From Spirochaetia bacterium (GTDB lineage: Bacteria; Spirochaetota; Spirochaetia; Treponematales; Rectinemataceae): DNA of 64,000 nucleotides. Positions 1-64,000 of the stretch are shown in pieces. A program made the translations under genes and the position numbers. The stretch lies in assembly GCA_029975555.1 (NCBI GenBank), contig JARKOY010000125.1, positions 62,001-126,000 of the forward strand. The letters are read 5' to 3'. The notes below the pieces were generated by a model that was given only the letters and a program-made list of their open reading frames with translations, did not search any database and was not told the DNA's origin. How positions within the stretch are numbered: position 1 is the first letter of the stretch; every line of letters starts with the position of its first letter.

Positions 1-857
1 GCATCTGAACCTGATTGGAAAGGTAAGTGAATGTGGCGACAGAATAGAGGGTTGCCCGCGACGACATCGATAAGCTCATGCGAAAGGTCCTTAGGATGGC
101 TCGTCAAGAAGCGTATCCACCCGATGCGGCCCTCGTGCTGCCGAAGTTCCTCCGTCTGCCCCGACACAGTCCGGTATCGGCGCCGCCCCTCCAGGTGCGC
201 GGCTATCATCCTCAGAAGCCCTGGAAAATTCAGCGTCTCGCCCTCCGCTTCCCAGCGGTATGAGTTGACATTCTGCCCGAGGAGAGTGATCTCCCTCACC
301 CCCAGATCCTCAAGTTGATCGATCTCGCGGAGAATATCCGCGGGGCTGCGCGAGACCTCTCGTCCACGCACATAGGGCACGATGCAGTAGGAACAGAAAT
401 TGTTGCACCCGTGCATGATGGGGACAAAAGAGCGGAATGCTCCTGGTTCGTGGTGGCGTGCACCAAACACGTACTTCGGCGTCTCTTCGAGCACCTCGGC
501 TTTCTGGCCTCTGGCGATCACGTCGAGCATGAGACCGAAGGACTGCTTCTGGAAGGTGCCGAGGACATAGTCTACGCCGGGCGCCCTGCGCTGAATGATG
601 CCCTTGTGCTGCTCAGCCATGCAGCCGACGACGGCGAGCACAAAAGATCGCTCCTTCTTTCGCGCCGAAAGCTGGCGAATGCGGTTCCATGCGCGATTTT
701 CGGCAGTCGCTCGCACCGTACACGTATTCAAAAGGACAAGCTGTGCTTCTTCCTCGCCGGATCGCTCCCAGCCGTACTCGCGCAGAGTCGTCTCCATGGC
801 CGCGGATTCCGCCTTGTTCATCTCGCAGCCATAGGTCTCTATGTAGTATTTCTTCAT
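1..857 (-). CDS. miaB: tRNA-2-methylthio-N6-dimethylallyladenosine synthase MiaB (N-terminal part, cut by window edge)
   Basis: Radical-SAM methylthiotransferase that adds the 2-methylthio group to i6A37 of tRNAs; its substrate is made by MiaA, encoded at 61.7 kb. Only the first ~285 codons are present and the C-terminus lies off the left edge. The UPF0004 domain has its three cluster cysteines (C11 in YIETYGCEMN, C46 in NTCTV, C79 in VVGCMAE). The radical-SAM motif CNNFCSYC gives C151, C155 and C158. The start at 857 overlaps the stop of the upstream membrane-protein gene as ATGA and has AGGAAAA before it, so it is probably translationally coupled. It is the last gene seen of a run that includes folD and folE2. 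Confidence 0.95.
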   Translation of the reverse strand, partial: MKKYYIETYGCEMNKAESAAMETTLREYGWERSGEEEAQLVLLNTCTVRATAENRAWNRIRQLSARKKERSFVLAVVGCMAEQHKGIIQRRAPGVDYVLGTFQKQSFGLMLDVIARGQKAEVLEETPKYVFGARHHEPGAFRSFVPIMHGCNNFCSYCIVPYVRGREVSRSPADILREIDQLEDLGVREITLLGQNVNSYRWEAEGETLNFPGLLRMIAAHLEGRRRYRTVSGQTEELRQHEGRIGWIRFLTSHPKDLSHELIDVVAGNPLFCRHIHLPFQSGSD

Positions 858-1210
858 TTTTTCCTGTGCAGGCCCCGCAGGAAGCCAAAAAGATTGTATA
901 CCCCATACCCCAAAAGCCCGAGCCCCCCCAGCGACAAAACCGAATGGGCGAGCCCCGGCAAAAACAGGGTGGTAAGGCCAGCGACGCCGGCAACCGCCAG
1001 CACGGTGCCGGAGGCCTTGTCGGTCTTCGTCTTTCCGAAGAGGCCTATGGCGCCCAAGGCAAGGAGGCCAGCCGAAATTATGGTTCCCACGACGGGCACT
1101 CCAAGCAGGGCGTTGACACCCAGCACGCCGAGACCTGCAGCCGACGACATCACCCCCTTCGTACCTTTATCGGTAAGATTTTTAGGGTCGACCGGATAAT
1201 TGCTCTCCAT
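854..1210 (-). CDS. small glycine-rich multi-pass membrane protein, unknown function
   Basis: A 118-residue protein I do not recognise. After a hydrophilic head of about 20 residues it is almost wholly hydrophobic and rich in Gly, Ala, Val and Leu. Three or four membrane segments can be seen, including VLGVNALLGVPVVGTIISAG, a GLLALGAIGLFG stretch, and two near the C-terminus; it ends with basic GLHRKK. Two ATGs lie close together. The purine-rich GAGG directly abuts the first (1216) but sits 6 nt before the second (1210), so 1210 is preferred. It lies between folE2 and miaB and overlaps miaB by 4 nt, so co-expression is likely. No enzymatic motif is seen. Confidence 0.7.
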   Translation of the reverse strand: MESNYPVDPKNLTDKGTKGVMSSAAGLGVLGVNALLGVPVVGTIISAGLLALGAIGLFGKTKTDKASGTVLAVAGVAGLTTLFLPGLAHSVLSLGGLGLLGYGVYNLFGFLRGLHRKK

Positions 1211-1222
1211 ATCCATCCTCTT

Positions 1223-2077
1223 TCATTCAAAATGCATTGTATTGCCGTCTGTATCTCTCAGGGGATCGAACTTTTCTTGATCGCCTTTGACCGGTTCGAT
1301 CTTCGAGCGCTCGCTCTTCTCCACATACGCGTAGGCGGAGTGATTGTGAATGCTCTCGAAATTCTCCGCCTCCACCGAAAACCACGGAAAGCGGTGCAAT
1401 GCCTCGACTTTGGCGTATACTTCCCTCACGACATCTTCGACAAAGCGAGGCTGTCCATAGGCCTTTTCGGTGACGAACTTTTCATCTTCGCGCTTGAGCA
1501 GGGTGAACAGCTCGCTCGATCCCGATTCCTCCACGATGCGGATCAGGTCCTCGAACCAAAAAAAAGGCCCCAGCGATACCTGAAGGGTCACGAGCCCGCG
1601 CTGATTGTGCGCCCCCCCGTCAGCTATCGCCTTGGAACAGGGACAAACCGTCTGGATCGGCACCGTGACGCCCGCAATAAAGCGGTGTCCCTTCTCCGAA
1701 CTGCTCGCCTCGTAGAAACAGTCGTAGCTCATGATCGCCGTCTGACCAGAGACGGGCGCCGCCTTCTTTATAAAGTACGGAAAGTGGATGTCGGTGTAGG
1801 CCGTCTGCGCGGCGAGCTCTGTCCTGATCTTCTTCAGCATTCTGAGCACGTTTGGCATGGAAAGGTCTTGCCGGTACTCTTCGAAGACCTCGATGAACCT
1901 GCTCATGTGGGTGCCCTTGAAATTGTGCGGCAGATCCGCGAAGAGGTTCACGAGGGCCGTCGTATGCTGATATTTCTCGCTCTTGTCGAGCAGCGTTATG
2001 GGATACCGCAGGCCCTTGACGCCCACCTTCTGGATCGCAATGCGGCGATCATCCTGAAAAGACTGAACATCCACCAT
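1223..2077 (-). CDS. folE2: GTP cyclohydrolase FolE2 (type IB)
   Basis: First enzyme of tetrahydrofolate synthesis, converting GTP to 7,8-dihydroneopterin triphosphate. At 284 residues it has the usual length of this family (COG1469), which is unrelated in sequence to zinc-dependent FolE. The family hallmark VCPCSKAI places the metal-binding cysteine near C147, followed by GAHNQR with a conserved His near 157. A conserved N-terminal stretch reads VGVKGLRYPI. It lies 43 nt downstream of folD on the same strand, making a small folate module. FolE2 can use metals other than zinc and is often kept for zinc shortage; here no zinc-responsive site is apparent, so this may simply be the housekeeping enzyme. 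Confidence 0.93.
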   Translation of the reverse strand: MVDVQSFQDDRRIAIQKVGVKGLRYPITLLDKSEKYQHTTALVNLFADLPHNFKGTHMSRFIEVFEEYRQDLSMPNVLRMLKKIRTELAAQTAYTDIHFPYFIKKAAPVSGQTAIMSYDCFYEASSSEKGHRFIAGVTVPIQTVCPCSKAIADGGAHNQRGLVTLQVSLGPFFWFEDLIRIVEESGSSELFTLLKREDEKFVTEKAYGQPRFVEDVVREVYAKVEALHRFPWFSVEAENFESIHNHSAYAYVEKSERSKIEPVKGDQEKFDPLRDTDGNTMHFE

Positions 2078-2120
2078 ATCTTCACATTCCCGGGTCCTGA
2101 TCTTCCTGTCGGACGACGGC

Positions 2121-3005
2121 TCATAGCGCGACGCCAGAAATCCTCGATGCAGCCTCGATCGTGTTCGAAAGCAGCATGGTGATGGTCATGGGCCCTACCC
2201 CTCCAGGTACTGGCGTGATCCACCCCGCGACCTTCGAGGCTCCTTCGAAATCGACATCGCCGCAGAGCCTGTACCCCTTCTTTTTCGTAGGATCAGGCAC
2301 GCGGTTGACCCCGACGTCGATCACGCAGGCGCCCGGCTTGATCATGTCCACGGACACAAGGCCGGGAGCTCCCGCACAGGCGACTACGATGTCCGCGGCC
2401 CTGACGTGCGCCCCAAGGTCCTTCGTCCCCGTGTGGCATATGGTCACCGTCGCATTGACCGACTTGCGGATGAGGAGGTTCGCGAGGGGCTTGCCCACGA
2501 TGTTCGAGCGGCCGACCACCACCGCCCGCGCCCCCTTCGTTGGGACACTGCTCCGCTTCAACAGTTCGATGATGCCGAGCGGCGTGCACGGGATGTAGCA
2601 AGGCTCTTCGAGGAGCATCCTTCCGAGGTTGATGGGAGTAAAGCCGTCCACATCCTTGTCTGGGCCGATCGCGCCGATCACGCGGCGTTCGTCGATGTGA
2701 CGCGGCAGGGGAAGCTGAACGAGAATACCGTGGACGCTCGGGTTCCGGTTGCACTCCGCGATCTTTTCGAGAAGCTCCTGCTCGGAAACATCTTCCGGAA
2801 ACCTGGTCTCGAAACTCTGGATGCCGATCTCCGCGCAGGCCTTTTCCTTCCCGGTCACGTAGGACACCGAGGCGGGGTTGTCGCCCACGAGGATGACGGC
2901 GAGGCCCGGTATCACACCCCTCTCTTTGAGCAACGCGACTTTCTCTGCCAGTTCGCTCCGAATGTCTTCGGCTATTCTCTTGCCATCGATCAGGATTGCA
3001 GACAT
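2121..3005 (-). CDS. folD: bifunctional methylenetetrahydrofolate dehydrogenase / methenyltetrahydrofolate cyclohydrolase FolD
   Basis: Interconverts 5,10-methylene-, 5,10-methenyl- and 10-formyl-tetrahydrofolate in the cytosol, supplying one-carbon units for purines and formyl-Met-tRNA. It has the usual 294 residues. The catalytic region SYVTGKEKAC contains the active-site Tyr and Lys, VVGRSNIVGKP is the NADP-binding loop, and PGGVGPMTITML is the C-terminal family signature. GGGAGGAG lies just before the start at 3005. It sits between the aminotransferase and folE2. The nearby cyclodeaminase at 10.5 kb makes 5,10-methenyl-THF, which FolD can then use. Confidence 0.97.
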   Translation of the reverse strand: MSAILIDGKRIAEDIRSELAEKVALLKERGVIPGLAVILVGDNPASVSYVTGKEKACAEIGIQSFETRFPEDVSEQELLEKIAECNRNPSVHGILVQLPLPRHIDERRVIGAIGPDKDVDGFTPINLGRMLLEEPCYIPCTPLGIIELLKRSSVPTKGARAVVVGRSNIVGKPLANLLIRKSVNATVTICHTGTKDLGAHVRAADIVVACAGAPGLVSVDMIKPGACVIDVGVNRVPDPTKKKGYRLCGDVDFEGASKVAGWITPVPGGVGPMTITMLLSNTIEAASRISGVAL

Positions 3006-3046
3006 GACTCCTCCCTACAACAAGATACTATATTTTTCATCCTTCG

Positions 3047-4252
3047 TCATTGAGCCAGGAGCGCGTCGAACAATTCTCTATATTCCCTGGACCAGGCGCT
3101 TGCCCACTGGGGAGGGATGATGAGACTGAAGGCAAAATGGACGCCTCGCTCGATGTCGAAGAAAAATCCAGGCTGTGCAGCGATGCTCTTCTGTTGCAGC
3201 AAGAGCGCTGCGATTTTTTCCTCTTCGAGGATGGCGGGGCTTTCGATCAGGGCGGTCCACCCCCCTTGGCATGCGAGCACGCGGTGCGGGCTCCCCGGCT
3301 CCTCCAGGATGCTGCGATATATCGAGTAATTCTCTCGTATCCGACCGAGAAGGCTGTCTACAAACACCGATTCCTGGGCGAGGAGGGATGACAGTGCGTT
3401 CATGACGGGCGTCCCCGCCGAAAGGAAGGTGTCGGCGATGAGCTCGAGCCTCTTCTTTGCGCGCGCCACCTCTCTGGACGGCCCCGAGACGGCAATCCAC
3501 CCCAGCTTCATCTGAGGCATGCCCAGACGCTTCGACAGTCCGTCGAGCACAAAGGTGAGCACACGCTCTTCGCCTATAAAACTGTGTCGTTCCACGGCTT
3601 CGTCGAGGGGAAAATCGAAAAACACTTCATCGGCGACGAGCGCGAGGCCACGGCGCTCGCACAGCTCCAGGATAGCTTCTCTTTCCTTTTTTCGGACGTA
3701 AGAGCCTGTGGGATTGTTGGGGTTGATGACGATGAGCGCTTTAACTCTTTTCCCCAATTCTGATGCGAGCGTCGCTTCCATCGCTGCCACATCGATGTGC
3801 CAGCCCGAAGCATGCGCATACTCGAGCGGATATGCCAGGGTGTGGACCTCTTCGAGCGCCGCGAGGTGCTCAAACAGAGGATAGCCAGGCTTGGGAATGA
3901 GCACGGCGTCGCCGGCGTCACACAGAAGCTTGAAGAGCCACGAGTATCCTTCCGAGGTGGAAGCGCACAGAAAGAGATTGTCGGGCGATATGTTCCTGTG
4001 CTTGTGCGCGAAGTGCTCCGAAAGCGCCGCACGGGCACGCAAAAGACCTCTGGGTTCGGGATTATAGATCGAATTCTCGGGCGAGTCCAGCGAAAATAGC
4101 GCGGCGGCGCGCACAAGACCCACCTGCGTAGGATTGCTCTGCGACAGGTCCTTGAGCGGCCACCCCACAGCCGAGAGCCGCTCGCGAAGCCGGGCAAGCT
4201 CGTTCGGCTCGACCTCGCCAGCAATGGATCGTTTTGAAAACAGGTCGCGCAT
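3047..4252 (-). CDS. PLP-dependent aminotransferase, class I/II fold
   Basis: A fold-type I aminotransferase of 401 residues. Visible motifs are NPNNPTGSY (substrate and cofactor contact), DEVFFDFPL (Asp to the PLP ring nitrogen), and DGLSKRLGMPQMKLGW, whose SK lysine would form the Schiff base. The N-terminal LSQSNPTQVGL resembles the LGxGNPT entry motif of alanine/aspartate-type enzymes. Substrate cannot be told from sequence. It is the first gene of the minus-strand group and is divergent from the flavoprotein gene at 4345, with about 92 bp between the two starts. No clear ribosome-binding site precedes the ATG at 4252, which is unusual beside its neighbours. Confidence 0.85.
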   Translation of the reverse strand: MRDLFSKRSIAGEVEPNELARLRERLSAVGWPLKDLSQSNPTQVGLVRAAALFSLDSPENSIYNPEPRGLLRARAALSEHFAHKHRNISPDNLFLCASTSEGYSWLFKLLCDAGDAVLIPKPGYPLFEHLAALEEVHTLAYPLEYAHASGWHIDVAAMEATLASELGKRVKALIVINPNNPTGSYVRKKEREAILELCERRGLALVADEVFFDFPLDEAVERHSFIGEERVLTFVLDGLSKRLGMPQMKLGWIAVSGPSREVARAKKRLELIADTFLSAGTPVMNALSSLLAQESVFVDSLLGRIRENYSIYRSILEEPGSPHRVLACQGGWTALIESPAILEEEKIAALLLQQKSIAAQPGFFFDIERGVHFAFSLIIPPQWASAWSREYRELFDALLAQ

Positions 4253-4294
4253 GCGTTTGTTCTACATCAGCGTCGAAAAGATGGCAACTGGCCT

Positions 4295-4323
4295 TGACTA
4301 TATAATAATATTTATATATAATT
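4295..4323 (+). promoter_or_regulatory. sigma-70-type promoter of the flavoprotein-rhodanese genes
   Basis: TTGACT (4295-4300), a 17-bp AT-rich spacer and TATAAT (4318-4323) form a near-consensus promoter. The predicted start of transcription near 4330 leaves a leader of only about 15 nt, which contains the GGAGG at 4335-4339. Confidence 0.75.
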
Positions 4324-4344
4324 TTTTATATATTGGAGGTCATA

Positions 4345-6006
4345 ATGAAGCTTGTGATAATCGGAGGCGTCGCAGCAGGAGCGACCGCCGCGGCCCGGGC
4401 ACGGAGGATCGACGAACACGCCGAAATCACCATTGTCGAGAAAGGGCCTTATGTATCCTTTGCGAACTGCGGACTGCCCTACCACATCTCCGGAGATATA
4501 CAGAAAAGAGGGCGCCTCATCCTTCAGACGGCAGAGGGCTTCTTTGCCCGATACAGGGTCAATGTCATGCTCAATACCGAGGCCATCGGCATAGACAGAA
4601 AGAGAAAAACGGTGCGCGTAAGGAGCAGCAACGGCGAAACGGAGATTCCCTACGACAAACTCATCCTCGCCCAGGGAGGAAGTCCCATACGACCCCACAT
4701 AGAAGGGGTAGACAGCCCAAATGTATTCAACCTCTGGACCATCCCCGATACGGATAGAATCGAGGCGTTCATAAAAGAACACAACCCGACGTCGGCAGTC
4801 GTCGTTGGCGGGGGCTTCATAGGCCTCGAAGCTGCCGAGGCCTTCAGCAAGCGCGGAATATCGACCACCGTGGTCGAACTCACGGACCAGATCATGCCGC
4901 CCGCCGACCCCGAATTCGGGACTCAGATCGCCGAAGGGCTGGCCGAGCACGGCGTGGCGGCGATTACGGGCAAGTCCGTCGTGGGAATAGACTGGGACAG
5001 CCGTACGGCGAGGCTCAGCGACGGCGTCACGATTCCCGCGGACCTCGTTCTCCTTGCCGTCGGCGTCCGCCCGAACCTCGATTTGGCGAAACAGGCGGGC
5101 CTCGCGACAGGTTCTGCGAACGGCCTGCTCGTCGACGAGGAACTGAAGACAAGCGATCCGGACATCTATGCCGCAGGCGATATGGTCGAGGTCGTACGTC
5201 TGCCAGATGGGGCGAGGACGAGAATTCCGCTCGCAGGGCCAGCGAATCGGCAAGGACGCATCGCAGCCACGAACGCCCTCGGCGGCTCGATGAGATACTC
5301 CGGGGCACTGGGGACTTCCGTGGTAAAAGTGATGGATTACACCTTCTCGATGACAGGTCTTTCGGAGAAGGCGGCGAGGGCAGCCGGCATCGACGCGCGG
5401 TCCGTCACCATCCACAGAGCCCACCATGCGACCTACTACCCCGGACATGAGGATTTGAGCCTCAAAATAGTCTATGCAGAGGCCGACGGCAAAATTTTGG
5501 GGGCCCAGGCCTTCGGAAAGGCAGGGGTCGAGAAGCGCATCGACGTACTCGCCGTCGCGGTGCGCGCAGGCTTATCCCTTGAAGACATCGCCGAACTTGA
5601 CCTCGCCTATGCACCACCATACTCCAGCGCGAACGACCCGGTGCAGATGGCGGCCTTCGCCGCACTCAACGACACGCGGGGCTTCTCTCGGTTCGTCAGC
5701 GCCCAGGAAGCCCTGGCGCGGATCCGACAGGGCGCAGCGACCATCCTCGATGTGCGCACCTACGCCGAATTCGTGGGTGGCCACATCAAGGGCAGCATCC
5801 ACATCCCCCTCGACGAGCTCCGCGACAGACTGGATGAAGTGCCCAAAAGACAGATACTCATCGTCTCAAAGGCTGGTTTTGAAGGACACCTCGCCTACCG
5901 GCAGCTTGTCCAGAATTCAAGAGAAGATGTCCGCTATATCACCGGCGGCTACACGAGCTTGAGGCTTATACGAGAAGCTCAAGAAATAATCGAAGAAGGA
6001 GAATAA
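4345..6006 (+). CDS. CoA-disulfide reductase-like flavoprotein with C-terminal rhodanese domain lacking its cysteine
   Basis: FAD/NAD(P)H-dependent pyridine-nucleotide disulfide oxidoreductase of the single-cysteine CoADR/NADH-oxidase/persulfide-reductase group, 553 residues. The FAD-binding GGVAAGATAAARARR is at the N-terminus and the redox cysteine C42 lies in FANCGLPY. A second Rossmann motif, VVVGGGFIGLEAAEAF, is near residue 155, and the second FAD contact IYAAGDM follows. Residues from about 455 form a rhodanese domain with ILDVRTYAEF, but the position of the catalytic cysteine is Ser508 (IVSKAG). The start at 4345 has GGAGG five bases before it; an in-frame TTG at 4333 has no such site. 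A free rhodanese with its cysteine follows after 3 nt. Likely roles are CoA disulfide, persulfide or polysulfide reduction and redox defence. Confidence 0.88.
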   Translation: MKLVIIGGVAAGATAAARARRIDEHAEITIVEKGPYVSFANCGLPYHISGDIQKRGRLILQTAEGFFARYRVNVMLNTEAIGIDRKRKTVRVRSSNGETEIPYDKLILAQGGSPIRPHIEGVDSPNVFNLWTIPDTDRIEAFIKEHNPTSAVVVGGGFIGLEAAEAFSKRGISTTVVELTDQIMPPADPEFGTQIAEGLAEHGVAAITGKSVVGIDWDSRTARLSDGVTIPADLVLLAVGVRPNLDLAKQAGLATGSANGLLVDEELKTSDPDIYAAGDMVEVVRLPDGARTRIPLAGPANRQGRIAATNALGGSMRYSGALGTSVVKVMDYTFSMTGLSEKAARAAGIDARSVTIHRAHHATYYPGHEDLSLKIVYAEADGKILGAQAFGKAGVEKRIDVLAVAVRAGLSLEDIAELDLAYAPPYSSANDPVQMAAFAALNDTRGFSRFVSAQEALARIRQGAATILDVRTYAEFVGGHIKGSIHIPLDELRDRLDEVPKRQILIVSKAGFEGHLAYRQLVQNSREDVRYITGGYTSLRLIREAQEIIEEGE

Positions 6007-6009
6007 ACC

Positions 6010-6288
6010 ATGATGCTCAATCCTATCGAAGCGCTCATCGAGAGCGGCGCGGTCGTCGTCGACGTCAGGACGGAAGAGGAATTCGAGGAAGAACATTATC
6101 CGAACGCGATCTGCATTCCTGTCAATGAAATCGCGCAGCGCGCGGCCGAGATCGGCCAGAAAGACAGGCCTGTAGTCCTCTACTGCGCCTCGGGGGCGCG
6201 TTCGGCCTATGCGGCGAGAATACTGAAATCGCTCGGATTCTCGAAGGTCGTCAATGCCGGCGGCCTGTACGACATGCCGAACTATTGA
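6010..6288 (+). CDS. single-domain rhodanese (sulfurtransferase)
   Basis: A 92-residue stand-alone rhodanese. DVRTEEEFEEEHYPNA is the CH2A-like entry motif, and the active-site loop CASGAR (C59 to R64, C-X4-R) holds the persulfide-forming cysteine, ending in the typical VVNAGGLYDM. It starts 3 nt after the flavoprotein stop, so the two are surely co-transcribed, and an intrinsic terminator follows. As the fused rhodanese domain upstream has lost its cysteine, this protein is the likely sulfur carrier or persulfide donor for the reductase (inference). GlpE/PspE-like proteins are the alternative name. Confidence 0.92.
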   Translation: MMLNPIEALIESGAVVVDVRTEEEFEEEHYPNAICIPVNEIAQRAAEIGQKDRPVVLYCASGARSAYAARILKSLGFSKVVNAGGLYDMPNY

Positions 6289-6313
6289 GGCTTTACGGAA
6301 CTCGTCTCCATAC

Positions 6314-6346
6314 AAGCTGTCGGCGAGGACCCCCGACAGCTTTTTC
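6314..6346 (+). terminator. intrinsic terminator after the rhodanese gene
   Basis: A 10-bp perfect stem AAGCTGTCGG / CCGACAGCTT with a 9-nt loop, followed by a short T tract. Since potD ends on the other strand at 6356, the hairpin may act in both directions. Confidence 0.8.
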
Positions 6347-6355
6347 GTCACCTGA

Positions 6356-7411
6356 TCACTTGCCGACGCGTATTGCCTGCCATGCGGCGTTGTATTTCTC
6401 AAGATCTGCGCCTACATCCTTCTTGAGTTCGCAGTTCAAGAGATCCTCGGGGCGATACCACGACTCTCCTTTTTTGAGCGCCCTGGCAGGAATGTTGGCA
6501 GTGGAGGGAAAACCAAAATAATCGCAGAACTCGGCGTAGATTTCAGGTCTATGGATGAAATCGATGAATTTCAGCGCCAGTTCCTTGTTTTTTGAACCCT
6601 TGAGGATGACCATCGAATCGAGGTAGCTCGGCCCACCCTCCTTGGGAATGAAGAAATCGACCGTGTTCCACTTGGACTTGTCGACCTCAGCGAAGATCGA
6701 CTCCGCATAGCCCTGGGCCACCCACACTTCGCCGGCGGCAAAACTCTTGGCGAAGGCCTCGGCGTCGAACTTCAGAAGATTGGGCTTCCACGCGTTGTTG
6801 ATGAGATCCCGCGCCGCATCGATCTGCCGCTGGTCGGTCGTGTTCACTGAATATCCAAGATATTTGAGCGCATCGCCCATCACTTCGCGCATGTCGTCGA
6901 GCATGATCATGCGATTGGCCAATTCTTTCCTCGCGAAAATCGACCATGATCGGTCATAACTCTGCACCTTCGTCTTGTCAACGGCCACCCCGGCCGCACC
7001 CAGATAATACGGAACCGAATACTGGTTCCCCGGATCGAAATCGCACTGCGCGAGCACCGCAGGATCGATATTCGCAAAATTCTTGAGCTTCGACTTGTCG
7101 ATCTTCTCGAGCATCCCTTCCTTGATCATGATCGAGACATAGTCGCCGGAGGGGAAGGTGATATCATAATTTGCGCCACCGGCCTTCAGCTTGGCGAACA
7201 TCTCCTCATTGGATGCAAAGGTGTCGTAGACAACCTTGACGCCGTATTCCTGTTCAAATTTCTGAATGACAGAATCCGGCGTATAGTACGTCCAGTTGAA
7301 GATATACAGCGTCTTGGACTGTCCTCCGCCTTTGCATCCGCTCAGCACCAGCAATGTGCAGATGAGGGCGAGACCGAACAAGTTCAGCACCATCTTCCGC
7401 AGTGTTACCAT
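6356..7411 (-). CDS. potD: polyamine ABC transporter, periplasmic substrate-binding lipoprotein PotD
   Basis: Binds spermidine and/or putrescine outside the inner membrane and delivers it to PotBC. It has 351 residues with a lipoprotein signal peptide ending LVLSGC (C26), so it is probably lipid-anchored. The mature protein begins TLYIFNWTYYTPDSVI, the PotD family opening. Asp/Glu/Trp-rich ligand-pocket segments such as FPSGDYVSIMI and EVWVAQGYAESIF are present. AGGAGG lies just before the ATG at 7411; a longer reading frame from 7474 would overlap the gap after potC and lacks a site. It is the last gene of potA-potB-potC-potD. Confidence 0.93.
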   Translation of the reverse strand: MVTLRKMVLNLFGLALICTLLVLSGCKGGGQSKTLYIFNWTYYTPDSVIQKFEQEYGVKVVYDTFASNEEMFAKLKAGGANYDITFPSGDYVSIMIKEGMLEKIDKSKLKNFANIDPAVLAQCDFDPGNQYSVPYYLGAAGVAVDKTKVQSYDRSWSIFARKELANRMIMLDDMREVMGDALKYLGYSVNTTDQRQIDAARDLINNAWKPNLLKFDAEAFAKSFAAGEVWVAQGYAESIFAEVDKSKWNTVDFFIPKEGGPSYLDSMVILKGSKNKELALKFIDFIHRPEIYAEFCDYFGFPSTANIPARALKKGESWYRPEDLLNCELKKDVGADLEKYNAAWQAIRVGK

Positions 7412-7460
7412 GACGGGCCTCCTACTGATTCGTATTATGAATTGTTCATTATGCGCAGGA

Positions 7461-8339
7461 TCATCGCGCTGCAAACACCTTGAGAAAATTCCTCATCGGG
7501 TATACCAGCAACACCGTCCCCGCCACCATCACCGCGGAGAGCGCGTTGATGACCGGCGACACCCCAAATCTGATCATGGAATAGATATAAAGCGGGAGCG
7601 TCGTTCCTCCGGGGCCGGTCACGAAGAAGGTGATCACGAAGTCCTCGAGCGAGAGGGTCACGGCCGTCAGAAACGCGCTCAATATACCAGGCATGGCCAT
7701 CGGCAGAATGATCCGGAAGAGTATCTGCACTTCGTTGGCCCCGAGGTCCTGCGCGGCTTCCACGATGCTCGGATCGGATTCCTCGAGCCTCGCCGAGACC
7801 AGCAAATACACGAAGGGTAAATTGAAGGTCGTATGCGCGATCCAGACCGTGAGAAGCCCAAGTCTTAAACCAACGCCGGCGAAGAAGATGAGCAGCGAGA
7901 CGCCCACGACGATTTCAGGGAGGATCATCGGCACGAAACTCATGGTGGAGACGAAATTCTTGAGCTTGAAGGAATAGCGTGCGGTCCCGACCGCGGCCAG
8001 AGTCCCTATGGCCGTCGACATGAGCGCCGAGCCGAAGGCTATGACGATGGAGTTGGTAAAGGCCCTCCAGAGTTCGGGAGACTCCATCACCAATTTTTGG
8101 TACCACACGAAAGAAAAACCTTGCCAGGTCGTCTGTCTCCCCGCATTGAATGAATAGAAGACGAGTACGAACAGAGGCAGAAAGAGAAAACCGATGACAG
8201 CCCAGTAAATCACGTTGGAGAGGGAGGAACCGGGCGGCATGAATTTGCGTGCGGCAACGCCGCCCTTCCGGAGCATGCGCCGCGCCCTCCACAGCATGGC
8301 AATCCGCAGCGCCTTTGGTCGTCTCAGTGCGTGCGCCAT
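7461..8339 (-). CDS. potC: polyamine ABC transporter permease PotC
   Basis: Inner-membrane permease of the binding-protein-dependent family, 292 residues with about six membrane segments. The cytoplasmic EAA loop that docks onto PotA reads EAAQDLGANEVQILFRIILP. A basic N-terminal extension of about 35 residues (RRPKALRIAMLWRARRMLRKGG) is longer than usual, and a later Met could be the true start. The site GAGGTGATCT before 8339 supports the start given. It lies 3 nt after potB. Confidence 0.93.
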   Translation of the reverse strand: MAHALRRPKALRIAMLWRARRMLRKGGVAARKFMPPGSSLSNVIYWAVIGFLFLPLFVLVFYSFNAGRQTTWQGFSFVWYQKLVMESPELWRAFTNSIVIAFGSALMSTAIGTLAAVGTARYSFKLKNFVSTMSFVPMILPEIVVGVSLLIFFAGVGLRLGLLTVWIAHTTFNLPFVYLLVSARLEESDPSIVEAAQDLGANEVQILFRIILPMAMPGILSAFLTAVTLSLEDFVITFFVTGPGGTTLPLYIYSMIRFGVSPVINALSAVMVAGTVLLVYPMRNFLKVFAAR

Positions 8340-8342
8340 AGA

Positions 8343-9227
8343 TCACCTCTTTCCGTCAGGGGCAACCTGCAGAAATGCGGGGTCCGCATCGAAGACCTGC
8401 TTCTGCTCGCGCGGTTTTCTCATCGCGATGAGAAACACGAGGCCCGTCGTGAGCACGGTCACCGTCATAGAAATGGATGAGGCGAGCGGCCAGTTGCGCG
8501 TCTTGGTCAGCTGATCGGCGATGATGTTGCCCAGCATGTAGGAATCCTTGCCACCGATGAGGAGGGGAACGGCGTAGGCGCCGAATATCGGGACAAAGGT
8601 GAAGAGGCCAGCTGTCACCAGCCCACCCTTGATGTTGGGGAGCAGGACGCGCACATACGACTGAAACCGAGTCGCCCCCAAATCCCTTGCCGCGTCGAGA
8701 AGGGTAAAGTCGAACTTGTCGATCGTCGAAAACAACGGGAGGATCGCATAGGGCAGGTACATGTACACGAGGACAAGGATGACGGCGGCCTGATTGTAGA
8801 GGAATTGAACGCTCTCGGTGGTCAGGCGCAGGGCCCGGAGTATATCGTTCAGAAACCCTTCATTTCCCATAATGGCAATCCACGCGTAGATGCGGACAAG
8901 GAAGTTAGTCCAGAACGGCACGATGACCAGAAAAAGTCTGATCGCCTGATTTTTGGAGCGGGCGATACTGTAGCCGCAGGGTAGCGCAATGAGCAAGGTT
9001 AATACGGTGGCGATGATGGAGATCTTGAGCGTGCGCCATGTGACGAGGACGATGTTGGGGTTGGCCATCGCCGTATACGCTTCGAGGCTGAACTGCAGTT
9101 CCACCCCGCCATACAGGCCCTTCTTCAAAAACGAATACATGACGATGATGCACAGAGGCGCGGCGAAGAACACGACGAGCCACAGAATCTGTGGCAATGT
9201 ATACAATAGCCCCACTTGTTTTCTCAT
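8343..9227 (-). CDS. potB: polyamine ABC transporter permease PotB
   Basis: Partner permease to PotC, 294 residues, six predicted membrane segments starting with LWLVVFFAAPLCIIVMYSFL. Its EAA loop reads LDAARDLGATRFQSYVRVLL. The start at 9227 overlaps the potA stop by 4 nt, so translation is coupled and subunit ratios are kept even. Confidence 0.93.
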   Translation of the reverse strand: MRKQVGLLYTLPQILWLVVFFAAPLCIIVMYSFLKKGLYGGVELQFSLEAYTAMANPNIVLVTWRTLKISIIATVLTLLIALPCGYSIARSKNQAIRLFLVIVPFWTNFLVRIYAWIAIMGNEGFLNDILRALRLTTESVQFLYNQAAVILVLVYMYLPYAILPLFSTIDKFDFTLLDAARDLGATRFQSYVRVLLPNIKGGLVTAGLFTFVPIFGAYAVPLLIGGKDSYMLGNIIADQLTKTRNWPLASSISMTVTVLTTGLVFLIAMRKPREQKQVFDADPAFLQVAPDGKR

Positions 9228-10333
9228 TGTCCCTGCGTCTCCACGATCACCATGTCTGCAGCGCTGAACGACAGGTAGACCTCATCCTTCCATTCTATAT
9301 CGGGAATTCCTTCCGACCAGTTGGCGTGTTGTCGGTATACGGTGACCAGCATCCCCGTGTCCAGCTGCACCACATATTTTGTCTGAAATCCCGAATAGAT
9401 GGGTTCGGCGACAAAACCGTGGAGGATGTTGATCCGTCCCCCGTTGGTCTCGGGAATTTCGGTAGAAATGCGGATCTTTTCCGGCCGAATGGTGGCGAGC
9501 ACCATCTCTCCAGGCTTTGCATCAGTCTCGTCGTCGACGAACATGGAGCCGAGCCCCTCCGTTTCTCCCCGTATCTTCGTACCATCGACAGAGATGATTT
9601 TCAGATTGAAGACATTGGTCTCGCCTATGAATCGGGCGACAAATTCAGTGGCGGGGTTCTCGTAGATCTGCCGGGGCGTACCTATCTGGAGCACCTCGCC
9701 CATATTCATGACGGCGATGCGGTCCGACACCGAAAGCGCCTCCTGCTGGTCGTGCGTCACGTAGATGAAGGTTATGCCCACTTTATCGTGAATTGTATCC
9801 AACTCCATGAGCATGTGCTGTCTGAGCTTCGCATCGAGGGCGGACAGCGGCTCGTCGAGGAGCAAGATAGAGGGCTCGTTGATGAGGGCGCGGGCGATCG
9901 CGACGCGCTGTCGCTGCCCACCCGAGAGCTGCGATGGCTTCTTTGGGGCATGCATTTCGAGCTGCACCAGCGAGAGGTAATGCATGACTTTTTCGCGCAC
10001 GAGCTGCTGAGGTACCTTGCGGATACGGAGGGGAAAGGCGACATTTTCGAACACGCTGAGGTGAGGGAAGAGCGCGTAGCTTTGAAAGACGGTGTTGCAG
10101 CGGCGTTTGTCGGGGGGAAGCCCAGCGACACTTTTGCCGTCTATGGCGATGCTCCCGCTGTCAGGATCTTCGAAGCCACCTATCAGACGGAGCACCGTCG
10201 TCTTGCCGCAGCCGGAAGGTCCTAAAAGAGAAAAAAATTCTCCTTTTGAGATGGAAAGGCTTACATTCTTCAGTGCCTGAAAAGAGCCAAAAAACTTTGA
10301 AACACCCTCGATGTTGACGTCAGCGCCCTTCAT
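9224..10333 (-). CDS. potA: polyamine ABC transporter ATP-binding protein PotA
   Basis: ATPase that powers polyamine import through PotBC, 369 residues. Walker A is GPSGCGKTTVLRL, the signature is LSGGQRQRVAIARAL, Walker B is ILLLDEPLSALD, and the switch His is in VTHDQQEAL. The last ~130 residues form the TOBE-type regulatory domain. The start at 10333 is chosen because AAGGAG lies 8 nt before it; an in-frame ATG at 10363 would add ten residues unlike the family. It is the first gene of the pot operon, and a good promoter lies about 40 bp upstream. Confidence 0.95.
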   Translation of the reverse strand: MKGADVNIEGVSKFFGSFQALKNVSLSISKGEFFSLLGPSGCGKTTVLRLIGGFEDPDSGSIAIDGKSVAGLPPDKRRCNTVFQSYALFPHLSVFENVAFPLRIRKVPQQLVREKVMHYLSLVQLEMHAPKKPSQLSGGQRQRVAIARALINEPSILLLDEPLSALDAKLRQHMLMELDTIHDKVGITFIYVTHDQQEALSVSDRIAVMNMGEVLQIGTPRQIYENPATEFVARFIGETNVFNLKIISVDGTKIRGETEGLGSMFVDDETDAKPGEMVLATIRPEKIRISTEIPETNGGRINILHGFVAEPIYSGFQTKYVVQLDTGMLVTVYRQHANWSEGIPDIEWKDEVYLSFSAADMVIVETQGQ

Positions 10334-10368
10334 CCCCCAGGCTCCTTGGATCGTAATAATCAACGCAA

Positions 10369-10397
10369 GGTATAGTACTCCTTCGCCTATTGGTCAA
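10369..10397 (-). promoter_or_regulatory. promoter of potABCD
   Basis: Read on the minus strand: TTGACC (10397-10392), 17-bp spacer, TATACC (10374-10369). It lies between the end of the cyclodeaminase gene and potA and gives a leader of about 30 nt. Confidence 0.7.
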
Positions 10398-10453
10398 TAG
10401 TGCTTTTGCATATTCATTTACTCATTCTGAAAATGAATCTCTGCAAGAGGCCG

Positions 10454-12106
10454 TCAGCCGTGAAAGACAGCCGACAATATGGCGTCCATCTCCTGCGCGA
10501 GCGCGGAGGCCCTGCTCTCGAGGACATCACATTCGTGGAGCAGTGCATCCCTGAATGCCTCATCGGAAAGGCCCCGGACATTGATGCGCACGTTCAAGAC
10601 TGCGCTCTGCAAGCCCGCATAAGCCATGACACCCCCTGTCGCAGCATCGGTCACCGAATTGGCATTGCCCGATTTTGCGGCGTCCACACATAAACGCATG
10701 GTTTCAAGGCAGAGTTCTGCGGTCTTCAGAGGTACACGGGCCGCCCTCTTCTCGGCTTCCTCGATTGCCGCGCTCCGGGCGAGCTTCTCTGCGTCGGAAG
10801 ATTTCGGGAGCCTCATCGCCTCCATGACGCCGTTGAATGCTTCGGTGTCTTCATCCACGGCTTCGAGCAGCGTCCTCTTCAGCGTCTGAGCCTTCATGCC
10901 GAGTGCAGAGAGCGCTTCCCAGGCCGCCTCATAGCCCTTTTTGCCCACGGTGAGGTTTGCATCCATCGCTGCCAGGGCCGCTCCAAGCGCTCCTGCGAGC
11001 GCGGCCACCGAACCACCTCCGGGCGCCGGAGAATCGGAGGAGACCGTGTCGACAAAAGCGCAAAGATCCATCGAAACAAGGTTCTTTTTTTCTCCGATGG
11101 CCCACTCGATAATCTTTTTCTCTGGATCGAAGGGCTGGACGGCGCGAAGCCCGAGGGTCTGCACCGCCAAATCCACCAGCTCGCGGTCCGAGAGCGCCGG
11201 GCTTTTGCCCATCTTGCTGCGATAATACTGACCACAGGCGCGAATCGCCTCAAGCGGAATGAGCCCTACAAGCTCAGAACCTGTCACGTAGAGTCCCCTG
11301 GCCTCCGCTTCTTCCTTCACCGTGTCGAAAACCACATAAAGGGGTGTTTCATGGAAATCGAGCAGATTGATCGAAACCTGGGCGCACTGATACGCATCGA
11401 TGTACCATCCGATCGCGCGGACGGCGCGAAGGCGCCCAGGCACTTTGATGGTGTTGCCTTCCGCATCCTTGGCGTTGCGGCCCGCCTCTCGGATGCTGAG
11501 GGCGATGTCGTGCGCGAGCTTTTTATCTTTTGTGTTGAGGTTGATGTTGTATGCGATGAGAAATTCTCTCGCACCCGTCACCGTAGCTCCCCAGCGCGCG
11601 TCGAATCTGGCGGGGCCATAGTCCGGCCGCCATCCAGGATCGGCCAATTTATCCGCGAGCCCTTCGTACTCACCCGCCCGAATGTCGGCGAGGCTTCGGC
11701 GTTCCGGGCAAGAGGCGGATTTCTCGTACAGGAACACTGGCACGCCGAACTCTTCCGCGAGCTCTTCGCCGAAGCTCTTCGACAGCTGTACACACTCATC
11801 CATGGAGACACCCGACACCGGCACAAAGGGACACACGTCGAGCGCACCTATCCTCGGATGTGCTCCACGATGAGCCCTCATGTCGATCAACGCCCGCGCC
11901 GTCCGCGCCGCTTCGAGGGCGGCAGACTTCACGGCCTGCGGCGCGCCCACAAACGTGTATACCGTACGGTTGGTGTCGTATCCAGGGTCCACATCGAGCA
12001 AAGCCACTCCAGACACGGATCGTATGGCATTTGCAATCGCATCAATCTTTGCGCGATCCCTTCCTTCGGAAAAGTTCGGGACACATTCAACCAAAGGCCT
12101 CTCCAT
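10454..12106 (-). CDS. glutamate formimidoyltransferase / formimidoyltetrahydrofolate cyclodeaminase (bifunctional FTCD type)
   Basis: Transfers the formimino group of formiminoglutamate, the product of histidine breakdown, to tetrahydrofolate, then deaminates it to 5,10-methenyl-THF. It has 550 residues. The N-terminal transferase domain begins LVECVPNFSEGRD, and RAHRGAHPRIGALDVCPFVP carries the catalytic His region. The C-terminal cyclodeaminase domain starts near residue 345 with FVDTVSSDSPAPGGGSVAAL. The two-domain layout matches the animal enzyme, whereas many bacteria encode the halves separately. The start at 12106 follows GGAGGG. No other hut genes are in the window. A promoter-like pair lies just upstream, divergent from the next gene. 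Confidence 0.93.
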   Translation of the reverse strand: MERPLVECVPNFSEGRDRAKIDAIANAIRSVSGVALLDVDPGYDTNRTVYTFVGAPQAVKSAALEAARTARALIDMRAHRGAHPRIGALDVCPFVPVSGVSMDECVQLSKSFGEELAEEFGVPVFLYEKSASCPERRSLADIRAGEYEGLADKLADPGWRPDYGPARFDARWGATVTGAREFLIAYNINLNTKDKKLAHDIALSIREAGRNAKDAEGNTIKVPGRLRAVRAIGWYIDAYQCAQVSINLLDFHETPLYVVFDTVKEEAEARGLYVTGSELVGLIPLEAIRACGQYYRSKMGKSPALSDRELVDLAVQTLGLRAVQPFDPEKKIIEWAIGEKKNLVSMDLCAFVDTVSSDSPAPGGGSVAALAGALGAALAAMDANLTVGKKGYEAAWEALSALGMKAQTLKRTLLEAVDEDTEAFNGVMEAMRLPKSSDAEKLARSAAIEEAEKRAARVPLKTAELCLETMRLCVDAAKSGNANSVTDAATGGVMAYAGLQSAVLNVRINVRGLSDEAFRDALLHECDVLESRASALAQEMDAILSAVFHG

Positions 12107-12124
12107 ACTGCCCTCCAATCGAAA

Positions 12125-12153
12125 ACTATATGTGAGTATCGCGAAATAGTCCA
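12125..12153 (-). promoter_or_regulatory. possible promoter of the formimidoyltransferase-cyclodeaminase gene
   Basis: Minus strand: TGGACT (12153-12148), 17-bp spacer, TATAGT (12130-12125), about 20 nt before the start codon. The -10 is good and the -35 matches four of six positions. Confidence 0.45.
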
Positions 12154-12212
12154 TGGCGATCCGCGTCATTCGTGGCTTGTTCACGAGGCATGTCTATCAT
12201 ACCATTACCGTC

Positions 12213-13109
12213 ATGGCATCGCTTCTAAAATTTACCCAGATTCTTGAATGGGCGGACTGGGAGACTCCGCCGGAGGAGATGCAGTGCTCGATGCCTTTTC
12301 AGGCCATCGTGTCCACCATCACGGACCTCATGTCGGACATCGAGTCCGCAGAAGGTCCTCTGGAGGCAACGCCCTCATATGCAGCATACGAGCTGCTCAA
12401 GAAAGCGGTACGCTTCTATGTCCTGCTGCCTTCCATCGTCAATGTCCTCTTGAACTATAAAATATGCGTCGAACACGGACTTCCCCTCCACCCCACCGTG
12501 TACTACGAGCTCAAAGAAGCGCGTAAATATCGGATCAGCCACTCACTGGGAGAGATACAGCGGGCAAACGAACTCTACTGGAGGGCCATAGACGTCGCGC
12601 GCGAGTGCTGTCGTTTTGCGCCTTGCGCGGGGCAAGATTTGAAAAATCTGCTCTCGGAAACCCCGTCGGCCGTCTCTTCGTTTGTCTACACTGCGGTGCA
12701 AGACCACTATACCTGGATAGGCGCAAATCCTTCTCTGCTCTCGACCCTCGCAGAAAAAATAAGGAGGGCGTATCGGCCTTCTCTCCTCGTTGCGGCCGCC
12801 CACGGTTCAATCATGCCTGCACTCGTTCTGTCGGAATTGCTGGACATCCCACTGTATTTCATTCGGTTTTCTATGTTCAAGCGCCACGATGAAGAGCCCA
12901 TCATAAGCCTCTCGGATCAGGCGTGGCTCTTCGACTTTCGCGGGAAAAAGGTGATCCTCTATGATGAAGATGTCGCAGGGGGCAGAACCCTGGAACTATT
13001 CGTGAAACGCCTTTCTCCTCTCTTTGGACGGGTAAAGACAGCATGCTCGATTCGCCACGCCGGCTCTTCGATCCGACCTGATTTTTTTGGAAAAATGTGG
13101 TGGGACTGA
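12213..13109 (+). CDS. orphan protein with C-terminal phosphoribosyltransferase-like domain
   Basis: A 298-residue protein I cannot name. The last ~110 residues look like a type I phosphoribosyltransferase fold: a hydrophobic strand PSLLVAAAHGSIMPALVLSE followed by GKKVILYDEDVAGGRTLELF, which resembles the PRPP-binding loop (two acidic residues then a Gly/Thr turn). The first ~180 residues are helical with no recognised motif and include two paired cysteines (ARECCRFAPC). Neither possible start (12153 or 12213) has a good ribosome-binding site; 12213 is chosen as it does not run back into the divergent gene's promoter. The gene is monocistronic. It may bind nucleotide or PRPP as a regulator rather than act as an enzyme. 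Confidence 0.7.
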   Translation: MASLLKFTQILEWADWETPPEEMQCSMPFQAIVSTITDLMSDIESAEGPLEATPSYAAYELLKKAVRFYVLLPSIVNVLLNYKICVEHGLPLHPTVYYELKEARKYRISHSLGEIQRANELYWRAIDVARECCRFAPCAGQDLKNLLSETPSAVSSFVYTAVQDHYTWIGANPSLLSTLAEKIRRAYRPSLLVAAAHGSIMPALVLSELLDIPLYFIRFSMFKRHDEEPIISLSDQAWLFDFRGKKVILYDEDVAGGRTLELFVKRLSPLFGRVKTACSIRHAGSSIRPDFFGKMWWD

Positions 13110-13181
13110 CGCTTGTTCAATATATAAAAATTAGCCAGAAACGGCGCAGATGTGCATAAATTCCCAAAAAACAGCCACACG

Positions 13182-13210
13182 TTGCATATTCTATACTTTT
13201 GTGCTATAAT
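13182..13210 (+). promoter_or_regulatory. near-consensus promoter of the candidate small RNA upstream of rex
   Basis: TTGCAT (13182-13187), exactly 17 bp, then TATAAT (13205-13210). The predicted transcription start is about 13217. An intrinsic terminator ends the unit at 13309, well before rex. Confidence 0.75.
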
Positions 13211-13216
13211 AAAATT

Positions 13217-13309
13217 CAAAGAGCGGCAACTATGTGAATGCCGACATGAAGTCATTTCCCCATGAGCGGTGGCGCTGAGGTTTACCTCCTTTTCCTCAGC
13301 GCCTTTTTT
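13217..13309 (+). ncRNA. candidate small RNA with C-rich single-stranded motifs (unit A)
   Basis: About 93 nt bounded by a strong promoter and an intrinsic terminator, with no convincing reading frame. In order: a 5' hairpin CGGCA / TGCCG (13224-13243); an unpaired linker holding TTTCCCC; then the terminator stem with a 13-nt loop that contains CCTCC. C-rich unpaired motifs of this sort pair with the Shine-Dalgarno region in RsaE/RoxS-type RNAs of Firmicutes (established knowledge); the parallel here is inference. A ten-codon frame beginning 13246 lacks a ribosome-binding site. Alternatively this could be an attenuated leader of rex, but rex appears to have its own promoter after the terminator. 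Confidence 0.55.
13271..13309 (+). terminator. intrinsic terminator of candidate small RNA A
   Basis: A perfect 10-bp stem GGCGCTGAGG / CCTCAGCGCC and six Ts. The 13-nt loop carries CCTCC. An alternative inner hairpin GAGG-TTTA-CCTC overlaps the stem and would compete with it. Confidence 0.88.
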
Positions 13310-13344
13310 GTGTTCCTGCGGCGGTGTAAAAAACACCCAATCGC

Positions 13345-13374
13345 TTGACTTTTATCGATACGTCTGCATACGCT
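13345..13374 (+). promoter_or_regulatory. possible rex promoter
   Basis: TTGACT at 13345-13350 with a weak -10 (TACGCT, 18-bp spacing) about 40 bp before the rex start and downstream of the preceding terminator. I find no clear Rex operator (TTGTGAA-N4-TTCACAA type) here. Confidence 0.4.
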
Positions 13375-13415
13375 ATATATGGAATTACTCATACAACCTT
13401 AGCGCAAGGAGTCAC

Positions 13416-14063
13416 ATGCTCATGAAAACGAAACTGAGTTATGCACCATCCATTCGCCGTTTGCCTTCATACCTGCACATCATCCGAGCCTTTCAGAGGA
13501 CGGGGGATCCTTATATTTCCGGGACATGGATCGCAAACGAACTCAACCTGGAGCCGATACAAGTCAGAAAGGACCTCGCCATAACTGGCATTGCGGGCAA
13601 GCCTAAAAAAGGTTATCCGGTAGAACAGCTTATCGCAGCCATCGAACATTATCTGGCATGGGATGTGGAGCAGAGAGCTGCGATTGTAGGGGCGGGCAAT
13701 CTCGGTTCGGCGCTGATAGGGTACCAAGAATTCAGAAATCATGGTCTGCACATCGTGGCCGCGTTCGACAACGATCTTTCGAAGGTGGGACGCTCCATTC
13801 ATCAGGTACAGGTCTATGGAATGGAAGAGCTCAAGGCGGTCATCGAAAAAATGAACATAACGCTGGCGATCCTCACGGTTCCCTCACCCTACGCCCAATC
13901 GAGCTGCGATGCGATTGTTGCCGCAGGCATCCGTGCGATCTGGAACTTCACGAACGTGAAGCTTAAGGTGCCAGAGGATGTGTTGGTACAGCGCGAGGAC
14001 CTTTCTTCGGGCTACGCCATACTGTCGGTGATGATGCGTATGCGGTCGAAAGAGGTGTCCTGA
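13416..14063 (+). CDS. rex: redox-sensing transcriptional repressor Rex
   Basis: Dimeric repressor that senses the NADH/NAD+ ratio and controls fermentative and respiratory genes. It has 215 residues. The N-terminal winged helix includes YISGTWIANELNLEPIQVRKDLA. The Rossmann domain begins AAIVGAGNLGSALIGY, the NAD(H) loop, and ends with a swapped helix (YAILSVMMRMRSKE). AAGGAG at 13406-13411 lies 4 nt before ATG 13416 and 10 nt before ATG 13422; either may be used. The reading frame is open further upstream, but that part crosses a terminator and is not coding. A C-rich small-RNA candidate lies directly upstream. Confidence 0.95.
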   Translation: MLMKTKLSYAPSIRRLPSYLHIIRAFQRTGDPYISGTWIANELNLEPIQVRKDLAITGIAGKPKKGYPVEQLIAAIEHYLAWDVEQRAAIVGAGNLGSALIGYQEFRNHGLHIVAAFDNDLSKVGRSIHQVQVYGMEELKAVIEKMNITLAILTVPSPYAQSSCDAIVAAGIRAIWNFTNVKLKVPEDVLVQREDLSSGYAILSVMMRMRSKEVS

Positions 14064-14233
14064 TCCACGCAGAGACTCTGACTTAAAGAGAAAGAAAACA
14101 GAGGGCGGTTCAAGATTAACTTCAGCCTACCTTTGATCTTACGCCTGTCGACACACTTATGCTGACAGTCTGGTCAAACATTACTATACGCACGTGTACC
14201 GCTCCGGTCTTCTTGAAACAATACAAGTTTTAG

Positions 14234-14262
14234 TTGCACGGTTTATCCCGTAATGCTACAAT
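14234..14262 (+). promoter_or_regulatory. promoter of the Rrf2-family regulator
   Basis: TTGCAC (14234-14239), 17-bp spacer, TACAAT (14257-14262). At the predicted transcription start lies an 11-bp palindrome TTGATCATCAA (14262-14272), a possible operator for autoregulation (inference). Apart from this promoter I see nothing definite in the region between rex and this gene. Confidence 0.65.
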
Positions 14263-14308
14263 TGATCATCAAAATGTTGCAAAAAATCGAAAAAGAGGGT
14301 TTATTACA

Positions 14309-14746
14309 ATGAGAATGACAACGCGTGGGCTTTACGGCCTTAAAGCAATTCTGACCCTTGCGGAACTGTCGGATGAGCACAACCCAGTATCTTTGCAGAG
14401 GATCGCGCAGATCGAAGGTCTTTCTTCTGAATTCCTCCAACAGATTTTTTACAGGTTGAGGAAAGCCGGCATCGTCAAAGCCTTTCGCGGGCCAGGAGGT
14501 GGTTTTACCTTAAACAAAAAACTCGACGAAATTTCGACGTATGATGTTCTCTTTGCCGTCGGAGAAACGCTGGAAATAGTCCCCTGTTCGCTCGAAAAGA
14601 ACAGAAAGAAAGCCTGTCCCAATTGTACCTTCTGCGATGCAGGGGATTTCTGGCTCGGCATGGAACAGACAATCGTGGAGTACGCGAAATCTATATACCT
14701 GTCGGATTTTCAGCACAGGGCGCGGGCTTTCTTGAAGCAAGCATGA
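14309..14746 (+). CDS. Rrf2/IscR-family transcriptional regulator with four-cysteine cluster
   Basis: A 145-residue winged-helix regulator. MRMTTRGLYGLKAILTLAEL is the family N-terminus, LQRIAQIEGLSSEFLQQIFY is the recognition helix-turn-helix, and the wing reads FRGPGGGFTL. IscR binds [2Fe-2S] with three cysteines spaced C-X5-C-X5-C. Here there are four, C93, C103, C106 and C109, spaced C-X9-C-X2-C-X2-C, so a different cluster or a zinc site is possible. No isc/suf genes are nearby. The start is set by homology, with AAGAGGG upstream; an in-frame start at 14234 would lie within the promoter. It ends 14 bp from the end of the convergent pyrFE gene with no clear terminator. Confidence 0.88.
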   Translation: MRMTTRGLYGLKAILTLAELSDEHNPVSLQRIAQIEGLSSEFLQQIFYRLRKAGIVKAFRGPGGGFTLNKKLDEISTYDVLFAVGETLEIVPCSLEKNRKKACPNCTFCDAGDFWLGMEQTIVEYAKSIYLSDFQHRARAFLKQA

Positions 14747-14760
14747 AACAAAGGCTCCGC

Positions 14761-16230
14761 TTACCCCTCGGCCGTAAATTCGATGAGTTTTTGATATTGA
14801 TCTTCATGTATCTCGCCGCTCTGCCTGAGCACATCGAAGAGCTCCAGGACGTGGATAAATGCATGGAGTCGCACGCCAGCCCTCTCCATGTCGCGCCTCC
14901 CCTCTTTGCCCCGTTCAACCAATACTACCAGGTCTTCCACCCGAAGCCCCTCTGACCGCAATATGTCGATGGCTTCGAGTTTGCTTGCGCCGGTCGTGAT
15001 GAGATCGTCGAGTAAAAGGGCACATTCTCCCGATGAATAGCTTCCCTCGATGCGATTCCCGGTTCCATGCTCTTTTACGGGCATCCGTGGCCAGATCATG
15101 GGTTTTTGAGTTTCCAGCGCTGCGGCCGTGGCGAGGGGCAAGCCGGCAGCAGGAATGCCTGCGATGCAGTCGTAGGTGCACGTTGAGGCAAGCAGCGCGT
15201 AGGCTCTGCCGGCGATCTTCATCGCACGAGGATCCGCGATGAGTCGCCTGAGATCGATGTAAAACGGGCTCTTCTTACCGCTTTTGAGGATGAACTCTCC
15301 CAACCTGAAACATTTCGTTGAGAGCAGCGCGTGGACAAACTCACGCTTGAGCGTCGCCAGCTCTCCGCTCACGCTGTCTCTGTGCACGGTATCGGTCGTC
15401 AGGGAAGCTTTTCCTGGATTTGTTCTGACTTCTGTTCTGGCGTCGCGGGCCCTCCTCATCGCATCTCTCAGTTCACGGGCGACCTCGGATGGGTCCAGAG
15501 CATCTGCTATTGCCCGCGCGACGACCACTAGAATGCCCTTGCCGTCGTCTCGTGCTCCTACGGAAAAGGCCTGGTCGGCCTGCCCCCCCTGGGCGCCTAT
15601 TCCTGGGCTCAAAAACCAAGCCGAGGGGACGGCTTGCCTGACCATTCGCAGCGCTTCAAGATCGTTGCCCGCCACCACCAGCCCTACTTCTTTCGGCAGC
15701 GCGGCGCAATGCTTGGCCAATGCAAGATAGAGGGGAGAGCCGTGTACCGCGATGTCCTGCAACAAGCCTGCTCCCGGGTTACTGGTGCGACAGAGCACAA
15801 AGACCCCTTTTTCTTCCCATTTCAGAAATGGCTCAAGAGTGTCGAGCCCCATATATGGGCTCAGCGTGACGGCGTCCGCGCCGAGCTCACCGAACAGCGC
15901 CTGCGCATAGGCCTCTGCCGTGTTCGAAATATCGCCCCGTTTGGCGTCGATGATGACGGGGATATCGTCGGGGATGGAGTCCAAAGTCTCCCTGAGGGCG
16001 GCCATCCCCGGCTCGCCGAGCGCCTCATAGAATGCGATGTTGGGCTTGAAGGCGGCGGCATAGGGGGATGTGGCCTCTATGATTCTGAGATTGCGCTCGA
16101 GCGCCGCTCGCGCACAGCCAGCCTTGCCATACTTCTCAATGCCCTCTTTTGAAAAAGCGGGGTCGAGGCCGATGCAGAGCACGGTGTCCATCGCTTCAAT
16201 TCGCCGTTCGATGCGGGCAAAAAAATTCAT
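14761..16230 (-). CDS. pyrFE: fused orotidine-5'-phosphate decarboxylase - orotate phosphoribosyltransferase (PyrF-PyrE)
   Basis: Catalyses the last two steps of UMP synthesis in one 489-residue chain. Residues 1 to ~270 are the decarboxylase of the longer (group 2) type, with VIIDAKRGDISNT giving D95, K97 and D100 of the catalytic network. A linker of about 35 residues follows, rich in Arg, Thr and Ser. Residues from ~305 are the transferase, with KSPFYIDLR and the PRPP loop LLLDDLITTGAS near 405-416. The domain order is opposite to animal UMP synthase (transferase first). The gene is divergent from the outer-membrane protein gene and shares with it a region holding a 16-bp palindrome. Confidence 0.93.
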   Translation of the reverse strand: MNFFARIERRIEAMDTVLCIGLDPAFSKEGIEKYGKAGCARAALERNLRIIEATSPYAAAFKPNIAFYEALGEPGMAALRETLDSIPDDIPVIIDAKRGDISNTAEAYAQALFGELGADAVTLSPYMGLDTLEPFLKWEEKGVFVLCRTSNPGAGLLQDIAVHGSPLYLALAKHCAALPKEVGLVVAGNDLEALRMVRQAVPSAWFLSPGIGAQGGQADQAFSVGARDDGKGILVVVARAIADALDPSEVARELRDAMRRARDARTEVRTNPGKASLTTDTVHRDSVSGELATLKREFVHALLSTKCFRLGEFILKSGKKSPFYIDLRRLIADPRAMKIAGRAYALLASTCTYDCIAGIPAAGLPLATAAALETQKPMIWPRMPVKEHGTGNRIEGSYSSGECALLLDDLITTGASKLEAIDILRSEGLRVEDLVVLVERGKEGRRDMERAGVRLHAFIHVLELFDVLRQSGEIHEDQYQKLIEFTAEG

Positions 16231-16283
16231 GGTGGTTCCCCTGATGACTCCATGGTCGCTTTTAGGATACTATTCGCACGAAA

Positions 16284-16299
16284 ATACAGTATACTGTAT
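16284..16299. promoter_or_regulatory. 16-bp perfect palindrome in a divergent promoter region
   Basis: ATACAGTATACTGTAT is its own reverse complement and contains TATACT, a good -10 hexamer, on both strands. It lies 54 bp before pyrFE and 30 bp before the outer-membrane protein gene, as expected for an operator overlapping divergent promoters. No good -35 was found for either direction. The half-sites are arranged opposite to the CTG-N10-CAG LexA box of E. coli. Confidence 0.5.
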
Positions 16300-16328
16300 C
16301 ATATAAAAAAAGAGGAAGGAGGCTTGCC

Positions 16329-17699
16329 GTGAAAAAAGCGCTTGTATTGCTTGTTCTGTTGGTTGTCGCCATCCCTGTCTTTGCCCAAGAGCACGTTGGG
16401 GCAGGATTCAGCTTCGCCGCAGGGCTGGGCACAGACCTTCTGCCCAATCCAAGCGATCCCACAAAGCTGGAGAGTTGGTCCAAACTGGCGCTGCAGCCTG
16501 AGTTTTCCATCGGGAAATTTGGCATCGGACTGGACCTCATGCTCAGGTTCAAGCTCGGGACAGGCGCCAGCGCCTTTCAGGTGTACGAGCCTGATTGGAT
16601 ACCCCAGGCCGGCCAGACCATCTTCGACGTCTATTTGCCCAAGATCCTCTACATTCGCTATGGCTATCAGTGGGAAGACCCCTTCTACATCAAGATGGGA
16701 TCCATCTCCGATTTTACCCTCGGAAACGGACTGATCGTCGACAACTATTCGAACATGCGCTTTTTGCCTCGGCGGCGCATGTTCGGCATGCAGCTTGGCG
16801 TGGATGGAAGCCTTTTCGGCGTCCCCTATGTCGGCATCGAGGCGCTGACCGGCAATGTCACCAAGCTCGATGTCATTGGAGGCCGGGTGTATGTGAGGCC
16901 CCTTGCCTTTATGGGAAAAAGTCTCCTGGGGAAACTGCAGGTAGGCGCGATCGGCGTGTACGACAGGGATCCATACCTCTATGTCGACGATGCCGCATAC
17001 GGGACCAGCTATACCAGCACGCTGCCTTCGGAGCCTCTCTATGTGGTCGGGGCCGACATCACCTTGCCCGTCATTCAGAGCGACGTGTTCTCTCTCACGA
17101 CCTTCGCGGAGGGGGCGCGAGAGATGAACAACGCCATGGGCGCGATCGCAGGCATCAGAGGCAGGGTTGTGCACTTTATCTTGTACGGAGCTCAGTTCAG
17201 GTATTTCCAGGACGACTTCATCCCTTCCTATTTCGACGCGAACTATGATCTTTACAGGGCCGACAGGTTCGTCTACATCAAGACCCACACGCCGGCCGGC
17301 ACGAATTTCAATCCAAGCTGGCTGGCGTCGCTGGGCTTCGATCTCTTCAAATCTTCGCTGACCTTCAAGGTGGCGCTCGATGCGCCCTTTGCATGGATAC
17401 AGGATATCACATCCGACAATTCGGCGGACTTCCCCCACCTGCTCGGTTCGCTCAAGCTCGCCCGCGGCCTTATTCCCAACGTGGACATTGCGGCGCGGTA
17501 CGAAAAATTTTTCCTCGGCAAAAAAACAGGTGGAAACGTGTGGCGGGACATCATCAGCCTGAGGGACGCATCGATCGGCGTCACGGTGAGCTATAAGGCA
17601 GGCACGGCGCTCGTCTCGATGGACTATGCCTATACGTGGAACCCGACAAAAAATAATTTTGACGTCGTCTCAAGTCTCTCGGTCGGATTCGAGCTGTAG
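16329..17699 (+). CDS. predicted outer-membrane beta-barrel protein
   Basis: A 456-residue exported protein with a clear signal peptide (KKALVLLVLLVVAIPVFAQ, cleavage after AQ near residue 20). The rest is built of alternating short amphipathic strands rich in Gly, Tyr, Phe and Asp with few cysteines, and the last strand ends SLSVGFEL, typical of barrels inserted by BamA. The strand pattern resembles treponemal outer-membrane proteins, but I cannot assign a named family. GGAGG lies 7 nt before the GTG start. It is monocistronic with a strong terminator after it. It could be a porin or transporter; substrate is unknown. Confidence 0.8.
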   Translation: MKKALVLLVLLVVAIPVFAQEHVGAGFSFAAGLGTDLLPNPSDPTKLESWSKLALQPEFSIGKFGIGLDLMLRFKLGTGASAFQVYEPDWIPQAGQTIFDVYLPKILYIRYGYQWEDPFYIKMGSISDFTLGNGLIVDNYSNMRFLPRRRMFGMQLGVDGSLFGVPYVGIEALTGNVTKLDVIGGRVYVRPLAFMGKSLLGKLQVGAIGVYDRDPYLYVDDAAYGTSYTSTLPSEPLYVVGADITLPVIQSDVFSLTTFAEGAREMNNAMGAIAGIRGRVVHFILYGAQFRYFQDDFIPSYFDANYDLYRADRFVYIKTHTPAGTNFNPSWLASLGFDLFKSSLTFKVALDAPFAWIQDITSDNSADFPHLLGSLKLARGLIPNVDIAARYEKFFLGKKTGGNVWRDIISLRDASIGVTVSYKAGTALVSMDYAYTWNPTKNNFDVVSSLSVGFEL

Positions 17700-17742
17700 A
17701 GGGTAATCCGACGACACAGGTCACAGCGCCAACCATCAACCC

Positions 17743-17786
17743 AGGCCGCGCATTTCCGCATATGCGGGCGCGGCCTTTGTTTTTTC
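17743..17786 (+). terminator. intrinsic terminator after the outer-membrane protein gene
   Basis: Stem AGGCCGCGC / GCGCGGCCT with an inner CCGCATATGCGG stem, followed by TTGTTTTTT. Confidence 0.88.
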
Positions 17787-17811
17787 TGCTGAAATGATTA
17801 TCATACCAACG

Positions 17812-19575
17812 ATGGGAAAAATCAGAATTCTGCCCCCGGAAACTTCTCGCCGCATCGCCGCGGGAGAAGTCATCGACAGACCCGCCTCCGCCCTCCGAGA
17901 GCTCCTCGACAATGCCATCGACGCAGACGCGCACGACATCTCGGTCTCGATATCGCAGGGGGGCGTTGAAGAGATAACCGTCTCAGACGATGGATGCGGC
18001 ATGTCGAAAGAAGATCTTGCCCTATCCATCAAGGAACACGCCACGTCGAAGATATACGAGCCCGATGACATCCTGAGGGCAAAGACCCTCGGATTCCGCG
18101 GCGAGGCGCTGGCATCCATCGCTGCAGTGGCGCGCCTCGAGATTGCAACGAGGCTGCGCGCCTCGTCCGAGGGCTGGCGACTTTCGAGCTCCCCCCTCCA
18201 GGACCCCACCCTTGACCTTTTCCCCTGCAAAGAAGGCACGAGGGTCTCCGTCCGAGGGCTCTTCGAATCCTTTCCCGCCCGCAGGCAATTTCTGAAAAGG
18301 CCTCAAAGCGAGGCCTTTTTGTGCAGAACGACGTTTGTCGAACGCGCCCTTGCGCACCCAGAGATCACGTTCCGCTGGAGATCGTCGAACGATACACAGG
18401 TGATCACGCCGACTTCTGCCAAGGAACGAATTGTCCAGTGCTATCCCGAGCTCTCCCGCACCCCACTCTTCGACGCCTCCTTCAAGACCGAAGAGGTGCA
18501 GGTGCACATTGTCTACGCAGACATCTCGTCGTACAGGAAAGATCGCAAATTCCTCCAGGTGTTCGTGAATAGAAGGAGAGTGCCTGAATGGGGCCTCGTC
18601 AGCCTCCTAGAATATGAATTCGGGAAATATCTGCCCGGCGGCGCCCATGCGATCGCGTTTCTTTTTCTGGAAATAGAGCCGTCGCTCGCCGATTTCAATA
18701 TTCACCCCGCCAAAAAAGAAGTGCGGCTGAAAAATCCGGCGGAGGTCAGATCGGTAGTCCACACTCTTTTGTCGAACGAATTGACTGCCCGGTACAGAGG
18801 GGCACCGCAGGCCCTCGAGAGACACGCTCCGATGTATGGAGAGGCCCTCTCCGCATCAGGCGAAACCGTATTTCTTCCGACCTTCGATGAGGTTCGACCA
18901 TGCGCCGTGGAGGAACCACCTGGCCGCTGGAAAAGGGACGCGTCATTTCTCAGTTCTTCCCAGAGCGCGGGGGCGCAAGCGCGCGGGACGCAGCTTCCTT
19001 CGGATTTCTGGCAGAAGGTGAAACAGGGGCAGCTCTCTTCTCACCGATACATCGGCAAGGGGCCGGGGCCTTTTCTTCTTTTTGAGATGGAAGACGCGCT
19101 CTTCATCCTCGATCAGCACGCGGCACATGAGCGCATCCTCTACGACAGAATCAAGGCGAAAAGGGGGGAAAGCCAACCTCTCCTCGTGCCCTACGTGCTC
19201 GAGCCTCAGGAGAATGAACACTACCTCAGAGAGTCCTCTCAAATTCTCGAGTACGTGGGCTACAGGATCGAAAAAGAGTCGGAGGCCTGGGTTGTGGATG
19301 CCGTCCCGGCAATCGCGGCGTCCAAGGCCCTCGAAGCGCTCGTCGAATGGCTGTCCCAGCCTTCCTCCGATGCGACGCCCATAGACGCCATCGCCGCGAA
19401 CCTCTCGTGCAAGGCCGCGATCAAAGACGGGGACATTCTCGATCAGCCTTCCGCCGAACGACTGATAGCAGAGGCATTGGCGCTCCCCGAGCCGCGCTGT
19501 CCTCACGGGCGTCCGATCTTCATCGCAATTCCGAGGGAGAAGCTCTATGCAATGTTCGGGAGAATCGTCGAATGA
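17812..19575 (+). CDS. mutL: DNA mismatch repair protein MutL (endonuclease type)
   Basis: Links MutS mismatch recognition to strand incision. It has 587 residues. The N-terminal GHKL ATPase shows IAAGEVIDRPASALRELLDNAIDA, DDGCGM and TLGFRGEALASI. The C-terminal domain carries the metal-dependent nickase motifs DQHAAHERILYD (434-445), CKAAIKDGD and CPHGRP (from 563), as expected where MutH is absent. The last acidic residue of the DQHA-X2-E-X4-E motif is Asp rather than Glu. Neither ATG (17794 or 17812) has a visible ribosome-binding site; 17812 places Met as in other MutL proteins. Its stop overlaps the next gene as ATGA. Confidence 0.95.
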   Translation: MGKIRILPPETSRRIAAGEVIDRPASALRELLDNAIDADAHDISVSISQGGVEEITVSDDGCGMSKEDLALSIKEHATSKIYEPDDILRAKTLGFRGEALASIAAVARLEIATRLRASSEGWRLSSSPLQDPTLDLFPCKEGTRVSVRGLFESFPARRQFLKRPQSEAFLCRTTFVERALAHPEITFRWRSSNDTQVITPTSAKERIVQCYPELSRTPLFDASFKTEEVQVHIVYADISSYRKDRKFLQVFVNRRRVPEWGLVSLLEYEFGKYLPGGAHAIAFLFLEIEPSLADFNIHPAKKEVRLKNPAEVRSVVHTLLSNELTARYRGAPQALERHAPMYGEALSASGETVFLPTFDEVRPCAVEEPPGRWKRDASFLSSSQSAGAQARGTQLPSDFWQKVKQGQLSSHRYIGKGPGPFLLFEMEDALFILDQHAAHERILYDRIKAKRGESQPLLVPYVLEPQENEHYLRESSQILEYVGYRIEKESEAWVVDAVPAIAASKALEALVEWLSQPSSDATPIDAIAANLSCKAAIKDGDILDQPSAERLIAEALALPEPRCPHGRPIFIAIPREKLYAMFGRIVE

Positions 19576-20249
19576 AAAAGCCCCTCCACATACTCTGCGT
19601 CGCCGACGAAGTCGACCTGCTCGTCTACAGTAGTCAAATATGCGAGCGCTTTTCCGACATCGACCTTGTACTTTCGGCGGGCGACCTTCCGGACGAATAT
19701 CTCGAATACATAGCGAGCATGCTCAACAAACCGCTCATCTCCGTCGCGGGAAACCACGATAAAGGCGATGAGCCTTCCGATTGCTGCGGGGGGCTTCGCT
19801 TCAGCGGCGGCACTGAGCAACGCGGAGGCTTCGGTCGACTCCGGTTCGGCATACGAGAGGAAAACGGCGTCAGTGTGCTCGGACTGCCCGGTTCCATCCG
19901 GTACAATGATGGACAGAACCAATACACCGACGCATGGATGACGTTCCGGATCATTCAAATGCTTCCGAGGCTTCTTCTGCGACGGCTTTTTAGGGGGAGA
20001 TCGGTGGACATCATCCTCGCTCATTGCCCACCCCGAGGCATCCACGACGGCGGGGATCCTGCTCATGTCGGGTTCTCGGCCTACCGGTGGCTCATACGGC
20101 TTGCGAGGCCATACTACTTCATCCACGGCCATGTGCACCTCTACGACTTGCAGGCCCTCCGCGAGATAGAGTATTTTGATACATCCGTGATCAATGTCTA
20201 CGGACACCGGGTGATCACCCTGCCAAAGGAGCGCAACAATGGCGGATGA
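19572..20249 (+). CDS. calcineurin-like metallophosphoesterase
   Basis: A 225-residue protein of the calcineurin-like phosphoesterase family. Metal-binding motifs appear in order: LSAGDLPDEY, VAGNHDKGDE, LAHCPPRGIHDG and the closing HGHVH. The N-terminal metal Asp usually found as DxH is less clear (CVADEVD), which is a small oddity. Substrate is unknown; relatives act on nucleotides, phosphodiesters or phosphoproteins. It overlaps mutL by 4 nt and the next gene by 11 nt, so the three form one translationally coupled operon. Confidence 0.85.
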   Translation: MKKPLHILCVADEVDLLVYSSQICERFSDIDLVLSAGDLPDEYLEYIASMLNKPLISVAGNHDKGDEPSDCCGGLRFSGGTEQRGGFGRLRFGIREENGVSVLGLPGSIRYNDGQNQYTDAWMTFRIIQMLPRLLLRRLFRGRSVDIILAHCPPRGIHDGGDPAHVGFSAYRWLIRLARPYYFIHGHVHLYDLQALREIEYFDTSVINVYGHRVITLPKERNNGG

Positions 20250-21156
20250 TTATCACACACAGGCCGAGAGAGATTTCTACAGAGCCAAGACAAAGGCCTT
20301 AACATCGAGAATTTTTGGAATACTGAGGCCCTCGCTCTTCGAGCTAATGCCTTTCGATGAGGCCAAGCGGCTGATTAAGCCACAGGGCGAGATGTACCGA
20401 GGAGTGACATCGGTTCGCCTCGCGGACATTGTGGGCAGCGAGGGACGGTACAGGGATTTCAACCGCTTCTTTTTCCCCAAGAAGGAGCACCTCAAGTCTC
20501 GCTGGACCGGGATCGATGAGCTCCAGTATAAAGATGTGATCTTGCCTCCTGTAGTCCTCTATGAAATGGGCGGTTTATACTTTGTCCGCGACGGCAACCA
20601 CAGGGTTTCCGTCGCGCGAGCAAAGGGACAAGAATTCATCGATGCCGAGGTCGTCTCGCTCAAGTCCGAGATACAGCTCACCCCCGACATGTCGATTCAG
20701 GACATCAAGCGGGCCGTCGTCGAATACGAAAAGCAGCGCTTCTACAGAGAGACAAACTACGTCAATGTCGTAGGCTCCGACGATCTTGTGTTCAGCGAGC
20801 CGGGACGATACGACACGATCAAGGAGCACGTGCTCGTACACAAATATTTTTTGAACCAGAACATGGCTGAAGAGATCCCTTTTCACGAGGCGCTCTTTTC
20901 ATGGCATGAAAATGTATATCAGCCCATCTGCCAGGCCATAGAGGCAGAGAATTTGCTCTCGCTCTTCCCTGGCCGCACTGTTTCGGACCTCTATCTCTTT
21001 CTCGTCGCACACTGGGACGAGCTTAAGCGCACATTTGGCCGCTTCGTGGAGATAGGAGAGGCAGCCGAAAGCTTTAAAATCCAGACAAAGCGGGGGCGAC
21101 GGCGTTTTTTCTACCACATCCGCACGCTCTGGGGTGCGATATGCAAAAAAAAATAA
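20239..21156 (+). CDS. DUF4032-like protein with ParB/sulfiredoxin-type motif
   Basis: A 305-residue protein. The stretch YFVRDGNHRVSVARAKGQ resembles the GxHR motif of ParB/sulfiredoxin-fold domains, where it binds nucleotide. It is followed by helical regions and a basic C-terminus (KRGRRRFFYHIRTLWGAICKKK). Proteins with this layout (DUF4032) are known in spirochaetes and actinobacteria, without an established function. GGAG precedes the start, which lies inside the end of the phosphoesterase gene. Coupling to mutL suggests a housekeeping rather than accessory role. Confidence 0.75.
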   Translation: MADDYHTQAERDFYRAKTKALTSRIFGILRPSLFELMPFDEAKRLIKPQGEMYRGVTSVRLADIVGSEGRYRDFNRFFFPKKEHLKSRWTGIDELQYKDVILPPVVLYEMGGLYFVRDGNHRVSVARAKGQEFIDAEVVSLKSEIQLTPDMSIQDIKRAVVEYEKQRFYRETNYVNVVGSDDLVFSEPGRYDTIKEHVLVHKYFLNQNMAEEIPFHEALFSWHENVYQPICQAIEAENLLSLFPGRTVSDLYLFLVAHWDELKRTFGRFVEIGEAAESFKIQTKRGRRRFFYHIRTLWGAICKKK

Positions 21157-21198
21157 AAATTTTCACCCAAAATTGTAACCTTGAAATCAAATTTCCAT

Positions 21199-21204
21199 TA
21201 TAAT
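21199..21204 (+). promoter_or_regulatory. -10 element of the second candidate small RNA
   Basis: Perfect TATAAT in AT-rich DNA just after the DUF4032-like gene. No convincing -35 is present at 16-18 bp (TTGTAA sits 20 bp upstream), so promoter strength is uncertain. Confidence 0.5.
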
Positions 21205-21210
21205 TAACGA

Positions 21211-21292
21211 CGAGAGCAAGTGAGCGCAGCTTCTTCTTGCAGCCTCCATTGTATCGGCCGCCGGATACCCCTCCTTATCCGGCGGCATTTTT
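21211..21292 (+). ncRNA. candidate small RNA with C-rich single-stranded motifs (unit B)
   Basis: About 82 nt from a TATAAT box to an intrinsic terminator, with no plausible reading frame. In order: a 5' hairpin GCAAG / CTTGC (21216-21240); an unpaired linker containing CCTCC (21243-21247); a terminator stem of 11 bp with loop CCCCTCCT. The layout matches unit A at 13217-13309 although the sequences differ. Both place CCTCC, complementary to GGAGG, in the terminator loop. It could instead be the 3' UTR of the upstream operon, but the TATAAT box and defined hairpins favour its own transcript. Confidence 0.5.
21257..21292 (+). terminator. intrinsic terminator of candidate small RNA B
   Basis: Perfect 11-bp stem GCCGCCGGATA / TATCCGGCGGC, 8-nt loop CCCCTCCT, then ATTTTTAT. 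It would also end transcripts of the mutL operon. Confidence 0.85.
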
Positions 21293-21297
21293 ATGAA

Positions 21298-21326
21298 TTG
21301 ACTTTCTGGGCCGATTTCTATATTCT
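21298..21326 (+). promoter_or_regulatory. promoter of the small Cys-rich protein gene
   Basis: TTGACT (21298-21303), 17-bp spacer, TATTCT (21321-21326). It begins directly after the preceding terminator. Confidence 0.65.
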
Positions 21327-21361
21327 TGTCGCGGTTGTTTTTCGTATCCAAAGGAGTTGTC

Positions 21362-21532
21362 ATGGCACAGATTTCCAAAAACGCGCGTACGACCACCTCT
21401 ACCCACCACTTCTACTGCCCCTGCGGCGGCGAAATAAAGATGAAGACCATCTTTGAAAACGGCAGGGTCAAAAATATTGCCGAATGCGAAAAATGCAAAA
21501 GGGTCGAGCGGCGTCCAAGCGACTTCAAATGA
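21362..21532 (+). CDS. 56-residue Cys-rich (zinc-ribbon-like) protein
   Basis: Small basic protein with two pairs of cysteines, YCPCGGEI and AECEKCKRVE, that could bind one zinc ion. The length and charge recall ribosome-associated zinc-ribbon proteins, but it is not L32, L33, L36 or S14 by motif, and I do not recognise the family. AAAGGAG lies six bases before the start at 21362. It has its own promoter and a strong terminator after it, so it is an independent gene with a good case for expression. Function unknown. Confidence 0.75.
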   Translation: MAQISKNARTTTSTHHFYCPCGGEIKMKTIFENGRVKNIAECEKCKRVERRPSDFK

Positions 21533-21547
21533 GCTTGATGAATGCGT

Positions 21548-21585
21548 AAAAGGCCCTCGGTACGGAAGTCCCGAGGGCCTTTTCG
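21548..21585 (+). terminator. intrinsic terminator after the Cys-rich protein gene
   Basis: Perfect 13-bp stem AAAAGGCCCTCGG / CCGAGGGCCTTTT. With A and T tracts on either side it can work in both directions, serving plsC on the minus strand as well. Confidence 0.88.
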
Positions 21586-21636
21586 TGTGGCACGATCAAT
21601 CGTGCGCTCATCGGCGGAGATTATGGGGCACGATCA

Positions 21637-22401
21637 TCATCGCCTCCGCATAGCCTCGATGTGCTCGGCAATCTGCGCGCGAGCGTCGGCGAGCAGTGCC
21701 TCGATTTCACGTTTACCCCGTGGAGGATCGTATATCTTCACAATTTCGGCGATATATGGTTCCTTCCCGAATCTTCTCAGAAACCCCCGTATGGTTGCGA
21801 CCTTCCAGCCACCATCGATCGCGATCGCGGCGACCGGTACAGACTCAACATCGAGTATCTTTCTCACTCCCGCCGAGTGAAATATGCCCAGTTTGCCGTT
21901 CCTGGACCTCGTCCCCTCGGGAAAGACGACGGGGCAGGTGCGCTCTCTCTTACAGCGCTCCGCCATATTCGATACCGCCCGCATTGCTTCGATGGGCTCC
22001 CCGCGCCGCCGCACGAGACAATGGCCTCCCTTTCTCAGCGTGAAGCTCACAAGAGGAATGCCGTACTGAAGCTCTTTTTTGGCCACGAACCGAGGTTTCC
22101 TCTCTATTCCCAACAACCATATGAGGACGAGTATGTCCAAGAGGCTCTGGTGATTAGAAATCACGAGGCAGTGATCAGGAATCTCGAGCTTCTTGGGGTT
22201 TGACACAGTAATACTGAATCCTCGGAAGGCTCTGAACAGCCTAAGGATCACCGCTGCACCTATCTGCTCATAACGTGCACAGAGATAATCGCGCGCGCTT
22301 CGTGGTGCAGTGAAAACATACTGTACCACCACCACGAATTCGAGCACAAACAACATCAAAACCACAAAAAGAGCAATCAGCGCATTGACAAACATCGTCA
22401 T
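21637..22401 (-). CDS. plsC: 1-acyl-sn-glycerol-3-phosphate acyltransferase (PlsC family)
   Basis: Inner-membrane enzyme that acylates lysophosphatidic acid to phosphatidic acid. It has 254 residues. An N-terminal membrane anchor (ALIALFVVLMLFVLEFVVVV) precedes the catalytic NHQSLLD motif (the H-X4-D box) and the second block FPEGTRSRNG that binds the glycerol phosphate. A third hydrophobic block, VPVAAIAIDGG, is present. The start at 22401 has only a weak ribosome-binding site. The gene is monocistronic and divergent from rpsT, with about 140 bp between the starts. Confidence 0.9.
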   Translation of the reverse strand: MTMFVNALIALFVVLMLFVLEFVVVVQYVFTAPRSARDYLCARYEQIGAAVILRLFRAFRGFSITVSNPKKLEIPDHCLVISNHQSLLDILVLIWLLGIERKPRFVAKKELQYGIPLVSFTLRKGGHCLVRRRGEPIEAMRAVSNMAERCKRERTCPVVFPEGTRSRNGKLGIFHSAGVRKILDVESVPVAAIAIDGGWKVATIRGFLRRFGKEPYIAEIVKIYDPPRGKREIEALLADARAQIAEHIEAMRRR

Positions 22402-22448
22402 AACTCTTTATCGTATTTTATCTCGCAATGCAATTACCCCAATAAGTA

Positions 22449-22478
22449 TTGACATTTATAGGTAGTATCTGCTAGCTT
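22449..22478 (+). promoter_or_regulatory. possible promoter for rpsT
   Basis: TTGACA (22449-22454) with a weak -10 (TAGCTT, 18-bp spacing). Downstream, TGCTA / TAGCA and two TAGCATT repeats give the leader some structure, possibly for S20 autoregulation (inference). Confidence 0.4.
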
Positions 22479-22539
22479 TGTGTAGCATTTTGACCAAACC
22501 AAGGTTAGCATTCAGCATATTGTATCCGGAGGAATTCCA

Positions 22540-22806
22540 TTGAGTGCAAAGAATTTGTCGGCTGAAAAGCGCCAAAGACAGAACGAGAAGCGCAGGCTCA
22601 CCAATAAAAGCACCAAAACGGCAATAAGGACCGCAGCAAAGAAAGTTGTGGTGGCGTCCGAAAAGAAGGATGTGGCAGCAGCAAAAGAAGCCCTGCTTGA
22701 GATGATTAAGCGAATCGATTCGGCTGCACGAAAAGGCATCATAAAGAAAAACACTGCAGCACGAAAAAAATCTCGCATGCAGAAGCTTGTAAATAGGCTA
22801 GGTTAA
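22540..22806 (+). CDS. rpsT: 30S ribosomal protein S20
   Basis: Primary 16S rRNA-binding protein, 88 residues, very rich in Lys, Arg and Ala and wholly helical in pattern. The family signature NEKRRLTNKSTKTAIRTA is near the N-terminus, and GIIKKNTAARKKSRM is the conserved C-terminal block. The start is TTG at 22540 with GGAGG 7 nt before it; no ATG is available nearby. A non-ATG start is also known for S20 in E. coli, where it takes part in autoregulation. A short GCCGGA / TCCGGC hairpin separates it from the HU-family gene. Confidence 0.96.
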   Translation: MSAKNLSAEKRQRQNEKRRLTNKSTKTAIRTAAKKVVVASEKKDVAAAKEALLEMIKRIDSAARKGIIKKNTAARKKSRMQKLVNRLG

Positions 22807-22853
22807 GTTCCGCCGGAGGACAGTCCGGCACTTAGGAAGGAGCAGAGAACGGT

Positions 22854-23198
22854 ATGGCCGAAAAACTGACAAAAGCCGAGCTGATAGATGCGCTGTACGA
22901 ATCGCTGTCGCCGTCGAGCCGGACAACCCGCAAGGAAATCCACGAGCTTATCGACGGTCTGTTTTCAGAAATCAAAGGTGCTATCCTTGAGGGGAAAATC
23001 GTGGAACTCAGGGGCTTCGGGACCTTCGAAGTAAAACTCAGGAAAGGCAGATCAAAAGCCAGAAATCCCAAGACCGGCGAGATTGTCGCAGTGTCGGATC
23101 ACGGCGTAGCTACCTTCAGGCCAGGCAGGGAACTCAAGAAAGCTGCATGGGAAATGGAGACTACCCGCATTCCGAAATCATTCAGAAAGAGAGATTGA
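22854..23198 (+). CDS. HU/IHF-family DNA-binding protein
   Basis: Nucleoid-associated dimeric protein that bends DNA, 114 residues. The N-terminal helices (LTKAELIDALYESL) lead to the signature ELRGFGTFEVKLRKGRSKARNPKTGE, the DNA-gripping beta arm with its Pro. GKIVEL and FRPGRELKK are in place. It has about 20 extra C-terminal residues ending in basic KSFRKRD, longer than typical HU (90). AAGGAG lies upstream. It is downstream of rpsT in the same direction and may be co-transcribed. HU versus IHF cannot be decided from sequence. Confidence 0.92.
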   Translation: MAEKLTKAELIDALYESLSPSSRTTRKEIHELIDGLFSEIKGAILEGKIVELRGFGTFEVKLRKGRSKARNPKTGEIVAVSDHGVATFRPGRELKKAAWEMETTRIPKSFRKRD

Positions 23199-23222
23199 AC
23201 CGATTGCTGCGCGTGCAGCGTT

Positions 23223-23248
23223 GAGGGCTGTTCGAGGGGACAGCCCTC
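23223..23248 (+). other. hairpin between the HU-family gene and the bactofilin gene
   Basis: Perfect 9-bp stem GAGGGCTGT / ACAGCCCTC with an 8-nt G-rich loop, ending 11 nt before the bactofilin ATG and lacking a T tract. It sits where a ribosome-binding site would be expected and may modulate translation or protect mRNA ends. Confidence 0.5.
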
Positions 23249-23259
23249 GGTATCAAAGT

Positions 23260-23619
23260 ATGAAAAGGCTGAATTTCGAACCTCCGGAACCGTATGGAAC
23301 GTATATCGGTCCGGCGGTTATCATGAATGGAAGGCTCCGTTCAAGCCTTCCTCTGAATTTACGCTGTGCCTTTCATGGGGCCCTGGAAGGCACGTTTATT
23401 CGAATCGATCGCAATGCCGATATACAAACAAGCACCTGTACGGCACGGCAGGTGGTGATCGCAGGTCGTTTTGCGGGGGCCGTGAGCGTGGCTGACAGCA
23501 TCGTCATGTTGCCCAACGCCATCGTTGCCGCAGACATCAAAGCAGCAGATATACACATCATCGAAGGCGCAAAATTCCAAGGCAGTATCGAAACGTATGA
23601 TAGAGACGAGAGGCATTGA
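23260..23619 (+). CDS. bactofilin (polymer-forming cytoskeletal protein)
   Basis: A 119-residue bactofilin-domain protein (DUF583). Short repeating beta strands (LEGTFIRIDRNADI, RQVVIAGRFAGAV, NAIVAADIKAADIHI, EGAKFQGSI) make the right-handed beta-helix pattern typical of the family. Bactofilins self-assemble without nucleotide into filaments that guide cell shape, wall synthesis or polar placement. The usual Pro-rich, membrane-binding N-terminus is short here (NFEPPEPYGTY). No ribosome-binding site precedes the ATG; a hairpin occupies the space. The rho promoter lies across its stop codon. Confidence 0.8.
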   Translation: MKRLNFEPPEPYGTYIGPAVIMNGRLRSSLPLNLRCAFHGALEGTFIRIDRNADIQTSTCTARQVVIAGRFAGAVSVADSIVMLPNAIVAADIKAADIHIIEGAKFQGSIETYDRDERH

Positions 23620-23644
23620 CATCGTTTCATCGCTCCACTATATT
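23616..23644 (+). promoter_or_regulatory. promoter of rho
   Basis: Consensus TTGACA (23616-23621) overlapping the bactofilin stop codon, 17-bp spacer, TATATT (23639-23644). The leader to rho is about 150 nt and AT-rich; rho leaders are often used for autoregulation. Confidence 0.8.
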
Positions 23645-23800
23645 GATTTTTATACTGTGCACATGCGGTATCGATTGCCGTGCATGGTTGAAAAACCATA
23701 CCAACCGATTCAATGCGCCGTCTAAAAAATCCTTCCGAAAATATCTGCGGGTTGTTCTGCTGTACGCCCCGCTTTTACAGCATAGATCATGGAGATACTG

Positions 23801-25552
23801 ATGGCAGTCTATCGTAGAAAAAAATCGACGTCATCCCAAACAGAACCATTTAACAATGGCGACCAGCAACCTATAGTCGTCAAAGAGGAAACAGCCATGA
23901 ATCAAAGCCAAGTCGAAGAGAATCCCAGTGAACACAACGGTTCACTTTTCGACGGACAATCCGAAGGATTCATGCAAGATACCGAGGCGCCAACAAACGA
24001 GATAGCGGTTGGCACTCCTGCAAAAGACCAGTCTCACAAAGGTCGAAAGACCGTGGCCAAAATTCGTCTGAAAAAAAAGCCTGCACAGCCGACTGTCGGC
24101 GAAGAGGAGCCCCGCCCAGCTGTCCAGGAGGAGGTGCCCGAGGCTCTAGAAATACAGCCTCCAAACGGCTTCGTGGTGGCCTCGCTTCCTGCCGACGACC
24201 GGCAGCATCAAAAATTTGCGGAGGCATCCCGGCTCGAGCTGGAAAGCCGCGCCGAACAGAGGAATGAAACGCGGGCCAGACTGTCGATCAACGATCTTTC
24301 TAAGATGGGCATCGTCGAGCTGAGGGATCTAGGTGCAAAGTATGGCATAAATCACGACCTCCTCATCACCCTCAAAAAACAAGAGCTCATTTTCAATATT
24401 CTGAAAGCGCACACGGAGCACGGAGGCATCATATACGCCTACGGCTCTCTGGAGATATTGCCGGACGGCTACGGATTTCTGCGCTCTCCACAGAATTCCT
24501 ATTTGCCCGGCACCGACGACATCTACATTTCGCCTTCGCAGATACGCCTCTTCAATTTGAAGACCGGCGACACCGTGTATGGACAGATACGGAGCCCCAA
24601 GGAGGGAGAGCGCTTCTTCGCCATGCTCCGCATCGAACAGATCAACTTCGATGAGCCGTCCGTGGCCCAAAACCGCGTCCCCTTTGAGAATCTGACTCCC
24701 CTCTATCCTACCCAAAAACTCAACCTCGAAACCACGACCGAAGAGATATCCACGCGCATCATCAATTTGTTCTGTCCTATAGGCAAAGGCCAGCGCGCGC
24801 TCATCGTCTCTCCGCCGCGTACGGGAAAGACTATCCTCCTGCAGAAAATCGCAAACGCCATCACCGCAAATCACCCTGAAGTCTATCTGATCGTGCTGCT
24901 CATCGACGAGAGGCCCGAGGAAGTGACGGACATGGAGCGCACGGTCCAGGCCGAAGTCATCTCCTCTACGTTCGACGAACAGTCCACGCGCCATGTCCAA
25001 GTGGCCGAGATGGTGCTCGAGAAGGCAAAACGCCTCGTCGAACACAAACGGGATGTCGTGATTCTTCTCGACTCCATCACAAGGCTCGCCAGGGCCTACA
25101 ACCAGACCGTGCCGACTTCGGGCAAAATACTCTCGGGCGGCGTCGATTCAAATGCGCTTCATAAGCCAAAGCGGTTTTTCGGTGCTGCGCGCAACATCGA
25201 GCAGGGCGGGTCCCTCACCATCATAGCCACCGCCCTCATCGACACCGGCTCCCGCATGGACGAGGTCATCTTCGAAGAGTTCAAAGGCACCGGCAACATG
25301 GAAATCAACCTCGATCGGCGCCTCTCCGATCGTCGCCTCTTCCCCGCCATCAACATCAAGAAATCCGGGACGCGGAAGGAAGAGCTCCTCCTCACCGAGG
25401 AAGAACTCCAGAAGATATGGGTTCTGCGCAAGGTCATCAACCCCATGGATGACATAGAGATCATCGAGCTGCTCATCGACCGCATGATGAAGACGAAGAA
25501 CAACGAAGCCTTCCTCAAGTCCATGAACACACCGTATCAGAGTATGGAATAA
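23801..25552 (+). CDS. rho: transcription termination factor Rho
   Basis: Hexameric RNA-dependent ATPase/translocase that ends transcription. It has 583 residues, against ~420 for the E. coli protein, because of an N-terminal extension of about 160 residues rich in Gln, Glu, Lys and Pro and probably disordered. The Rho-N helix domain ([20 protein letters not shown]) follows, then the cold-shock-like RNA-binding domain ([14 protein letters not shown]), Walker [13 protein letters not shown] and Walker [18 protein letters not shown]. The start at 23801 has GGAGAT upstream; an in-frame ATG at 23789 overlaps that site. Such long N-terminal inserts occur in several phyla and can affect RNA binding. 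Confidence 0.97.
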
Positions 25553-25558
25553 AGGGTA

Positions 25559-25586
25559 TTGACTGAACGCACACTGTTCATATATG
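25559..25586 (+). promoter_or_regulatory. possible promoter of rpmE
   Basis: TTGACT (25559-25564), 16-bp spacer, TATATG (25581-25586), directly after the rho stop. Confidence 0.5.
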
Positions 25587-25652
25587 GTTAGTCGCCGTCA
25601 TTCTGGCCGGTTTTCAGACACAGAGGACCACCTGACGCACACGGAGGAAACA

Positions 25653-25868
25653 ATGAAAAAGGGCATCCACCCAAAATATGAGCTCACCACCATCACCTGC
25701 GCATGTGGCAATGTCATCGAGACCCGTTCGACGGTAAAGAATATTCAGGTTGAAATTTGTTCTGCCTGCCACCCCTTCTTTACCGGAAAGCAGAAGCTCG
25801 TCGACACTGCAGGGCGCATCGAGCGCTTCAACAAGAAATACGGAATCAAATCCGCCGAAGAGAAATGA
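25653..25868 (+). CDS. rpmE: 50S ribosomal protein L31 (zinc-binding type)
   Basis: Large-subunit protein at the central protuberance, 71 residues. It opens [19 protein letters not shown], and the cysteines in TCACGN and [15 protein letters not shown] make it the zinc-containing (C+) form. HPFFTGKQK is the family signature. GGAGG lies just before the start. The usual rho-rpmE order is kept, and an intrinsic terminator follows. Confidence 0.96.
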
Positions 25869-25889
25869 AGCTCGGACTCTAGAAATGCG

Positions 25890-25919
25890 AGGCCGTCCCG
25901 ATCGTGGGGCGGCCTTTTT
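25890..25919 (+). terminator. intrinsic terminator after rpmE
   Basis: 10-bp stem AGGCCGTCCC / GGGGCGGCCT with one G-U pair, 6-nt loop and five Ts. Confidence 0.85.
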
Positions 25920-25956
25920 GCATGAAGGGGCACAGGCGGGAGGCCTAGGGCGCACT

Positions 25957-26553
25957 TCATTGGATAGAGATGAGACTGAGCATCGCGGCCATTTTCTGCG
26001 CCGCTTTTCCTCGGTGAGAGATGCGATTCTTCTCTTCCGGTGAAAGCTCCGCGACAGTCTTTGCCCACTGCGGCAGATACACTATCGGATCATAGCCGAA
26101 CCCTTGCATTCCCCGCGGCGCCATGCTTATTTCTCCTTCCAGAGTCTCCTGGACACAGAGAAAGCGCTGCCGACCGTAATACAGCACCAGACAGCAGACA
26201 AAGGCACAGCGGCGGTCCTGCACATGCTCGAGCTCCGAAAGGAGAAGTCTGTTTTTCTCCTCCGCGGAAAGAGGAGTGCCGCCCGAAGCGCCATACCGGG
26301 CCGATTCGATGCCGGGGCGGCCGCCGAGCGCCTCGACGCAGAGTCCGGAATCATCTGCAATGACGGGCCTTCCTGTAATCCTATAGAGAGATTCTGCCTT
26401 GATGAGCGCATTTTCGAAGAATGTCGTTCCGTGTTCTTCTGGATTAAAATTCCCTATCCCCAGGTCTGCGGGCCGCAGAAGCTCGTGCCCGGCAAACAGG
26501 GGCTTCAATTCCTCGAACTTGTGGATGTTGTTCGTCGCGATCAAGAGTTGCAT
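25957..26553 (-). CDS. rdgB: XTP/dITP diphosphatase (RdgB/HAM1 family)
   Basis: House-cleaning pyrophosphatase that hydrolyses deaminated purine triphosphates (dITP, XTP) to keep them out of DNA and RNA. It has 198 residues. Family motifs in order: LLIATNNIHKFEEL at the N-terminus, TTFFENALIKAESL, VIADDSGLCVEALGG, and GFGYDPIVYLP followed by SHRGKA at the C-terminus. It starts 12 nt after the sigma-like gene ends, so the two are probably one operon. The convergent rpmE terminator lies just beyond its end. Confidence 0.95.
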   Translation of the reverse strand: MQLLIATNNIHKFEELKPLFAGHELLRPADLGIGNFNPEEHGTTFFENALIKAESLYRITGRPVIADDSGLCVEALGGRPGIESARYGASGGTPLSAEEKNRLLLSELEHVQDRRCAFVCCLVLYYGRQRFLCVQETLEGEISMAPRGMQGFGYDPIVYLPQWAKTVAELSPEEKNRISHRGKAAQKMAAMLSLISIQ

Positions 26554-26564
26554 AGCCCTGATGT

Positions 26565-27407
26565 CTAGCCTAATTTTCGGTAATCTGCAAGTGCCCCGCC
26601 CGTGGCGACGTTTTTCCTAAGGTAAAATAGTCCAGAATCGACGCTGCCCTTCGGCACTCCCAAAAGTTCCGAGATGAGCTCATTCGAAACCAAAGACTTG
26701 TGGCGTCGCCTTTTCTCGAGAAGACACACATAGCGCCGCCGGCACCTCTCCAGTGAGCGCGCGATGCACTCCTTTTCATTGTTAAGAAGGGAAGTCTCCA
26801 ACCTGAGTTCCAACACACGGAGCCTGATCCAGAGGGTATTCAGTTTGGCATTCAACGCGTCAATCTGTTTTTGTTCTCCTTCGGTCCTCCGTTTCGCCAA
26901 CTCCACTAAATTGAACAGATATTGCTCCGGCATGCCAAGGGCAGAACTGCATTTCTTCAGGATCTCTTCATCGACTTCCCACGCGCATTTTATCATTAAG
27001 TATAGAAGGCGTTTACGCTCTGGGCTCAACTTTTTTAAGAATACCTGAGGAGCAAGGCCGAGGACCTTTTGCGCATCGCTCGCTCCCTCCGCTTCATCCT
27101 CTTCTGTGAAGGCATCCGCCGGCGCTTCGAACACGAGATCTTCCGAAAAATGCGAATGTAGATAGGCATTTTCCCATAAGGTTGCACTGAAATTCTGCCG
27201 ATGTATACTCTTTGCCACAAATCGCATGCTGCTCAGAAGATATGCTTCTCGGGTCCTGCTCTCCTTGTCGGCGCGCTCGAGGATCCCCTCGATTCGGCCC
27301 CGAAAATGCTGCAATGCGTCCGAGATCTCATCCTCGTTGAAAAAACCGTAGCGCTTTGGGTGTGCATACATTTGGCGCACGAGATCAAGATAACTTTTAG
27401 AATCCAT
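26565..27407 (-). CDS. divergent sigma-70-like / helix-turn-helix protein, function unknown
   Basis: A 280-residue protein I cannot assign firmly. Its C-terminal ~30 residues, VSNELISELLGVPKGSVDSGLFYLRKNV, closely follow the sigma region 4 helix-turn-helix pattern (short helix, G-V-P-x-G-S-V turn, recognition helix with the L-x-x-x-R-K tail). The N-terminal RYGFFNEDEISDALQHFRGRIEGI is acidic and helical like region 2 of divergent sigma factors, but no clear -10 reading helix is seen. The middle (about 190-240) is coiled coil with many Leu and Arg. GGAGG lies 6 nt before ATG 27407. A near-consensus sigma-54 promoter directly upstream suggests a regulatory cascade. rdgB follows in the same operon. 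Confidence 0.65.
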   Translation of the reverse strand: MDSKSYLDLVRQMYAHPKRYGFFNEDEISDALQHFRGRIEGILERADKESRTREAYLLSSMRFVAKSIHRQNFSATLWENAYLHSHFSEDLVFEAPADAFTEEDEAEGASDAQKVLGLAPQVFLKKLSPERKRLLYLMIKCAWEVDEEILKKCSSALGMPEQYLFNLVELAKRRTEGEQKQIDALNAKLNTLWIRLRVLELRLETSLLNNEKECIARSLERCRRRYVCLLEKRRRHKSLVSNELISELLGVPKGSVDSGLFYLRKNVATGGALADYRKLG

Positions 27408-27430
27408 TTCGAACCTCCGCCTTTCCTTAG

Positions 27431-27446
27431 TGCAAGCGACATGCCA
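27431..27446 (-). promoter_or_regulatory. predicted sigma-54 (RpoN) promoter
   Basis: Minus strand TGGCATGTCGCTTGCA matches TGGCACG-N4-TTGCW at all but one position, with the invariant GG and GC at -24/-12 spacing. The expected start near 27420 gives a 13-nt leader that just includes GGAGG (27418-27414). An NtrC-type activator is encoded at 38.4 kb. No other sigma-54 site of this quality was noticed. Confidence 0.65.
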
Positions 27447-27797
27447 AAATGAACTGCAGGGGTTCAAAAAGATGAATATCGATACAAATTTTTACAAATT
27501 AGAGAATTAATTCTGCTGGATAATGATGATGATTTTTTAAAAAAGGTGTAAGAAAAAGGATCAATGGAATTGGCCAAAATCGCAGGGCCCGCATCCTCGG
27601 CAATGCTTAGGGAAGCCCTCTGTGGCATTCGTGGACCAGGACAGCAAACAAACAGGCTTTCCTTCTATCCTTTTTCATGCAAGGGCTGTCCCGCGCCATG
27701 GAAGGCGGAGTGGTCAAAAATCTTTCGGATACTTTTCATAGAAAAGGGAGCTGGCCAGGAACAAGTTCGATAACTTACTCAACTGCCGAACAGCATA
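27447..27797. other. 351-bp intergenic stretch without a supported gene
   Basis: The left part is AT-rich and holds a 12-bp palindrome AGAATTAATTCT and a TTTTTTAAAAAA tract near 27535. This may be upstream activator or IHF/HU-type territory for the sigma-54 promoter. The right part is more GC-rich, with GGACAGC and GCTGTCC about 50 nt apart that could pair. A 69-codon plus-strand frame at 27564 has AAAGGA before it but no recognisable protein. I find no match to tRNA, tmRNA, RNase P or SRP RNA hallmarks. Confidence 0.4.
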
Positions 27798-28784
27798 TCA
27801 TTTCTCGCTCTCTTCGTCGCTGAAAATGTCCGAAAAGGCTTCGACGAGGGTGTGGACGACTTTTTCGACCTTGCCGCTCATGGAGAGCCCGGCAGCAAGC
27901 CTGTGGCCGCCGCCGCCATACTGCTCGGCGATCTTCGCCACATTGACGGAGTCACGCGACCTTAGGCCGACGGTACACATATCGTCGGTCTCCTGTTTCA
28001 CCACAAAACAGACCTCGCAGTCGACGATGCCCATCATGAGCTGATACAAGAGATCCGAATCTCGGCTCGACATGCCATACTTCTGCTGGTCATCGATCGT
28101 GACCCATGAAACCAGAAGCCGGCCTTCGTAGTACGGCTGAATGCGCAAGAGGAGCTCGCCCAGCATTCTCCTCGAGGCCAAGGTTCTGCCGCCGTTGATC
28201 GCCATAAAGACGCGCTTTGGGGAAACTCCTGCCTCCACGAGCCGAGAGGCTATTTTGAAGGTTTCACTTCCGTGCTCATCCAAGTGCCGAAAAAAACCGG
28301 TGTCGGTGCTGAGGCCAAAGAACAGAAGCTCGGCCTCGTCCTTTGTGGGCGTGTGCCTCATCGTCTCCATGAGGATTAGAATCATGGCGGAGACCGCGGG
28401 CGCTGACTCATCGATCCAGTCGTAAGGCCCGCAGGCCCCCTTCGTCGCATGGTGATCGATGAAGGCCACGGGGATGTTCGGCATTTTTTCGGCGACAGCC
28501 CCTATCCTCGACATGGAAGAACAATCGAGCACGAGGGCCGCGGTCCGCTCGAAGTCCCTTTCGGCAGGCACGTCGCTCTTAAAGCGCGACTCGAACGGCA
28601 GAATTTCGATCCGGTTAAAGGGACCCGAAGAGAGCACGTGCACCCGCTTGCCCATGCCCTGCAGCATAGACGCGAGCGAGAGCTGCGAACCGATACAGTC
28701 GCCGTCGGGCTCGCGGTGTCCGACGATATAGAAACAGTCATGCTGATCGATGAATTCGAGCAGCATCCTAGGAACCGGCTTCAT
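27798..28784 (-). CDS. nrnA: DHH-family phosphoesterase, NrnA-like (nanoRNase / pAp phosphatase)
   Basis: Degrades 2-5 nt RNA fragments and 3'-phosphoadenosine 5'-phosphate. It has 328 residues, as usual for NrnA. Metal-binding motifs of the DHH family are present: GHREPDGDCIGS (I), VLDCSSMSRIG (II), FIDHHAT (III, the DHH triad), then the DHHA1 substrate motif GGGGHRLAAG near the C-terminus. It begins 11 nt after argF. Cyclic-dinucleotide phosphodiesterases share this fold, but without the extra GdpP domains the NrnA role is more likely. Confidence 0.92.
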   Translation of the reverse strand: MKPVPRMLLEFIDQHDCFYIVGHREPDGDCIGSQLSLASMLQGMGKRVHVLSSGPFNRIEILPFESRFKSDVPAERDFERTAALVLDCSSMSRIGAVAEKMPNIPVAFIDHHATKGACGPYDWIDESAPAVSAMILILMETMRHTPTKDEAELLFFGLSTDTGFFRHLDEHGSETFKIASRLVEAGVSPKRVFMAINGGRTLASRRMLGELLLRIQPYYEGRLLVSWVTIDDQQKYGMSSRDSDLLYQLMMGIVDCEVCFVVKQETDDMCTVGLRSRDSVNVAKIAEQYGGGGHRLAAGLSMSGKVEKVVHTLVEAFSDIFSDEESEK

Positions 28785-28795
28785 GACGGCCCATC

Positions 28796-29737
28796 TCAGA
28801 GCGTGGCAAGCATGATGGCCTTGATCGTGTGCTTGCGGTTCTCCGCCTCGTCGAACACTCTCGACTGGGGCCCTTCGATGACGTCGAAGGTGACCTCCTC
28901 GCCCTTCACCGCAGGCAGGCAGTGGAGGAAGATGCAGCCTGGGTTGCCGGTCTTCGCCATGAGCTCGGCGTTTACCTGATACGGCGTCAGCAATCTGACC
29001 CGTTCAGCCTTGAGCGCCTCCTCACCCATGGAAACCCAAACGTCGGTGTAGATCGCGTCGGCACCCTTGACGCCTTCGTCGACATTGTCGGTGATGCCGA
29101 GAATCGAGCCCGACGCTTTGGCAAAGGTCTCACAGAGATTTTTGAGTTTGTCGTCCGGCCAGAGCTCCTTGGGCGACACAATGGTGAAGTGCATGCCGAG
29201 CTTCGCGCTGATCACCATGAGGGAGCGCGCGACATTGTTGCGTCCGTCTCCCACAAAGCAGAGGCGCCTGCCCTTACAGGTGCCGAAATTTTCTTCAATG
29301 GTGAGGACATCGGCGAGCGCCTGCGTCGGATGGTAGGAGTCGGTCAGCCCGTTGTACACGGGAACTCCGGAATATTTCGCGAGAATTTCGACGTATTCCT
29401 GCTTGTATCCGCGGAACTCTATGGCGCTGAACATGCGGCCCAGGACCCTGGCGGTGTCCTCGATGGACTCCTTTGCACCAAGCTGGATGTCTTGATTCGA
29501 CAGAAAGACGGGGTGTCCCCCTTCTTCGCCGAAGGCCGTCTCGAACGCGCAGCGCGTGCGCGTGGACCGTTTTTCAAAAAGAAGGGCGAGGGTCTTCCCT
29601 TTAAAGCGCATCTTGCGCACGCCTTTTTTCGCTTCTTCCTTGACTTTCTTCGACAGCTCGAGCAAATAGCGGATTTCCTCAGGAGTATAATCAATCCATG
29701 TGAGCAGAGATCTACCTTTCAACGTCGACGGGTTCAT
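28796..29737 (-). CDS. argF: ornithine carbamoyltransferase
   Basis: Makes citrulline from ornithine and carbamoyl phosphate, or runs the reverse step in arginine deiminase catabolism. It has 313 residues. The carbamoyl-phosphate motif is EKRSTRTRCAFE, the HPTQALAD motif is intact, and the ornithine-binding HCLPAVKGEEV closes the active site. GGAGG lies 4 nt before the start. No other arg genes are nearby, so anabolic (argF) and catabolic (arcB) roles cannot be told apart. Confidence 0.95.
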   Translation of the reverse strand: MNPSTLKGRSLLTWIDYTPEEIRYLLELSKKVKEEAKKGVRKMRFKGKTLALLFEKRSTRTRCAFETAFGEEGGHPVFLSNQDIQLGAKESIEDTARVLGRMFSAIEFRGYKQEYVEILAKYSGVPVYNGLTDSYHPTQALADVLTIEENFGTCKGRRLCFVGDGRNNVARSLMVISAKLGMHFTIVSPKELWPDDKLKNLCETFAKASGSILGITDNVDEGVKGADAIYTDVWVSMGEEALKAERVRLLTPYQVNAELMAKTGNPGCIFLHCLPAVKGEEVTFDVIEGPQSRVFDEAENRKHTIKAIMLATL

Positions 29738-29876
29738 GCGTCCTCCTTTGTATGGATACTATATGGAGCAAGCGGAAAGGTCAAGTTTACGCCACAGTTT
29801 CGCACAGGAGGAAAAGAAAAAACGCGCCTGGGCTTGCGGGTGTGTCCATGAGGCTGCACAATGTCGTCGTAAGGTC

Positions 29877-30584
29877 ATGAAAGCCATGAAAAAGGAACCA
29901 TCGGAGAAGCCCCTGTTGTCTAAGTCTACGGCGCCCCTTCTCGAGGAAGTCCATAGGCGGCTTGCGCCCGTGTGGCCGGACGCACACCCCCTTCTGCACT
30001 ACCACAACTGTTTTGAGCTCCTCATTGCGGTGATTCTGAGCGCCCAGACGACGGACGAGCAGGTCAATGCGGTCACCGGGGAGCTCTTCACTCGTTTTCC
30101 GACCGCAAAGAAGCTTGCCGAAGCGGACATCGCAGAGGTCGAACGGATCATTCATCCTGTCGGATTCTTCCATGTCAAGGCGAGGCACATCATCGATACG
30201 GCCAAAGCGCTTGAAGCGAAGTTTGGAGGCGACATTCCGCCCACGCTCGAAGCGATGCTCGAACTGCCCGGCGTGGGGCGAAAGACGGCAAACCTCGTAG
30301 CGTCCGCATGCCACGAAGTGCCTGGCATCATTGTGGACACGCACGTGCTCCGGGTCCTCGTGAGGCTCGGAGTCTGCCCGAAGAAAGATGCAGCCCTGGC
30401 GGAATCCATAGTCCGCGCAAATCTGTCCCAAGAAAAGCACACACAGTTTTCCTACAGCGTGAATCGGCATGGAAAATTCACCTGCACGGCGCGAAACCCC
30501 GCCTGTACACCACTGGGCCGTGGATCATTGGGCCATGGCTGCCCCCTGGACGACCTCTGCCCCAAAATCGGCGTAAAGAGATAG
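29877..30584 (+). CDS. nth: endonuclease III (Nth) with lengthened iron-sulfur loop
   Basis: DNA glycosylase/AP lyase for oxidised pyrimidines, 235 residues. The helix-hairpin-helix LPGVGRKTANLVAS carries the catalytic Lys, and VDTHVLRV the catalytic Asp. The C-terminal [4Fe-4S] motif is normally C-X6-C-X2-C-X5-C. Here it is C-X6-C-X11-C-X5-C because PLGRG-SLGHG lies between the second and third cysteines. The DNA there is an imperfect 15-bp tandem repeat (30509-30523 and 30524-30538, 12 of 15 identical). All four cysteines remain. The start at 29877 is chosen by homology; the ribosome-binding site is weak (AAGG). Confidence 0.92.
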   Translation: MKAMKKEPSEKPLLSKSTAPLLEEVHRRLAPVWPDAHPLLHYHNCFELLIAVILSAQTTDEQVNAVTGELFTRFPTAKKLAEADIAEVERIIHPVGFFHVKARHIIDTAKALEAKFGGDIPPTLEAMLELPGVGRKTANLVASACHEVPGIIVDTHVLRVLVRLGVCPKKDAALAESIVRANLSQEKHTQFSYSVNRHGKFTCTARNPACTPLGRGSLGHGCPLDDLCPKIGVKR

Positions 30585-30654
30585 AAATCTTTTTTCTGAC
30601 GGTTGAAGCAAGAAGAGTCTATTCTCCCGTCTAGAAAGTAGGTGAAGGTGTACA

Positions 30655-32451
30655 ATGGAAGCAACAAGGGTGCGAGAGGCTTCGCCGAAGGTCCTAGGGG
30701 CCGCCGCTCAACAGACGGACTCCTTCCTCGAAGACCCTATCGAAACGCTCGCGCAGGAACGATTCCACGTGCCGCGCCTCATGCCACTCCAGAGATTCGT
30801 GATCGCGAACATCCTCGACAACATTGAGCATCAGGAATATGCGCCCAGCGAAGGAGAGCGCGGCCCCGGGACAGATCGTGAAATCGCGGAGAAGGCACGG
30901 CACAGTGAAACCTACAACCAGCTCGTCCTCTTTCCGACGGGGTTCGGCAAATCCATCTGCTTTCAGCTTCCGGCGCTCCTTTTGGAAGGTCTCACGCTCG
31001 TGGTCTATCCCCTCCTCGCTCTCATGAACGACCAGAAGCGGCGCCTCGACGAGGCGCATATTCCTTGTGCGCTGTTCCGCGGGGGCTTCAGCGAGGAAGA
31101 GTGGCGCGCCCAGGAAGCGCTGATCAGTTCCGGCAAGGCGAAGGTGGTCGTCGTCAACCCCGAAATTCTCTGCGCGCCGAGACTCCGCACGTTTTTGGGG
31201 CGTTTCAAGATCGCACACTTCGTGATCGACGAGGCACACTGCATAAGCGAATGGGGAGAGACCTTCAGACCATCGTACCTGACGCTCGGCGAGTCGGCGC
31301 GATCCCTTTCGCCGCGCATTCTGAGCGCCTTCACGGCCACCGCGGGGCCCAGCATCGTCGAGTCGATTGAGAAATCGCTCTTTCTCGGCAAAGGTTACAG
31401 GCTCGTTACCGCCGAGGCAGATAGGCCGAACATCCTCTACGGTGTTGTCCACGCACTGTCTCCGAGCCGGGCTCTGCGTCAGCTCCTCCTGTCGTGCAAA
31501 AAGCCCGCCATCGTCTTCGATCGCTCGCGATCCGGCACCAGAATCAAGGCCGCATACCTGCAGTCGATAGGATTTTTAGAGACCCGCTTCTACCATGCGG
31601 GGCTGTCGCGCCAAGAGCGCAAGGACATTGAAAGCTGGTTCCAAGAATCCGATGATGCCGTGCTCGTCTCCACCAATGCGTACGGCATGGGCATGGACAA
31701 GAAGAACATCCGCACGGTCATCCACACGTCTCTGCCGGACAGCGCCGAGGCCTACATCCAGGAGGCCGGGCGCGGCGGCCGCGACGGAAAAAACTCGCTC
31801 GCGATCCTCATCGACGATCTGGCGCGGAGCAGTGCAGGCCGCACGCAGGTACAGCAAGGGGACGGGCCCCCGCATCTTGAGAGGCCGGATTCAGGTGGGT
31901 TGCTTCCAGGAGGGCTGCGTCCAAGTGACCTGCCTCTGGCTGGAGAAACGGCGCACGCTGTCCAGAACTTGCGGAAAGGGTGCTTCTTTCGCTATCCATC
32001 CCTGCAGACCTGCCGCAGAGAGTTCCTCCTGCATCTTCTGGGAGAGCAGGAAACGCCCGTCTGCGGCAGATGCGACAACTGCCTCGAGGAAACGCGGAGG
32101 ACGAAAAATCCGGAGGACGCCGAGGACGACTCGAGCTCCCTCGCCGAGTGGCGAGCGCTGTCGGGCGCCGAGGGGTTTCTCGAGGCGCTATTTCTCTGTA
32201 ATGCGCACCAGCGACGCTGGACCAGGCCAGAATTCGTCCGCATGCTCGGCCCGCATGGAAAGGGCAAGGGCGCATTCACGGGCCTGCTCTTCGGCTGGAC
32301 CGAAGAAGAACGAGAAGAACTCGTGCAGGCGCTGATCGAGCTTCGTGTTCTGCACATCGTCGACCGCGGGCCATGGAAACACCGTATTTCGCTGGGGCCA
32401 AGGGGCAAAATATTTGTAGAGCGCGCGCGAGGGTTGTTCCAGCAAGCTTGA
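30655..32451 (+). CDS. recQ: RecQ-family ATP-dependent DNA helicase
   Basis: 3'-5' superfamily 2 helicase of 598 residues. Motif I is LFPTGFGKSICFQLPALL, motif II is VIDEAHCISEWG (DEAH with the RecQ extension), motif III AFTATAG, and motif VI QEAGRGGRDG. The RecQ zinc site is present (C-X16-18-C then CGRCDNC). Between motif VI and the zinc domain is a Gly/Pro/Leu-rich stretch of about 35 residues (from ~402) unlike typical RecQ. An N-terminal extension precedes MPLQRFVIANIL. There is no clear HRDC domain, but a winged-helix-like C-terminus remains. It may differ from housekeeping RecQ in substrate. AAGG lies 7 nt before the ATG. Confidence 0.87.
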   Translation: MEATRVREASPKVLGAAAQQTDSFLEDPIETLAQERFHVPRLMPLQRFVIANILDNIEHQEYAPSEGERGPGTDREIAEKARHSETYNQLVLFPTGFGKSICFQLPALLLEGLTLVVYPLLALMNDQKRRLDEAHIPCALFRGGFSEEEWRAQEALISSGKAKVVVVNPEILCAPRLRTFLGRFKIAHFVIDEAHCISEWGETFRPSYLTLGESARSLSPRILSAFTATAGPSIVESIEKSLFLGKGYRLVTAEADRPNILYGVVHALSPSRALRQLLLSCKKPAIVFDRSRSGTRIKAAYLQSIGFLETRFYHAGLSRQERKDIESWFQESDDAVLVSTNAYGMGMDKKNIRTVIHTSLPDSAEAYIQEAGRGGRDGKNSLAILIDDLARSSAGRTQVQQGDGPPHLERPDSGGLLPGGLRPSDLPLAGETAHAVQNLRKGCFFRYPSLQTCRREFLLHLLGEQETPVCGRCDNCLEETRRTKNPEDAEDDSSSLAEWRALSGAEGFLEALFLCNAHQRRWTRPEFVRMLGPHGKGKGAFTGLLFGWTEEEREELVQALIELRVLHIVDRGPWKHRISLGPRGKIFVERARGLFQQA

Positions 32452-32513
32452 AGTGTATCGCTTTTGGCCATATCATGGAGCATAAAGAAACACTCGAAAT
32501 CAAGGGGCATGGT

Positions 32514-34121
32514 ATGGTGAACTTCAAGGAGCTTGACGCATGCGATTCCTTTGCGGCGCTTAAGAAGACCCCAAGGATGCGGCTGCAGGAACTGCTGACT
32601 CCGGAGAGAATTGCTGACCTATGGATTCCGCACGCGGCGGGGCTCTCCTACTGCTACGCCTTTGCGCCGGTCGACGATCTCATCGTCGAGCAACTTCAGG
32701 CGCTGGCCGACGAGCAGCAGCTGATCGAAAAATACCGCATGCTCGCGGATGGCGCCATCATGAACACGGGAGAAAGACGAATGGTGCTGCACCACCTGGC
32801 GCGCGGGCGGCTTGGCGCGCCTGTCGTCTGGAATGGGCAGGACATGGAAGCCTTCTACACGGGGGAAAAGCTGCGGTTCTATGAGTTCGCAGAAAAGGTG
32901 AGGGATGGCAGAATCCGAAGCTCGGTAGGTAAGCCTTTTGCGCAGGTCGTACAGATCGGGATCGGGGGATCGGACCTCGGCCCGCGCGCCGCGAGCATCG
33001 CCCTGTCGCGCTGGGCCATCGCCAAAGGGAGGGCGAAGTTGACGCCCTGGTTCATCTCAAACGTCGATCCGGATGACGCCGACTGGGTGCTCTCGCGCAT
33101 AGACTTGTCGGAGAGTCTCTTCGTGCTCGTGTCGAAGAGCGGCACCACGCAGGAGACCCTGGCAAATGAGACGCTCGTCAGAGCAAGGCTGAAGGCGGCG
33201 GGACTAGACGCCGACAGACACATCGTCGCGGTGACGAGCAAATCGAGCCCCCTCGCTGGCAATCCCCACTACCTGGACAGTTTTTTCATCGACGACTTCA
33301 TCGGCGGACGGTATTCGACCTCGAGCGCCGTCGGAGGCGTGATCATCTCGATCGCCTACGGCCCCGAAACGTTCGAGGAATTCCTGCACGGGGCGCATGA
33401 GGCGGATATCCTCGCACTTGAGCCTTCGCTCAAGCGCAACCCCGCCCTCATGGACGCAATGATCGGCATCTATGAGAGGAATGTGCTCGGCTGGCCTGCC
33501 ACTGCGGTGCTGCCGTACGCGGAGCCGCTCTCGCGCTTCCCGGCGCACCTTCAGCAGCTCGACATGGAGTCCAACGGCAAGTCCGTCAGCCGCTCAGGCA
33601 GGCCTCTCTCCTACTCCACCGGCCCCATCGTGTTCGGCGAACCGGGGACGAACGGCCAGCACTCGTTCTATCAGCTTCTGCACCAGGGCACCGACATCGT
33701 TCCCTTGCAGTTCATAGGCTTCTTGACGAACCAGCTCTCGCCCGACATGAATTCCGAGGGCTCGAGTTCGCGCCAGAAGCTCGTATCCAACCTGGTCGCC
33801 CAGATGGCGGCCTTCGCCCTCGGAAAAGAGGACGAAAATCCAAACAAGGCCTTCGCAGGTGGCCGCCCCTCCACGCTGCTCGTCGGGGACGAGCTCGGGC
33901 CAGAGCAGCTCGGCGTCCTCTTCTCCCACTTCGAGAACAAGGTGATGTTCCAGGGCTTTGTCTGGAACATCAACAGCTTCGATCAGGAGGGCGTCCAGCT
34001 GGGAAAGGTGCTGGCAAAAAAGGCGCTCGGCGCCATCTCAAAAGGAGAATCTTCGGGAGATGCCAGACTCGATGCGCTCATCGCCGCAGTTCTGGAGCGC
34101 ACAAGGGGAGAAAGCTCGTGA
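32514..34121 (+). CDS. pgi: glucose-6-phosphate isomerase
   Basis: Interconverts glucose-6-phosphate and fructose-6-phosphate. It has 535 residues. The phosphosugar signature VSKSGTTQETLANE and the catalytic FGEPGTNGQHSFYQLLHQGTDI are intact, with QIGIGGSDLGPRAA upstream. The start at 32514 has AAGGGG 6 nt before it; an in-frame ATG at 32475 lacks a site. The stop overlaps the GTG start of murG, so glycolysis and cell-wall genes are co-expressed here. Confidence 0.96.
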   Translation: MVNFKELDACDSFAALKKTPRMRLQELLTPERIADLWIPHAAGLSYCYAFAPVDDLIVEQLQALADEQQLIEKYRMLADGAIMNTGERRMVLHHLARGRLGAPVVWNGQDMEAFYTGEKLRFYEFAEKVRDGRIRSSVGKPFAQVVQIGIGGSDLGPRAASIALSRWAIAKGRAKLTPWFISNVDPDDADWVLSRIDLSESLFVLVSKSGTTQETLANETLVRARLKAAGLDADRHIVAVTSKSSPLAGNPHYLDSFFIDDFIGGRYSTSSAVGGVIISIAYGPETFEEFLHGAHEADILALEPSLKRNPALMDAMIGIYERNVLGWPATAVLPYAEPLSRFPAHLQQLDMESNGKSVSRSGRPLSYSTGPIVFGEPGTNGQHSFYQLLHQGTDIVPLQFIGFLTNQLSPDMNSEGSSSRQKLVSNLVAQMAAFALGKEDENPNKAFAGGRPSTLLVGDELGPEQLGVLFSHFENKVMFQGFVWNINSFDQEGVQLGKVLAKKALGAISKGESSGDARLDALIAAVLERTRGESS

Positions 34122-35374
34122 GTGAGACCATGGGCGATGTTCGCCAAGAGGCGAGGCTGGAGGCACGAGCCAGAGAGACCAACGCTCATCCCTGCATTGC
34201 GTTCACAGGCGGCGGCACGGGAGGTCACATCTACCCCGGCTTAGCCGTCATCGAGGAGCTGCGGCGTCAGGGCTTCCGGGGAAGAATCGTCTGGATCGGT
34301 TCAGAGAAGGAGCTCGACCGGAGCATCGTGACCGGAGAGGGCATAGAGTACGTCGCGATCCCCTCGGGCAAGTTCCGCCGCGAGCTTTCGCTGCGCAACG
34401 TCACGGACCTGGGCAGGATCGTCGCGGGGTACATGAGGGCGAAGGCCATTCTCAAAAACCTCCGTCCCTCGCTTCTCTTTTCAAAAGGGGGCTACGTGAG
34501 CGTGCCGCCCTGCAGGGCTGCTGCCTCGCTCGGCATTCCGGTCATCACCCACGAATCGGATACGTCACCGGGACTGGCGACCAGGCTGAACAGCAAGAGC
34601 GCCACCCTGATCCTGACAAGTTGGGAAGCGACCGCCAGGTATTTTCCCGAACCTGTGCGCGCGAAGATCGTCCGGGTAGGGAACCCTGTCCGCCCCGCCC
34701 TCTTCCGCGGTGATGCGGCGCGCGGTCTTTCGATGCTTGGATTTGAGAGAGGAAGGCCTTTGCTCTTCGTGCTGGGGGGCAGCCAGGGCGCCAGAGAAGT
34801 GAATGCCCTCGTCCTCGCCTCGCTGCCGCTCCTCTGCCCCTCGGTCCAGGTCGTGCACCAGACGGGCAAGGCCAATTTCGACGAAGTGATGGCGTGTATT
34901 CCCGACGATCCCGTCATCAGGGCATCATATCGGCCTCTGGCATACATAGGCCCAGAGATCGCGGACATTTACGCCGCATCGACCATCGTGGCGGGGAGGG
35001 CGGGCGCGGGCACGGTGTGGGAGGCTGCCTCGCTCGGCAAACCGATGGTCCTCATTCCCCTGTCGGGCTCAGGGACCCGAGGCGATCAGGTGGAAAATGC
35101 GGCGCTCGCCGCTCAGGCGGGAGCAGCCACGGTGCTCGAAGGGGCGCAGCTCTGTCCTTCCGCATTCGCCGATGCCGTAAAAAAATATCTCGATCCTACG
35201 GCATACGCTTCGGCGGTCCGGGCCTGCCACTCGATCGCGCGTATTCCGGCTCAGACTGCCGCAGCCCTGCTCGGCGACAAAGATCTCCTCGACGAAGGAA
35301 AGATGCTTTCGGCCGAATTCATAGCCCGCCTGCTCTTGGCACACCTTGAGAAGCAGGCAAAGGAAGAGACATGA
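34118..35374 (+). CDS. murG: UDP-N-acetylglucosamine--N-acetylmuramyl-(pentapeptide) pyrophosphoryl-undecaprenol transferase MurG
   Basis: Adds GlcNAc to lipid I to make lipid II at the inner face of the membrane. It has 418 residues, slightly longer than usual through an N-terminal tail of ~25. FTGGGTGGHIYPGLAV is the lipid-binding glycine loop, LGGSQGAREVN the second loop, and GRAGAGTVWEAASLGKP the UDP-GlcNAc site. The HEQN motif reads HESD. It begins with GTG overlapping the pgi stop (GTGA), with GGGGAG upstream. Unusually it lies outside the division-wall cluster at 47-56 kb. Confidence 0.95.
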   Translation: MSETMGDVRQEARLEARARETNAHPCIAFTGGGTGGHIYPGLAVIEELRRQGFRGRIVWIGSEKELDRSIVTGEGIEYVAIPSGKFRRELSLRNVTDLGRIVAGYMRAKAILKNLRPSLLFSKGGYVSVPPCRAAASLGIPVITHESDTSPGLATRLNSKSATLILTSWEATARYFPEPVRAKIVRVGNPVRPALFRGDAARGLSMLGFERGRPLLFVLGGSQGAREVNALVLASLPLLCPSVQVVHQTGKANFDEVMACIPDDPVIRASYRPLAYIGPEIADIYAASTIVAGRAGAGTVWEAASLGKPMVLIPLSGSGTRGDQVENAALAAQAGAATVLEGAQLCPSAFADAVKKYLDPTAYASAVRACHSIARIPAQTAAALLGDKDLLDEGKMLSAEFIARLLLAHLEKQAKEET

Positions 35375-35904
35375 GCACAATAGACTGGATTTTCAGCGCG
35401 CTGGTGATTATTCTGGCGGCACGGTGCTTTGTGAGGGGGTTTGTGCACGAGGTCCTTTCTGTAGCTTCGATTGCAGTAGGCATTCTTGCGGGGCTCTTGC
35501 TCTCCAACACGGTCATCGCCGCGATTCTGCCGAAAATCGGCGCACAGGCGCTGCCGTATCAGGCCCAGTACATCATCGCATTCTTGCTCTGCTTCATCGT
35601 CGGCTTCATTCTCATGAAGATAATCGAGCGCATGCTCCGCGAGGGGCTTGAAGCGAGCAGCCTCGACATCTTTGACAGAGTCCTGGGGCTCGTGCTCGGC
35701 GTTGCCGAAGGATTCATCGTCGTAGGACTGTTCATCGTCATCTTGCAGATTCAGCCCCTGGTGGATATGAAAACTGTCCTCGAGAAGTCGCTGTACGTAA
35801 AATTGCTTGGGCCGATCATCGCGCCGGCCCTCGGCGGCTCGCTCGCGCCCATGCTCGACGGCGGGAAAATCCCGAACATCATCCAGAATTTCAAGGGAAA
35901 ATAG
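35371..35904 (+). CDS. CvpA-family membrane protein
   Basis: Inner-membrane protein with four predicted helices, 177 residues, matching the CvpA (colicin V production) family: SALVIILAARCFVRGFVHEV at the start with the conserved GxxRGxxxE-like turn, and DIFDRVLGLVLGVAEGFIVV in the middle. The molecular role is not settled; in E. coli it supports envelope integrity and purine-operon-linked functions. ATGA overlap with murG. Confidence 0.85.
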   Translation: MSTIDWIFSALVIILAARCFVRGFVHEVLSVASIAVGILAGLLLSNTVIAAILPKIGAQALPYQAQYIIAFLLCFIVGFILMKIIERMLREGLEASSLDIFDRVLGLVLGVAEGFIVVGLFIVILQIQPLVDMKTVLEKSLYVKLLGPIIAPALGGSLAPMLDGGKIPNIIQNFKGK

Positions 35905-35906
35905 CC

Positions 35907-37196
35907 GTGTTCGAAAACCTACTCTTCCAAGATCGGGTCAAGGAGCAACTCTCCGCTATGCTCGTGACGGGGAAAGTACCCCCTAGCCTCCTGTTCACGG
36001 GGCCGGAAGGATCGGGGAAACAGACCGCGGCATTGGAATGCGCCCGCGTGCTCTCCTGTGAAAGAGAGGCGCTGTGGAACTGCGAGTGTGCACAGTGCAG
36101 ACGGCACAGGAGTCTCACACACTCCGATCTTCTGCTCTTCGGGCCGAGAAGCTTTCCGCAGGAAACGTTGGTCACCGCCGAGTATTTTCTGCACGCCCCA
36201 AACCTGACTTCGTACTATGCCTTCGTGCGTTCCATACGAAAACTGCTGAAGCGTTTCGATCCTGTGCTGTGGGCAGGCGAAGAGGCGAGGCTCTCGAAGG
36301 CTGCGCCGTCGATCGAGTCGCTCGAGGAACAGCTTCAGGAAATTCAGGTTCTCCTCTCCAGTCAAAAAGCCCCTTCGGAGGCTCGATCACTGGAGCTGAT
36401 GGTGAACCGCGTGGTCGAAACGGCCGCTGGTCTCGAAGCGCTCGTTCCTGAGGGAGTTCCTATCTTCATGGTGAGAAACATGGCGGCGTGGGCAGTCCTC
36501 GCCCCTGTGGGCAAACGCAAGACGGTCGTCATCCAGAACGCCGACACCGCCAACGAGAGCACGCGCAACGCGATGCTCAAGATACTGGAGGAGCCGCCCG
36601 ACACGGTGCGGTTCATCCTCACCTCCTCCAGGCGCGCCGCGGTGATCGCCACGATTCTCTCAAGGTCTCGGCTCATCGGGTTCGAACCGAGGACCGCGGC
36701 CCAGGCACAACACATCGTCTCTCGGCTCTTCAAGAGCGAAGAGAAGGTTGAAAACATCGCTGAATTCTTTCATAGAAAGAGCCCGTTTCCTCCAGACAAG
36801 GCGGAGAAAGAGGCCGAGCTCTTCGTCGGCGCGCTGCTCGGCCACGCCATGGAGAAGGATGCTGCCATGAGTGGGGACAGAGCATTAAATCTCGCACGGC
36901 TGGCGCGCGGCGAGCATGCCTCGGCCCTCGGCGTGATGCGCGACGTTGCGGAACAGACAGGGAATTTCGGCGCAAAGAATGCACAATTTACGGACTCTTT
37001 CTTTATCTTCCTGAGGGCTGTCGCTCGGCAGCTCGCGTCGATCGCCGCCGATCCTACGTCCAGCGCCGCGCTCATCGTGCAGGTGGATCGCCTCTCCTCG
37101 AAAGTGCGGGATATGGGAGTCCAATACCGTTTGTTCAATCGCTCACCAGAGCTTCTGCTCGAAGCGTTTGCGGATATGTTTGGAGACATAGCATGA
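35907..37196 (+). CDS. holB: DNA polymerase III clamp-loader subunit (delta prime / HolB-like)
   Basis: AAA+ protein of the clamp loader, 429 residues. The P-loop GPEGSGKQTAA is intact. A zinc module is present (CEREALWNCECAQC then HRSLTHSDL). Sensor-1 region VVIQNADTANESTRNAMLK and LEEPPDTVRFILTSS, with ILSRSR, follow the delta-prime pattern. An unusual insertion of about 90 residues (roughly 95-185) lies between the zinc module and the ATPase core and is partly helical. The start is GTG at 35907 with AAGGGA upstream. The stop overlaps the histidine kinase gene by 4 nt. Confidence 0.88.
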   Translation: MFENLLFQDRVKEQLSAMLVTGKVPPSLLFTGPEGSGKQTAALECARVLSCEREALWNCECAQCRRHRSLTHSDLLLFGPRSFPQETLVTAEYFLHAPNLTSYYAFVRSIRKLLKRFDPVLWAGEEARLSKAAPSIESLEEQLQEIQVLLSSQKAPSEARSLELMVNRVVETAAGLEALVPEGVPIFMVRNMAAWAVLAPVGKRKTVVIQNADTANESTRNAMLKILEEPPDTVRFILTSSRRAAVIATILSRSRLIGFEPRTAAQAQHIVSRLFKSEEKVENIAEFFHRKSPFPPDKAEKEAELFVGALLGHAMEKDAAMSGDRALNLARLARGEHASALGVMRDVAEQTGNFGAKNAQFTDSFFIFLRAVARQLASIAADPTSSAALIVQVDRLSSKVRDMGVQYRLFNRSPELLLEAFADMFGDIA

Positions 37197-38386
37197 AAGC
37201 AGTCTATGAGAACGCGCTGAAGCGGATCGACCGCATTCCCCCCGACGGCCTCAAGCAGATGATCAAAAACCTTTCCGCCGAAAATTCCATCTATGAGGCT
37301 GCGCTGAACTCTACGCTCGACGGCATCGTCGTGTGCGATATGGAGCATAAGCCGCTGTTCATCAACCGTTCGGCAGAAAAAATGTTCCGACTTGTGTCGT
37401 GGACACAAGAATTTCCGCTGTGGGAACAGCTGAACGACGACAATCTCGCCGATTTTTTCAGAAAAGCACTGACCGCCGACGAAAATGTCCTGAACCGTGA
37501 ATTATCTCTCAACAGGCCCGGCGGAACACGGATCGTCGGGATAAACATATCGGCGCTCCTGTCCGACGGCAAAATTTCCGGCAATCTCATTCATCTGGAA
37601 GATGTCACCGACAAGCGCCGACGCGAAGCCCAGCTCAGGCGAGCAGAGAGCCTCGCTGCCCTCACGACCCTCGCCGCAGGCGTGGCGCACGAGATAAAGA
37701 ATCCCCTTGCCTCGATTCGTATTCAGCTCGGCATCATCCGCCGCATTCTCGAAAAAAACTGCACCAAGAAGACAGAATCGATTTTTCACAACATTTCTTT
37801 GGTGGAACAGGAAATAGACAGACTCAACTCGATAGTGGTCGACTTTCTGTTCGCGGTTCGGCCCATGGACATCACCCTCATCCTCGACAGGGCCGAAGAG
37901 GTGATCGATGAGGTGGTGGAACTCATGCGCCACGAGGCAGAGGACCAGCACATCCGTATCGTCACCCAGATCGAGCCAAACCTGCCCGACGTGATGATCG
38001 ACCGAAAGAACCTCAAACAGGCGCTGCTCAACATCGTCAAAAACGCCATCGCCGCGATGCCCGACGGCGGGGTCCTGACCATCTCAGCCTCTGTCAAGAA
38101 CGACGAACTCCAGATCGCCATCTCCGACACGGGGATCGGCATTCCGGAGGAGCTCATGACGAAGATATTCGAACCTTACTTCACCACCAAGGAGAGCGGA
38201 ACGGGCCTTGGTCTCACCATCACGTTCAAAATCGTAAAAGAACACAACGGAGAAATCACCGTGGAATCGACACCCTCAAAGGGCTCAACCTTTACCATTC
38301 ACCTTCCGCTGCCTCAGCCTGAACAAAAATCTCTGCCCCCATGGGAAGACGGAGTACAGGTGAATGGTTCGCACATGGAGGAATAA
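37193..38386 (+). CDS. sensor histidine kinase, NtrB/AtoS type (PAS-HisKA-HATPase)
   Basis: A 397-residue kinase without membrane segments, so probably cytosolic. The N-terminal PAS-like domain (ALNSTLDGIVVCDMEHKPL, about 35-150) is followed by the H box GVAHEIKNPLASIRI, an N box NIVKNAIAA, then DTGIGIPEEL and GTGLGLTIT. The H box matches the NtrB/ZraS group that partners sigma-54 activators, and such an activator follows directly. The signal is unknown; a PAS domain could bind a cofactor or small ligand. It is coupled to holB by an ATGA overlap, an odd operon partner. Confidence 0.93.
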   Translation: MKAVYENALKRIDRIPPDGLKQMIKNLSAENSIYEAALNSTLDGIVVCDMEHKPLFINRSAEKMFRLVSWTQEFPLWEQLNDDNLADFFRKALTADENVLNRELSLNRPGGTRIVGINISALLSDGKISGNLIHLEDVTDKRRREAQLRRAESLAALTTLAAGVAHEIKNPLASIRIQLGIIRRILEKNCTKKTESIFHNISLVEQEIDRLNSIVVDFLFAVRPMDITLILDRAEEVIDEVVELMRHEAEDQHIRIVTQIEPNLPDVMIDRKNLKQALLNIVKNAIAAMPDGGVLTISASVKNDELQIAISDTGIGIPEELMTKIFEPYFTTKESGTGLGLTITFKIVKEHNGEITVESTPSKGSTFTIHLPLPQPEQKSLPPWEDGVQVNGSHMEE

Positions 38387-39790
38387 ATGAGGGCGACACT
38401 GCTTGTGGTAGACGACGAAATCAACATTCGCGAAGGCCTTGCGCAGCTCTTTTCAATGGAGGGGTACGAGGTCAAGACCGCAAAAGATGGCATTGAAGGC
38501 AAGACCATCGTCGACAGGGAAGATGTCGACGTCGTCATCACCGACTACAAGATGGGAAGGATGAGCGGGCTCGATCTTTTGCAGTACATCGTATCCACGC
38601 ATCCTGGCATTCCCGTGATCATTCTCACTGCGTACGGGAGCGTCGACAAGGCGGTGGAGGCGATGCGCCAGGGGGCCTTCGACTTTATCGCGAAACCGCC
38701 CAACACGGATCACCTCGTCAACCTCGTGAAACGCGCCCTGGAGACGCGTGAGCTCTATCGGACCAACCTCGAACTCAAAGCCGAGGTCGAAAGCCAGCGT
38801 GCCAGGAGCTACATCATCGGCCAGGCGCCGTCGATCAAACGCATCTTCGACCTTATCCGAAAGGTGGCCCCCACCAAGGCCAGCGTCCTCATCACGGGCG
38901 AATCCGGCGTCGGCAAAGAGCTGGTGGCTGACGCGATCCACAATCTTTCTCCGAGGAAGGAGATGCCCTTCATCAAGGTGCACTGTGCGGCGCTGGCTGA
39001 GAGCCTATTGGAGAGCGAGCTCTTCGGGCACGAAAAAGGCGCCTTTACGGGGGCGACGGCGCGCAAGAGGGGAAGGTTCGAAATGGCCGACGGAGGCACG
39101 CTCTTCCTCGATGAAATCGGCGAGATAAACCAAAATGTACAGATCAAAATTCTCCGTGTCCTGCAAGACCACAAATTCGAACGTGTGGGCGGAGAAGAGA
39201 CGCTCGAAGTGGATGTGCGGCTCATCGCAGCGACCAACCGCGATCTAAAAAAGGAGATCGCCGAAGGACGCTTCAGGGAAGACCTCTACTACCGCTTAAA
39301 CGTGGTCAACATCCATGTGCCCCCCTTGCGCGAGCGTCGCGAGGATATTCCGCTTCTTGCCATGGCTTTCCTGAAGGAATTCGCGGAAGAAAATGGCAAG
39401 CAGATCGAGGGGCTCGATCCAAAGGCGAGGCAGGCGCTCTATACCTACGATTGGCCCGGCAATGTGCGCGAACTCAGAAACTGCATCGAGAGCGCCGTCG
39501 TCATGGCCTCGGGGAAACTGATCACGCTGGACGACCTGCCGCCAGGCCCTCGATCGAGCGCCGAAACGCGCGTCATCAGCATCCCAGCATTCTCTTCGAT
39601 GGAAGACGCGGAGCGCATCCTCATCGCCGAAACGCTCGCCCTCGTCGGTGGCAACAAGTCCAAGGCCGCAGAGATACTCAAGATCGGTCGAAAAACGCTT
39701 TACCAGAAAATCGAACAGTACGGAATCGCCCTGCCGGACCTCGGTGCGGCAGGAGAAGGCGAAAAGACACAAGTGTCACAGGGCACATGA
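38387..39790 (+). CDS. sigma-54-dependent response regulator, NtrC family
   Basis: Activator of 467 residues. The receiver domain has VVDDE and the phospho-acceptor Asp in DVVITDYKMG (about D53). The AAA+ domain has Walker A GESGVGKELVADA, the sigma-54-contacting loop GAFTGA, Walker B LFLDEIGEI, and the arginine finger region. The C-terminal Fis-type helix-turn-helix is LALVGGNKSKAAEILKIGRKTLYQKI. GGAGGA inside the end of the kinase gene serves as its ribosome-binding site. Targets are unknown; the sigma-54 promoter at 27.4 kb is one candidate. It converges on fliA, with 4 bp between their ends. Confidence 0.95.
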   Translation: MRATLLVVDDEINIREGLAQLFSMEGYEVKTAKDGIEGKTIVDREDVDVVITDYKMGRMSGLDLLQYIVSTHPGIPVIILTAYGSVDKAVEAMRQGAFDFIAKPPNTDHLVNLVKRALETRELYRTNLELKAEVESQRARSYIIGQAPSIKRIFDLIRKVAPTKASVLITGESGVGKELVADAIHNLSPRKEMPFIKVHCAALAESLLESELFGHEKGAFTGATARKRGRFEMADGGTLFLDEIGEINQNVQIKILRVLQDHKFERVGGEETLEVDVRLIAATNRDLKKEIAEGRFREDLYYRLNVVNIHVPPLRERREDIPLLAMAFLKEFAEENGKQIEGLDPKARQALYTYDWPGNVRELRNCIESAVVMASGKLITLDDLPPGPRSSAETRVISIPAFSSMEDAERILIAETLALVGGNKSKAAEILKIGRKTLYQKIEQYGIALPDLGAAGEGEKTQVSQGT

Positions 39791-39794
39791 GAGA

Positions 39795-40574
39795 CTATAC
39801 GATTCCCTTCCTACGGTTCGAAAGCTTTGCCCGGAGGCGCAAGATGGCCTTGGTGTGGAGCTGGCTCACGCGGGACTCCGTCACCTCGAGGATCTTCCCG
39901 ATGTCCCGGAGCGTCAGGTTCTCGTAATAGTACAGGACGAGCACTTTCTTCTCCTTGTCGGGGAGCTCCTGCAAGGCTTCCAGGATGACGCGGCGGACCT
40001 CCTCGCGCTCCAAAACCGCGTCGGGGTTTTCGCTGCGGAGTGACTCCAGCGTGTCGCCGATGGTTCCTCCCTCGGAATCAGAGCCCACAGGCCAAATCTC
40101 CTGCAGGGAGAGAATCGACGAAGAGGCCACCTTGGCCATGATCTTGCCGAGCTCCTTGCGGTCGATCCCCATCTCTGCGGCGATCTCCTCATCGGTGGCG
40201 GGATGGCCGAGCTGGCTCTCGAGCTTGGCGATGGCCCTCTCTATCTGTTTGGTCTTGCGCCGTATGGACCGCGGCACCCAGTCGAGTTCGCGCAGGTGAT
40301 CGTAGATCGCCCCCCGAATCCGCGTGACGGCGTAGGTCTTAAACTTGACGTGTTTTTGGGGATTGAACTTCTCGATCGCATCGAGGAGGCCGAAGTTGCC
40401 ATATCCGACCAGATCACGGTATTCCACCATCGATGGCAGGGTGACCGATACTTTTCCCGCCACATACTTTACGAGGGGCTCGTACCGCGTGACGAGCTCA
40501 TCGCGGATATGGATATCTGCAGTGCAATGGTAGAGCTCCCACAGTCGATTTTCTTCTAACGATGCATAATCCAT
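39795..40574 (-). CDS. fliA: sigma-28 family RNA polymerase sigma factor (FliA/WhiG)
   Basis: Alternative sigma factor of 259 residues for motility and chemotaxis promoters. Region 2 is RDELVTRYEPLVKYVAGKV with DLVGYGNFGLLDAIEKF, region 3 GHPATDEEIAAEMGI, and region 4 LYYYENLTLRDIGKILEVTESRVSQLHTKA. WVPRSIRRK in the 2-3 linker is typical of FliA/WhiG. Two starts are possible: ATG 40574 with AAAGGA six bases before, or ATG 40589 directly after GGGAGGGGG; the former has better spacing. It is the last gene of the long division run, after hslU. Confidence 0.92.
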   Translation of the reverse strand: MDYASLEENRLWELYHCTADIHIRDELVTRYEPLVKYVAGKVSVTLPSMVEYRDLVGYGNFGLLDAIEKFNPQKHVKFKTYAVTRIRGAIYDHLRELDWVPRSIRRKTKQIERAIAKLESQLGHPATDEEIAAEMGIDRKELGKIMAKVASSSILSLQEIWPVGSDSEGGTIGDTLESLRSENPDAVLEREEVRRVILEALQELPDKEKKVLVLYYYENLTLRDIGKILEVTESRVSQLHTKAILRLRAKLSNRRKGIV

Positions 40575-40601
40575 GATCCGTCCTTTCATCCCCCTCCCCC
40601 C

Positions 40602-41969
40602 CTAGAGGATGTATCTGCTTAAATCTTGTTGTTCCACATAATCTTTGAACTGTTCGTCCACATATGCCTTGTCGATGGTGACTTTTGTGTGTGCATATTT
40701 GTCGGCATCGAATGAGACATCTTCGAGGAGTCGTTCCATGACGGTCTGGAGGCGCCGGGCTCCTATGTTTTCGCTCTGCCGGTTGGCTGCTTCGGCGATC
40801 TCCGCGATTCTGGCGATGGCGTCTTTGGTAAACTCGAGTTCGACATCTTCGGTGCCGAGAAGTTGAATGTATTGAGTGACCAGCGCGTTCTTCGGCTCGG
40901 TGAGAATCCGCACGAAGTCCTCCCTGCTCAGTGGGTCGAGTTCGACGCGGATAGGGAAACGCCCTTGGAGTTCTGGGATCAGGTCCTGGGGCTTCGATAC
41001 GTTGAAGGCGCCTGCGCCGATGAAGAGAATGTGGGTAGTGTCGATGGGACCCCACTTGGTGTTGACGGTCGTCCCTTCTACGATCGGCAACAAATCGCGC
41101 TGGACACCTTCCCTCGAAACATCGATGCCGGATGAGCCTTTGCCCTCTCGGTTGGCGATCTTGTCCATCTCGTCGATAAAAATGATTCCCGATTCCTGAG
41201 CGCGACGACGGGCTTCCTGAACGATTTTTTCCTGGTCCACGAGGTGTTCGCGCTCCTCTGCCTCAAGGAGGGGCAGCGCTTCCGCCACCGTCACCGTCCT
41301 CTTTTTTTTCTTGCCGCCCAGAAGATTCTGCAGCCCGCCAAGGGCGATGTTCATCTCCTCGAACTGTGAGCCGGCGAAGAGTTCGATCTGCGGTCCCTGG
41401 GCAGGGACGGATATCTCGATTTCGCGAGAATCGAGTTTGCCTTCCCTCAGCAGTGTGCGAAATTTTTCCTTTGTCTCTGTGCCCGAGCGGGGCACGATGA
41501 CGGTCGCCTGCGATTCGCCGACAGGCTCGTCGGCGCTCGTGATGCCCGGCAAAAGAAGGTCCAGAAGCCTATCCTCCGCCCGCCTCTTCGCCTCTTCCGA
41601 GACCTGCGCCTCCATCTCCTCCTTGACCATGGCAACGGCTGCGGCCATGAGGTCGCGCACCATCGATTCGACATCGCGGCCCACGTATCCGACCTCGGTG
41701 TACTTTGTTGCTTCGACTTTTATGAAAGGGGCTCCGCAGAGTTTCGCCAGCCGGCGGGCAATTTCGGTCTTTCCCACGCCGGTCGGACCTATCATCAGGA
41801 TGTTCTTGGGAGCGATCTCCTCACGGATATCCTCGGGAAGACGCTGACGCCGGATTCGGTTGCGCAGGGCAATGGCGACGGCCTTCTTCGCCTTCTTCTG
41901 GCCAACGATGTAGCGGTCGAGCTCTTCGACGATCCTGTGCGGCGTGAGCGCGTCGTTCTCTGTCATCAT
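40602..41969 (-). CDS. hslU: HslU, ATPase subunit of the HslUV protease
   Basis: AAA+ unfoldase of 455 residues that feeds substrates to HslV. Walker A is [16 protein letters not shown], the pore motif is GYVGRD, Walker [12 protein letters not shown]. The I-domain lies between, and the C-terminal tail DLSRYIL inserts into HslV. The start overlaps the hslV stop as ATGA. Confidence 0.97.
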
Positions 41970-42556
41970 ATTTCCTCCACGACAATGCGGTCGTTGGTAA
42001 AAATACAGATGCCTGAGGCGATCTCAAGGCTTTTCTGCGCAATCTCGCGCGCAGAAAAATATCCCGGCAGCTTCGTGATGTCTGCGGCACCCTGCGAGCG
42101 ACCGATCTCTTCAACCCTCCGGGAGGCATCGAGATAGGCGATGGCAGCCGCATATGCGTAGGTTCCGCCCGAACCGATCGCAATCGCATCCTCGCTGGGC
42201 TCGATTACATCCCCCGTGCCCGAGAGCAAAAACATCTTCGCCTGATCCGCCACGAGGAGCATGGCCTCGAGCTTGCGCAGGATGCGGTCGGTGCGCCAGT
42301 CCTTGGCCAGTTCCACCGAGGCCCTCGTCAGGTCTCCCCCATATTCCTGGACCTTCGCCTCAAAGTGTTCGAAGAGGGTGAACGCGTCCGCCGTGGCCCC
42401 CGCAAAACCACAGAGCACCTTCCCGTTGTAAATCGTCCTTATTTTGCGCGCATTGCTCTTGAGCACCGTATTGTTCATCGTCACTTGACCGTCGCCGGCC
42501 ATTGCAACATGGCCATCCTTTCTCACCGCGAGTATCGTCGTCGCATGCAGTTCCAT
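41966..42556 (-). CDS. hslV: HslV, peptidase subunit of the HslUV protease
   Basis: Threonine peptidase of the proteasome fold, 196 residues. It reads [15 protein letters not shown], so the catalytic Thr becomes N-terminal after removal of five or so residues, as in Bacillus Clp[39 protein letters not shown] and IGSGGTYA are conserved blocks. The start at 42556 is preferred over ATG 42577 because the AAGGAAAG sits at proper distance. It follows the xer gene by 17 nt. Confidence 0.96.
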
Positions 42557-42573
42557 ATGCTCTTTCCTTTCCT

Positions 42574-43470
42574 TCATTTATTCTTCGAACCGTGCGGATG
42601 CGCCTGCTCGTAGACACGGCGCAGCCGCTCCATATCGACGTGGGCGTAGACCTGAGTGGTCGATATGCTCGAATGTCCAAGCATCTCCTGGACGACGCGC
42701 ATGTCGGCGCCGGCGGCGACGAGGTGCGTCGCGAAGCTGTGCCTGAACGTGTGCGGCGTCAGGTGTTTGCGGATGCCCGCCTCGAGGCGCCGCTTCTCTA
42801 CAATCTTTTCCGCGCCGCGTGGCGTGAGAGGAGCCCCCCTCGCATTGACGAAAATCCTGTCGTGTTCTCCGACGCCGAGCCTCTGCATGAGCGCGGTCCT
42901 ATAGGGCAGATATCGCCGTAGGGCCTCTTTCGCGGAATCGCAGAGGAACACGAGGCGCTCTTTCGCCCCCTTTCCCTTCACGCGGATCGAATCGGTGCCC
43001 GCAGCGAGGCGGGAAAGCTGCATGCCGCAGAGTTCGGAGATGCGGCACCCCGTGGAATACATCGTCTCGAGGAGGGCCCTGTCCCGAAGGTCGCAAAAGC
43101 CGTCGCCGACGATGCCGTCCAGAAAGTGCTTCGTTTCGTCCTCGAAGAGAAAGGAAGGCAGAACCCTGCCCGCAGGTATGTTTTCGACTTCGCGCGCGGG
43201 ATCCTTCGCCTCCGCGTGGAATTTCAGGCGGTAGCGGTAGAACCCTCGCACCGCGGAGAGACTGCGGTTGACGGAGGCCGGAGCCCGCTTCTCCATCACC
43301 AGGCTGCCCGCGAACGCACGGATATCGCTCGCATCGGCCTCATCGAGGTCTTTCCCCTCGAGGAAGGCCTCGTAACGCGCAAGATCACGCCTGTACACCT
43401 CGACGGTTTTGGGCGAGAGGCCCCGCACCGCATCGAGGTAGTCAAGGTAATCGAGGAGCCGCGCATCCAT
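42574..43470 (-). CDS. XerC/D-type tyrosine recombinase
   Basis: Site-specific recombinase of 298 residues, of the kind that resolves chromosome dimers at dif. The N-terminal SAM-like DNA-binding domain is about 1-95. Catalytic residues: Arg in [11 protein letters not shown], Lys in [19 protein letters not shown] (H-x-x-R), His in GHSSIS, and the Tyr in [10 protein letters not shown] second such gene lies at 46.7 kb, and together they could form the XerC/XerD pair. Which is which cannot be told by eye. It sits between topA and hslV. Confidence 0.92.
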
Positions 43471-43473
43471 GCT

Positions 43474-45636
43474 TCATTCGCCTCCCTGCGCTTCTTTGCC
43501 CTCGTCGCTGGCATGCAGGTAGTCGCACTGAGGGTTGATGCAGGCCTTGTGGTTGCCTCTTTTCTTGTCGTATCGTTCGACGAGGAACCAGCCACAGCGT
43601 GGGCATACGGCGTTCGTCGGCTTGTAGAGCGTCATAAAATCGCATTCGGGGTAATTGGAACACCCATAGAATTTTTTGCGTTTTCCCCTGGTGGAGACGC
43701 GCGGGACTATGTCGCCTCCGCATTTCGGGCACTTCGCGAGCGGCACGGACTTCGTGAAGGTGCACTCAGGAAAGCCCGAACAAGAGAGGAAATATCCGAA
43801 TCTCCCTAGTTTCTTGACCAGTGGGCGCCCACACGTGGGACATTGTTCGTCGGTTTTCTCGTCGAGCGCACCGTGCATATCCTCGAGCGCGTGCATGACA
43901 TCATCTACTTTCTCCTTAAAAGGGAAATAGAATTTCTTCAGCTCGTTGACCCAGTCGACGCTCTGCTCTTCCACCTTGTCCAGCATCGACTCCATCCTCG
44001 CGGTGAAGTTCGTGTTGATCACCTCCGGAAAGTTCTGGGACAGAATGTCGCTTATTATCTTGCCCAGCGCCGTGGGGACGAGTTGACGCTTATCTCTCTG
44101 CACATAGAAGCGCTCGATGAGCGTCTCGATCGTGGGCGCATAGGTGGACGGCCGTCCGATGCCCAGTTCCTCGAGTGCCCGCACAATCGAAGCATCGGTG
44201 TAGCGCGAAGGCCCCTGGGTGAAGTGCTGGACGCCCTCGATGGTATCGACATGGAGCGTCTCGCCTTTCTCGAAGGGAAGCCGATGACTCGTACGCTCTT
44301 CCTTGGATGCGCCGAGACGAATGACCTTATAGAATCCTTCTTCCACAAAACTCGAGGCAGAGCTGCGGAAGAGCCCCTCGCCGATCTGGATGTCCGCGGT
44401 GGCGGTTCGGATCACCGCCGGCTTCATCTGGGAGGCGACGAAACGTTCCCAGATGAGGGAATACAGTTTCAGGTGGTCGCCCTTCAAATAGCGCGCAGCT
44501 TCGTCGGGCGTGATGTCGATCCGCGTTGGCCTTATGGCTTCGTGCGCATCTTGTGCCGCGTTGCTGACGGAATAGCGTATGGGTGCCTCGGGCGTCTGGG
44601 CAGGAAAATACTTCGCAAGCCAGTCGTGCGCATCTCGCAGTGCGGACTCGGATATGCGCGTCGAATCGGTCCGCATGTAGGTGATGAGGCCGAGCCTCTG
44701 GTGCCCCATGTCGACGCCTTCGTAGAGCTGCTGGGCTATCTTCATCGTCTTTGTGCTCGTAAAACCGAGGCGATTTGCGGCAGCCTGCTGGAGCTTGGAT
44801 GTCGTAAAAGGAGGCTTGGGTTTGACGGTGCGGTCTATATACTGAATATCGCTCACCAGGGCAAGCTTTCCGGACAGGGTCGCAATGATCTTTTGCGCGT
44901 GCGCCTCGTCTTTGATCGCAGGTTTTTCTCCGCCGAGGAGGGTGAGCTCGGCGCGGACGGCATGCTGGTGGGCGCGCAGGTGCGCCTCGATCGTCCAGTA
45001 CTCTTCTGGAATGAACGATTCGACTTCCCTTTCTCGATCGCAGATGAGCTTGAGCGCCACGGACTGCACCCGTCCTGCGGAGAGCCCTGACTTCACCTTC
45101 TTCCAAAGCAGGGGGGAAAGGGTGTAGCCGACAAGCCGGTCGATGACGCGCCTCGCTTTCTGCGCCTCGACGAGGCTCATATTGATGTCCCTCGGGTGAT
45201 TCATCGCCTCCTGCACCGCAGGCTTTGTGATTTCATTGAAGGTCACCCTGTGTATGGGCGTCTGCTGCACCTTTTCTTTGAGGTATTTTCCTATTTGGTA
45301 CGCGATAGCCTCTCCCTCGCGGTCGGGGTCCGCCGCGAGCACGACGGCGCAAGAGCGTTTGGCCTCTTCGGTGAGCTCTCTGAGCTTCTCGGCCTTGCCG
45401 CGCACCGTGATGTACTCAGGCTCGAAGTCGTGCTCGATGTCGACCGCCATGCGCGATTTGGGAAGGTCGATCACCTGGCCATTCGAGGCGAGCACCCTGA
45501 AATGAGTGCCGAGATACTTCTCTATTGTCCGCGCCTTGGCAGGCGATTCGACGATGATGAGGGTCTTGGGTTTGGAAACGCCACACGCCGAGGGCGCATC
45601 CGAGGTCTTTTTATCTTTTTTCTTCGTTGCTGCCAT
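43474..45636 (-). CDS. topA: DNA topoisomerase I
   Basis: Type IA topoisomerase that relaxes negative supercoils, 720 residues. The TOPRIM domain starts KTLIIVESPAKARTIEKYLG, with DPDREGEAI holding the metal-binding acidic residues. The active-site Tyr is in LITYMRTDSTRIS. Three C-terminal four-cysteine zinc modules begin at CPTCGRPL, CPKCGGDI and CPRCGWFL. A short Lys/Thr-rich N-terminal tail precedes the fold. It abuts dprA (TGA directly followed by ATG). Confidence 0.97.
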   Translation of the reverse strand: MAATKKKDKKTSDAPSACGVSKPKTLIIVESPAKARTIEKYLGTHFRVLASNGQVIDLPKSRMAVDIEHDFEPEYITVRGKAEKLRELTEEAKRSCAVVLAADPDREGEAIAYQIGKYLKEKVQQTPIHRVTFNEITKPAVQEAMNHPRDINMSLVEAQKARRVIDRLVGYTLSPLLWKKVKSGLSAGRVQSVALKLICDREREVESFIPEEYWTIEAHLRAHQHAVRAELTLLGGEKPAIKDEAHAQKIIATLSGKLALVSDIQYIDRTVKPKPPFTTSKLQQAAANRLGFTSTKTMKIAQQLYEGVDMGHQRLGLITYMRTDSTRISESALRDAHDWLAKYFPAQTPEAPIRYSVSNAAQDAHEAIRPTRIDITPDEAARYLKGDHLKLYSLIWERFVASQMKPAVIRTATADIQIGEGLFRSSASSFVEEGFYKVIRLGASKEERTSHRLPFEKGETLHVDTIEGVQHFTQGPSRYTDASIVRALEELGIGRPSTYAPTIETLIERFYVQRDKRQLVPTALGKIISDILSQNFPEVINTNFTARMESMLDKVEEQSVDWVNELKKFYFPFKEKVDDVMHALEDMHGALDEKTDEQCPTCGRPLVKKLGRFGYFLSCSGFPECTFTKSVPLAKCPKCGGDIVPRVSTRGKRKKFYGCSNYPECDFMTLYKPTNAVCPRCGWFLVERYDKKRGNHKACINPQCDYLHASDEGKEAQGGE

Positions 45637-46659
45637 TCAATACTCCTTCGGTTGCGGCTGGCGTACCGCGTTGGTTACAAAGGCCCAATCCCAGATGCCT
45701 GCTCCATGAAACAATGCGCCGATCTCGGCGCCGCTGTGTACGGCGCATGCGCCTTCCCTTGCGAGCGCGTCCGCGCCGGCGTTTCGTGAAGAGCCGAGAC
45801 AGGCTGCGGCAACGGCGACATCCCTCCCTTCGCTGAGCGCCAATTCTGCGGTGATGAGGGCCCCCGACTTCTCAGGGGCTTCGACGACCAGCGTGAGCTT
45901 GGAAAGGCCTGCGAGGATGCGATTCCGTTCGGGGAAACGATATCGATCGAGGCTCACACCAGGAGGATATTCCGTCGCGAGGCAGCCGCCTGCGTCGAGT
46001 ATCGCGGCGGCGAGGGGCGCATTCGAGGGCGGGTACACCCGGTCCACCCCGCAGGGGAGCACGGCGATCGTAGGAGCGACACCGCTCTGCAGAGCGCCGC
46101 GGTGCGCCCCCGCGTCCACCCCCCGTGCCAGCCCCGACACCACGCTGAAGCCCGCATCCGCGGCTTCCTTCGCGAGACTCACCGCGGCGCGGAGCCCGCG
46201 CCAGCTGGGCATCCTCGTCCCCACCACGGTCACCCCCGGCCAGCGCAGGGCGCGGCAATTCCCGCGCACGAAGAGGCCGAAGGGCGCCCTGTGGATTTCC
46301 CTCAGGAGTGGGGGATATTCCTTGTCGGTGACAGAGATGAATGTCGCGCCGAGCCTCTCCACTATTTTCGCATCCCGCTCGGCCTGCGCCCACACGCGGG
46401 CCATGTCCGGCAATTGGGCATGTATTGAACGGTATAAAAAGCTTTCGATTTCGGCAAGGCCCAACGACACAAAATGTTCCCTGTCCCGAACCTGTTCCAA
46501 AAGCAGAATCTGTTCTTGCCAGCTCAGGAAATGTAGCCTGTGCATGGCCAGTTTGAGCGACAGAGGGAGAGAGTCGAGCGGCGGCAACACTGTGGAAATC
46601 CGATCGAGTTCTGCCTGGATGAGCGCGGCGCGGGCGCGGTGCGGCCTTCTGTGTGCCAT
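45637..46659 (-). CDS. dprA: DNA processing protein DprA (Smf)
   Basis: Binds incoming single-stranded DNA and loads RecA in natural transformation; also widely conserved outside competent species. It has 340 residues. The Rossmann-like domain shows VTVVGTRMPSWRGLRAA, SGLARGVDAGAHRGAL, LPCGVDRVYPPSN and [13 protein letters not shown] helical (SAM/HhH-like) N-terminal region lies at 1-100. The start at 46659 has GGAGG 7 nt before it. No other competence genes are seen in the window. Confidence 0.94.
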   Translation of the reverse strand: MAHRRPHRARAALIQAELDRISTVLPPLDSLPLSLKLAMHRLHFLSWQEQILLLEQVRDREHFVSLGLAEIESFLYRSIHAQLPDMARVWAQAERDAKIVERLGATFISVTDKEYPPLLREIHRAPFGLFVRGNCRALRWPGVTVVGTRMPSWRGLRAAVSLAKEAADAGFSVVSGLARGVDAGAHRGALQSGVAPTIAVLPCGVDRVYPPSNAPLAAAILDAGGCLATEYPPGVSLDRYRFPERNRILAGLSKLTLVVEAPEKSGALITAELALSEGRDVAVAAACLGSSRNAGADALAREGACAVHSGAEIGALFHGAGIWDWAFVTNAVRQPQPKEY

Positions 46660-46716
46660 TGAGTATCCTCCACGTGTATTGACGCGCCGCAGGGCGCCCG
46701 CCGCTTTCATATTCTG

Positions 46717-47595
46717 CTATTTCCTCGGAAAATATTCTCTGTGATACATGCCGAGCGAAGCCTCGTCCACGTGTGTATATATCTGCGTGGTCGCGATGTC
46801 GGTATGCCCCAAAAGCTCCTGGACGGTCCGCAGGTCCGCCCCTCCCGCGAGCAAGTGCGTGGCGAAGCTGTGCCTGAAGGTGTGGACCTTCGCCTTCACC
46901 CCCGACTTTGCGCGTATCTGGCTGAAACGTTTCCAAATGCCTTTCCGTGAGATACCGCTTCCCTCCTGATTCAGAAACACAAAATCGGACTTGCCGTGCT
47001 TCTCGAGCAGAGGGCGAGCCTCTGTCAGATAGCGCATCATCCACGACAGCGCCTCTTCTCCGAAGGGTACGAGGCGCTCCTTCCTGCGCTTGCCGAACAC
47101 CCTCAGCAGTTTCTCCTCGAGATAGAGCTGCTGGAAGGTGAGTCCAGCCGCTTCGGAGATTCTCAGCCCACAGGAATATATGAGCTCGAACAGTGCTCTG
47201 TCCCTGAGACCGTTGGGCGTCGTGATGTCGATAGATTCGAGGACATGCTCGATCGATTCGGGATCGAGCACATCGGGGAGGTTTCTGTCTTGCCTGGGGG
47301 TGCGAATCTGGATCGAAGGGTCATCGGACCTCAATTTTTCGCTGAGGCAGAATCGATAGAACGAGTGGAGGCTCGCGACGATGCGCGCCATCGTCGTCCG
47401 CTGGAGGCCCGTCTGAGAACGCGCGACGAGGTAGGCGAGGAGGTCTTCTCCCTCCGCATCGAGCGGTGTCTTCCCTTGGCGGGCGAGGAAGTTCTCAAGC
47501 ATCTCTATCTCGCGGATATAGACGTCGGCAGTCAAGGCCGAACGCCTTCGGCTCGAAAGGAGGTAGGCCTGAAAACGCCGCACGAGGATAGTCAC
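46717..47595 (-). CDS. XerC/D-type tyrosine recombinase (second copy, next to ftsZ)
   Basis: Recombinase of 292 residues. Catalytic residues: Arg in [11 protein letters not shown], Lys in [20 protein letters not shown], His in GHTDIA, and Tyr in TTQIYTHVD. It overlaps the ftsZ stop by 4 nt, tying dimer resolution to division at the expression level. It differs clearly from the copy at 42.6 kb, so this is a XerC/XerD-type pair rather than a recent duplication. A 57-bp gap to dprA follows. Confidence 0.92.
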
Positions 47596-48839
47596 CGTCG
47601 GCCCCCGAAATCCTCGGACATGAGCCGTTTGTTGCGCAGCGCCGTCGGAATATCGAATTCGTCGCCGTCAGCCTCTGCGTCGAAGCTGATCTTGCCGAAA
47701 CTATCCTTGGGAGTTGGCCTGTCTCTGCCATCGGCTGGTCTGTCTCTCTCTTGAGTCGGCTTGTCTTCACGGAATGGCCACTCGCTGGGGCTTAAAAATT
47801 CGCTGGGGCGGCTCGATCCAAGCGGCATGCTTATGCCTGTCTTGGAGGGCGTCTTGTCGCTGAGTTTTTGGCGGGCCGCCCCGAAGCCAGTCGCAATCAC
47901 CGTCACGCGCACCTCATCCTTCAGGGCGGTGTCGGTGACCACGCCTGCGATGATGTGTGCATCCTCGGCGGCCTTCGAGGTGATGAGGTCGATGACATCC
48001 TGATACTCGGTGAGCGAAAAGTCTTCCCCGCAGGTGACGTTGACGAGGATGTTGCGGGCGCCCTCAATCCGTGCATCGTCGAGGAGAGGATTGTTGACGG
48101 CTTTCTCGGCGGCATCTTGGGCGCGGTTTTCACCGCTGCCGACCCCAATGCCCATGATCGCATCGCCCTGACCCTCCATCACCGTCCGGACATCGGCGAA
48201 GTCGATGTTGATATCCCCCGCGAGGGTGATGAGGTCGGAGATTCCCTGCACGCCTTGCCTGAGCACCTCGTCCGCGATGCGGAAGGCTTCTTTGAGCGGC
48301 GTCTTCTTGTCCACGACCTTGAGGAGGTTCTGGTTCGGTATCACGATGACGGTGTCGGCCGCCTGCTTCAATTTTCCGAAACCTTCTTCAGCGATGCGGT
48401 TGACGACCCTGCCCTCAAAGGCGAAGGGCTTGGTCACGACGGCGACGGTGAGGGCACCGAGGTCTCGGGCGGTTTGTGCGATGATGGGCGCAGAGCCTGT
48501 CCCTGTGCCTCCTCCAAGGCCTGCGGTGACAAACACCATGTCGGCGCCGCGCAGCGCCTGTTCGATCTTATCCCGATCCTCGACGGCCGCCTTTTCCCCA
48601 ATTTCGGGTTTACCTCCGGCACCGAGCCCCTTGGTGATCTTCGCGCCGATTCCCAGTCTGATTTCGGCCTTGGAGCGCCCCAAATCCTGCAGATCGGTGT
48701 TCACCGCAATGAACTGCACATTCTTGAGTCCCGCCATGATCATGCGGTTGACGGCGTTCGAGCCGCCGCCGCCTGTCCCTATCACCTTGATCACGGTGGG
48801 GCTGCCTATACCATTGTCATCCACAAGTTCGATCGCCAT
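47592..48839 (-). CDS. ftsZ: cell division protein FtsZ
   Basis: Tubulin-like GTPase that forms the division ring, 415 residues. The GTP-binding domain has [15 protein letters not shown] and the tubulin signature [10 protein letters not shown]; the T7 loop is [12 protein letters not shown] charged linker of about 60 residues leads to the C-terminal peptide [13 protein letters not shown], where the usual IPxFLR has Ala in place of the aromatic, with ten residues after it. GAGGAGG directly abuts an ATG at 48845 but lies 6 nt before ATG 48839, which is therefore taken as the start. Confidence 0.97.
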
Positions 48840-48860
48840 AGTCATCCTCCTCGGCCAAAA

Positions 48861-50102
48861 TTAAAAAAATCTGTCCTTTATCCACTGCATGAGCGAAAAG
48901 CCGCCCTGTCTGCCTTTCCGCGTCTTCTTTCTGCTGCCGCCCGATTCGGCGATGGCCCCCGTTCTCTCTGCCTCAAGGAGGGCCACGCCCACCACGGCAG
49001 AGAAGGCTGGAGAGCGATACTCTACGTCCAAACCGCTCAGTGCGGCCGGAGCGCCGATTCTGACAGGCACACCGAAAATCGAACGCGCGCACTCGTCGAT
49101 GTGCGGCAGGAGCGCTGATCCGCCGGTGAGCACGACGCCCGCCTTGATGAGGTCCTTGAGCCCATTCTTCATGAGCCGCTCGTTGACCATCTCGAAGATT
49201 TCCTCCACGCGCGGCTGCACGATGGAGACGAGCTTCCTCCGCTCGAGCTCGACTGGTTCTCTTGCCCCAAAACCAGGCACGATGACCGTCTCGTCCGGAT
49301 CCACCGCGTCGGACCAAGCCGCCCCGGACTCCTTTTTGAGTCGCTCCGCCGCATCGACGGGGATGCTGAGCATGATCGAGATGTCGCCGGTAATCTGGCT
49401 GCCGCCCGCTGGCACCGCAGACGTAAAGACCGGCTCGCTCTCCGAAAAGATCATGAAGTCGGTCGTACCCCCGCCGACATCGATCAGAAGACATCCCAGA
49501 TCGCGCTCATCCTCCGTGAGGACCGTGCGCGCGCAGCCCAGAATGCCGAGGTAACTCTGCTCGACGCGATACCCCGCCCTCGTGACGCACTTGAACATGT
49601 TCTGCACAGTCGACACCGAACCGGTGATGATGTGTACCCCGCACTCGAGGCGCACGCCGGTCATGTGCAGCGGATTGCGTATTCCTTTTTGATCATCGAC
49701 GGTGTAGGAGCGCGGTATCACGTGTAAAATTTCTCGATCCATGGAAATCGAGACGGCGCGGGCCGCTTCGTGGACCCTGGCGATGTCCTCCTGAGTGATC
49801 TCCCTTCCGCGGCCCGTCACCGCAACCTGCCCATTGGTATTGAAACTTTCGACATTCGCGCCGGAAAGGGCGAGCGACACTGCCCGGATGTCCACTCCTG
49901 ACATAAGCTCTGCTGCATCGAGCGCCGAGGTGATGCTGTTCAGTGTTCCCTCGATGTTGAGGACGACGCCCCTGCGCAGCCCGTTTGAAGGCGCTGTGCC
50001 AATGCCTACGATTTCAAATTCGCCATGCTCGTTGAATCCTCCGACGACCGCCTTGGTGACGGAGGTCCCGATATCGAGGGCGACAATACTTGTTTCAGCC
50101 AG
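48861..50102 (-). CDS. ftsA: cell division protein FtsA (apparent CTG start)
   Basis: Actin-like ATPase that tethers FtsZ to the membrane. It has 413 residues when read from CTG 50102. The conserved N-terminus SIVALDIGTSVTKAVVGG (phosphate-1 loop) lies upstream of the first ATG (49904), so that ATG would remove ~66 residues of ATPase core. No ATG, GTG or TTG exists in frame near the N-terminus. AAAGGAGG (50116-50109) sits exactly 6 nt before CTG. Other motifs: DVGGGTTDFMIF (phosphate 2), VVLTGGSALLPHI (adenosine), and a C-terminal amphipathic helix GGFSLMQWIKDRFF for membrane binding. The start overlaps the ftsQ stop by 8 nt. ATT a few codons later is a less likely start. Confidence 0.93.
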   Translation of the reverse strand: MAETSIVALDIGTSVTKAVVGGFNEHGEFEIVGIGTAPSNGLRRGVVLNIEGTLNSITSALDAAELMSGVDIRAVSLALSGANVESFNTNGQVAVTGRGREITQEDIARVHEAARAVSISMDREILHVIPRSYTVDDQKGIRNPLHMTGVRLECGVHIITGSVSTVQNMFKCVTRAGYRVEQSYLGILGCARTVLTEDERDLGCLLIDVGGGTTDFMIFSESEPVFTSAVPAGGSQITGDISIMLSIPVDAAERLKKESGAAWSDAVDPDETVIVPGFGAREPVELERRKLVSIVQPRVEEIFEMVNERLMKNGLKDLIKAGVVLTGGSALLPHIDECARSIFGVPVRIGAPAALSGLDVEYRSPAFSAVVGVALLEAERTGAIAESGGSRKKTRKGRQGGFSLMQWIKDRFF

Positions 50103-51165
50103 AGACGGCCTCCTTTGCCTGATATACGACAGTGCCTGCGTGAAAATCTATCTCGCTGGGCTGGTTTCCCAACCCCCGCGAACGGAGAATGTCGAGCACG
50201 ACCAACGCGCTGCGGAGCGCGTCGGTGTCGAATTTGAGTGGCAGCCGCACTGCAGTCTTCATATGCACGGGATAGAGCAAAAGCTCGACGCTGCTCCCCG
50301 AGATCCTTTCGACCCGTATCTCTGAAAAAGCCCTGAGAAGTTCCGGCGAGTCTCGCTTGACCGCGGCGAGTTCAACAAAGAGAGGCTTGAGCAAGTCCGG
50401 CAAGCGTTGACCAGGGCTGAACTGCTCGAATTGAATGCCTGAGATCACCGGCAGTTCTGGGTTCCTGGAGTCTTCGGCGTCTATCGATGCAAAGGCGATT
50501 CCCTCTCCGTCCACGAGGACCAACTTTGTGCCCTGTTCAGTATTGATCATGATCGAGGCGACCGCAGACCTCTCCTGGATTTCGATTGCGAGCGCAGAGG
50601 GCAGCACCCTGTGCACCCTCGCGCGCGCGACTCGGGGGTTGAGCTCGATGCTCCGCTCGATCTCGTGCAGATTCAGCGAGAACAGATTCTCATTGCCGAT
50701 GTCTCCAAGTGCGGCAAGTATCGCGTTCTCCGACAGCGTCTCGAGTCCACTGATTCGGATAGCCTCTATTTTGGTGACGCGGGGCAAGGTCACCGCAAGA
50801 CCTGCGGCAGCGAGGCACAAGACCACAAGCAAGAGCAAAAGGCGCACGCCTGTGTTTTTTTCCCGCTGCACTGCAGGCTTAACAGCCTCACTCAACTTTT
50901 CCGCCGAGTCTGAAAGTGGCGTGATGGTCGCGGGGCCGATTCGCCCGGCCAGAGGCTCCAGATTGATGGGACTTGCCTTCCGACGATCGGTTTTGGATTT
51001 GGACTCGCGTCCCCTCTGAACCGATGGGGCGGCACCGATGCCCGGTACCGAGGTTTCCCGTCGCGTCGTGGCGCGCAAAATGTCGACCGAGTAGGTATCG
51101 GAGACAGAGAGGAGCGATCGCGCTCTCTTTGGAGTGATGTGTCCCTGCACCTCGACATCAGTCAT
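50095..51165 (-). CDS. ftsQ: cell division protein FtsQ/DivIB
   Basis: Bitopic divisome protein of 356 residues. A cytosolic N-terminal part of ~105 residues, longer than usual and rich in Arg, Ser and Lys, precedes one membrane helix (LLLLLVVLCLAAAGLAVTL). The POTRA domain begins KIEAIRISGLETLSENAILA and continues with PRVARARVHRVLPSALAIEI. GGGAG precedes the start, which overlaps the ftsW stop by 8 nt. Confidence 0.9.
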   Translation of the reverse strand: MTDVEVQGHITPKRARSLLSVSDTYSVDILRATTRRETSVPGIGAAPSVQRGRESKSKTDRRKASPINLEPLAGRIGPATITPLSDSAEKLSEAVKPAVQREKNTGVRLLLLLVVLCLAAAGLAVTLPRVTKIEAIRISGLETLSENAILAALGDIGNENLFSLNLHEIERSIELNPRVARARVHRVLPSALAIEIQERSAVASIMINTEQGTKLVLVDGEGIAFASIDAEDSRNPELPVISGIQFEQFSPGQRLPDLLKPLFVELAAVKRDSPELLRAFSEIRVERISGSSVELLLYPVHMKTAVRLPLKFDTDALRSALVVLDILRSRGLGNQPSEIDFHAGTVVYQAKEAVSG

Positions 51166-52300
51166 GTGCTGCTCCCTTCACTGTACATTCGCAGCCTCGC
51201 GAGAGGTTTATCAGAATGCCACACGAAATTGCGCTCATGAGGGCGGCAGAGCCACCAGACGAAAAGAACGGCAGCGCCAGTCCGGTCGTGGGCATAATTC
51301 CTGTGACCACCGCCAAATTGAGAAGTATCTGTAATGACAGAAGCGTCATGAGGCCAAAACCTGCAAGCTTCGAAAAGTAATCTGCCCCAGAAAGCCGAGC
51401 TCCCGCCCTCACCAGAATAAAGGCCCACAGGGCCACGACGACGACCACACCGACCAGCCCCGCTTCCTCCACAAAGGCCGCAAATATAAAATCCGACTGA
51501 ACTTCTGGGATGGAACTGATCTTCAGGCTCCCGAGGCCTACGCCCTTGCCCCAGAGTCCGCCCGCGCGAATCGCCCTCAGCGCGCTGTACATCTGGTAAT
51601 TCACCGTATGGGCGTGTTGGTCGGGCATCAAAAACCCCACCAGGCGCTGCACGCGGTACTGCGAAGAAAAGATCATAAGAACGCCGTAAAGAATCAAAAA
51701 TAGACTCAGGCTGCCGATGAACACGAGCGGCGTGCCCGCGAGGAAGAGCATGGCGAGCGCGATGACGAGCACCATGATCGAGGTTGAAAAATCCTGCTGC
51801 AGAAAAATCAGGACCGCCGATATCGCGACCACGATGACGGCAGGCAGCGTCGCCACCCCGGATTCCACCACGCGCTCCTTGCGCTTCTCGAGGAAGGAGG
51901 CGAGGTAGAGGACCATGATGGGTTTCCACAGCTCGGATGGCTGCAGCGTGAATGATCCGATCCCGATCCAGCGGCGTCCACCGTTGATCGTCAAACCCAG
52001 GGGGGTGGCAATGGGCAGCGCCAATCCGACGATCCCAAGGAGCACGGCGACGGGCAGCAGGGCACGGAGCAACCCCAAAGGGACGATTGCCGCAATGCCC
52101 ATACAGGCGAGCGACAAGGCATACAGAGCAGCCTGTTTGCCGATTATCGAGTAAGGGCCGCCATTTCTTATTGCGAACCCTATCGATCCCGACCAGAGGG
52201 CAGACAGTCCGATCAGCGACACGACAAGAATGGCACTTATCATCTGCCAATCCGTCCAGCGTGATGCGAGACTATACTCCGCTCCACTCTCTTTCTTCAT
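51158..52300 (-). CDS. ftsW: FtsW, SEDS-family peptidoglycan glycosyltransferase
   Basis: Polytopic inner-membrane enzyme that polymerises lipid II at the septum, 380 residues with about ten membrane segments. SEDS motifs are present: NGGRRWIGIGSFTLQPSEL, FLQQDFSTSIM (with the catalytic Asp region), NYQMYSALRAIRAGGLWGKG and LPFFSSGGSAALMSAISCGI. The start at 52300 follows GAGGGG; an in-frame ATG at 52366 would overlap mraY. FtsW needs a class b PBP (FtsI), which is not encoded in this cluster. Confidence 0.94.
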   Translation of the reverse strand: MKKESGAEYSLASRWTDWQMISAILVVSLIGLSALWSGSIGFAIRNGGPYSIIGKQAALYALSLACMGIAAIVPLGLLRALLPVAVLLGIVGLALPIATPLGLTINGGRRWIGIGSFTLQPSELWKPIMVLYLASFLEKRKERVVESGVATLPAVIVVAISAVLIFLQQDFSTSIMVLVIALAMLFLAGTPLVFIGSLSLFLILYGVLMIFSSQYRVQRLVGFLMPDQHAHTVNYQMYSALRAIRAGGLWGKGVGLGSLKISSIPEVQSDFIFAAFVEEAGLVGVVVVVALWAFILVRAGARLSGADYFSKLAGFGLMTLLSLQILLNLAVVTGIMPTTGLALPFFSSGGSAALMSAISCGILINLSRGCECTVKGAAHD

Positions 52301-52308
52301 GCCACCCC

Positions 52309-53391
52309 TCACTGAATCTTCAGCGTCGACAGAGCGATCAATGCAAAAATGCCGCCGAGTATCCAAAACCTCACGACGACCTTCGTTTCCTGGATGCCCT
52401 TAAGCTCGAAGTGGTGGTGCAGCGGCGCCATTCTGAAGAGCCGCTTTCCCTTGGTGCACTTGAAATAGAGAACCTGCAGCATGACGGAGCCAAGCTCCAT
52501 CACGAACACGCCTCCGATGACCAGAAGCAGTATCTCTTTCTTGACCATGAGGGAGAGCACGCCGAGCACGCCCCCAAGCGAGAGCGAACCGGCATCTCCC
52601 ATAAACACTTCGGCAGGGTGCGCGTTGAACCACAGGAACCCCACACAGGCCCCGAGGAGGGCGAAGTTGAACACGGTGAGTTCGCTCGCCTGCTTGATGT
52701 AGGGAACCCCTAAGTACTGGGACCAGTCTGCACGCCCTGTCACGTAGGTCAGCACCGAGAAAGCCAGAATCGCAAAAATCACAAGCCCCACGGCCAATCC
52801 GTCGAGTCCGTCGGTGATGTTGACCGCATTGGACCATGCCGTCACGTAGATCATCGCAATCGGCAGCCAAAACGTTCCCAGATCGATCACGTGCACCTTG
52901 AAAAATGGCACATAGAGCTTTGTGGCGGTCGGCCCCGTCGTCCTATAGATGGCGTAGACCGCCGCAGCGGAGACGAGAAATTGCAGGACCAGCTTTTGAA
53001 CGGGCGAGAGCCCATCCGAACTGTGCTTGCGTATCTTGCGTAGATCGTCCACCGCGCCGATTAAACCGAAGCCGAGCAGCGAGAAAAGCGCGATCCAGCA
53101 GTAATCGCTCTTTATATCGATCCAGAGCAGCACTGAAACGAGCACGGAGAGAATTATCAAAACACCTCCCATGGTAGGAGTGCCCGTCTTCGCCAAGTGC
53201 GTCTCCGGCCCATCGGTCCGTATCGACTGCCCGAACTTAAGCATGCGCAGCCGCCTGATCAGCCACGGACCAAGGAGATAGCAGATGAGGAGCGCGGTGA
53301 TGGCCGCGTACGCCGAACGGAATGTCAAATATCTGAATATATTGAAGGGAGTAAAGTATTTTATAAGTGGAAGAAAAATTTCACGAAGCAT
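52309..53391 (-). CDS. mraY: phospho-N-acetylmuramoyl-pentapeptide-transferase MraY
   Basis: Makes lipid I from UDP-MurNAc-pentapeptide and undecaprenyl phosphate. It has 360 residues with ten membrane segments. HLAKTGTPTMGGVLII is the first signature, GLIGAVDDLRKIRKHSSDGLS the catalytic DD region, NAVNITDGLDGLA the NxxxxDGLD motif, and HPAEVFMGDAGSLSLGG and APLHHHFELKG close the site. GGAGG lies 5 nt before the start, inside the end of murF. Confidence 0.97.
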   Translation of the reverse strand: MLREIFLPLIKYFTPFNIFRYLTFRSAYAAITALLICYLLGPWLIRRLRMLKFGQSIRTDGPETHLAKTGTPTMGGVLIILSVLVSVLLWIDIKSDYCWIALFSLLGFGLIGAVDDLRKIRKHSSDGLSPVQKLVLQFLVSAAAVYAIYRTTGPTATKLYVPFFKVHVIDLGTFWLPIAMIYVTAWSNAVNITDGLDGLAVGLVIFAILAFSVLTYVTGRADWSQYLGVPYIKQASELTVFNFALLGACVGFLWFNAHPAEVFMGDAGSLSLGGVLGVLSLMVKKEILLLVIGGVFVMELGSVMLQVLYFKCTKGKRLFRMAPLHHHFELKGIQETKVVVRFWILGGIFALIALSTLKIQ

Positions 53392-54856
53392 GGGGCCCTC
53401 CTTCCTTGGACTCCGATGGAGCTATGAGCTTTTTCTCTTCAAATATGCGCGTCAGCCTTTCGAGGGCCATGCCGCGAGAACCTTTCACGAGGACGAGATC
53501 GCCTTCCTGGACATAGTCCAGCACGGCATTGGACAGTTCGTCCATGTCGCTTGTCCAAAAGAGCTTCCCTTTAAAAGCACTAGCTCTCAGCGCGGACTGT
53601 GCGGCTGCCATCTCATCTCCAAACAGGAAAATAGCAGCAGGTTCGATGGCCCCGGCCATCAAGCCGACCTTCTCGTGTGCCCGGGAGCTCTCTTCGCCGA
53701 GCTCCAGCATCGAGCCGAGCACGAAAATCTTCCGATGGTTCGACGGGAGTGCCGCAAAGAACTCAATGGCGGCCCCCATGCTGTCAGGGTTAGCATTGTA
53801 ATAATCCTGCAACACCGTAATGCTACCTCTGCGGATTTCGGAGCGCCCGAACAGCGGCCGGACCGACGAAAGGCCCTGGCCCGCCTTGGCCGGGTCGAGG
53901 CCAAGGAGATTCGCGACGGAGAGCGCTGCGCAGGCATTGAGAAGGTTGTGCTGGCCTGGGAGCGCAAAATCGATGCGCTGACCCTTCCACTCTATGCTCC
54001 AGCCCTGAAGACCAAGGTCTTCAAGCCGGCCCAGCCCCTCCGTGCTCCGCGTTCCGAAATAGGCAACCGTCCCCTTCACCTTCGAGGTTAAATATGTTCT
54101 GTAATCGTCGTTCTCCCACAGGAGCGCCTTTTGTCGGCCATCGAAATAAGAAAAAATCTTGCTCTTTTCTCGTGCGATCTCATCGCGCGAGCCGAACATG
54201 CCTATATGTGCGGTCCCGATATTCGTCACGACCGCGATGTCAGGCTCATACATGCTGACAAGTTCGTCCATCTCACCTCTGCGGTTGATCCCCATCTCGA
54301 AAATCCCGACGGTGTGCTGAGGGCGGATATCGAAGAGCGCGAGGGCGAGGCCTATGTCTGAGTTCAGGTTGCCAGGGCTCACCGCGACAGTCCCCGGCGG
54401 ATAACAGGCGGCCATGACCGCCGCAATACACTCCTTTGTCGTGGTCTTTCCGCTTGAGCCGGTGATCCCGATACGAAGGAGCGTATGCCTTCGCCGATAT
54501 TCGCGCGCTGCGCACTGGAGTCCGACAAGGGGAGAGTCGACAAAAATAAAGCATGCCTTGCGCGCTCCCTCCTCTCCCTCCAAATTCCGGACCGCTGCGA
54601 GCGCGGCATCCTTCTGCGCGATTTCCGCGAGAATCGTTCGGGCACCATTTCGGATCGCCTCGGAGATGTGACGGTGGCCGTCGGTGTGCTCTCCCTTGAG
54701 CGCTACGAACATGCTGTTGTCCGTCGCCGCCCGCGAATCTGTGACCACCGAGCAAATCGGAGCATCCAGATTGCCGCGGCAGCTGCCTCCGATTATCCCC
54801 GCAAGCTCGCCAGCACGGAAGAGGAGGTGCGACTCGAGTGCTCTATTGCTTTCCAT
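53381..54856 (-). CDS. murF: UDP-N-acetylmuramoyl-tripeptide--D-alanyl-D-alanine ligase MurF
   Basis: Adds D-Ala-D-Ala to complete the UDP-MurNAc-pentapeptide. It has 491 residues. The N-terminal domain reads VVTDSRAATDNSMFVALKGE, the ATP loop GITGSSGKTTTKE, and the central domain EMGINRRGEMDELV, IGTAHIGMFGS and PGQHNLLNA, with YNANPDSM in the C-terminal domain. AAGGAG precedes the start, which lies within the end of ftsL. murE, which usually precedes it in such clusters, is absent here. Confidence 0.96.
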   Translation of the reverse strand: MESNRALESHLLFRAGELAGIIGGSCRGNLDAPICSVVTDSRAATDNSMFVALKGEHTDGHRHISEAIRNGARTILAEIAQKDAALAAVRNLEGEEGARKACFIFVDSPLVGLQCAAREYRRRHTLLRIGITGSSGKTTTKECIAAVMAACYPPGTVAVSPGNLNSDIGLALALFDIRPQHTVGIFEMGINRRGEMDELVSMYEPDIAVVTNIGTAHIGMFGSRDEIAREKSKIFSYFDGRQKALLWENDDYRTYLTSKVKGTVAYFGTRSTEGLGRLEDLGLQGWSIEWKGQRIDFALPGQHNLLNACAALSVANLLGLDPAKAGQGLSSVRPLFGRSEIRRGSITVLQDYYNANPDSMGAAIEFFAALPSNHRKIFVLGSMLELGEESSRAHEKVGLMAGAIEPAAIFLFGDEMAAAQSALRASAFKGKLFWTSDMDELSNAVLDYVQEGDLVLVKGSRGMALERLTRIFEEKKLIAPSESKEGGPHAS

Positions 54857-55133
54857 TCGCGCTCCTTCCTTGAATATCGGTCACAATGATGCGCTGTTCG
54901 GGCACGGCAACCTGCATGCCGTTCTGAATCGCCGCTTTTTCGATGCGCTCGAGGTTGGCGAGCTTCGCGATAGTCGCATCGAGCTCTTTTCCTGCCTTCA
55001 AGAGGTCCATCTCCATCCGCTCCATGGAGAGGACTTCTGATTTCAATGCCGTATACCGAGATGTCTGAAACACGAGCCCCATGAAGAAGAGGCAGGTGAT
55101 GATGGCCCAAGCCCAAAAACGTCGCGAATTCAT
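54843..55133 (-). CDS. ftsL: FtsL-like cell division protein
   Basis: A 96-residue bitopic protein: short N-terminus, one membrane helix (FWAWAIITCLFFMGLVF), then a coiled-coil-like heptad region (LKSEVLSMERMEMDLLKAGKELDATIAKL). Position and topology (after rsmH, before the Mur ligases) mark it as FtsL, a family with little sequence conservation. ATGA overlap with rsmH. In most clusters ftsI follows; here murF does. Confidence 0.8.
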   Translation of the reverse strand: MNSRRFWAWAIITCLFFMGLVFQTSRYTALKSEVLSMERMEMDLLKAGKELDATIAKLANLERIEKAAIQNGMQVAVPEQRIIVTDIQGRSANGKQ

Positions 55134-56125
55134 GCACGCACCTCAACTTCACAGGCTCGTATTGCGCGAAATTTTGCAGAGCGCGAGGGTGGGTTTTTTC
55201 GCAGCTCCGCTTCGGACGGTTCTCTCGGCTTCTTCCACTCGAGCGAAAACCGTCCTGTCTTTGCCTTTTCGGCAAAGACATGCTTCACGATGCGGTCTTC
55301 GAGCGAATGAAAGGAGATTACGGCGCAGACGGCGCCGGGCGAGAGCAGATCGAGCGCATCGGTCAACGCCCTCTCGATGCGGCCCAGTTCATCGTTCACC
55401 GCAATCCGCAGGGCTTGAAACGTGCGGGTGGCAGGATGGATGTGCCCATGGCGGTACTGGGATGGTACTGCTCCGGCGACGATCGAGGCGAGGCGCGAGG
55501 CAGTGCGGATCTGCTCTTTCTTGCGGGCTTCGACGATGGCGTGCGCAATCCTGCGGGAGTAGCGCTCTTCGCCATAGTTGAATATCAGATCGGCGAGCTT
55601 CAATTCAGAGAGCTGGTTGACGAGCTCTTCGGCAGATGCCGGTGCATCCGGTGAAAAACGCATGTCGAGCGGCTCATCGGCTGAAAACGAAAATCCTCGC
55701 CCCGAAGAGCCGAGCTGATACATCGAAAGGCCAAGATCGAACAAAATAAAAGAAGCCGCAAGCTTTCCAGTTCCACCGTAGTGGGACCAGAAGCCAGCGC
55801 CGAGCATCTTCTCCGGCGATGTCGCGCTCCGCAGATCTGCGAGCGCGTCGTCATAGTATGCATTGATGACCGTGAGCCGGTCCGAAAACCTCGAAAGGCG
55901 AGCCGTCGCCCGCGCGCAGGCATCGGGGTCCGCGTCGATGCCGATGCAGCAAAGCTGGGGATGCGCCCCAAGCAGCGCCTCCGCGTGCCCTCCGGCGCCG
56001 AGCGTGCAGTCGACGTAGAGGGACAGAGGCTGCACCGTGGCCGCGAGCGCACAGACCTCTTCCAGCATTACAGGCACGTGGAGCAAAAATTCTGTGCCCT
56101 CGCCCGCCGAACACGCTGTCGTCAT
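55130..56125 (-). CDS. rsmH: 16S rRNA (cytosine1402-N4)-methyltransferase RsmH
   Basis: SAM-dependent methyltransferase for m4Cm1402 in the ribosomal P site, 331 residues. HVPVMLEEVCAL opens the fold, VDCTLGAGGHAEALL is the SAM loop, and FILFDLGLSMYQL, RGFSFSADEPLDMRF and FHSLEDRIVKHVF are family blocks. GAGGAAAG precedes the start. It lies 10 nt after mraZ, the usual partner. Confidence 0.96.
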   Translation of the reverse strand: MTTACSAGEGTEFLLHVPVMLEEVCALAATVQPLSLYVDCTLGAGGHAEALLGAHPQLCCIGIDADPDACARATARLSRFSDRLTVINAYYDDALADLRSATSPEKMLGAGFWSHYGGTGKLAASFILFDLGLSMYQLGSSGRGFSFSADEPLDMRFSPDAPASAEELVNQLSELKLADLIFNYGEERYSRRIAHAIVEARKKEQIRTASRLASIVAGAVPSQYRHGHIHPATRTFQALRIAVNDELGRIERALTDALDLLSPGAVCAVISFHSLEDRIVKHVFAEKAKTGRFSLEWKKPREPSEAELRKNPPSRSAKFRAIRACEVEVRA

Positions 56126-56135
56126 ATCACTTTCC

Positions 56136-56579
56136 TCACGAGAGCGTCAGACCGCCGAGCTCTTCGGCCGCCGACAAGAACTCAGCCTGGTTTTCCGCCA
56201 CATAGGTCTGGTACTTCAGGCTGTCCCAAATCTCGACATACCGAGAAATGCCAAGGATGACGCACTCCTTCGAAAGACCGGCCCAGTCGCGCAGGCTCTG
56301 AGGGATCGATATCCGTCCCAGCTTATCGACATCCACCTCCTGCGCGGGCGCGATGATCCGCCTCTGAATGAGGCGCGATCGAGCCTGAAAAAGGCTCGTG
56401 GAGGCCAGAATGCGCTGTGCGAGCTCCTCCCACTCTTCGGGTGCGAACAGCCACAGACAGGTGTCGACGCCTTGGGTGAGCACGAGACTCGAGGGAAGGT
56501 CCGCACGGAGGCGGGCCGGAAGAGAAAGACGGCCCTTCTCGTCGAGCGTATTCTTGAATTCGCCGGTCAGCAGTTTCAT
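56136..56579 (-). CDS. mraZ: transcriptional regulator MraZ
   Basis: AbrB-like DNA-binding protein of 147 residues with two SpoVT-type halves: GEFKNTLDEKGRLSLPARLRAD and VDVDKLGRISIPQSLRDWAG. It represses the division-wall operon that it heads by binding short repeats, and four such repeats lie directly before its own start codon. The ribosome-binding site is weak (AGGAAATAGTGGA), partly because the repeats occupy the leader. Confidence 0.96.
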   Translation of the reverse strand: MKLLTGEFKNTLDEKGRLSLPARLRADLPSSLVLTQGVDTCLWLFAPEEWEELAQRILASTSLFQARSRLIQRRIIAPAQEVDVDKLGRISIPQSLRDWAGLSKECVILGISRYVEIWDSLKYQTYVAENQAEFLSAAEELGGLTLS

Positions 56580-56614
56580 TCCACTATTTCCTACAATTTC
56601 CCACTATTTCCCAC
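56580..56614 (-). repeat. four MraZ-type 10-bp operator repeats
   Basis: On the minus strand: GTGGGAAATA, GTGGGAAATT, GTAGGAAATA, GTGGAAT, in register every 10 bp and ending at the mraZ ATG. This matches the known MraZ target of TGGGN repeats spaced by one helical turn. The promoter lies just upstream, so MraZ would bind the start site and leader. Confidence 0.85.
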
Positions 56615-56623
56615 TCATCTATC

Positions 56624-56651
56624 ATTTTATGATGGAATTGTGCAGTGTCAA
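56624..56651 (-). promoter_or_regulatory. promoter of the division-wall operon (Pmra)
   Basis: Minus strand TTGACA (56651-56646), 16-bp spacer, TAAAAT (56629-56624). Predicted start near 56616, at the edge of the MraZ repeats. Confidence 0.75.
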
Positions 56652-56701
56652 CGAAGGCTTAGAAAAAAGAATCGACAGAAAATAAAAATTTCGACTTTTT
56701 A

Positions 56702-56719
56702 GCTATACAAGCGTATAGC
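56702..56719. other. inverted repeat between the HD-domain gene and mraZ
   Basis: GCTATAC-AAGC-GTATAGC, a 7-bp stem with a 4-nt loop. It follows the HD-domain gene stop by about 50 nt and may be a weak terminator (minus strand runs on as TAAAAAG), or an operator upstream of Pmra. Confidence 0.45.
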
Positions 56720-56769
56720 GGTATGGATTTTTGAGAATGTTTATCTGACGAAAGAAATTAGATTCTCTA

Positions 56770-58023
56770 TTATCCCAGGAGGGCCTGGACCAGGGATGCT
56801 ATTCTCTTAAAGTCGGCACTGCTCTGGGGACGAATGTATACCCGAATGGTCCGGAGGGCGCTCGCAACTCTTTCGACCGTCTCTGGCCTGAATAGTGTGG
56901 AGCGCTGGTCGAACGCCTCAAAATAATCTTCCACCTTGACCATGAGGTCCGTCTCTAACTTGATGCGCTCCGGGATGTCGATGACGACGTCGCTCTCGGC
57001 CATCTCCGCGGCCTGGGCAAGCGTGCTTTCGGCCTCTATCCGCTTGCTGATGTCCAGAAGATCGACATGGAGAGGGTTTGTCTCGTCAAAGGCATGCTCG
57101 GCGGCAAGCCTGTATATTCTTTTTTCCTCGACCTCGCGCGCGAGCTTGAATGGAGGGAATTTCGTGTGAGTGATGAGGCGACCAAAACTCGTATCATCGA
57201 GGCCGTAGAGGCTTGTAGGCTGAATGACGTCGCTCACGAGCCCCAGATAGACCGCCTTCCTCACCATGGCGGTCGCGGCCCGAACCACAGGGTGCCAGTA
57301 CACCGCCCGATACATCTGATACTTCGCAAAGATGAGCGCCTCGATGCTCATCTCGCCCTTGGCGTCGATGGCGAGCTTGTCATCGTGCACCACAAGGCGC
57401 CGCATGATGTAATCGGCATCCTGAATACCGTATGGGACACCGCAGTAGAACGCATCGCGCGTCAGGTAATCAATTTTGTCGGGGTCGAGGACGCCGGACA
57501 AAAAAGAGCGAAAGAGTAAGGTTTCCCTACTCTCCCCCGCAGGTCTGTCGGCGTCGACGATCGCGGCCGTCTGCTCTGGATCGGCGCCGCACTCGCCCAC
57601 ATATTCGCGCAAGGGAGAGGAGACGATCATTTCGCCTGCGAGGGCCTCGTGGCGCGCGAGGGGCAGCTCTTTCAGCGAGTGAGCGTAGGGGAAGTGCCCT
57701 ATGTCGTGGCAGAGCGCCGCCACGAGAAAAGAGCGAAGGCCCGTCTTGCTGACAAAGTCGATCTCTCCCTTTTCTACAAGCGCGAGGGCCATGCGCCGCG
57801 CGATGTGGTACACGCCCAAGCTGTGCGCCTTGCGCGTGTGCGTCGCGCCGGGGTAGACGAGGGCGACAGGTCCCAGCTGGCGAATTCTGTCGAGCACCAT
57901 GAAGCCTTTGGACTGGAAGAGCGCGTGGAGGGACGCATCCATATGGACATCGCCCCACACAGGATCCCGCACCACCACATCGAAGCGGTGTATGAGCGCA
58001 TTCAAGAGTGAAATTTCGGACAT
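56770..58023 (-). CDS. HD-superfamily phosphohydrolase (COG1078 type)
   Basis: A 417-residue protein with the HD metal site spread over THTRKAHSLGVYHIARRM (first His), ALCHDIGHFPYAHSLK (HD pair) and LDPDKIDYLTRDAFYCG (Asp). This layout belongs to the dGTPase-related COG1078 group, whose members hydrolyse nucleotides such as dNTPs or (p)ppGpp-like substrates; the true substrate is not known. The start at 58023 follows AGGGAAA; reading from 58074 would add 17 residues with no homology cue. It is divergent from the methyltransferase gene, and their starts are close together. Confidence 0.85.
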   Translation of the reverse strand: MSEISLLNALIHRFDVVVRDPVWGDVHMDASLHALFQSKGFMVLDRIRQLGPVALVYPGATHTRKAHSLGVYHIARRMALALVEKGEIDFVSKTGLRSFLVAALCHDIGHFPYAHSLKELPLARHEALAGEMIVSSPLREYVGECGADPEQTAAIVDADRPAGESRETLLFRSFLSGVLDPDKIDYLTRDAFYCGVPYGIQDADYIMRRLVVHDDKLAIDAKGEMSIEALIFAKYQMYRAVYWHPVVRAATAMVRKAVYLGLVSDVIQPTSLYGLDDTSFGRLITHTKFPPFKLAREVEEKRIYRLAAEHAFDETNPLHVDLLDISKRIEAESTLAQAAEMAESDVVIDIPERIKLETDLMVKVEDYFEAFDQRSTLFRPETVERVASALRTIRVYIRPQSSADFKRIASLVQALLG

Positions 58024-58043
58024 TTTCCCTGCCACCTCTGACC

Positions 58044-59084
58044 ATGATTCTTTTGTGGATTGTAGCAACAGCAAGGGGCCTAGGTACAGCGCAGACGCGG
58101 CGCGTTGACGAGAAACTTATTTTTCTCCATGATTGTCGCGTGGATTTTGTGCAGGGGTATGTGTTTCACGCCGCAGAAGGTTTTCTCCATCACCTTCTCG
58201 AAGAGGTGCCTTCGGTCACGCGGATCGACGGCGAGCTCGTAAGCTCGTGGAACATCTCCGGAGGACCGCCCTTTGATCTTTCCTCCCACCCCGTATTCTG
58301 GACGCGCAACACATGGCGTGCACCCTTCCTCCTCGAATTCGGCTCGATTTCCGAGGCCGCCCGCGCCTTGAAATCGCTCCAGCGCAACTGGAGTCCCGTT
58401 CCCTTTCGTTGTGCGCGGCGCACCATCCTCATCGCTGAACAGCTGCCGCACTTCTCGGTAAAGCCGCACGCATTCCCTTTCCTCGCGCCAGAGGCTCCCA
58501 TGGGTTCCTTCACGCTCCTCGACGAGCATCTTCTTCTTGGGTCGGCGCGGTGCACGAGCCCCTTCCCCAACGGCGTCCTCGAGTTCGAGGAAAACAAGGA
58601 CGATCCCCCTTCGCGGGCATACCGGAAACTTTGGGAAGCCCTGGTCCTTGCTGGCCAGATGCCTCAGCCCGGAGAGCGCTGCATCGATGCCGGCGCCAGC
58701 CCCGGAGGGTGGACCTGGGTATTGGCCTCGCTCGGGGCATCGGTGCTGTCGATAGACAGAGCCCCCCTCGAACCTCGGATCGCCAAGATGCCGAACGTCG
58801 AGTGGCAACAACACGACGCCTTCACGCTGAAGCCTCAGGACATCGGCCCAGTCGACTGGCTCTGCTCCGACGTCATCTGTTACCCCGAAGCCCTGTGGTT
58901 GTGGGTCTCGAAGTGGCTGGAATCTGGGCTGGCCCGCAACTATATCTGCACCATAAAAATGCAGGGCGACACCTACGACCGCGCGACGACCTTGAAGTTC
59001 GCCTCTGTCCCCGGCTCCCGCGTTGTGCACCTCTGGCACAACAAGCACGAACTCACCTGGATCAAGCTGGCCTCGTGGGGTTAG
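58044..59084 (+). CDS. RlmM-like 2'-O-ribose RNA methyltransferase
   Basis: SAM-dependent methyltransferase of the FtsJ/RrmJ fold, about 346 residues. The SAM loop CIDAGASPGGWTWVLASLGA is followed by VLSIDRAPL, DWLCSDVICYPEAL (catalytic Asp) and ICTIKMQG (catalytic Lys). The arrangement, with a large N-terminal domain, matches RlmM (23S rRNA Cm2498 in E. coli). The exact start is uncertain: 58044 and 58008 both lack a good ribosome-binding site and overlap or adjoin the divergent gene's start. It ends 6 bp before the end of the convergent helicase gene. Confidence 0.8.
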   Translation: MILLWIVATARGLGTAQTRRVDEKLIFLHDCRVDFVQGYVFHAAEGFLHHLLEEVPSVTRIDGELVSSWNISGGPPFDLSSHPVFWTRNTWRAPFLLEFGSISEAARALKSLQRNWSPVPFRCARRTILIAEQLPHFSVKPHAFPFLAPEAPMGSFTLLDEHLLLGSARCTSPFPNGVLEFEENKDDPPSRAYRKLWEALVLAGQMPQPGERCIDAGASPGGWTWVLASLGASVLSIDRAPLEPRIAKMPNVEWQQHDAFTLKPQDIGPVDWLCSDVICYPEALWLWVSKWLESGLARNYICTIKMQGDTYDRATTLKFASVPGSRVVHLWHNKHELTWIKLASWG

Positions 59085-59089
59085 CGCGC

Positions 59090-61105
59090 TTAGGCACCCA
59101 GTCTCGACTTCAGTCTGCTGAAGAATTCTCTTCTGAGTTCATCCTCGTTGTGTGGCTGCGCCTGCTTGTCGGCCATGACGATGAGATCCTGGGGCAGTTC
59201 GTTCAGGAAGGGAGATGGGGTAGTCTCCTGAAACGATCCATTCTTTTTCCGCTGCATCGCGCGGCTGATGAAGAGCCGCCGCTTCGCCCTCGTGACGGCG
59301 ACATAGAAAAGCCGCCGCTCTTCCTCGATGTCGCCGCTCTCTTCGACAGATCTGGCGTGGGGGAGTATGCCGTTCTCACAGCCCGGAATGAAGACATAGT
59401 CGAATTCGAGGCCCTTCGCCGCGTGGATGGTGAGGAGGCTGAGCCGTTGTTCAGCGTCGCCGACTTCATCTCGCACGGTGAGGGATATCCTCGCCAAATA
59501 CGCGAAGATATCCTTCTCGAAGGTGTCGGGGTCCTTCTCCCATCGCTCCGCAGAGGCGGCCAAAAGCTCGATGTTGCGATACTTCCATACGGCCACCTTG
59601 TCGTTTTTTTTGTGTTCCTCAAGGAGATACTGCCAATACCCTACGTCCTCGACGATGTTCCGTATTGCGATGGAGACCGGCCTCCTTTCCTCCAAAAAAG
59701 CCATCCTTATCTGGGCGAGGTAGTCGAAAAAGGCATACACCTCACTGAGGGCCTTCTGGAGATGCCCGTCTTTCGCCTGAGCAACGCCCACCATCTGGCG
59801 CGCCATCTCCGCGGCACGGCGGAGCGATACGGAGCGATCTTTCGCGATGTTCGACAGAAACTCGATGGTGGCCGGGCCTATGCCGCGCCTCGGCACATTG
59901 AGCACGCGGAGCACCGAAACGTCGTCGTCGGGATTGACCGCCGCCTTGAGGTAGGCGACGATGTCCTTCACCTCCCTTCGCTGGTAAAATGAAGGCCCTC
60001 CGGCGACTCGATAGGGCACGTTGTGTTCGACAAGCTTTTCCTCGATCCCCTCGGCGAGCGAATTGGTGCGCACGAGAATGCCGATGTCGTCCCAATCTGC
60101 GTGCTCTCGGAAGCGCAGTTCCCTGATCGTGGCGATGATGCGCTCTGCCTCCTCTTCATCGTCCTCCGCGTCGATCAGCATGATTGGGGTCCCGTGCACT
60201 CCCTGGGGAGACCAGAGCTGCTTTTTCTTACGCCGAGTGTTGTGGGCGATCACCGTGTTTGCGGCGGTAAGGATGCTCCCCGTCGAACGATAATTCCGCT
60301 CGAGCTTGATCTCGAACAGTCCGGGGTGATCGAGCTCGAAACGTTCGATGTTCCGGAAGTCGGCCCCACGCCATGAATAAATCGACTGATCGTCGTCACC
60401 CACGACGCAAATGTTGCCGCTTTCGATCTGCCGGATGAATGCATACTGCTGAAGAGACGTATCCTGGAACTCATCGATCATGACGTAGCGGAAGCGGGCG
60501 CGATACCGCGCACGAACATCGTCGTGTTCCTGGAGCAACTCGAGAGGAAGCGCAATCAGGTCGTCGAAATCTACCGCATTATACACCTTGAGGGTCTTCC
60601 GGTAGCGCTCGTAGAGTTCCATTTCCCTCGCGCTCAGCTCGCCTTGCTTTTCATAGCCCGCCCTGCGCGCCGAAAAAAGCTGAGAGAGTCTGACGGGATC
60701 GAGATCTTCGGTGGGGAAGCCAAGTTCGTGCGCACTCTCGCGGATCGCACGTATCCTGTCATCTTCGTCGTAGATGCTGAAATTGGGGCGGTACCCGAGC
60801 GTGGTGGCCTCCCTTCGGAGCATCCAGGCACCGAAAGAGTGAAACGTGGACACCATGAGGTTTTTCAATGGAAGTCCGGTGAGGTCGTGCGCCCTCTGAA
60901 CCATCTCACTGGCGGCCTTGTTCGTAAACGTCAGGGCGAGGATCGCCTCCTGGGGAACTCCTCTGGAAAGAAGATACGCGATCCGGTAGGTAATGACTCT
61001 CGTCTTTCCTGATCCGGCTCCTGCGATGATGAGGACAGGTCCCTCTGTGGTAGTCACTGCGGCATACTGCTCAGGGTCGAGTGCTGTCTGAAAATCGATG
61101 TGCAT
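59090..61105 (-). CDS. superfamily 1 DNA helicase, UvrD/PcrA/Rep type
   Basis: 3'-5' helicase of 671 residues for repair and replication restart. Q motif LDPEQYAAV, motif I AGAGSGKTRVITYRI, motif Ia LALTFTNKAASEM, motif II MIDEFQDTS, motif III GDDDQSIYSWRGAD, motif IV LERNYRSTGSIL, motif V LTIHAAKGLEFDYVFI and motif VI EERRLFYVAVTRAKRRL are all seen. The C-terminal tail after PFLNELP is short, nearer Rep than full-length UvrD. Its ribosome-binding site is weak. It converges on the RlmM-like gene. Confidence 0.95.
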   Translation of the reverse strand: MHIDFQTALDPEQYAAVTTTEGPVLIIAGAGSGKTRVITYRIAYLLSRGVPQEAILALTFTNKAASEMVQRAHDLTGLPLKNLMVSTFHSFGAWMLRREATTLGYRPNFSIYDEDDRIRAIRESAHELGFPTEDLDPVRLSQLFSARRAGYEKQGELSAREMELYERYRKTLKVYNAVDFDDLIALPLELLQEHDDVRARYRARFRYVMIDEFQDTSLQQYAFIRQIESGNICVVGDDDQSIYSWRGADFRNIERFELDHPGLFEIKLERNYRSTGSILTAANTVIAHNTRRKKKQLWSPQGVHGTPIMLIDAEDDEEEAERIIATIRELRFREHADWDDIGILVRTNSLAEGIEEKLVEHNVPYRVAGGPSFYQRREVKDIVAYLKAAVNPDDDVSVLRVLNVPRRGIGPATIEFLSNIAKDRSVSLRRAAEMARQMVGVAQAKDGHLQKALSEVYAFFDYLAQIRMAFLEERRPVSIAIRNIVEDVGYWQYLLEEHKKNDKVAVWKYRNIELLAASAERWEKDPDTFEKDIFAYLARISLTVRDEVGDAEQRLSLLTIHAAKGLEFDYVFIPGCENGILPHARSVEESGDIEEERRLFYVAVTRAKRRLFISRAMQRKKNGSFQETTPSPFLNELPQDLIVMADKQAQPHNEDELRREFFSRLKSRLGA

Positions 61106-61135
61106 GGTAGTCCAACAAAGAACAGGTATCGTAAT

Positions 61136-61618
61136 TCAATGCATTGTCTTAAAGAAAATCGTCTGTGTGCCGACACCCCAGAGCGCGACGAGCAGGCTCA
61201 CGATGATGCCGGCAATGACCACGCCCCCCGCAATGGAGAAAAACGCCTTTTTGTACGACAGACCGAGCACCCAGGCCCCAAGCGCTCCAGTCCAGGCCCC
61301 CGTAACCGGCAGGGGCACCGCCACAAAGAGCAACAAACCCCAGTAGCCGTACTTTTCCATCTGGGCATGCACTTTCTTCCGCGCCTTCTCCACAAATCGG
61401 TCAAAAAATTTTCTGTACGGTCCAAACCTATAAAAGAGCTTGTGGACGCTTTCCAGAAACAGAAACGCGATGAGGGGGACGCAGGCGTTCGCCGCCACAG
61501 AGATCAGCCCCGCGAGGGGAATCGAAAATCCGTGGTACACAGCGTAAGGAATGGCCCCCCTTAGTTCTGAGATGGGAAGGATCGAAAAGAGGATAGTCAT
61601 CAGAAGAGGCATCGTCAT
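61136..61618 (-). CDS. small integral membrane protein, COG2426 / small multidrug export-like family
   Basis: A 160-residue protein with four or five membrane segments. ISELRGAIPYAVYHG and VPLPVTGAWTGALGAWVLGL are the conserved blocks of this family (PF06695), named for multidrug export on thin evidence. A cytosolic basic loop (RKFFDRFVEKARKKVHAQMEKYG) lies between them. The start could be ATG 61618 or GTG 61627; neither has a good site. It lies between miaA and the helicase. Confidence 0.8.
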   Translation of the reverse strand: MTMPLLMTILFSILPISELRGAIPYAVYHGFSIPLAGLISVAANACVPLIAFLFLESVHKLFYRFGPYRKFFDRFVEKARKKVHAQMEKYGYWGLLLFVAVPLPVTGAWTGALGAWVLGLSYKKAFFSIAGGVVIAGIIVSLLVALWGVGTQTIFFKTMH

Positions 61619-61678
61619 CGAGGGCACTATAACGCGCCGTGATTCTCCGTGTCTAGAGAAAGGGGGATGGATGGCCGC

Positions 61679-62635
61679 CTAAGGTGAGGCAAGACTCTCC
61701 AGCGCATAAAAAAGATGCGCTGGCTCAGGCTCTATCCACCGAAGTCCCGGCAGGGCGCGAAAAAAGGTCATCTGCCGTTTTGCATACTGAGAGGTGTGCA
61801 GCTCGATTGCCTGGGCAATAGCGTCGAGCGGCCTTCCCGCCAGTTCAAAAAACTCGCGGTAGCCGATGGCGTGCATTCCGGGGTCGCCGGGGCCGAAGCC
61901 GCGCGACACAAGGCCTTCCACCTCGGCAGCAAGGCCGGCGCGCATCATCGCCTCGACGCGGGCATGAATCCGGGCACGGAGTACTTCGCGGGGCCGCGTG
62001 ATGCCAACGATGAGGAAACGTCGTCCCGGCCGAATCGTTTTTGAGGGCATGAATCGGCTTGGTGCCTCGCCAGAGGCCCTCAGTATCTCGATTGCCCGAG
62101 TGAGCCTATAAAGATCGTGTTCGTGAATCCTTGCGGCTGTCGCAGGGTCGACACTCGCAAGCTCGGCCCTCAGCGCGGCGGCCCCTCGGCGTTCGAGGTC
62201 TCGTGCGACCTGCGCACGGACATCGGGCGAGCTGGGAGGAGAGGACGGCAGCCCGCAGACATAATTCATGAGGTAAAAGCCTGTACCCCCGCTTATGATC
62301 GGCACAACACCCTCCGCCGAGAGCGTGGCACACAGCGCGTCGGCGCGCGCCACAAACTCACCCGCCGTGTACTGTTCGTCGGGGTCTTTGATATCGATGA
62401 GGTGATGAGGAAGGCGCTGTAAGAGGTCCTTGGGCGGCTTTGCGGTGCCGATATCCATGCCGCGGTAGGCCTGCATCGAGTCCGCGGAGATGACCTCCGC
62501 GGCATAAACATCCGTGCGCCATGCATCGCGCAGGCGGGGAACCCACACGGCAGCCCCCGCGCCAAAAAGAGAATCTAAAAGCTCTGTTTTTCCAGAGGCT
62601 GTGGGTCCTGCAAGTATGACCGCATCAACCGGCAA
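61679..62635 (-). CDS. miaA: tRNA dimethylallyltransferase MiaA (TTG start inside rpoZ)
   Basis: Transfers dimethylallyl to A37 of tRNAs reading UNN codons, the step before MiaB. It has 318 residues. ILAGPTASGKTELL is the P-loop, EVISADSMQAYRGMDIGTAKP the tRNA/catalytic block, HHLIDIKDPDEQYTAGEF follows, then ISGGTGFYL and the C-terminal QYAKRQMTFFR. The frame runs upstream without an ATG at the proper place. TTG 62635, overlapping the last codons of rpoZ by 11 nt, gives the normal length. No ribosome-binding site is visible, so it probably depends on coupling to rpoZ. Confidence 0.93.
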   Translation of the reverse strand: MPVDAVILAGPTASGKTELLDSLFGAGAAVWVPRLRDAWRTDVYAAEVISADSMQAYRGMDIGTAKPPKDLLQRLPHHLIDIKDPDEQYTAGEFVARADALCATLSAEGVVPIISGGTGFYLMNYVCGLPSSPPSSPDVRAQVARDLERRGAAALRAELASVDPATAARIHEHDLYRLTRAIEILRASGEAPSRFMPSKTIRPGRRFLIVGITRPREVLRARIHARVEAMMRAGLAAEVEGLVSRGFGPGDPGMHAIGYREFFELAGRPLDAIAQAIELHTSQYAKRQMTFFRALPGLRWIEPEPAHLFYALESLASP

Positions 62636-62819
62636 TGAGTTTGTAGCCAATCGTCTTATCAAGAATTTCTTGAGTCGACATGGAAACGACTTTGCCGTTG
62701 TTTTTCTCCACTTCCGGCGTCCGCAACACCGCAAGCTGATAGGCGCGCGTGGCGATCGCAGCTGCGAGCTCGTACGCATTCCCTGAAAAATTTATGAGAG
62801 ATTCGAGCGGCATTATCAT
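62625..62819 (-). CDS. rpoZ: RNA polymerase omega subunit
   Basis: 64-residue omega subunit that helps fold beta-prime. It opens MPLESLINFSGNAYELAAAIATRAYQ, with the conserved N-x-Y-E-L-x-x-x-x-x-x-R-A core, and ends early at GYKLIAG. GAGGAG lies about 9 nt before ATG 62819; ATG 62813 is also possible. It lies between zapA and miaA, and miaA starts inside it. Confidence 0.88.
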   Translation of the reverse strand: MIMPLESLINFSGNAYELAAAIATRAYQLAVLRTPEVEKNNGKVVSMSTQEILDKTIGYKLIAG

Positions 62820-62852
62820 ATCGATAGTCTCCTCAGTAAGGTGATCCGAGGC

Positions 62853-63206
62853 TCAGAGACCAAGCTCCCCAAGCCGTTTGTCCAGCTGAGCAAGAATCTG
62901 CTCTTCATCGGCATTTTCGGCCGAGGCGGGTTCCGACTGCTGCGCTGGAGCAGATGCCGTCTGTCCATTCTTGGCGGGCGAAGACCGATGCTGCATCTTC
63001 TTCACGTCGTCGAGCAGGAAAAGCCCGGCAAGAATCGCAACGCGCAAAGGGTCCGCAACGTTCATCCGCGCGGAGATGCGGGCATACCGCTGCTTCAGCT
63101 CATCGACCAGGCTCTGGATGTATTCGGGGCTGTCGTCAGTCTTTATCGAAAAAGACTGACCAAGGATCTCAATGTGCATGGGCTGGCTAGAAGATATCGA
63201 GCTCAT
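62853..63206 (-). CDS. zapA: cell division protein ZapA
   Basis: FtsZ-bundling protein of 117 residues. Its core IEILGQSFSIKTDDSPEYIQSLVDELKQRY is the ZapA beta-hairpin and helix start, followed by DPLRVAILAGLFLLDDVKKM. The C-terminus has a Gln/Ala/Ser-rich linker and a short acidic helix. ATG 63206 is chosen because GGAGG lies 5 nt before it; the later ATG 63179 would give a shorter form without a site. The start lies inside the end of the zapB-like gene (20-nt overlap). Confidence 0.88.
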   Translation of the reverse strand: MSSISSSQPMHIEILGQSFSIKTDDSPEYIQSLVDELKQRYARISARMNVADPLRVAILAGLFLLDDVKKMQHRSSPAKNGQTASAPAQQSEPASAENADEEQILAQLDKRLGELGL

Positions 63207-63906
63207 TTTCGCCTCCACGAAAGGGGGCATCCTGGGAACCAAGGTCCGGGTTAAACGCTTTGTCCGGCTCTTGGGCACTTCCCCCTCCACGATCCGATTC
63301 GGATGGATTCTGGGCTTCTAAGTCGCCAGTCTCGTGGTCAGGCGCGTTCTCTTGCGGCACGGCCGGTGCTACCGTCTGCCCTTGAAGCGACGATTCAGGA
63401 CTCGAGCCGAGCGACATCTCCAGCACCATGTCCTCAAAGGAATCAAGCTTCGAGAGCGCCTGCACCAGGCCCTGCTCTATCCTTTCCTGCTCAGACTTCA
63501 GTTCCTCGGCCTTGGATTCAAGGTCGGCGACGCGCTGTTCCGCGGTGAGCGCGCGGTCTCGGTAGTGCGCGATCTCATCCTCGGCAGCCTGCGCCTTGCG
63601 CTCCATTGCAGCGGCGCGCTCTTCGGCGTCGGCCGCTTTCAGCTCGGCCTGGGCCGCTCTCTCTTCAGCCTCTTTGACACGGGCCATCAAGGCCTCGAGG
63701 CGCGCGTTGCTCTCCGTCGCTATGCGCGCCTGTGCGGCAAGCTGACGTTCAAGCTCCGCCTTCTGACTCCTGAGCAGCTCTTCGGTCTTCGAGGCGTCCG
63801 CGAGGCGTCTCTCCTGGTCTGCATTCTCCTGCCTCAGCTTCGTTATGAGGACGACCGCTTTTTCAACCCGCGCCTCGAGCGCCCGGATCTGCTCAAGATT
63901 CAGCAT
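63187..63906 (-). CDS. ZapB-like coiled-coil protein with acidic tail
   Basis: A 239-residue protein. The N-terminus LEQIRALEARVEKAVVLITKLRQEN closely follows the pattern of E. coli ZapB ([22 protein letters not shown]). A continuous Ala/Glu/Arg-rich coiled coil runs to about residue 165. The last ~75 residues are acidic, Gly/Ser/Pro-rich and probably disordered, ending with ENELDIF. It is three times the length of E. coli ZapB (81). Overlap with zapA supports a joint role in Z-ring organisation (inference). GGGGTGAT precedes the start, only 3 nt after rplT. Confidence 0.8.
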   Translation of the reverse strand: MLNLEQIRALEARVEKAVVLITKLRQENADQERRLADASKTEELLRSQKAELERQLAAQARIATESNARLEALMARVKEAEERAAQAELKAADAEERAAAMERKAQAAEDEIAHYRDRALTAEQRVADLESKAEELKSEQERIEQGLVQALSKLDSFEDMVLEMSLGSSPESSLQGQTVAPAVPQENAPDHETGDLEAQNPSESDRGGGSAQEPDKAFNPDLGSQDAPFRGGENELDIF

Positions 63907-63909
63907 ATA

Positions 63910-64000
63910 TCACCCCTGAAGGGCTGCCTTCGCCTTCTCCACGATGGCGTCGAACGCCGCCGGATCGCGCACGGCGATGTCGGCGAGCATCTTTCGGTCG
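63910..64000 (-). CDS. rplT: 50S ribosomal protein L20 (C-terminal end, cut by window edge)
   Basis: The last 29 codons read DRKMLADIAVRDPAAFDAIV then EKAKAALQG, the conserved C-terminus of L20 (compare NRKVLADIAISDKAAF-type endings). The rest lies beyond the right edge, presumably preceded by rpmI and infC. The zapB-like gene follows after 3 nt, so zapB-zapA-rpoZ-miaA probably ride on a ribosomal-protein operon. Confidence 0.9.
   Translation of the reverse strand, partial: DRKMLADIAVRDPAAFDAIVEKAKAALQG

Follow-up and report, generated by a model that had tools for sequence, protein, structure and literature searches.

Cascades in which RpoN directs the gene of another sigma factor are so far known singly, as rpoS in Borrelia and as hrpL, which encodes an ECF-type sigma factor, in plant pathogens. 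HrpL is driven by RpoN together with HrpR/HrpS (PMC8657755, in excerpt), while in Borrelia RpoN binds a -24/-12 site of rpoS, where a change of the G at -24 to T lowers both binding and expression (PMC3037356, in excerpt). Among treponemes, the sigma-70 factor TDE0937 of T. denticola goes up 2.8-fold with heat, 21.8-fold with oxygen and 14.0-fold with osmotic stress and has been proposed as a stress regulator (PMC2965109, in excerpt); RpoN or sigma-54 finds no mention in the main text of that paper. Our literature search, which covered titles and abstract openings and left subscription papers mostly outside its scope, found no RpoN-driven sigma gene in spirochaetes outside Borrelia, and no description of the protein family treated here.

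This family came to light in a 64-kb window, by which we mean the whole stretch of DNA analysed (G000:C70:62001-126000), from a spirochaete genome of 3.27 Mb. A gene for a sigma-like protein, which we call P0001, lies there between a predicted sigma-54 promoter and rdgB, in the following arrangement:

27798-28784, minus strand: gene of a DHH phosphoesterase, the upstream neighbour (open reading frame, conserved synteny).
27431-27446, minus strand: predicted sigma-54 (-24/-12) promoter, TGGCATGTCGCTTGCA, kept in orthologues.
27408-27420, minus strand: predicted 13-nt leader, GCGGAGGTTCGAA, with a GGAGG ribosome-binding site at 27414-27418; relatives have similar leaders.
26565-27407, minus strand: the P0001 gene, an open reading frame for a sigma-like protein of 280 aa.
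25957-26553, minus strand: rdgB, for a non-canonical NTP pyrophosphatase (open reading frame, conserved synteny), 11 nt downstream of the P0001 gene.

We think it quite likely, from comparison of sequences, that RpoN polymerase and an NtrC-type activator transcribe P0001 and rdgB as an operon, and that P0001 would act at a second tier, either as a sigma factor or as a co-regulator of sigma-like type.

Measured against TGGCACG-N4-TTGCW, TGGCATGTCGCTTGCA has a single mismatch (T for C at position 6), and it fits TGGCAYR-N4-TTGCW, with the GG and GC dinucleotides at -24/-12 spacing. Its first T lies 39 nt from the ATG of P0001 at 27407. On a simple weighted promoter score with a maximum of 23.5, whose weights we set ourselves, it reaches 22.5 and is the sole site of at least 22.5 on either strand of the window, the runners-up standing at 21.0. 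As a positive control, the same scorer gave 22-22.5 for all four rpoS loci of genomes that we label Borrelia-like (this label, like 'Treponema-like' below, is inferred and rests partly on gene set), and none of six rpoD loci reached 19.5. With C27432 taken as -12, P0001 transcription would start near 27420, at the head of the 13-nt leader. The first-pass annotation had described a one-mismatch sigma-54 consensus with -24/-12 spacing and a 13-nt leader with GGAGG before the ATG, and on re-reading of the sequence these statements, coordinates included, were all correct. A search for an activator-binding site upstream of TGGCATGTCGCTTGCA turned up weak inverted repeats, together with conserved blocks of no assigned role.

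The site is conserved well beyond this genome. P0001 orthologues occur in 26 of the 30 genomes of the GTDB family, with protein identities down to about 30%, and their loci carry a site of at least 19.5 in 25 of 26 cases (at least 20 in 24 of 26), the distance from its first base to a start codon with a ribosome-binding site being 38-53 nt. In the single miss (L017) a contig end truncates the upstream region. A profile of the 26 family proteins matched 97 of 392 genomes of the phylum. For a wider set we took 85 loci outside the GTDB family, across the class, leaving aside same-phylum or contig-end matches of the profile (G370, G032, G081, G113, G138, G228, G243). Fifty-one of the 85 have a site of at least 20 at the right place, mostly between the DHH gene and the sigma-like gene; by family, these are 20/23 in f2, 8/10 in f3, 3/13 in f4, 3/3 in both f5 and f7, 0/5 in f9, 0/3 in f11, 6/9 in f12 and 8/16 in ten other families. 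The remaining 34 include several near misses at 18.5-19.5 and others with no site. When the four closest genomes are aligned, few blocks of the intergenic region, which has otherwise diverged, are kept as well as the promoter core. The first-pass annotation had named non-conservation of the motif in orthologous loci as evidence against its reading; instead, the site is present in nearly all loci of the family and in most of the wider set.

Those lineages that lack the site are what one would expect if the sigma-54 consensus had arisen by chance and the P0001 gene were read from an unrecognised promoter. In control windows of 60 nt from the same loci, however, only 32 of 9709 (0.3%) reach 20, as do three of 226 control open reading frames with a ribosome-binding site, one of these three being the P0001 family's own site in L112; nor was a sigma-70-type promoter found in the P0001 upstream region. 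Set against these controls, the counts in orthologues make a chance match extremely improbable, and we reject it.

Loss of rpoN does not in general explain the absence of the site in some lineages, as its domain PF04552 is present in 377 of the 392 phylum genomes. Two lineages show altered elements. In a T. denticola-like genus (g15; L226, L227, L229, L231, L253, L255) the second base of TGGCA is lost and TTGCT is kept, the variants being TAGCAT before the P0002 type of sigma gene (see below) and TTGCAC before the P0001 type; the -24 element may possibly have changed in concert with RpoN there. In family f10 (L118, L119) GGGAAT stands in place of TGGCAT before the sigma-like gene, and the rpoN matches in these genomes (E 5e-11 and 8e-13) have an RpoN DNA-binding domain that looks divergent too. 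Four weak same-phylum matches (G034, G127, G055, G166) lack RdgB/DHH neighbours and show no site of at least 19.5, and were rejected as P0001 orthologues on both counts. No P0001 homologue was found in the Borrelia-like genomes G130, G292 and G272 or in the small Treponema-like genome G085.

The order DHH phosphoesterase, sigma-like gene, rdgB is widely kept, with rdgB downstream in most loci whose flanking sequence covers that position, and in the window rdgB is probably co-transcribed with P0001. It might accordingly be asked whether the promoter serves chiefly rdgB, for the removal of damaged nucleotides under stress, with the sigma-like first gene perhaps tuning the operon. The recurrence of rdgB as the next gene in most covered loci and the 11-nt gap in the window suit this view. 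We nonetheless hold it to be improbable: in three f2 genomes (G311, G322, G409) tblastn locates RdgB on the opposite strand, upstream, whereas the site remains next to the sigma-like gene, and P0001 is itself conserved across the class.

Between the DHH gene and the promoter lie about 200 nt (27549-27748, minus strand) that are partly conserved in four genomes, in pieces that read CCTTTTCTAT-GAAAG, AAAAGGAT and GAGGAT...TCCTTTTT. A structured RNA was considered for this stretch and rejected (fold z-score -0.63 for 27540-27740; two-sided changes in four of 32 pairs), and Rfam gave nothing near a gathering score for the spacer. It is probably the terminator and spacer of the DHH gene, together with an element of no assigned role.

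The genome carries rpoN once, with eight strong sigma-54 activators and three marginal AAA+ matches. One of the eight lies in the window:

38387-39790, plus strand: open reading frame for an NtrC-type sigma-54 activator, the sole one in the window.

The earlier statement that the window holds a single sigma-54 activator is thus right. The suggestion that the NtrB/NtrC-type pair, 11 kb away, activates P0001 is unsupported: there are seven other strong activators in the genome, and with only one of eight in the window, nearness gives no ground for assigning this promoter to it.

By profile comparison, P0001 is a distant member of the sigma-70 family, with the domain order sigma-2, sigma-3-like, sigma-4:

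27168-27407, minus strand: residues 1-80, sigma region 2, ECF-like (hhalign 88%, E 3e-6, for this piece).
26868-27065, minus strand: residues 115-180, a helix-turn-helix best matched by sigma region 3 (hhalign 80%, E 1.3e-5).
26700-26882, minus strand: residues 176-236, a long helical hairpin inserted before sigma-4 (low-confidence model).
26598-26702, minus strand: residues 236-270, sigma region 4 helix-turn-helix with the recognition helix PKG[ST]VDSG (hhalign 96.7%, E 4.4e-10).

With the whole profile (111 aligned rows against 18 ECF factors), region 2 rises to 95% (E 2.5e-8), compared with at most 0.4% in 20 column shuffles and 0.4% for the reversed alignment. Residues 115-180 match ECF sigma-4 at 31%, below their 80% to the sigma-3 of sigma-70 factors; residues 236-270 also match sigma-3, another helix-turn-helix, at 87%. 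The C-terminal ELLGVPKGSVDSGLFYLRK, earlier called region-4-like, does match sigma region 4, by profile only. Residues 176-236 have no hhalign match among sigma domains; their helices (176-205 and 209-234) come from an all-helical AlphaFold model built on three sequences, with a mean pLDDT of 55.5. A Foldseek search with this poor model gave no match at 0.001, which at such a pLDDT is uninformative and says nothing about the fold.

A profile search against sigma factor families, proposed in the first-pass annotation, had a divided outcome. On the one hand, 12 of the 26 members match the sigma70-ECF model TIGR02937 (best 6.1e-7), Sigma70_r2 of Pfam is matched weakly by five of 26 and Sigma70_r4 by one of 26 (6e-5). 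On the other hand, the window's own P0001 matches no sigma model in Pfam, and in NCBIfam it falls short of every curated cut-off, its best E being 0.029 with 13.9 bits against a cut-off of 236. No curated family covers P0001, and the sigma-like family is a new one, previously unnamed. Weak Pfam matches to CENP-F_leu_zip and YchJ_M-like and a match to PDB 1wh5 (E 0.019) were taken as coiled-coil or generic helix-turn-helix noise. Viral contigs were also looked for, and none was found.

Whether P0001 works as a full sigma factor is open to doubt, given its recognition helix and its hairpin. The basic residues at the Lys/Arg positions of the canonical region 4 recognition helix are usually absent from the P0001 family: position 257 is D in 85 of 111 rows, where 17 of 18 ECF factors have K, and position 259 is G in 52 of 111 rows, where 15 of 18 have R, these 111-row counts taking in divergent members and giving near-identical relatives full weight. 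P0001 might instead be RpoN-controlled without being a working sigma, that is, a sigma-derived regulator that binds RNA polymerase, another sigma factor or DNA, whether as an anti-sigma, a holoenzyme co-activator or a plain DNA-binding regulator. The exchange of Lys/Arg for Asp/Gly in most orthologues, a long hairpin where the sigma-3/4 linker should lie and the failure of the window's protein at every curated cut-off shown all point in that direction. We nevertheless consider it unlikely, as the order of sigma-2, sigma-3-like and sigma-4 domains is kept and most orthologues retain the hydrophobic pattern and the basic tail of region 2. The reading of the locus as an RpoN-to-sigma cascade, already put forward in the first-pass annotation, gains comparative support from the conserved site and the sigma-70-like profile taken together.

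RpoN-type sites elsewhere suggest that P0001 belongs to a larger set of genes. Exact copies of TGGCAYRNNNNTTGCW number nine in the same genome and 103 in ten genomes of the genus, compared with 10 for the reversed pattern in the latter. We examined 104 rows from the genus (one site occurs twice), of which 81 have a downstream open reading frame with a ribosome-binding-like sequence. The largest cluster behind these sites comprises 18 sigma-70 genes, nine of an RpoS-like type (P0002) and nine of a second type (C167), followed by Hsp20 (10), peroxiredoxin (six), the P0001 family (six rows from five genomes), glutamine-synthetase-like genes (six, named by eye) and a sugar-binding protein (five). 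Single sites (within L273-L363) also precede Dps-like, HPr-like and AmtB-like genes, again named by eye. As far as names given by eye can be trusted, the RpoN-type sites of this genus (g1) would mark a combined stress and nitrogen regulon.

In the mechanism that we favour, an NtrC-type activator responding to stress or starvation would open RNA polymerase-RpoN at TGGCATGTCGCTTGCA, and the polymerase would transcribe an operon made up of the divergent sigma-70-family gene P0001 and then rdgB. P0001 would bind core RNA polymerase and redirect it, as a sigma factor of a second tier or as a co-regulator resembling one, within a stress or starvation programme. RdgB removes non-canonical nucleotides; that it shares a type of promoter with Hsp20 and peroxiredoxin fits a stress programme.

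Two further sigma genes of the same genome are preceded by such sites:

G000:C151:160546-160561 (L126): site of P0002, an RpoS-like sigma factor of 292 aa, 40 nt before the ATG.
G000:C167:25573-26235 (L155): the C167 sigma gene, of the 273-aa type, with the near-consensus site TGGCACTAAATTTGCT 52 nt before the ATG.

Together with P0001, three of the genome's eight sigma-70-family genes have a site of 22.5; the other five have none above 17, save one of 20.0 at an unlikely distance. In this genome, then, at least three sigma-70-family genes seem to be under RpoN. P0002 matched 182 of 198 genomes at E 1e-50, and 25 of the best 30 matched loci (L206-L235 among them) have a site of at least 20; the other five are four from genus g15, with TAGCAY and TTGCT, and one without anything. 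The small Treponema-like genome G085 likewise scores 22.5 before its P0002 homologue. The link from RpoN to a sigma gene before P0002 would, on these sites, not be specific to Borrelia. In G194 the P0002 orthologue is found at 960 kb of 2.8 Mb, the expected place of TDE0937, and TDE0937 is on this basis probably the P0002 orthologue. By its position near 1.105 Mb, the P0002 homologue of a small Treponema-like genome could correspond to TP1012, which appears as a 35-kDa sigma factor in PMC5015957 (in excerpt).

In a tree of 29 sigma factors, from which P0001 was left out and for which the tool issued a long-branch warning, Borrelia-like RpoS falls with the C167 type (97/97) rather than with the P0002 type (88/87). 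In this genome RpoN-C167 is therefore probably the closest equivalent of the Borrelia pair, and the pairing with P0001 would be a different one; P0001 forms a separate family and was not found to be an RpoS orthologue. That the pairing here could differ from that of Borrelia had been raised at the outset, and it is borne out because two more sigma genes of the same genome carry sigma-54 sites.

A broader reading, on which we are close to evenly divided and lean slightly against, is that RpoN heads an ancient stress circuit of spirochaetes, firing the phylum-wide RpoS-like P0002 (the TDE0937 type), a forerunner of Borrelia RpoS and, in P0001, a new class of sigma marked by its sigma-3-like domain, inserted helical hairpin and charge-reversed recognition helix. 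If this is true, the P0001 class would either recognise a -35 element of a new kind or do without contact at -35, and the virulence cascade of Borrelia would be a surviving branch of a circuit that is old, widespread and apparently at work in relatives of the syphilis and Lyme bacteria, both free-living ones and those of the gut. The comparative evidence places three sigma-70-family genes under RpoN in one genus, and two of the three across a class or phylum as a whole. With it come a possible source of the Borrelia cascade, a likely regulator of TDE0937, the stress sigma of T. denticola, and a new sigma-like family with a recognition helix unlike the canonical one.

Among described systems, the Rrp2-RpoN-RpoS pathway of Borrelia burgdorferi resembles this locus in having a -24/-12 RpoN site directly before a sigma-70-family gene (PMC3037356, in excerpt). 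It differs in that P0001 is not RpoS, and belongs to a divergent family with no homologue found in the Borrelia-like genomes. TDE0937, unlike P0001, is a conventional sigma-70. ECF sigma factors (TIGR02937 / NF009171) share regions 2 and 4 with P0001 by profile, whereas P0001 adds a sigma-3-like domain and a helical hairpin, has D/G for K/R and is about 280 aa or more in length. RpoN-HrpL is alike in that RpoN and its activators drive the gene of an alternative sigma factor (PMC8657755, in excerpt); it belongs to another phylum, and the standing of HrpL as a sigma factor is established. P0001 has no link to type III secretion and, unlike HrpL, carries the extra sigma-3-like domain, the hairpin and the altered recognition helix.
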